Below, one piece after another: positions 1-23,038 of a DNA stretch of 23,038 nucleotides. Origin of the DNA: a virus; IMG/VR virus record IMGVR_UViG_3300027788_000093, positions 1 through 23,038 of that record. One strand, given 5' to 3'. Under the pieces are notes generated by a model. That model did no database searches and was not told the DNA's origin. It was given only the letters and a program-made list of their open reading frames with translations. The translations under genes and the position numbers were made by a program. Each line of letters begins with the position of its first letter. Position 1 is the first letter of the stretch.

Positions 1-3000
1 AATAAGTCCGTGTGCTAACGATGTCCAGTTAGCGTTTGGCATTACGTTTGCAACCCATGTATTACCATTAGTGCTGTATGCACCTGCGTTTGCACTTGAT
101 TTAACAGCTACCCATACACCTTCTTGTGCATTTCCTACAGTTTCAATATCTAAAATTGTTCCTGATGCACTAATTGCTGTTACTGTTATTGTAATATCGT
201 TAGCTGTACTTGCGCCGCCTACTGCTGTACCAGCAATAGTAAATGTATTAAGTCGAGTATAAGTTGTACCACCACTTACTATAGTTGTGACATACTTTCC
301 ACCGTTCTTAATAACTTGGAAACTTGCTCCTGAACCACCACTGTTATTGTATGTTGCTGATGGTAGGTAAACTCCAGTACGTTTTCCGTGTATTGTATCT
401 ACCCATGTACCACTTGTTGGTAATGCACCTGTTGCTTGTGAACTATCAGTTGGAGCAGTAAACGAAATTGTTGGCTCAACTGTGTAAGTTGTTGAAGCAT
501 CTGGTGTTACAATTGTTGTACCTGCTACAATATGATCCCAACCTGCTACGCTTGTTGACTCTCTTTTAACAGCAGCAATCTTAGTACCTGAGTTGTATGC
601 AGTAACAATACCAAATTGTCCTACACCAGCTCCGCCAGTAATGTTAACTCGCATGCCAATGTAAGCTGAACTAATCTCTGCATCAGTTGCAGCCAGTGTT
701 ATTGATGTTGAACTACCAGCCTGTGCAGTGTTGGAGTTAGTAATATAACCAAATCCACCAAAGTTTCCATCTGCTTCAGCAGCTTTGGAACTATCGTCTA
801 CATTATCTTGTAAGAAGATTTGATGTACGCCACCAGTTCTAAACTCGTCTGCTACTGCTGTAGCACCTGTTCCTGCTCCTGACATTAACCATGTAGCATT
901 TGTGTACTCGTTACCAGCATTATCAAATTCAAATGCATATACTTGTACAGCACCATCTGTTTGCACAGTTCCAACTGTTGCTTCAAACTGGAATTTGTTA
1001 TCAACAATAGCAGTGTTTGGAATTTCAGTTGAATCAAAGCCTTCAGCAACTGAACCAAAGTCACCATACGAGTTGTTACCGTTTGTGCCTCTAATTCTAC
1101 CACCGTTTTCTGCTAGATAACCAATGTGTGAGTAGTATGTAAACACTGACACAAGTTCTGCTCTACCGTTATTAGTAATCCATGCACCAATACCGTCGGA
1201 TATAACTTGTGTAAAGTCGTTACTAACAATTGAATCGTTACCACCGTTGTGCAATGCACCGTCAATCTTTTGACCAACTGCGCCTGAGCCAAAGGTAGCT
1301 ACGTTTTGAATATAAGGTGAACGTTCAATAATCCATGTTGAGAAATCATCTGGACCATAACCCGGATCAAGTGATACATACGCTCCACCGGATACTCTTG
1401 AAGTTCCTTGTGCGTTTGTACCAAGCAATTCACCTGCCATGTTAGCAAGAGTTTGGTTTCTAACACCAGTACCGTTTCTTACATAGTAAAAGTCTTCGCC
1501 GTCTCTTGTACCGTGTACAGCATTACCGTAGTATCTTGCTGCTTGTAATGATTTATAGTTTCCGTGATATTGTAAATCGTATTTGATTGCATCAAGGATT
1601 CTATTAACATCTCTTTCACACTGCGTTGAGCTGTAATCAAGGGCAACTGTCATTGACCCTGTTGCATCTAATACTGCCATTGCTGTAGTATTATTTTTAT
1701 TTTTAGCAACTGTAAACTTTGTGCTTGAAATAATTTTGTTTACATAATATGTAGTGCTTAATGCAAAGCCATCACCGCCAACAACACTTGGTTCGCTTAA
1801 TAGTGTTCCTGAAACTTTAACAGCAGTTCCTGGACGTAACCAACTAGTATCACTAATTGTAATACTATCATCTGATGATGTAGTTGCAGTAACAGTATCT
1901 GTGTACGTTGCTACAATATATGCTGTAGATTCTGCAACAATAAAGTTTCTGTTTCTTTCAATCTGTAGTATTGCATGATGTGCATTTCTTGCTTCAGTTA
2001 CACACGGTGATCCTTCGTTCGAACCACTGTAAACAATATCATCTAAGTCTTGCATTAATGTATTGATACGTGCAATTGCTGTTGCATCGCCACCTACGTT
2101 TGCAATAGCTTGTGTTCTTACATACTCAAAAGCAGTTCTTGTAGTTGCTTTTTGATCTAAGTCGTAAACATCTTTAGCTGTTGCTCTTAAGTAAGATAAT
2201 CCAGCTCGTAATGTTTGCTCGTTACTGTTTGTAGCAAAGTCAAACATAACTGCTTCAGTAATTAATCTAACATCACGTAAACATTTAATTTGGTTGTAAA
2301 GAACTTTCTTAGTTACACCGTCTGTTTTTGTAGCACTTGGGTAAACAACATCTGCTCCGCTTGGAGAGTTACAACTAAACACAATATTTGCTAGTGTGTA
2401 AGTATCGTTTACATCTAATCCGTGTGCTGTATTAACAGTAATGTCCATTACACCGCTGGTGTTGTTATAGGTTACTGCTGTGATGTTTAACACAGTCCCG
2501 TCAGCTTTAGTAACATTTCCGCCACTTACATATGTATGAGCATAAGCACTAGTACCAACGTAAGTTGTAATTCTTACTGTTGATGGTACTGTGTCAACTT
2601 CAAACAATGTGTGATAGTTTGTTGGGTTTAAGTGATTGATAACTCCGGTTACAACGGCTTCTTGCGCTGCGTCTAAGGTCTCTGCAGCGGTGATCAATGC
2701 TGATGTACTGTTTACACCGTTTGCTAGTGTTGGGAAGTCAGCTGTATCACCAATAAATGTTAAGCCAGTTCCATTATCTGCGGTTTTAGTTGAGCCACCA
2801 AATGTTGCTGATAACGTAAACGTATCTGCATCAGGCGCTGTTTTAACCCAGTATCTGTCACCTTTAAACAATCGATTAGTTGCACCATAATTTGTTCTAG
2901 GAACAAATGTATCTCCAACTTGTAATCCGTGTCCTACTGCTGTAAGCACATTACTAGCAACTGCGGTAACTGTAACTTTTGGTTGATTGTTAATATTGTC

Positions 3001-6000
3001 AATTACTGCTGTAATAATATCAATACCGTTACTAATGTGTGTTGAAGCAGCAGCCGATCCAGCTGTACCTCTGTACTGTGGATGTACTGATTGTAGTGCT
3101 GTAACTGTAGTATTAGTTGCAACATCTTGCATCAATGTTTTTAATTTATTGTATGCTGCAATAGTTGCTGCCTTTTCACCGCTATCATTACCAAAGTCTC
3201 CTGCATAAACAGAGCTATTACCTTCGTAATATGCTAATGCAGCAATTCTTGATTGACTTAATCCGCCGTATGTTAAATCATAACAAAGAGAATCTACAAT
3301 ATAACCTGTATCTTGTCTACACTTTCTTTTGCTATATTTTACTGTTGGATAGTTAGCAGTAATAAATGCAATTAGCTCTTCTTTAAAGAACTGTTTGTTT
3401 TCTCTTAGGCGCTGTCTTGCAGAACCGTACCCTACTAAGTAAGATGCGTTGTATCCTGTAGGATCAGTACTGTTTCTTAATTCAAATTCACCAACTCTAA
3501 AGTCAATGTTTTTCTTCATTGTTCTTACAAGTTTCTCAACATGTGTTTCTTCAACTGTGTCAGCAAAAGGAACAGCTATGTCTTGACTGTAAGCATTTCC
3601 TGAAGTTTTAGTTACTGACGACCCTTTAATAACATCGCCTAGTACACCTTCAAGTCTGCTTAATGCACTCATAGTATAAAATGCATCTGTTTTATCTGTG
3701 ATTGGCCCTGATGGTCCAACGTTAGTTGATCTAACTTCGTCGCCTAGTACAACAGTATTTTCTGGAACAATAATTGGCCCAATTTCTCTAAACTGGCCTG
3801 TCTTAATTTTGATACTATTCTGCGGAGAATATCTTGCAGGAATATTAGTTGCATTGCCTGCGGCAATTGCATCTGTAATAATTTTTAAGTTAGCTGTTAA
3901 AACTACACCTGTGCCTGCTTCAGCAATATTAGTTGCTTCTTTAAACTGTGTAACAACTGCTGTTGAGTTATCACCATTTGTTGTTTGGTAATTTACTGTT
4001 GGATCAGTTTGAGCAAGTACACTGTTAACTAGTGTTAGCATATATGCATATGCTTCTGCAGAGTTTTCTTTTTCTGTTGCTAAGTTTGAATAAGGACCTG
4101 AGTTATAAGGTGCTTCGTATAGAGCTCCAACAAATGCGTTTGCAGCACCTCTTGATCTCTTGTTACCACCGTGACACATGTCATATACAAGTGCGTCAAG
4201 TACTAATCCTACATCTCTTTCACAGCGATCATCTTCGTATGCAAATGCATTCCAAATACCAGAACCACCAGCATTGGCAATTTTGTATGTAATCCATTCT
4301 GTAACTTCACGTTGGATGAACGCTCTGTTCATTTCAAGTAAGCGTCTTGATTTTGGATTTCTTGGACCATTTAAAACTGCTTCACATGCGTATCTAACAG
4401 ATGCCCAAGGTTTATCAATTGTTGCGCCGTGTACTGGGTAAGGAGCATTTGTTCCATGTTCTGCAACAAAGTAAACAAAATCATTAGAGCCCATTGAGCG
4501 CCATTCTGGATAGTCTGCACCAGCTTGTAATACTTGTCCTTCAATTCCAATTGGAAGTCTAGCAACACCAGCACCACCGTAATAAACAATATCACCTGCT
4601 GTTGTTAGTAGTGAAGTTTCACTACCTGTAATCATCTGATTCCAATATGTACCTGTAACATCAAGGTCTGGACGACTATTTGTTGCGCCACCACCTTGTG
4701 GTCCTATTGTTGAATCGCCATCGCCTTCTGATCTATGCTTGTTGATACAAACATAAGAGTTGTCACCGAACTTAACACAGTCACCGGTTTCGTACTCATA
4801 ATCATCAGCCCACGTGCCAGCCCAATAAAAACCACTTGCTAATTTGCTCCAGTAGTTAGGCTCAATTGGATGTGCTGCTACACGAGCAGTCATTGTTCCT
4901 GTGCCTAATGTTGGAACAAACACTGCACCGCCGTGTGCAATTGAAATTGTAAATGTAGTTGCGTCATCTACTGATTTAATGTAGTATGTTGCGCCTTCAT
5001 TTACATCACCGTAAGATGCTCCACTAAAGTAAATTGATTGTCCTACAACTATTCCTGTTGTTGAAGCAACCGTAAATTTATTTGTTGAGTTACTTGTGTT
5101 AGTAACTGTAAAGTCTGTGCTTAATGAATCTTGTAATGCAACATATGAGTTACCATTAACTGATACAATTTCACCAATTTTATAATCAGTTGCGTTTGAC
5201 CAAGTATTCTTAAAGTCAAATCCTTCACTGAATAGATCCCAGTTTGTAGAATCTGTTGACGGATTTGTTGAACCACTATGATATAATTTTGCAACATATT
5301 GGTTACCACCGTACTTAACAACATCGCCTGGTTGATAAACTGTTGATCCGTTCCATGTGCTTTCGTATTCAAACCCTTCAATAAATTGATTCCAGTTTGC
5401 AGCATCTGTAGCAAATGTTGAAACATGTGATGTGTGCTGTGTAACACAAATATATGTGCCTGCACCTTGCTTAACTATATCATTAAGTTTATATCTTGTT
5501 CCAGTTGCCCATGCACCTTTGTATAAAAGTCCTTGGTTAAAAATATCCCAGTTTGACTGATTGGCTTCAAGTCCACTAGCGGCAGTACTAGCAGAAGTGT
5601 GTCCTGTGTTACAAACGTAAGTTGTTGCACCGTATCTAACAAGATCATTTATTTTATATCTTGTATTAACGGCCCAATCGCTTTTCCATTCAGTACCTTC
5701 GGCATATGCTGTCCAGTTACCAATACTGTCTTCAAGACCAAGTGCAAGAGTAGCAGCAGATGTATGCGGAGTAGTACAAATATAAATCTGTCCACCGTAC
5801 TTAACTAAGTCGTTTGTTTTATAATAAGTTGAGACACCCCACGAACCTTTCCAGTCCTGACCGTCTGTCATTTGATTCCATCTAGACGGACTTACATTTA
5901 AGTCTGTATAAAAGTCTGCATCTGATGTATGCCCTATTGTAGATATATATGTTTTACCACCATATCTGATTACGTCATCTTTGTAGTAAGTTGTTGCTCC

Positions 6001-6054
6001 AGCCCAATCAGCCTTCCAAACAAATCTAATTCTACCTAATTTAAACTCTGCCAT
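1..6054 (-). CDS. Giant tail-fibre/adhesin protein 2, C-terminus cut by window edge
   Basis: I translated this frame by hand from ATG at 6054 to base 1: 2018 codons with no stop, so the gene runs out of the window. GGAG lies about 10 bases before the ATG. The start MAEFKLGRIRF mirrors MAEFKISRLRY of the upstream giant, so they are paralogues. Visible domains: seven repeats of the type W..(S/A)T.Y..(G/N)D(V/L)V.YGG..Y....HTS at about residues 12-478; a GDIVYYGGAGVARLPIG module near 480; a beta-helix-like entry (RYACEAV near 555; VVLGDEVRS near 775); three helical motifs of the form C.(R/Q)D...I.D(A/S)..YD...GG (near 615, 920 and 1490); a conserved SPYIQ...GQKIDG..H.GGN block near 1575-1600; and at the edge a BNR-like repeat (AYSTNGNTW near 1990). 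The likely role is a receptor-binding fibre; the family is inferred from architecture, and no catalytic site was recognised. Confidence 0.88.
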   Translation of the reverse strand, partial: MAEFKLGRIRFVWKADWAGATTYYKDDVIRYGGKTYISTIGHTSDADFYTDLNVSPSRWNQMTDGQDWKGSWGVSTYYKTNDLVKYGGQIYICTTPHTSAATLALGLEDSIGNWTAYAEGTEWKSDWAVNTRYKINDLVRYGATTYVCNTGHTSASTAASGLEANQSNWDIFNQGLLYKGAWATGTRYKLNDIVKQGAGTYICVTQHTSHVSTFATDAANWNQFIEGFEYESTWNGSTVYQPGDVVKYGGNQYVAKLYHSGSTNPSTDSTNWDLFSEGFDFKNTWSNATDYKIGEIVSVNGNSYVALQDSLSTDFTVTNTSNSTNKFTVASTTGIVVGQSIYFSGASYGDVNEGATYYIKSVDDATTFTISIAHGGAVFVPTLGTGTMTARVAAHPIEPNYWSKLASGFYWAGTWADDYEYETGDCVKFGDNSYVCINKHRSEGDGDSTIGPQGGGATNSRPDLDVTGTYWNQMITGSETSLLTTAGDIVYYGGAGVARLPIGIEGQVLQAGADYPEWRSMGSNDFVYFVAEHGTNAPYPVHGATIDKPWASVRYACEAVLNGPRNPKSRRLLEMNRAFIQREVTEWITYKIANAGGSGIWNAFAYEDDRCERDVGLVLDALVYDMCHGGNKRSRGAANAFVGALYEAPYNSGPYSNLATEKENSAEAYAYMLTLVNSVLAQTDPTVNYQTTNGDNSTAVVTQFKEATNIAEAGTGVVLTANLKIITDAIAAGNATNIPARYSPQNSIKIKTGQFREIGPIIVPENTVVLGDEVRSTNVGPSGPITDKTDAFYTMSALSRLEGVLGDVIKGSSVTKTSGNAYSQDIAVPFADTVEETHVEKLVRTMKKNIDFRVGEFELRNSTDPTGYNASYLVGYGSARQRLRENKQFFKEELIAFITANYPTVKYSKRKCRQDTGYIVDSLCYDLTYGGLSQSRIAALAYYEGNSSVYAGDFGNDSGEKAATIAAYNKLKTLMQDVATNTTVTALQSVHPQYRGTAGSAAASTHISNGIDIITAVIDNINNQPKVTVTAVASNVLTAVGHGLQVGDTFVPRTNYGATNRLFKGDRYWVKTAPDADTFTLSATFGGSTKTADNGTGLTFIGDTADFPTLANGVNSTSALITAAETLDAAQEAVVTGVINHLNPTNYHTLFEVDTVPSTVRITTYVGTSAYAHTYVSGGNVTKADGTVLNITAVTYNNTSGVMDITVNTAHGLDVNDTYTLANIVFSCNSPSGADVVYPSATKTDGVTKKVLYNQIKCLRDVRLITEAVMFDFATNSNEQTLRAGLSYLRATAKDVYDLDQKATTRTAFEYVRTQAIANVGGDATAIARINTLMQDLDDIVYSGSNEGSPCVTEARNAHHAILQIERNRNFIVAESTAYIVATYTDTVTATTSSDDSITISDTSWLRPGTAVKVSGTLLSEPSVVGGDGFALSTTYYVNKIISSTKFTVAKNKNNTTAMAVLDATGSMTVALDYSSTQCERDVNRILDAIKYDLQYHGNYKSLQAARYYGNAVHGTRDGEDFYYVRNGTGVRNQTLANMAGELLGTNAQGTSRVSGGAYVSLDPGYGPDDFSTWIIERSPYIQNVATFGSGAVGQKIDGALHNGGNDSIVSNDFTQVISDGIGAWITNNGRAELVSVFTYYSHIGYLAENGGRIRGTNGNNSYGDFGSVAEGFDSTEIPNTAIVDNKFQFEATVGTVQTDGAVQVYAFEFDNAGNEYTNATWLMSGAGTGATAVADEFRTGGVHQIFLQDNVDDSSKAAEADGNFGGFGYITNSNTAQAGSSTSITLAATDAEISSAYIGMRVNITGGAGVGQFGIVTAYNSGTKIAAVKRESTSVAGWDHIVAGTTIVTPDASTTYTVEPTISFTAPTDSSQATGALPTSGTWVDTIHGKRTGVYLPSATYNNSGGSGASFQVIKNGGKYVTTIVSGGTTYTRLNTFTIAGTAVGGASTANDITITVTAISASGTILDIETVGNAQEGVWVAVKSSANAGAYSTNGNTWVANVMPNANWTSLAHGLI
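1081..1380 (-). repeat. Segment duplicated between giant fibres (copy 1; copy 2 at 9121-9420)
   Basis: This stretch aligns without gaps to 9121-9420 at a constant offset of 8040 bases, a multiple of three. The longest exact match I see is 32 bases (1136-1167 against 9176-9207). It encodes SPYIQ...GQKIDG..H.GGN.SIVSNDFTQ..SDGIGA...NNGRAELVSVFTYY in both proteins. Identity includes synonymous positions, so the copies are recent or kept alike by recombination. Confidence 0.8.
4620..6021 (-). repeat. Seven N-terminal CBM5/12-like repeats in giant fibre 2
   Basis: There are seven protein repeats of about 50-60 residues, each with W, an aromatic Y, (G/N/D)D(V/L/I)V, GG or similar, Y, and usually HTS, ending in W......G. 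Examples are TYYKDDVIRYGG, YYKTNDLVKYGG, RYKINDLVRYG and VYQPGDVVKYGG. The sixth repeat carries an inserted beta-module of about 85 residues (FTVTN...TFTISIAHGG). The pattern resembles the carbohydrate-binding module 5/12 signature (AW...Y..GD.V.Y.G..Y), but the family assignment is by eye. Confidence 0.75.
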
Positions 6055-6127
6055 GTTTGTCTACTCCGTAGTGTTCCATTGTATTTACCATTAATTTGTC
6101 ATCTTCATAAATTAGCATAATATTCAT
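6041..6127 (-). CDS. Tiny 28-aa ORF between the two giant fibres
   Basis: The ORF starts at ATG 6127, which overlaps the stop of the upstream giant fibre as TAATG. It is preceded by a near-perfect Shine-Dalgarno (GAGGAGG, 4 bases from the ATG). It encodes MNIMLIYEDDKLMVNTMEHY followed by GVDKHGRV and ends 14 bases inside the next fibre gene, in another frame. I do not recognise the peptide: it has no membrane segment or signal, and it is charged and mildly acidic. The strong ribosome-binding site and the overlaps at both ends look like translational coupling. It may be a real small protein, or a short reading frame that carries ribosomes to the start of the next giant gene. A later ATG (MLIYEDD) is possible. 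Confidence 0.45.
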   Translation of the reverse strand: MNIMLIYEDDKLMVNTMEHYGVDKHGRV

Positions 6128-9100
6128 TAACCTCCTCTAATACCTTTATCTTCAAAGGATTTAAAGAACATTGCTTGTGCAAGATAACTTCCACCGATGC
6201 CCGCTTTCGGACCGCTAAGGTCAAACATTACGGGTATGTTTACTGCTAGACCGGCGGTGTTACTAATCTCTCCCGGGCCAACTCTTACTGTACCTGCAAC
6301 AAAACTAGCTGTAAGCAAGTCTGCTCCACCAACGTTTAGTCTATTTTGCAAATATGCTTTAATTGCTCGTTGCGTAGGAATAATATTATTCGAATCTGCA
6401 ATAAACAATGGGTCTGTACTAAATTCATTAATAACAGTACCAGTACCACCAACTCTAATTCCACCAAGTGCTAGTTCTGATAGACCAGCTAAGTCAAAGA
6501 AGTCAGCACTAATAGTAACAATTCCTGTTGCTTGTTCAACAGCAAATAGTTCACCAACTCTAAAGTTACCTGTTTGGTCTGTACTTGAATAAAACACCCT
6601 ACCGCCGTTAAGTTCTTGTACTTCGTTTTCAGGATATGAAATATAATTCTGTGTGTACAAACTTGGATAGTTGGTGTTTGTAAAGTTACCTGTACCAATG
6701 TCTAGGAAGTCGTGGTTACTAATTCTGCACTGTGAATATCTAGTATTGATAGTTACAGTGTTGCCGTGTTCTGTTGACGGATCATCTTCAATTTTAAGTT
6801 CAGGACTTACTCTTAACCTTAAAGTAAATTCAGATCCTTCTTGGCTTTCTTGTTCAATTACAACAATTGTATAAAGTTCTGGATTGCCGTTTAATCTTAG
6901 CTGCGCACCTGGACCAATAACAACTGGCATTTCTGAAACAGTAATAAACTTGCCAACTGGTGTAATATCTGCAAAGCCATCACCTGTAAGTGTAACAGTA
7001 GTTGTACTAGTTTTATAAGCATTACCCCTGTTAACCCAACTTGGTTGTGCTAACACTCCGTCTCCGAATCTAGTCATATCAAGTACAAGTTCACCTGTGT
7101 TATTTGGATCAATTACTGTGTATCCAACAGGTGTGTTTACTGGATCATAGCCTGATCCTGGTTCCCAAATCTTAACTATGCCAATTGAGCCTGCTGCAAC
7201 TTCTGCTCTACCTAGTATAGTTGCTCCTGTGTAAACTAGCTTATGATTAAATGTAACATCTCTGTTAACAACTACCCATCTACCTTTTCTGTTATCTAAG
7301 CCGTCTGCTGTACTTGCATCTGGATTACCAAATGCACAAGTTTCCCAGTTGCCTGCTGCTTCAAGATCTCTTGCAGTCCAATTAATTCCATCTGGTGATG
7401 TATAAACATATTCTACTGGTCCTGCTGTAGCATCTCCTGCTATAGCTCTTCCGGCTGTATCATAAAGTGCCATAAACACACCTTGGCCGTATTTAATATC
7501 ATTCCATTGTAGTAGTGTTGAGCCATCTAGTAATGGCATTTGTGTACCAAGCCAATTTTGTCCATCAAGCGAGTAAGAAACAGCACCAGTATCGGCAATT
7601 GCTATATATCTGTTATTACCGTATGCAACCTGTTTCCAATCAAGTTGCGAACTGTCATCAACTGAATCCATAATATATGTGACCCAGGTAATAGTAGTTC
7701 CGTTCCATGTACCAATAGCAGCTAAGTTGTTACTTTTTGCAATTGCAACAAATTGTCCTTTACCATATGTAACACTTGTCCATTCATTAATAGTAGAGTC
7801 ACCAGCTGCTGGAAAATTACATGCAGTCCACGATGCTCCGCCGTTACTTGAAAATGCTGCATTATTTCCTGCACTTGCAATTGCAACAAATATGTTGGAT
7901 GTTTCGTTATCAAATGTTGGATTTCCGTATACAATATCGCTCCAATCAGTTGATGCTGGAAGTGTTACGTTAGTCCACACATCACCATTTGAACTGTATG
8001 AACCAATTGCGCTGCCGGTTTGTACTACTACAAATTTACCGTTGCCTGCTGCAATAGAAGACCACGAACCTACAGTAGGTAAGTTTGCAGTGTTCCATGT
8101 ACTACCGTTTTCTGACCAGTTGATAGTAGATCCGGTATTTGCAACGGTAACAAATCTTCCACTTTTTCCAAAACCTGTGTATTCAAATGTAACAATTGAA
8201 TTAGTACTATCTTCTGTTGTAGAGTGTACAGTAATTGTAATATTGTTTTCGTCTGCTGCTCCAATTGAACTACCTAAAATTGTTACTACATCACCTACCG
8301 CAAATCCTGCGCCACCGTTTCTAAGCTCTACTGTATAAGTTTTTCCTAGCTTAGTAATATCAAATGTTGCGTTTGCTGGCACAACTCCGGTAACAGTACC
8401 TGTACCTGTACCTGTTGAAACAAGGTTAGTGTATGTTGCTGAAGTTTCGCCGTATGTAATATCTGCCCATGTAGTACCAGCATCAAATGTTGCTGCTGCA
8501 TGTGAAAATGGAGGTGCATCAAACACAACTCTTGGTTCAAATCTATACGATGTACCAGTAAGCAACTGTGTTAAAATAGGTGTTCCTGGAACAACGTGAT
8601 CCCAACCAGCTGTTTGTGTTGATTCTTTATATACTGTAACTACTTTTGTAGTTGAGTTATATGCATGTACATAACCGTACTGTCCAGTACCAGGTCCTGA
8701 TGTTAAAATAATTCTTAACCCTAGTAAGTTTGCTGCTTCATTGTCATCACTAGTAGCAATAGTAACAGTAAGTGCGTTACCTTCCTGTGCGTTGTTACCA
8801 ATTAATGTAAATCCGCCACCACCTGCTGCTGCTGACGCATCACCTGTAACAATTCTAGCAGTATACATAGAATCATCTCTAAATTCTTCTTGTATAACTT
8901 TTGCTGAGTCACCTGAACCAATAAATGTATAGTCTGCATTTGTATAGTTTTGACCTGCGTGTCTAAATTCTAATGCTAAAATTTCATCATTTACTTCTCC
9001 AGCAAATGCTGCTGCAACTAATGCATTTTCAGTTCTGTTGTTTATTTTTGCTGTGATAGGTGTTTCTGTTGGATCGTTACCATCAGCTAGTGCGCCAATA

Positions 9101-11715
9101 TAACCATATGAACAGTTACCGTTTGTTGCACGTATAATTCCACCGTTTTCTGCTAGATATCCAACTTGGTTATAATATGTAAACACTGACACAAGTTCTG
9201 CTCTACCATTGTTTAAAACGTGAGCACCAATACCATCACTTAAGATCTGTGTAAAGTCGTTGGACACAATTGATTTGTTTCCACCGGCATGTAGTGAGCC
9301 GTCAATTTTTTGACCAGTACAGTTAGTACCAAATACTGATACACCTTGAATATAAGGTGAACGTGTCTTGATCCAAGCTGACTCGTCAGCTGTTCCCCAT
9401 CCTGGTGCAAGTGATACATAGTTTGGTCCAATTGGTCTTTGATACTGTTCAAAAACGTTTGGTGGATTTAAAGTACCAGTTAATCCTTTTAATGAACACT
9501 GTCTAACACCAGTAGCATCTCTAACATAGAACATATCTACAAGTTCACTTCCGTTTATCATACTCTTGTAGAACTTGCCTTCTCTTAAAATTTTGTAATT
9601 ACCTTCATAGTTTAAATCGTGTGCAAGAGCTTGTACAATTCTAGGAATATCATCATTATAAGTTGTTGTTGGAAGTACATAATCACTGAATGTAGAACCT
9701 AGGTATGCTATTGTTTCTGCAAGAAGAAAGTCACTGTTTGCTGTAAGCATTCTTGCAGCGTTTAATCTATTTTGCTGATCAGTAATTGCGTTAGTTCCAC
9801 TAACAACAGGATCTGTACCTGTGCTTTGAATATGGAAGTTAATATACTGAATGTATGATGCTAGTCCGTTGTCTACAAGGTTAGCTGCAACACTGTCTGA
9901 TGTAATAGTTACTGAATTAATAATCTCTAGTCCGTCACCTGTTGGTGGTCCAGGATTAAATAATCCTGATGGAACTTGATCTGTAATTACTGTAACAGTT
10001 TTGTCGTTTCCTGCTGTAGGTGTAACGTTGTTGCCTTCTAAAATATTTCTAATAACACCTTGCAAGTGTGTACTAGCTGCAATTCTGTAAATTGCATCGT
10101 TTGCCATTTCTGTAATTGCAGGGCGAGGTTCAATTCTTGAAGATCTCAGTTCTTCTCCTAGTACTACTGTTCTAGCTGGAAGGTCTAGTGGAAGAATTTC
10201 TTTAAACACTCCAGTAGTTAACTGAATAGTATTAAAACCTGCGAAGCCGTCATCACATAGTTCAACTGCATATCTAATTGTTTTTACAGGTTTAAAAGGA
10301 TCAATACCTGCATTTGGATTTGATCTATCGTCAACACCAATAATTGGATCTACATGAAAGTATCTTGCACTTCTTCCCCAGTTATCATATTCAAGTGTGT
10401 CGTTTGCACCAATTTGTAATAATGTTTCTTCTGTTCCAAGAGGTACATTAGTTGCACCAAGGGTTGATGTATCACCTGATAATCCTCTGCTTAATCCAAA
10501 AGTTAACAAATCACCTGGATTAACAAGACCTACATTTTCAGCACCTTGTAATAGTAAATCCCAATATGTAAATCCGCTTCCGTTATCTCCTGGAAAGTTT
10601 TCGCTTGACGCTACATGCTCAACATTAGCTTTATACGCTGAACCTCTGTAAGTAATTACATCGCCTACTGCATAAGTTAATGCGGTAGTCCAAGCGTTTT
10701 TCCACGCCTGACCATTAATAATAAGTTCCCAGTTACCTGCATCTAAATAATCTAAAGAGCTACCATCACTAGTTGTGTCTAGTGTTGCAACATAAATTGA
10801 TCCGCCACGTTCAACAACATCACCAGTTTTATAACTGGTTGCTGACGCCCATGAACCTGCTAAATTAAAACCTTTTGAAACAATAGCCCAATCAATTTCA
10901 CCACCTTGTGCATAAATTGAATTGCCTGGCGCTCTAGAAGTATTATTTGTTAATGCAGTATAAACATAACCACCATGTTGTACTACATCGCCAATGCCGT
11001 ATTGATCAGCATTTTGCCAAATACCCTTAACTTTATTTCCAGGTGCTTCTGTTATAAAATTAGAACTATAAAATGTACTTGTAGAAGTATGAGGTGTAAG
11101 TACTCTTAAAAGTGCTCCGCCACGCTTAACAAGGTCTTGTGCTTTATATCTAGTAGCTTCTGCATACTCACCTTTGTAAGTTACGCCATAGTAATAAGTT
11201 GTCCATTTAAACTGATCATCTTCTAATCCAAGTGCAAGGGTTGCGGCAGATGTGTGTGCAGTATTACAACGATAAACAATACCGCCATAATTAATAATGT
11301 CTCCAACTCCGTATGTTGTAGCAACTGTCCAAGCATTACCCCAGTCATTACCTGCAACAAAAATTGCCCAGTTAGCAACGTCTGCATTAAAATCTGCTGT
11401 TGATGTATGTCCTGTTACAGCTATCCATAAGTTACCACCATCGTCAACAATATCACCTGGGTAGTAAACTGTAGAGCCAGCCCATGCATTTTTAAACGCA
11501 CGACCATCTGCCATTTTAAGCCAGGCTGGACGATTAATAGTTTCGCCCGAAGCAATGTAATCTACATCTGCTTTAAAGCTAGATGAAGTGTGCCCTCTTA
11601 GAGCAATATAACTACTTCCGCTATATTCTACAACATCATCAATTGTATAAGCTGTTGCAGTCGTCCATGTACTTTTCCAAGTATATCTAAGTCGACTTAT
11701 TTTAAACTCTGCCAT
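6127..11715 (-). CDS. Giant tail-fibre/adhesin protein 1 (1862 aa)
   Basis: This is a complete protein with AGGGG upstream of the ATG, 10 bases after the 121-aa gene. Seven CBM5/12-like repeats (about residues 10-395; e.g. VYYPGDIVDDGG, YKTGDVVERGG, many followed by HTS) lead into a beta-helix-like region. That region opens with FHVDPIIGVDD and DPFKPVKTIRYAVEL (about 450-485) and VVLGEELRSSRIEPRP (about 520). A block SPYIQGVSVFG...GQKIDGSLHAGGN...NNGRAELVSVFTYY (about 783-850) is nearly identical to giant 2. Residues about 1130-1460 hold six repeats with W..I.YG.G.FVA......YS.DG..W, which suggests a BNR-like beta-propeller. The C-terminus (about 1640-1862) has GRVFYSSTDQTGNFRVGELF and EFSTDPLF...IPTQRAIKAYL, known from marine T4-like fibres. 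The inferred role is a trimeric receptor-binding fibre. No hydrolase active site was recognised. Confidence 0.9.
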   Translation of the reverse strand: MAEFKISRLRYTWKSTWTTATAYTIDDVVEYSGSSYIALRGHTSSSFKADVDYIASGETINRPAWLKMADGRAFKNAWAGSTVYYPGDIVDDGGNLWIAVTGHTSTADFNADVANWAIFVAGNDWGNAWTVATTYGVGDIINYGGIVYRCNTAHTSAATLALGLEDDQFKWTTYYYGVTYKGEYAEATRYKAQDLVKRGGALLRVLTPHTSTSTFYSSNFITEAPGNKVKGIWQNADQYGIGDVVQHGGYVYTALTNNTSRAPGNSIYAQGGEIDWAIVSKGFNLAGSWASATSYKTGDVVERGGSIYVATLDTTSDGSSLDYLDAGNWELIINGQAWKNAWTTALTYAVGDVITYRGSAYKANVEHVASSENFPGDNGSGFTYWDLLLQGAENVGLVNPGDLLTFGLSRGLSGDTSTLGATNVPLGTEETLLQIGANDTLEYDNWGRSARYFHVDPIIGVDDRSNPNAGIDPFKPVKTIRYAVELCDDGFAGFNTIQLTTGVFKEILPLDLPARTVVLGEELRSSRIEPRPAITEMANDAIYRIAASTHLQGVIRNILEGNNVTPTAGNDKTVTVITDQVPSGLFNPGPPTGDGLEIINSVTITSDSVAANLVDNGLASYIQYINFHIQSTGTDPVVSGTNAITDQQNRLNAARMLTANSDFLLAETIAYLGSTFSDYVLPTTTYNDDIPRIVQALAHDLNYEGNYKILREGKFYKSMINGSELVDMFYVRDATGVRQCSLKGLTGTLNPPNVFEQYQRPIGPNYVSLAPGWGTADESAWIKTRSPYIQGVSVFGTNCTGQKIDGSLHAGGNKSIVSNDFTQILSDGIGAHVLNNGRAELVSVFTYYNQVGYLAENGGIIRATNGNCSYGYIGALADGNDPTETPITAKINNRTENALVAAAFAGEVNDEILALEFRHAGQNYTNADYTFIGSGDSAKVIQEEFRDDSMYTARIVTGDASAAAGGGGFTLIGNNAQEGNALTVTIATSDDNEAANLLGLRIILTSGPGTGQYGYVHAYNSTTKVVTVYKESTQTAGWDHVVPGTPILTQLLTGTSYRFEPRVVFDAPPFSHAAATFDAGTTWADITYGETSATYTNLVSTGTGTGTVTGVVPANATFDITKLGKTYTVELRNGGAGFAVGDVVTILGSSIGAADENNITITVHSTTEDSTNSIVTFEYTGFGKSGRFVTVANTGSTINWSENGSTWNTANLPTVGSWSSIAAGNGKFVVVQTGSAIGSYSSNGDVWTNVTLPASTDWSDIVYGNPTFDNETSNIFVAIASAGNNAAFSSNGGASWTACNFPAAGDSTINEWTSVTYGKGQFVAIAKSNNLAAIGTWNGTTITWVTYIMDSVDDSSQLDWKQVAYGNNRYIAIADTGAVSYSLDGQNWLGTQMPLLDGSTLLQWNDIKYGQGVFMALYDTAGRAIAGDATAGPVEYVYTSPDGINWTARDLEAAGNWETCAFGNPDASTADGLDNRKGRWVVVNRDVTFNHKLVYTGATILGRAEVAAGSIGIVKIWEPGSGYDPVNTPVGYTVIDPNNTGELVLDMTRFGDGVLAQPSWVNRGNAYKTSTTTVTLTGDGFADITPVGKFITVSEMPVVIGPGAQLRLNGNPELYTIVVIEQESQEGSEFTLRLRVSPELKIEDDPSTEHGNTVTINTRYSQCRISNHDFLDIGTGNFTNTNYPSLYTQNYISYPENEVQELNGGRVFYSSTDQTGNFRVGELFAVEQATGIVTISADFFDLAGLSELALGGIRVGGTGTVINEFSTDPLFIADSNNIIPTQRAIKAYLQNRLNVGGADLLTASFVAGTVRVGPGEISNTAGLAVNIPVMFDLSGPKAGIGGSYLAQAMFFKSFEDKGIRGG
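7330..8190 (-). repeat. Six BNR-like beta-propeller repeats inside giant fibre 1
   Basis: Residues about 1180-1460 contain six repeats of roughly 40-50 residues. Each pairs a strand such as GRFVTVANTG, GKFVVVQTG, GQFVAIAKS, NRYIAIADTG or GVFMALYDT with a turn such as WSENGSTW, YSSNGDVW, FSSNGGASW, YSLDGQNW or TSPDGINW, then a closing strand W..I.YG or similar. A preceding strand (WADITYG) may close the ring. This is the usual look of a BNR/sialidase-type propeller; the fold is inferred, and the conserved residues of an active sialidase were not identified. Confidence 0.65.
10530..11682 (-). repeat. Seven N-terminal CBM5/12-like repeats in giant fibre 1
   Basis: Seven imperfect repeats of about 50-60 residues begin with WKSTWTTATAYTIDDVVEYSG and end near WDLLLQG. 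The shared skeleton is W..AT.Y..GD(V/I)(V/I)..GG..Y.....HTS....W....G. One repeat contains HTSAATLALGLED, which also occurs in repeat 2 of giant fibre 2, tying the two arrays together. The resemblance to chitin/carbohydrate-binding modules is by pattern only. Confidence 0.75.
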
Positions 11716-11725
11716 TATTTAACCC

Positions 11726-12091
11726 CTAGCTTGATGTTCCTGACGGATAAGTGTAGTTCTGATTAATTCTTTGAACTAGCATACCTTCATCGTCAATATA
11801 ATATAAAATACTTCTTTGGTCCCATTTATATTGGGTCCAAAACATATTTTCTTTTGTTTTTACATGTTCTGCACTAATGCCGTCAAAGAAGTCAACCCCT
11901 GGTTCAAAATCCTCAAATGTTTCTTCTGGAGGACCAGGTAAGTTAATATCAATTGAATCTTTGTCTTTCAACTGATCACTTCTTATTAGGTAAATCTCGC
12001 CGTCAGTGTTACGTCTAAGCGCATAAAAATATCTAGGGCTATCACCTAATGATTCATCTGGACTTTGGCCGAAATAATATGGACTTGGCAT
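11726..12091 (-). CDS. Conserved 121-aa fibre-locus protein, function unknown
   Basis: The ORF starts at ATG 12091 with AGGGAGA 10 bases upstream and ends 10 bases before giant fibre 1. It is acidic and soluble, with no signal peptide or membrane segment. Visible features are MPSPYYFGQSPDE, a strand-rich RYFYALRRNTDGEIYLIRSD, an acidic EETFEDFEPGVDFFDGI, and RSILYYIDDEGMLVQRINQN near the C-terminus. I recall similar small proteins next to fibre genes in marine T4-like phages but cannot name a family. Its place directly before the giant fibre and its likely co-translation suggest a virion or fibre-assembly role. That is inference from context only. Confidence 0.8.
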   Translation of the reverse strand: MPSPYYFGQSPDESLGDSPRYFYALRRNTDGEIYLIRSDQLKDKDSIDINLPGPPEETFEDFEPGVDFFDGISAEHVKTKENMFWTQYKWDQRSILYYIDDEGMLVQRINQNYTYPSGTSS

Positions 12092-12104
12092 ATTCTATAT
12101 CTCC

Positions 12105-12437
12105 CTATGATATCTCTACAAAACTAATTGTAGCATCAACGCTAGAATCAGTATCGCTTGTTATTCTTAACCCAGCCGTTGCTGGCAAAATTAATCGTTC
12201 ACCTTGAGTAATTACTTTAGCACTTGAACCCGGAGGAATCGGTACTGATCGAGCGTAATTACCTACTGTTGAATTTTCATCAACTACTTGTACATCTACT
12301 ACAACTGTGTCGTAGTCTGAATTATTTGCAAGGTTACAACCTACTACGGTTGCTTTAACACCTTCTTGAATTTGTAGCACATCAACAGGTACAGTACCAA
12401 TGTCTGTTACTACGCTTTGTTTAAATACTGTTGGCAT
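12105..12437 (-). CDS. Small beta-rich structural protein (110 aa)
   Basis: I chose ATG 12437 (MPTVFKQSV) because AAGGAAAA lies just upstream. A longer in-frame start at 12551 would sit deep inside the previous gene and adds a cysteine-rich, unrelated stretch. The product looks like a single beta-sandwich: VKATVVGCNLANNSDYDTVV, VPIPPGSSAKVI, GERLILPATAGLRITSD. It shares this layout (conserved CN turn, (I/V)P.G, then ..(I/L)IL.A...I.V..D) with the 128-aa protein at 16081-16467, so the two are probably paralogues. The likely role is a small decoration or fibre-accessory protein in the virion. No enzyme motif is seen. Confidence 0.78.
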   Translation of the reverse strand: MPTVFKQSVVTDIGTVPVDVLQIQEGVKATVVGCNLANNSDYDTVVVDVQVVDENSTVGNYARSVPIPPGSSAKVITQGERLILPATAGLRITSDTDSSVDATISFVEIS

Positions 12438-12448
12438 ACTATTTTTCC

Positions 12449-13501
12449 TTATCCTAACATTAGAGCAAATGATGCTGCAATTGTGTTTGCTTGAATTTCT
12501 GATACCGCTCCAGACGCACCAGCTGGACTTGCCCAAGCTGAGCCTGTCCAAATTTCAATAGCTTTTGCATCTGTGTTATATCTTGTCATTCCTGCAACTG
12601 CATATGATGTTGGTCTTTGAGCATCGTTACCTCTAGGAGGAACAAAGCCGTTGTTGGTATCAATTTTAAAATAACCTGTACCACTTTGTACAATCTGTGT
12701 AATCGCTCCAGCTTGTACGTTAGTAATAGTGTTGTTTGAAAATCTAAAATTACCTAGTCTTGCACCACCAGTACCGTTACCGTCAATTGTTAAATCAGTA
12801 CCTGCTGCTGATGTAATAGTGCTATCTCTAAAAGTTAAATCACCAATATCTAATGTTGGAAGATTTAAAGTTGTTGTATATAAATCATTAACATGGATCT
12901 CTTTCCATCTTAATGTTGTTGAACCTAACTTATATGTGTTATCAGTTTCTGGAATTAAATCACTAGCAATACTTGCATTAAATTCAATTGTATCTGTTAA
13001 TGCATCACCAATAGTGATGTTGCCGCCAATAGTAATATTACCGTCAGCGTTTACATTACCAGTAACATAAAGATTACCGTCAATATTAGTATTGTTTGTT
13101 ACTTCTAATGTTCCAGCGCCGTTAGGACGAAGTTCTAAATTAGTGTTTGATACTGTAGTTGAAATTACATTACCTGTAAGTTGTAGATCATCTACTTGTA
13201 ATTTAGAATTATAAATTACAGGATCTGAACCTGAAGGTGCAAATGAAATAGTATTAAGTGTACTGGAAATAGTGTTACCAGTAATGCTTAAATTTCCTAC
13301 ATCTAGTTGATTGTCTACAGTAAGTGTTGTGGAACGTGTAGTTCCGATGACGTCGATGTCCGTGGTAGGCGAAGCATTATTAACTCCGATACGAGCATTA
13401 TTTACATCTAAATAAAGTAGGTCATTCTCAAAAGCTAGGTCAACCCCATCACGGATGAGATTTGCTTTCAAGAGCGGCCCTGATATACGACCAATTGCCA
13501 T
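12449..13501 (-). CDS. Tail fibre protein, 350 aa, paralogue of the 641-aa fibre
   Basis: The ORF starts at ATG 13501 after AGGAGA. The N-terminus (IGRISGPLLKANLIRDGVDL, then LLYLDVNNARIGVNNASP) matches the start of the 641-aa protein (IGRIGGHLLAPNIERQGLDL; LLFLDVTNNRIGIKTDTP). The middle is a string of short beta repeats (TNTNIDGNLYVTGNVNADGN, ITIGGNITIGD; KLGSTTLRWKEIHVNDLY) typical of fibre shafts. Near residues 285-325 is the module FVPPRGNDAQRPTSYAVAGM then RYNTDAKAIEIWTGSAW, common in phage fibres. It ends in AASFALMLG. It is probably a trimeric shaft protein. It is the first gene after a 117-base gap with a promoter-like element, so it may be separately transcribed. Confidence 0.88.
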   Translation of the reverse strand: MAIGRISGPLLKANLIRDGVDLAFENDLLYLDVNNARIGVNNASPTTDIDVIGTTRSTTLTVDNQLDVGNLSITGNTISSTLNTISFAPSGSDPVIYNSKLQVDDLQLTGNVISTTVSNTNLELRPNGAGTLEVTNNTNIDGNLYVTGNVNADGNITIGGNITIGDALTDTIEFNASIASDLIPETDNTYKLGSTTLRWKEIHVNDLYTTTLNLPTLDIGDLTFRDSTITSAAGTDLTIDGNGTGGARLGNFRFSNNTITNVQAGAITQIVQSGTGYFKIDTNNGFVPPRGNDAQRPTSYAVAGMTRYNTDAKAIEIWTGSAWASPAGASGAVSEIQANTIAASFALMLG

Positions 13502-13570
13502 TACGCTCTCCTATACACGGGGATCCTGTCCCTCTAGCCACATTACATTGCGGGCTAACCACAGTAAAAG

Positions 13571-13593
13571 GTTAATGCTTGGTTTGCATTAAC
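13571..13593 (-). other. Perfect 8-bp hairpin in the gap between fibre genes
   Basis: On the minus strand GTTAATGC, a 7-base loop (AAACCAA) and GCATTAAC form a perfect stem, followed by CTTTTAC. It lies 25 bases after the stop of the 641-aa gene. It could be a weak intrinsic terminator, but the T-run is only four. It also begins where a transcript from the late-promoter-like element at 13599-13606 would start, so it could instead be a 5-prime mRNA hairpin. A second possible stem (TAGCC at 13535-13539 with GGCTA at 13553-13557) lies further down the leader. Confidence 0.5.
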
Positions 13594-13598
13594 AGTAG

Positions 13599-13606
13599 TA
13601 TTTAGC
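13599..13606 (-). promoter_or_regulatory. Weak T4-late-promoter-like element
   Basis: The minus strand reads GCTAAATAC, matching 6 of 8 positions of the T4 late -10 element TATAAATA. It sits in one of the few gaps of over 100 bases, upstream of the 350-aa fibre gene. No -35 is expected for late promoters. Position supports it more than sequence does. Confidence 0.35.
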
Positions 13607-13618
13607 AATTTGTGTAAA

Positions 13619-15544
13619 TTAACCTAAGATAAGGCTGTATACGTCACCTAGATCTTCCATAAGATCTTCGCTGATTTCAGCACCACCACCAGTTGCTACA
13701 GCGTATCCATCATTACTTTGTACGCCTACTGTTATTGTTATATCGTTTGCTGGGCTAGAGCCTCCTGGAATTTTAGTTCCTGGAATGTAAATTTGGTCAC
13801 TTTGTTGATATCCAATGCCTACAGACATAAACTGTTCCACTGTTACAGATTCACTAAAAATATTCATTCTACAAGTAAATCCACTTCCGTATACAGAGTT
13901 AGTTGTAGTAATTCCTGATAGTATATTAGCCGAGTCCGGTAGTCCTGTAAATGATCCGTTAACTGTAACTGCTTCAACAATTCCAGCAAAACATTCCATG
14001 ATCTGCTCATCAGTGTTCCATCTAGTATCGCCAATTTCTGGTAGTCCTGGTCTTTGTGCATTTGTTCCTGCTGGCATTTTAAATGCACTGTCGCCCATAA
14101 AGCGCAGATATCCTATACCAGTACTTCCTACACTAAATGCATTATTACCTAAGTTATGAATATTATTAGTTTCAATTTTTGAACCATCAATATAAAAATC
14201 ACCAGAGGCAGATACTAAGAAAGTATCTTCGTTTGATTGGGATGTTGTAATAGTATTAACGCCTGTTTCGCCTCTAATACTAAGAATGTTACTTACTAAT
14301 GCACCCATTGGGCGTACAGTATTTGTATTAAGTAAGTCATCTGGAGTGTGTAACTCACTAAATCTTCTAGGAGTAGAATCATTCTCGTCTTGCCCAAAGC
14401 TAAATGTATCTGTTGTGCCTGGATTAATATCTTGTGTAAGATCAGGATTAATAACTACAACGTCAAATGGACTATCACCAACAGTAATGCGGCCTGCTGT
14501 AGAAAAGTCACCATCTAGTGTTATGTTTCCTGTTGCACTTAGATTTCCGTAAATGTTAGTATTTGTACTAATGTTAATAGATCCAGTACCACTAGCTGTT
14601 AGTGTAATTGAATCATCTGTGCTTTTACCTTGTATAAAGTTATCGCTAATATCTAAATTGTCTGTTTGCAATCTTTGGAAAAATAAATAATCGCTTGGAT
14701 CAACGTATGGTCCTTTTGTTAAAAGGTAATCATTACCAGCAACAAAATTGGCATTTATAAGAGCTGTTGCTGCGTCTCTTCTAGCAGCATAATCTGATGA
14801 TGAGCTTCTTGGCAAGGATGCAATACTAGGCGGATATACTACTTCGGGTGAATCAATAGAATCAAATTCAAAATACATCATAGCCCAGATACCATTTGCA
14901 TAGCCACCTGATAATTGAGGAATCCAATGGCTACTATTTCCGTTAATTGTAAATCCTATGATTGGCGTACCATCTGGTTGGTTAATGTAAAGCGTATCAG
15001 ATCCGTCTACTGTAAACGCAGTGTTAAAACTTGCAGGAAATGCACTATAAAATTTTCCTATGTTTGAAAACGGAAAGGCTCCAAACGTTCCTCCAATTAA
15101 CGTACTAAAACTAAACTCGTTTGGACGTAAGTCGTCTTCAGCAATGTACCCATCTCCGTTAACATTCGTAAGCGCACCGGGTTGTAAGTATTGTCCGTTT
15201 ATCGTACCAGGTTTGAATTGAGCAGTTATACTTGTTTGTGGGTTTGGTGATCCAAGATTTATATTTAACGGTCCTGATATAGTTGAAAATGTACTTGGAG
15301 CAGTAATTAAAACATTATCTAATCTTGCTTGTGATGTTGCTTCAGCGTTTGTTGTTGATACATTAGTTCTAATATCTAAGTCATACAGAGGAGTATCTGT
15401 TTTTATTCCTATTCTATTATTAGTAACATCAAGAAACAATAGCGGAGTAGCATCAAAAGTTGTATTAGAAAACTTTAGATCAAGCCCCTGTCTTTCTATG
15501 TTAGGTGCTAGAAGATGTCCGCCTATGCGCCCAAGCTGTGACAT
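13619..15544 (-). CDS. Tail fibre protein, 641 aa
   Basis: The start at 15544 overlaps the stop of the 174-aa gene as TAATG, suggesting translational coupling; only a weak GGA precedes it. The N-terminus (SQLGRIGGHLLAPNIERQGL...LLFLDVTNNRIGIKTDTP) is shared with the 350-aa fibre. A repetitive beta middle (about 320-370: SITLTASGTGSINISTNTN, IYGNLSATGNITLDGDFST) looks like a shaft. The AQRP/NTD module follows near 500-530 (FKMPAGTNAQRPGLPEIGDT, RWNTDEQIMECF). The C-terminus has a beta module (VTVEQFMSVGIGYQQSDQIY) and ends in EDLMEDLGDVYSLILG. It is a structural tail-fibre or baseplate-attached protein; the receptor is unknown. It is longer than its paralogue mainly through extra sequence at about 80-300 and at the C-terminus. 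Confidence 0.88.
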   Translation of the reverse strand: MSQLGRIGGHLLAPNIERQGLDLKFSNTTFDATPLLFLDVTNNRIGIKTDTPLYDLDIRTNVSTTNAEATSQARLDNVLITAPSTFSTISGPLNINLGSPNPQTSITAQFKPGTINGQYLQPGALTNVNGDGYIAEDDLRPNEFSFSTLIGGTFGAFPFSNIGKFYSAFPASFNTAFTVDGSDTLYINQPDGTPIIGFTINGNSSHWIPQLSGGYANGIWAMMYFEFDSIDSPEVVYPPSIASLPRSSSSDYAARRDAATALINANFVAGNDYLLTKGPYVDPSDYLFFQRLQTDNLDISDNFIQGKSTDDSITLTASGTGSINISTNTNIYGNLSATGNITLDGDFSTAGRITVGDSPFDVVVINPDLTQDINPGTTDTFSFGQDENDSTPRRFSELHTPDDLLNTNTVRPMGALVSNILSIRGETGVNTITTSQSNEDTFLVSASGDFYIDGSKIETNNIHNLGNNAFSVGSTGIGYLRFMGDSAFKMPAGTNAQRPGLPEIGDTRWNTDEQIMECFAGIVEAVTVNGSFTGLPDSANILSGITTTNSVYGSGFTCRMNIFSESVTVEQFMSVGIGYQQSDQIYIPGTKIPGGSSPANDITITVGVQSNDGYAVATGGGAEISEDLMEDLGDVYSLILG

Positions 15545-16068
15545 TAGTTAGAGAATCCGTAGAATGTAGTTAGGTACTTACTAAATGGTACTGGAGATGT
15601 AAACTTAAAATAATATCCATCAGCATATGGTGCATTTGGCCCTGTTAAATTTCCGGCAACACTTTGTTCTAGTGTAAAGTTAGTAGTTGGAATTTGTAAA
15701 ACGTTCTCAACTAAACACAAAACGTTGTTTGCACTTGTTGATTCAAATACTGGACCAAAAACAGTTTCTGTTCCGTCTCCTGGTCCTAATGTTTGCACTG
15801 TAATAGCAGAAGCTGCTGGTTGCACAACTAGTTCCCAGTTGCCGCCAACATATGCTTCAACTGCTGTAATATCAGTATTGTATCTAATTGTTCCGTCTGC
15901 TGTGCCTGGTTGTCTAACACCTACCAAATCAGGTCGTTGTGCTGAAGTTCCTTTAGGCAACATCAATCCGCCTTTAGTATCCATAACAACTCTTCCATAC
16001 GGATTAATTGATATTGCATTATCGCTTGGACTGTATTTTGACGTTGTTTGAAATTTTAAAAACTTCAT
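15544..16068 (-). CDS. Short tail fibre / virion protein with AQRP-NTD module (174 aa)
   Basis: The ORF starts at ATG 16068 after AAGGGGAAA. It begins MKFLKFQTTSKYSPSDNAIS and contains the fibre module LMLPKGTSAQRPDLVGVR then GTIRYNTDITAVEAYVGGNW at about residues 35-80. The same module occurs near the C-terminus of the 641-aa and 350-aa fibres. The second half (TVQTLGPGDGTETVFGPVFE, VLCLVENVLQIPTTNFTL, ending TTFYGFSN) is beta-rich and resembles a short fibre tip or an adaptor domain. Its end overlaps the next gene by one base. The function is inferred from the module and the neighbours; a role in fibre attachment or trimerisation is plausible. Confidence 0.85.
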   Translation of the reverse strand: MKFLKFQTTSKYSPSDNAISINPYGRVVMDTKGGLMLPKGTSAQRPDLVGVRQPGTADGTIRYNTDITAVEAYVGGNWELVVQPAASAITVQTLGPGDGTETVFGPVFESTSANNVLCLVENVLQIPTTNFTLEQSVAGNLTGPNAPYADGYYFKFTSPVPFSKYLTTFYGFSN

Positions 16069-16080
16069 TAGTGTTTCCCC

Positions 16081-16467
16081 TTATACCGGCAATGTACTAA
16101 CTGTAACTGTAATTAAATTTGCTGTATCTGTACCAACCCAAATTTCATCACCTGCATCTAAAATAATTTTTTCATCACTAAAGAATACAGTTTCACCTGC
16201 AGGTACTATAAGTTTACTAACAATTAAATTGTCAGTATCTGGTGACTCACCAGCATTTACCAAGTACAAGCTAACTAGGCATGTGTTTACAGATTCGTCT
16301 GTAATAGTTGGTGTTCCAGTATTACACAGTATCATTGTTGTAATTGCGTTTACTTGTCCTATCGGTGGGCTGCCACCTGCTCCAACTGGTTCACCAGTTA
16401 CAGAACTTGTGTATACTTTTTGCGGAACACTTACATCTGTTGAAGTAATTTTTGCGTTTTTAATCAT
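16081..16467 (-). CDS. Small beta-rich structural protein (128 aa)
   Basis: The ORF starts at ATG 16467 with GAGGA about 8 bases upstream, 11 bases after the preceding fibre gene. The product appears to be one beta-sandwich domain: ITTMILCNTGTP, VSLYLVNAGES, SKLIVPAGETVFFSDEKIIL, DAGDEIWVGTD, ITVTVSTLPV. The order of strands and the (I/V)P.G...(F/V)..E..IL.AG..I.V motif parallel the 110-aa protein at 12105-12437, so they are probably diverged copies. No signal peptide, membrane segment or catalytic motif is seen. I infer a small virion surface or fibre-accessory protein. Confidence 0.8.
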   Translation of the reverse strand: MIKNAKITSTDVSVPQKVYTSSVTGEPVGAGGSPPIGQVNAITTMILCNTGTPTITDESVNTCLVSLYLVNAGESPDTDNLIVSKLIVPAGETVFFSDEKIILDAGDEIWVGTDTANLITVTVSTLPV

Positions 16468-16478
16468 TGTTTATTCCT

Positions 16479-17441
16479 CTAAAATAAAATACTATACAGT
16501 AATGCTCTATTTCTATTTACAAGCTCACCTGTACGTGTATTGTTGGTAAAGAATACGCCAGTTTGTCCTAACTCTTCATCATTGTGATACAATATAGTTG
16601 AGTTATTTACATACGCAGGCGTTACTGCAATTTTTTCAACTTGCAGGCCGTAATTAAATACAACCTTTCCTGTTCCTTGTGTGCGTAAAGAAATATTACC
16701 GTTAGTATCGTTGTTTGTTATTTCGTTGCCAAGTACTTCTAGATCTTGCAATTGTACTCTGTTCTTAAAAAATTGTCCAGCTAAACTTCCGTCCACAATT
16801 ACTGAAATTGCGCTTTCGCCTAATGAACTGTATCCAGTGTTGTCAATTAAATATTGCAATGCACCCGATACATCTTTATCTGTAACAATTACCCTAGTGT
16901 CGTTATCAACAATTTGGAACGTAGGATTATCTCTAATTGCATCGTCAACATATTTCTTATTAGGAATATCATCGTCGTGCGTTACCTGCGCCTCGTAAGT
17001 AGTAGTACCGAGTACTTTTACTACACCTGCCCCTGTACCAATAAGTGTTAAATCACCTTGGTCTGTGACAGAGTTAGTGAGAATTTTTTTAACTCTTAAT
17101 CCACTATCGTTAAAGTTATAAGTGCCGTCTAAGCCCTTAGCAATATTAAACGTGTCATCAACTTCATCAAAAAAGAATGAAGCAGGTGTTAATGTTCCTC
17201 TATCAATTTGCAATCCAGCAAATCTTAAAGAAACACCGTCACCTGTTTCACCATAGTTTAATTCAATTACATTATCATTAACATTTAAGTTTTCAGCTTC
17301 GACAGTTAATGTATCACCTTCAACAATTAAGTTTCCTGTGATACGTACTTCACCAATACCGACTCCAGTATCAAATAATACCTTTGATCCTTCTCCGGTT
17401 TTGATTGTGTAATCACCGTTGGTTTGTACTAACTGTGCCAT
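16479..17441 (-). CDS. Tail fibre protein (320 aa)
   Basis: The ORF starts at ATG 17441 with a modest AAGG upstream, 10 bases after the previous stop. The N-terminal third carries a module known from many phage fibres: ITGNLIVEGDTLTVEAENLN, NVNDNVIELNYGETGDGVSL, then AGLQIDRGTLTPASFFFDE. A shaft with LTLIGTGAGVVKVLGTTTYE leads to IPNKKYVDDAI (about 160-170), the helical motif typical of fibre trimers. The second half has NGNISLRTQGTGKVVFNYGL and ends in NRNRALLYSILF. It is a structural, virion-exposed protein and the first clear fibre of this cluster. No lyase or peptidase motif was recognised. Confidence 0.87.
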   Translation of the reverse strand: MAQLVQTNGDYTIKTGEGSKVLFDTGVGIGEVRITGNLIVEGDTLTVEAENLNVNDNVIELNYGETGDGVSLRFAGLQIDRGTLTPASFFFDEVDDTFNIAKGLDGTYNFNDSGLRVKKILTNSVTDQGDLTLIGTGAGVVKVLGTTTYEAQVTHDDDIPNKKYVDDAIRDNPTFQIVDNDTRVIVTDKDVSGALQYLIDNTGYSSLGESAISVIVDGSLAGQFFKNRVQLQDLEVLGNEITNNDTNGNISLRTQGTGKVVFNYGLQVEKIAVTPAYVNNSTILYHNDEELGQTGVFFTNNTRTGELVNRNRALLYSILF

Positions 17442-17451
17442 TCTTTATACC

Positions 17452-17844
17452 TTATACGTCTGTTAACACTAATACGTTTGTAGTTGAGTCATCACTTACT
17501 GACCACTTGTAACGGTTGCTGCTAAAATCAGTAGCAATCTTGTTTGACATTTTCATAACGTTAATTGCTTGTCCGTTATAGTATCCGATGATAACCATCT
17601 CGCCAACAAGTACAGCTGACGAATCAGTAACTTTGTTTACAAGTTTACAAATAGCTTGTTCACCTTCGTCGACTGATTGTACTAAAAATCTACGTGAAGA
17701 TTTTTGTTTTACAATGAAAATATCTGCTCCACCGTCAGTAGCATTAACGATCTTGCCGCCTACCCATGCTGCTTCAACTGGAATTTTTGGTGTGGCGTCT
17801 ACGCCTAATGCACCGAAGTGTTTTTTATTAATTGGTCTTCCCAT
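17452..17844 (-). CDS. Conserved 130-aa virion-module protein, function unknown
   Basis: The ORF starts at ATG 17844 with AAGGAGAAA upstream. It is the first gene after the terminator, late promoter and structured leader. It begins MGRPINKKHFGALGVDATPK and is beta-rich: AAWVGGKIVNATDGGADIFI, SRRFLVQSVDEGEQAICKLV, NRYKWSVSDDSTTNVLVL. It is basic at the N-terminus, with no signal peptide or membrane helix. I recall similar MGRP-starting proteins next to structural genes in marine T4-like phages, without an assigned function. Being promoter-proximal in the fibre operon suggests it is needed early or in high amount. A virion protein is the best guess. Confidence 0.82.
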   Translation of the reverse strand: MGRPINKKHFGALGVDATPKIPVEAAWVGGKIVNATDGGADIFIVKQKSSRRFLVQSVDEGEQAICKLVNKVTDSSAVLVGEMVIIGYYNGQAINVMKMSNKIATDFSSNRYKWSVSDDSTTNVLVLTDV

Positions 17845-17878
17845 TTTGTTTCTCCTTAAAATGACGTTCTAGGTCTAC

Positions 17879-17917
17879 GCGGATGGTATTCCGCATAAGT
17901 CCGCCGTTGTCAGCGGC
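17879..17917 (-). other. Structured mRNA leader of the fibre operon
   Basis: On the minus strand the leader holds a short GC-rich stem (GCCG with CGGC across CTGACAA, 17903-17917) and then a 5-bp perfect stem GCGGA/TCCGC with a 6-base loop (17879-17894). They lie between the late-promoter element and the ribosome-binding site, and are GC-rich in an AT-rich genome. Regulation or mRNA stability is possible; no known riboswitch class is recognised. Confidence 0.4.
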
Positions 17918-17933
17918 ACACTTTTGACATATG

Positions 17934-17941
17934 TATTTATC
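17934..17941 (-). promoter_or_regulatory. T4-type late promoter (GATAAATA)
   Basis: The minus strand reads GATAAATAC, matching 7 of 8 positions of the T4 late consensus TATAAATA, with the usual lack of a -35 box. It is 30 bases downstream of the gp23 terminator and about 90 bases upstream of the first fibre-operon ATG. Transcription would be expected to start near 17928. Confidence 0.6.
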
Positions 17942-17970
17942 AACTTGATAAGATAAAAAAATAAAGTCAT

Positions 17971-17998
17971 AAAAAAAGGGCGACCTAAGCCGCCCTTT
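17971..17998 (-). terminator. Rho-independent terminator after gp23
   Basis: The minus strand has AAAGGGCG, an 8-base loop (GCTTAGGT) and CGCCCTTT, a perfect 8-bp stem, running into a T-run of seven. It lies 27 bases after the gp23 stop, where strong termination of the head operon is expected. Confidence 0.9.
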
Positions 17999-18024
17999 AA
18001 AGTTACTAATTGTGTAACTAAGTC

Positions 18025-19197
18025 TTAAGCAAATCTTAAGTTAGCTGATGTAACACCAACTTTACCTAAGTAGTCAGCTGCGTTACCAAGAGATGATGCT
18101 GTGTTTGTTAATTCAACATAGCCATATCTTGTCATGAAGCTAACGACTGGCTCAAACGTATCTGGATCCAGTACAACACCGCTTGACATCAATGGGATGT
18201 ATGGGCAGTAGAACGCTGCTGCGTCAGACTCTGAAGAGCCTTTGTAACCGATCAACACATCGTCGTCAGTTGCATAACCGTTAACGTATACACGCATTGC
18301 ACCGTTTAAAGTACCTACAAACTTAGTGTTTGTTGGAGCTTCAAAAGTACCTTCAGTTGTTCTTGCAAACGCTGAAGTTGTAGCAGACTGTAACAAAGTT
18401 AGTACTGTTGGTGAAACAACAGCCCAGTTACCTGCGCCTCTACGTGTACGCTGTGCAATCAAGTTTGATACTCTGTTAATTTGAACAGCTAAAGCAGCAT
18501 GTTCGTCACCAACAAAAGTAGCAGTACCTGAAACAGCACCTTGGTCATAAGTTAATGCAGCTGAGCCAGCAAGTGTCTTCAATGAAGTGATCACTTCTTG
18601 GTCGATTTCTGCAGTAATTTCTTGAGCCAATGCAGCCATAATCTCTGCTTCGATGTCAATGCCCTGTTGAGCTTGTGCATCTTGAGCAGCTTCAAATGTC
18701 CAACGAGCACTCAACTTACGAGTTTTCGCTTCGACAGTTTGTTTCAAGATTTGGATGCTTAGTTTATTTCCTGGTACACCTTCTAAAGCTGCTGTACTAG
18801 CTGCTTTATCAGAAGTTGCGCCGGAATAACCTTCAGCAATCTTGAATGGCGATAGTGCCTCATCACCAGCTGTTGTATCCGTACCACTTGCAGAGTTGAA
18901 CGCATCTGCGTAACGTACTCTTAAAGTGTGGATTTGACCAACTGGTCCAGTCATTGGTTGTACTCCAACTAATTCATTTGCGATGACAGTTGGCATTACA
19001 CGTCTGATCACTGGAAGGATCACACGATTTAGTGTTGCAACGTTGCCGGCAGATGTAGCTCCTGCAGTAGCAGACTCATTCAAATACGTGCGGGTATTCT
19101 CCAGAGTTGCTGCCATAACAGAACGCTTGTTACCTTGAAGCCCTTCGAGAAGAGCGTCTTTGGTTTCTGACCAGCGACTTTCTAGTAGTTGTGACAT
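18025..19197 (-). CDS. 23: Major capsid protein gp23
   Basis: The 390-aa precursor of the T4-like head shell has AAGGAG upstream of the ATG. The N-terminus (MSQLLESRWSETKDALLEG) is followed by YLNESATAGATSAGN and VILPVIRRVMPTVIANELVG, hallmark sequences of marine gp23. Gp21 normally removes an N-terminal propeptide; LNE (residues 39-41) before SATAG fits the L/I-x-E cleavage rule. Later motifs include the helix IDIEAEIMAALAQEITAEID (about 185-205), GAGNWAVVSPTVLTLLQ (about 250) and YCPYIPLM near the C-terminus. It is shorter than T4 gp23 (521 aa) and shorter than I recall for cyanophages, probably because the insertion domain is reduced. It is the last gene of the head operon before the terminator. 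Confidence 0.97.
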   Translation of the reverse strand: MSQLLESRWSETKDALLEGLQGNKRSVMAATLENTRTYLNESATAGATSAGNVATLNRVILPVIRRVMPTVIANELVGVQPMTGPVGQIHTLRVRYADAFNSASGTDTTAGDEALSPFKIAEGYSGATSDKAASTAALEGVPGNKLSIQILKQTVEAKTRKLSARWTFEAAQDAQAQQGIDIEAEIMAALAQEITAEIDQEVITSLKTLAGSAALTYDQGAVSGTATFVGDEHAALAVQINRVSNLIAQRTRRGAGNWAVVSPTVLTLLQSATTSAFARTTEGTFEAPTNTKFVGTLNGAMRVYVNGYATDDDVLIGYKGSSESDAAAFYCPYIPLMSSGVVLDPDTFEPVVSFMTRYGYVELTNTASSLGNAADYLGKVGVTSANLRFA

Positions 19198-19209
19198 TGT
19201 TTTTTCTCC

Positions 19210-20304
19210 TTAAACTTTTAAGCCCGCAAGCCTGCGGATGTCAAATATCTCAGCAGTTTTTTCTCCACTGCTAATTTGATTGCCTGAACTTCTGTTGCCT
19301 GTTATTTCTTTGCCTTCTGTCAACGCTGCTTTTTTGGGAGCACCACCTTCCATTACGGAAGATATGTACTTGTCAAATGCAGTGTGCAATTTAGTAGTCT
19401 GTACAGATTCTAATAACTCACCCATTACCTCACGCTTCTCTGCTGAAAGAGGTCCTAGCAATTCTGCCATTACTTCTGTTCTAGCTGCGCTATTTTTGAT
19501 ACGAGCAATTTCTGCATCACGACTTTCTACTAACTTTTTAGATTCTGCAACAATTACTGCTGCTTCTTTTACTTCAGCATCTTTCTGTTTTACAACTTTA
19601 AGAAGTTTTGAAGTTTCAGATTTTTCATTTAAGTGGCTAGTAGCATATTCACTTGCGAACGATTCAAAAAGTCTGCGACCGAAGTCGTTTTCTCTCGCTG
19701 CTTGAATATCTTCTTTCAATTGAACCATTTCAGATTTAATACCTTTCGATACTGTTTCTTCAATGACCTTCGATGCTTTATTGATAAAGCCTTTCCTAGC
19801 TGCTTCAAATTTAACTTTGCTATCTCTAACAAGTTTAACTTTTGTTTCTGCTAAGTCTTTCTTATCAGCATGGAATTCTGCAATTTCTTTTGAAAGTGCA
19901 TCAACGATAAAAGATTCAAGTTTACCAACGTTACCTGCAACTGCTTTACGATCTTCACGAAGTTCTGCTAACTCATTCTTAAGATTCTTAAGAACAAATG
20001 CTTCCATAGCTTTTGAATCTTTTACGATTTTTTCAGCATATTTGGCTTTAGCTTCGATAAGTCCTTGACGGTCTTCAGCAAATTCTGATAGCTCAGCTTG
20101 TATTCTGTCTGCTAACATATTTTCAACTGCTTCAACCATTGCGGTCTTATCATGTTCGTACTTCTGTGCATATTCTTCACGCAATTGTGTAGTAACATTG
20201 TTACGGTTTTCTTGAACTGTTGTTTCCCAAGCGGTTTCAATTTCCGACTTGACTTCTTCGGAAATCACATTAGTTTCGAATAGTTGTTTTACAAACTCTA
20301 GCAT
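19210..20304 (-). CDS. 22: Prohead core scaffolding protein gp22
   Basis: The 364-aa protein starts after AGGAGA, 10 bases downstream of gp21 and 12 bases upstream of gp23. It is almost entirely charged helix or coiled coil, rich in K, E and A (e.g. IQAELSEFAEDRQGLIEAKA, LAELREDRKAVAGNVGKLE), and ends in IFDIRRLAGLKV, as in other marine gp22 proteins. Many L/I-x-E triplets (LRE, LAE, LKE, IAE) are potential gp21 sites, consistent with its being cut to peptides during head maturation. It forms the inner core on which gp23 assembles. Four diverged repeats of a helical unit (..(A/E)EF.(A/E)D(R/K)..L.E.K.K..) are visible at about residues 70-190. Confidence 0.95.
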   Translation of the reverse strand: MLEFVKQLFETNVISEEVKSEIETAWETTVQENRNNVTTQLREEYAQKYEHDKTAMVEAVENMLADRIQAELSEFAEDRQGLIEAKAKYAEKIVKDSKAMEAFVLKNLKNELAELREDRKAVAGNVGKLESFIVDALSKEIAEFHADKKDLAETKVKLVRDSKVKFEAARKGFINKASKVIEETVSKGIKSEMVQLKEDIQAARENDFGRRLFESFASEYATSHLNEKSETSKLLKVVKQKDAEVKEAAVIVAESKKLVESRDAEIARIKNSAARTEVMAELLGPLSAEKREVMGELLESVQTTKLHTAFDKYISSVMEGGAPKKAALTEGKEITGNRSSGNQISSGEKTAEIFDIRRLAGLKV

Positions 20305-20314
20305 AGTGATTCTC

Positions 20315-20944
20315 CTACGTTTTGTTTAAACTTGAAATAAACTTTTTCAAGCTCTCTGCTATATACTTCTGTGCCTGTGGGTCGCCTTTAACTTCTTGTG
20401 CCACTTGAAATGCCTTGTAGCCACCTGTATTATTCATTAGGTGTTCGTAAACTGGTGTTGGGTATGCTCCCGGAGCAGATGGTTGAGCTACAACATCAAC
20501 AGTAATAATTTCAAATCCTTGAACATTACCGTCTCCGTCAACTTCGCCTGACCCTCTACTTGAAACTCCCAACTTAACTCCGCTTTCCAACATCGATGTT
20601 ACAATTTGTCCCATCGGCGTTGGCAGCATTTTAAGTTTTCCGTAGCCATTTGGACCATCCATCCACATTTTAGTAATCATGTGACTGACCCTGTCCAAAT
20701 TGATGCGTAAATCTTGTGGGTGATCAACTTCCCCTAGCACTGAATACCCCCCAGAAATCTGTTCGTTGAGCGTCTTAACAGCCCTGTCAATTTCCTTCGA
20801 AGAATAAACACGTTGGTTAGCATTACGAATGTCACCTTGAATACAGATACCACTCAGATGTAATGTTTTACCCTCGGTCTCATCACGCTCAAGTACGATT
20901 TTAGCCTGATCGAAGCTCAGATGTTCTGCTAGTGTAGTTTTCAT
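20315..20944 (-). CDS. 21: Prohead core protease gp21
   Basis: This is the serine protease of the T4 prohead, which activates itself, digests the scaffold and trims gp23. I chose ATG 20944; GTG at 20947 is directly before it and also possible (AAAGGAAA lies upstream). Visible family motifs are HLSGICIQGDIRNANQRVY (the N-terminal strand and substrate-groove region), GEVDHP with the likely catalytic His at about 75, GVSSRGSGEVD with the likely nucleophile Ser at about 128-129, and DVVAQPSAPGA (Asp about 150), a conserved block of the gp21 family. It is 209 aa, close to T4 gp21 length. It sits between the gp67-like protein and gp22, exactly as in T4-like phages, and is probably translated from the same message. 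Confidence 0.95.
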   Translation of the reverse strand: MKTTLAEHLSFDQAKIVLERDETEGKTLHLSGICIQGDIRNANQRVYSSKEIDRAVKTLNEQISGGYSVLGEVDHPQDLRINLDRVSHMITKMWMDGPNGYGKLKMLPTPMGQIVTSMLESGVKLGVSSRGSGEVDGDGNVQGFEIITVDVVAQPSAPGAYPTPVYEHLMNNTGGYKAFQVAQEVKGDPQAQKYIAESLKKFISSLNKT

Positions 20945-20966
20945 CACTTTTTAGTATTTCCTTTTA

Positions 20967-21863
20967 CTATCGTTTGCTACGGAAAATCGATTGCTTGTTA
21001 TCAGCTGATTCTTTGCTACCTGCTTTTTCAGCGCCATGTCCTTTAGTGCTGTCCATTTTAGTTGCTGTTTTTGAACCAGGCTTGTTAACATTACCTGCAT
21101 TTTCTTCTTTAGGTGTAATATCTGCTAATCCACCGTCATTTTTACCTGACTCTGTGCCGCCTTTTGCGATGTTAGCAGTTGTTCCACCCATATCGTTTTT
21201 CATGTTGTCAACAATTGATTTTTTGTTGTCTGCTGTTTCTGCACTGCCTTTTGATTCAGCACCGTGTCCACCAGCTACTTTTTCAACATACTCACGAAAT
21301 GTGTCTAGTTCGTCAACTTCAGAAGCTTCTGGTGCAAATGCTTCTTCTTCTGCACCCATATCCATTTCTGGCTCACCTTCTTCGTCTCCGTCTACACCTT
21401 TGATTTCGTCAAACTTTGCTTGAAGTTCGTCAACGATTGAATCTAGATCTTGGAAAAGCTCTTCTGGCTCTTTCTCACCTTCTTCATCAGCGTCAATGTC
21501 AGATTCTAAATCGTCTGTTTCATCTCCACCAATTGTTGGCATGTCTGTCATATCGTCTTCTGCTTCAATAGCAATGTCTTCAAATTCTTCATCTAATTCT
21601 TTATCATCAGATGCTTCTTCATCAGATGCTTCTTCAACAGCGTCATCATCGTCGTTATCGGATGCTTCGTCTACTGCTTCATCATCATCAGTTTTTGATG
21701 CTTCATCTACTTCCTCATCGTCAGTCATTTCTTCTTCGATTAGGTTTTCGTAGATTTCACGTGATTTAGTTACCACGTACTCGTGAAATAATTCTTCTGC
21801 TTTTTCTTGGTTATCGTTAACCAAGTTTTCGAGCATTTGCTCTAATGTACTCTTATCTGCCAT
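20967..21863 (-). CDS. 67: Acidic prohead core protein, gp67-like
   Basis: This is a 298-aa protein with AAGGAG before the ATG. The first 40 residues (LEQMLENLVNDNQEKAEELF, then HEYVVTKSREIYENLIEEE) resemble the helical N-terminus of T4 gp67, which also turns into a long acidic tail. Here the tail is much longer than in the 80-aa T4 protein. Residues about 43-130 are a D/E-rich stretch with repeated (D/E)EAS, and residues 199-220 and 275-296 are two copies of GHGAE..GS.E.ADNK.SI separated by a Gly/Lys-rich linker. The likely role is an internal core component, cleaved by gp21 and perhaps retained as internal peptides. Position directly upstream of gp21 supports this. The assignment to gp67 is by N-terminal pattern and context, not alignment. 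Confidence 0.8.
   Translation of the reverse strand: MADKSTLEQMLENLVNDNQEKAEELFHEYVVTKSREIYENLIEEEMTDDEEVDEASKTDDDEAVDEASDNDDDDAVEEASDEEASDDKELDEEFEDIAIEAEDDMTDMPTIGGDETDDLESDIDADEEGEKEPEELFQDLDSIVDELQAKFDEIKGVDGDEEGEPEMDMGAEEEAFAPEASEVDELDTFREYVEKVAGGHGAESKGSAETADNKKSIVDNMKNDMGGTTANIAKGGTESGKNDGGLADITPKEENAGNVNKPGSKTATKMDSTKGHGAEKAGSKESADNKQSIFRSKR
21605..21634 (-). repeat. Perfect 15-base tandem repeat (x2) in gp67-like gene
   Basis: The plus strand reads CATCAGATGCTTCTT twice in succession, encoding EEASD in tandem. Imperfect copies of the DEAS codons continue on both sides (about 21605-21730), a substrate for slippage within the acidic tail. Confidence 0.85.
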
Positions 21864-21911
21864 TTCATATTCTCCTTTAAATTGATACTTTCGGTAAGGC
21901 TGTTTGTTATA

Positions 21912-21919
21912 TATTTACA
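21912..21919 (-). promoter_or_regulatory. T4-late-type promoter element (TGTAAATA)
   Basis: The minus strand reads TGTAAATA, 7 of 8 matches to TATAAATA, in the 76-base gap upstream of the gp67-like gene and 49 bases before its ATG. It would start transcription of the 67-21-22-23 unit. Confidence 0.45.
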
Positions 21920-21939
21920 TAATTGTTATAAAACCAGGG

Positions 21940-22599
21940 TTAAATGGTAGTATTTTGATTCATTTTGTGAGGATATATAATTCCTTCAAAAGTGTTGCCA
22001 AAATCTGTTACACTAATATGTTTAAGATTAGTGTATTGCGGTCCCAGCTTATCTGGAATAAATGCGCCATCATCAATGATTCTATAAAATGTTGTGTGTG
22101 TAAATTCCTTAATAACTTTCTCTGTTTGGCTTAGCCAGTTGCCAAAGAACGTTGCAGAGTCTGTAGTTTTCTTGTAATTAAACGTATCTGCATATACATT
22201 ATTAAATTTTCCTTTAACACCTTGGTAGTCAAACCCTGCAATATAAATCTTCTTATGGCCGTTTGATGCTGCAAACCATAATGCAGTAGGTCCACTACTC
22301 CATCCCTTGTGCGGACTAAAAAAATTAACACCGTGGTTAGTTTTTATTCCTTTATTAGGATTAGTCCATACTGTGCCTTTGTTATGATAGCCTGCTTCGA
22401 TCATTTCGTTAACCATTTTAACATCTACTGCTACAATGTAATGTGGATCAAATTCTCTATATTGTGCGTTACAACCGTATACAGTTCCAACGTTTACTAA
22501 TTTTTCACATTGAATTGATCGGCGGCTTAACCCGTTTCCTAATACAAATGCTATATCTTTACTGTGGGATTTATTCTTCTTGCTCAAGTTTCGCACCAT
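21940..22599 (-). CDS. MptE/CST-I-like glycosyltransferase-fold protein
   Basis: I prefer ATG 22599 (219 aa), which overlaps the preceding gene by 29 bases; a start at 22644 (234 aa) is open but overlaps it by 74. Neither has a strong ribosome-binding site. Visible motifs are AFVLGNGLSRRSI near the N-terminus (a nucleotide-binding GNG.S loop), GTVYGCNAQYREFDPHYIVA, then SSGPTALWFAASNGHKKIYI followed by AGFDYQG, and a C-terminal RIIDDGAF. This order (GNG.S, CN..Y, SG...A..A...G.K.IY..G.D) resembles CST-I-type sialyltransferases and the related MptE-like family. The substrate is unknown. It is an accessory gene inside the head cluster, with no counterpart in T4. It might modify a virion protein or a host glycan; that is inference. 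Confidence 0.7.
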   Translation of the reverse strand: MVRNLSKKNKSHSKDIAFVLGNGLSRRSIQCEKLVNVGTVYGCNAQYREFDPHYIVAVDVKMVNEMIEAGYHNKGTVWTNPNKGIKTNHGVNFFSPHKGWSSGPTALWFAASNGHKKIYIAGFDYQGVKGKFNNVYADTFNYKKTTDSATFFGNWLSQTEKVIKEFTHTTFYRIIDDGAFIPDKLGPQYTNLKHISVTDFGNTFEGIIYPHKMNQNTTI

Positions 22600-22810
22600 A
22601 CATTTGTCTAATGAAGTCAAGTTCAGATTCGTGTTCTGCAACATGTGCTTCGGATTGTAATCTTAATTGATTAATCTGACGTAACGTAAGGCGTGCTTTG
22701 CGTGTATCATCTCGTTTGAGTACACTGCTATCTTTCTTATTGTCGTAACGGCGGTCGACTGCAAAGTCGTTCACATCGTCATTAAAATATAAAAATTCGT
22801 TTAAAAGCAT
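22571..22810 (-). CDS. Conserved small head-module protein (79 aa), function unknown
   Basis: This protein lies between the portal gene and the glycosyltransferase-like gene, 11 bases after the portal stop. The sequence starts MLLNEFLYFNDDVNDFAVDR, continues with DTRKARLTLRQINQLRLQSE and ends in ELDFIRQMYGAKLEQEE. It is charged and mostly helical. I recognise it as a type conserved downstream of gene 20 in marine T4-like phages, where T4 itself has genes 67 and 68. It may be a core component, but no function is known to me. It has no clear Shine-Dalgarno; an AATAAATA element lies immediately upstream. Confidence 0.85.
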   Translation of the reverse strand: MLLNEFLYFNDDVNDFAVDRRYDNKKDSSVLKRDDTRKARLTLRQINQLRLQSEAHVAEHESELDFIRQMYGAKLEQEE

Positions 22811-22821
22811 AATTGTATTTA

Positions 22822-23038
22822 TTAAACTGCAGGTGTTTCTGCTGTTTCTCCGCCAGTTACATCATCTGCTGGGGGAGCTTCTATTTCTGCTTCTGCTCCT
22901 TCTGCGCCTGCATCCGCGGCCATCCCGCTAGGCGTAACACCAACTGATCTCATTTCAGCACCAGGATCTTCAGGACCTGAAAGATTACCTGCATTCTCTT
23001 CTCTCCACATTCTTTCATTCTCGACAATTTCTTCTTGA
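22822..23038 (-). CDS. 20: Portal vertex protein gp20, C-terminal end only
   Basis: The frame is open from the right edge to TAA at 22822, giving the last 71 residues. It starts QEEIVENERMWREENAGN and ends with an acidic, Ala/Pro-rich tail (GAEGAEAEIEAPPADDVTGG, ETAETPAV). An EN..(I/M)W.EEN segment near the C-terminus is typical of T4-like portal proteins, and position at the head of the 67-21-22-23 cluster supports gp20. The portal forms the dodecameric DNA gate and the initiator of head assembly. The internal ATG at 23010 is not the real start. Confidence 0.85.
   Translation of the reverse strand, partial: QEEIVENERMWREENAGNLSGPEDPGAEMRSVGVTPSGMAADAGAEGAEAEIEAPPADDVTGGETAETPAV

Follow-up and report, generated by a model that had tools for sequence, protein, structure and literature searches.

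The described systems closest to the phage protein considered here are Cst-II and Cst-I (GT42, PF06002; PDB 1ro7 and 2p2v), the Maf flagellin glycosyltransferase (PF01973 group; PDB 5mu5), and MptE with archaeal HPPK (PDB 8sd5). Cst-I and Cst-II act on lipooligosaccharide, and His188 of Cst-II is described as its general base (PMC4202792). Maf uses CMP-pseudaminic acid to modify flagellin, and does so in the cytoplasm, before export (PMC3426422). In open-licence PMC text we found no report of the present gene, of a phage Cst-like enzyme, or of a glycosyltransferase in a T4-type head operon. The superfamily is known; what appears to be new is a catalytic centre that looks changed, and the place of the gene in the head operon throughout a clade.

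The gene and its predicted fold

In the window, that is, the whole 23,038-nt stretch of viral DNA that was analysed, positions 21940..22599 on the minus strand form one ORF of 219 aa, with its ATG at 22599 and its stop ending at 21940. An earlier note, made from the letters and their reading frames, had proposed a CST-I/MptE-like glycosyltransferase here; the gene and all of the motifs that it quoted are found, namely GNGLSRRSI, CNAQYREF and GWSSGPTALWFAASNGHKKIYIAGFDYQG. The frame is open to 22644, 45 nt upstream of the ATG at 22599. Because many homologues have stops upstream of the codon at 22599, and their nearby starts vary (ATG, GTG or TTG), we consider 22599 a fair start and did not adopt the longer form. 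The gene overlaps the small gene upstream of it (22810..22571) by 29 nt. Relatives of the protein are encoded in 295 of the 303 viral stretches that matched our search pattern (the best 80 were retained), and dN/dS is about 0.10 (dN 0.083 and dS 0.869 between the window and L003; dN 0.040 and dS 0.395 between L003 and L011); the gene is therefore no chance ORF. It is under purifying selection.

The AlphaFold2 model of the window protein (68 sequences; pLDDT 86.9, pTM 0.85) was compared with known structures using VIA-align. The top match was Maf (Z 12.8, 171 residues aligned, rmsd 3.9), whose central domain has the same fold, although Maf is a 632-residue chain with flanking domains, of which residues 269-513 align. 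Cst-II (Z 11.0, 176 residues, rmsd 3.8) and Cst-I (Z 10.5) came next, then MptE/HPPK, which shares the fold but with a lower Z and a shorter alignment (Z 9.6 over 140 residues). These were followed by SteA (9.0), a Pasteurella sialyltransferase (8.8), thiamine pyrophosphokinase (8.7) and human sialyltransferases (7.8); unrelated NAD-binding folds reached at most 5.6. Foldseek alone gave no PDB match at E ≤0.001 (best 2.1e-3, to HPPK), and among viral models 22 of its matches pass, several of them named MptE-like or DUF115. The Cst-I/MptE-like fold that had been read from the motifs is thus borne out by the model and its VIA-align matches.

Pfam search of the window protein gave 15.2 bits (E 0.016) to CST-I (PF06002), below the cut-off of 25, and no match to PF01973 (MptE-like). 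Among the 68 family members, 31 match PF06002 at E up to 1 (best 0.0014), and 16 weakly match PF01973 at E up to 1 (best 3.9e-4). The PHROG collection has phrog_30607, which carries no function and is matched by the window protein at E 3.2e-27 and by all 68 members (best 2.1e-39). It also has phrog_4603, matched by the window protein at E 0.0014 and by 67 of the 68 members at E up to 0.1 (best 7.5e-8); the name of this second family, 'alpha-2,3-sialyltransferase', is an annotation only. The family profile of 221 rows matches Cst-I/II at a probability of 94.6%, and its score against Cst-II alone, 55.7, is far above the highest of 60 shuffles (22.8); the 68-row profile matches Cst more weakly (probability 36-84%). 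In PDB sequence searches, designed ankyrin-repeat proteins outrank the Cst enzymes (E 8.2e-5, 5.2e-4), but this match is confined to one short stretch, G.TALWFAASNGHKKI, and the model lacks an ankyrin array, so that ankyrin-repeat identity was ruled out.

Donor site and catalytic centre

Residues were mapped to Cst-II by sequence profile rather than by superposed coordinates. In this mapping N9, N31, S132, G152 and D154 of Cst-II align to N22, N44, S102, G122 and D124 of the phage protein, all five invariant in the 68 members; among 153 unique family sequences N22 and N44 are each kept in 151 (with two gaps each) and S102 in 150. On the minus strand, N22 falls in GNGLSR (residues 21-26, 22522..22539), N44 in CNAQYR (residues 43-48, 22456..22473), S102 in GWSSGPT (residues 99-105, 22285..22305), and G122 and D124 in GFDYQG (residues 122-127, 22219..22236). 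The GNG, CN and SG motifs are thus held in common with Cst-II and Cst-I, and the nucleotide-binding loop, which the earlier note had singled out as the part to follow in homologues, is retained in them. Neither of the two outcomes that the note had named as refuting its reading, a lack of any structural match and the loss of this loop, was thus observed.

Elsewhere the phage protein departs from Cst-II. Gly99 stands opposite R129, Gln126 opposite Y156, and Asn154, of the N154-W155 pair (22135..22140, minus strand), at the place of the catalytic base His188. This last pairing occurs in all five hhalign alignments that reach His188, with low local confidence, and two local alignments end before it. 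Position 154 in the 153 unique sequences is N in 146, Y in two, F in two, G in one and a gap in two, so that none of the 151 residues found at this position is His; Trp is kept at position 155 in 150 of the 153, and Asp at position 59 in 152. Judged by these alignments, with the donor residues in register and His188 facing Asn154, the donor pocket appears preserved and the catalytic centre altered, and the invariant D59, E65 and D124 are candidates for catalytic residues. Since Asn154 faces His188 and the family has no His there, the window protein is best described, by profile and predicted fold, as Cst/Maf-like, and is unproven as a GT42 sialyltransferase. Assignment to the CST-I or MptE-like families in the form first given is not supported, in view of the CST-I score, the lack of a PF01973 match and the alignment of the catalytic His to Asn.

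The head operon and its distribution

The operon runs, on the minus strand throughout, from the C-terminal end of the portal gene gp20 (22822..23037, cut by the window end; a tblastn match inside the annotated PA5oct portal gene) through a small gene of 79 aa in the gp68 position (22571..22810, phrog_13986), the 219-aa gene, and an acidic gene of 298 aa in the gp67 position (20967..21863), for which Pfam and PHROG gave no usable match. It continues with the gp21-type prohead protease (20315..20947, Peptidase_S77, PF03420 E 1.5e-23), a scaffold-position gene (19210..20304, phrog_10922 E 2.5e-80) and the major capsid protein gp23 (18025..19197, PF07068 E 1.4e-101). The place inside the head operon is thus as the earlier note had it. 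The names gp68 and gp67 were assigned to the flanking genes by position; the PA5oct counterparts of both are annotated as structural and were seen by MS. The T4 late promoter TATAAATA was of no help, as it occurs 0 times in the window where 2.35 are expected by chance. At the other end of the window are two very large minus-strand ORFs, at 1-6054 (2018 aa, truncated at the edge of the window) and 6127-11715 (1862 aa). Both start in a similar way, contain YKxxDxVxYGG...HTS repeats and resemble long tail-fibre proteins.

In all 152 loci retrieved by means of the gene itself, it adjoins the core-position genes; both flanks are visible in 149, and the other three show one flank, in the right order. 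Because a set fetched in this way is biased, loci were also fetched by their protease. Of 80 loci found through an L161-like protease, 57 extend over the slot and 23 do not; the gene is present in 55 of the 57 and missing from two (L412 and L413). Of 80 found through a PA5oct-like protease, 60 extend over the slot and 20 do not; 58 lack the gene and one, L327, which occurs in both sets, has it. L319 of this second set has a family copy downstream of gp23. A protease tree was built from 104 rows, after removal of 43 gp21 loci whose slot state was not known and of sequences more than 92% identical to another of the same label. On it, the 54 rows that carry the gene in the slot (among them the window) and two that lack it make up a single clade of 56 rows with support of 100/100. 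Gene presence changes three times on this tree, a number as low as which was reached in none of 500 shuffles, and is most simply explained by a single gain with two losses. Within one clade of uncultured aquatic phages, large members of the T4 superfamily, the head operon includes the gene as a fixed part; the two clade loci without it indicate that it is not strictly essential.

Beyond the clade, the named jumbo phages Phosso, Vibrio 2.275.O, PA5oct and CBB have the operon but not the gene. The only credible relatives in the phage collection are those of HTVC008M and Mosig (28-31% identity); these pelagiphage copies lie near gp59 and gp32, outside the head operon. In HTVC008M (L081:752-4983) a NolO-like carbamoyltransferase and two 2OG-Fe(II) oxygenases lie between two copies of the family. 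As to lineage, gp23 has 60-80% identity to 55 of 2482 records, with jumbo phages (Phosso, Vibrio 2.275.O and PA5oct) nearest rather than cyanophages; a cyanophage origin was therefore rejected. Moraphages were not adopted as the same lineage, because the tree in PMC12619734 places them outside the T4 group.

A relative is also found on a contig of 335 kb that was binned into a Neomarinimicrobiota genome; this genome holds a second contig, of 153 kb, that is alike around the head operon (L161 and L160, respectively). The 335-kb contig is most likely a phage. A search for the Cst family in 199 genomes of the phylum of this MAG gave one weak match and none above cut-off. Copies from the sister subgroup (L141-L155 and L161:4884-5594) have a basic N-terminal extension, like MAKIDKSxYTKEEW..RR. 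The start of the L161 extension, MKKYIPGETKEQRKARK, resembles the start of an unrelated ORF on the same contig (L176:11059-11922), and tblastn of a 27-aa N-terminal tag found no match in phages. Elsewhere on the 335-kb contig a distant family copy adjoins a PTPS/QueD-like gene (L176:9418-10531).

Possible functions and other genes in the slot

We tentatively propose that the product is an active glycosyltransferase, co-expressed with the head genes and probably using a CMP-sugar donor, that acts in the cytoplasm, while the prohead is being built, to modify a head or core protein. In this proposal a small soluble protein of Cst-II/Maf/MptE fold would be translated together with the head proteins; its GNG/CN/SG/GFD pocket would bind a nucleotide-activated sugar, probably CMP-linked, for which an ulosonic acid such as Kdo is our best guess; and the sugar would be passed on to one of the head or core proteins at that stage. 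We infer the transferase activity, the CMP donor and the head-protein acceptor, the last of these from gene order and gene overlap. Cytoplasmic action on a head protein is suggested by analogy with Maf, whose protein acceptor is modified in the cytoplasm before assembly (PMC3426422). That a protein with the fold of bacterial sugar-transferring enzymes is encoded among the head genes hints that these phages may modify their own shells chemically. We know of no virion glycosylation in the large T4-superfamily group.

CMP-Kdo, like CMP-sialic acid, is a CMP-linked ulosonic acid, and is for this reason a sensible donor. On the 335-kb contig a KdsA gene (324 bits, cut-off 314) adjoins a gene for a KdsB-like cytidylyltransferase, 78 kb downstream of our gene, and in G258 such a pair lies about 88 kb downstream (the pairs are at L174:12043-13543, of G001:C57, and L418:2454-3885, of G258); both KdsB-like proteins are below the NCBIfam cut-off. 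With this pair on their contigs, these two phages, both of the sister subgroup, may make CMP-Kdo. Of the IMG/VR clade contigs, one of 33 has KdsA (none in a set of 21; G258 in a set of 12), as do the MAG contig of 335 kb and its duplicate of 153 kb; a CTP_transf_3 gene occurs on one of 26 clade contigs (0 of 14 and one of 12) and on the same MAG contigs. Neither KdsA nor CTP_transf_3 was found within 89-104 kb downstream of the gene in four long contigs from the subgroup to which the window belongs (G002, G003, G005 and G007), nor the pair over about 80 kb of G263, of the sister subgroup; NeuB was found in 0 of 25 records searched. Marine phage contigs often carry KdsA (355 stretches); among 37 KdsA-bearing contigs searched (of 80 loci), two have a distant family copy and none a copy of the head-operon type. 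CMP-Kdo was thus rejected as a proven donor; as the pair is rare and missing from the four long contigs of the window's subgroup, it gives only a hint.

Other readings of the gene must be weighed against this proposal. The enzyme might instead modify a host-surface glycan, making a late change to an envelope sugar (e.g. a Kdo- or ulosonate-bearing one) directed against superinfection or sticking to debris. The lipooligosaccharide activity of Cst-I and Cst-II speaks for this, as does a jumbo-phage survey in which glycosyltransferase clusters are taken as makers of altered outer polysaccharides (PMC7824862), and the KdsA and KdsB-like genes of the two sister phages are lipopolysaccharide-core enzymes. 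We nevertheless judge it unlikely, given that it offers no reason for the head-operon place across the whole clade, that no further sugar gene adjoins the 219-aa gene in the operon, and that the gene shows little turnover, in which surface-sugar genes differ. The replacement of the catalytic His by Asn raises the possibility of a pseudoenzyme, a Cst-like fold that serves without catalysis as a component of the prohead core or scaffold, and the genes on both sides, which are in core positions, have PA5oct counterparts annotated as virion proteins. The focus of conservation on the donor-site motifs (N22, N44, S102, D124 and N154-W155), and the lack of the gene from two clade loci and the four named jumbo phages, make this rather improbable. 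A catalytically dead protein would still be unusual, as a sugar-transferase fold recruited into the head core.

Two further readings invoke a different chemistry, and we hold both to be highly doubtful. The protein could be an MptE-like or other nucleotide enzyme, of pyrophosphokinase or pterin type, that transfers no sugar, as the structural matches to MptE/HPPK and thiamine pyrophosphokinase, the weak PF01973 matches of some members, and the PTPS/QueD-like neighbor of the distant copy on the 335-kb contig might suggest; yet Z is higher for Cst and Maf, phrog_4603 is by name a sialyltransferase family, and no pterin gene lies beside the head-operon copy. Or it could add sugar to modified bases of phage DNA, a possibility raised by the neighbors of the two HTVC008M copies and by known DNA-glycosylating phage glycosyltransferases (cited in PMC12619734); against this, the head-operon copy has no DNA-modification neighbor, and the substrates of Maf and Cst are protein or glycan. 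Should our proposal of a transferase acting on head or core protein be right, glycosylation of the head, or its covalent decoration in some other way, would be integral to capsid assembly and passed on vertically, rather than an occasional add-on. It would apply to a widespread group of uncultured large phages, and would add an enzyme of Cst/Maf fold with a changed catalytic centre; the intact mass of gp23 and the core proteins would offer a simple handle for testing it.

The slot between the two core-position genes is occupied differently in another jumbo-phage lineage. In six of its loci (L284, L286, L287, L293, L295 and L298; at about 3.2-4.0 kb in each) an unrelated ORF of ~271 aa lies between the gp68-position and gp67-position genes. 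It had no match in Pfam, PHROGs or PDB sequences; its model, of low confidence (pLDDT 57), matches SGNH/GDSL hydrolases (TesA, Z 15.4), and from this fold search it may be an SGNH-hydrolase fold, sharing the slot with the 219-aa gene but differing from it in fold. The SGNH-hydrolase fold includes carbohydrate esterases and O-acetyltransferases. It is conceivable, as a speculation that we regard as more probably wrong than right by a wide measure, that the slot is one for enzymes, where an Asn-Trp Cst/Maf-like transferase would add an ulosonic acid (e.g. Kdo) to a prohead protein in one clade and an SGNH-type esterase or O-acyltransferase would act in the other lineage, the chemistry of the head coat being a conserved but swappable step of capsid assembly. 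On a 608-kb contig the slot holds an ORF of 286 aa (L337:2922-3779) that resembles 2OG-Fe(II) oxygenases by eye only and gave no match in Pfam, PHROGs or PDB. Most other loci that lack the gene have 106-264 nt in the slot.
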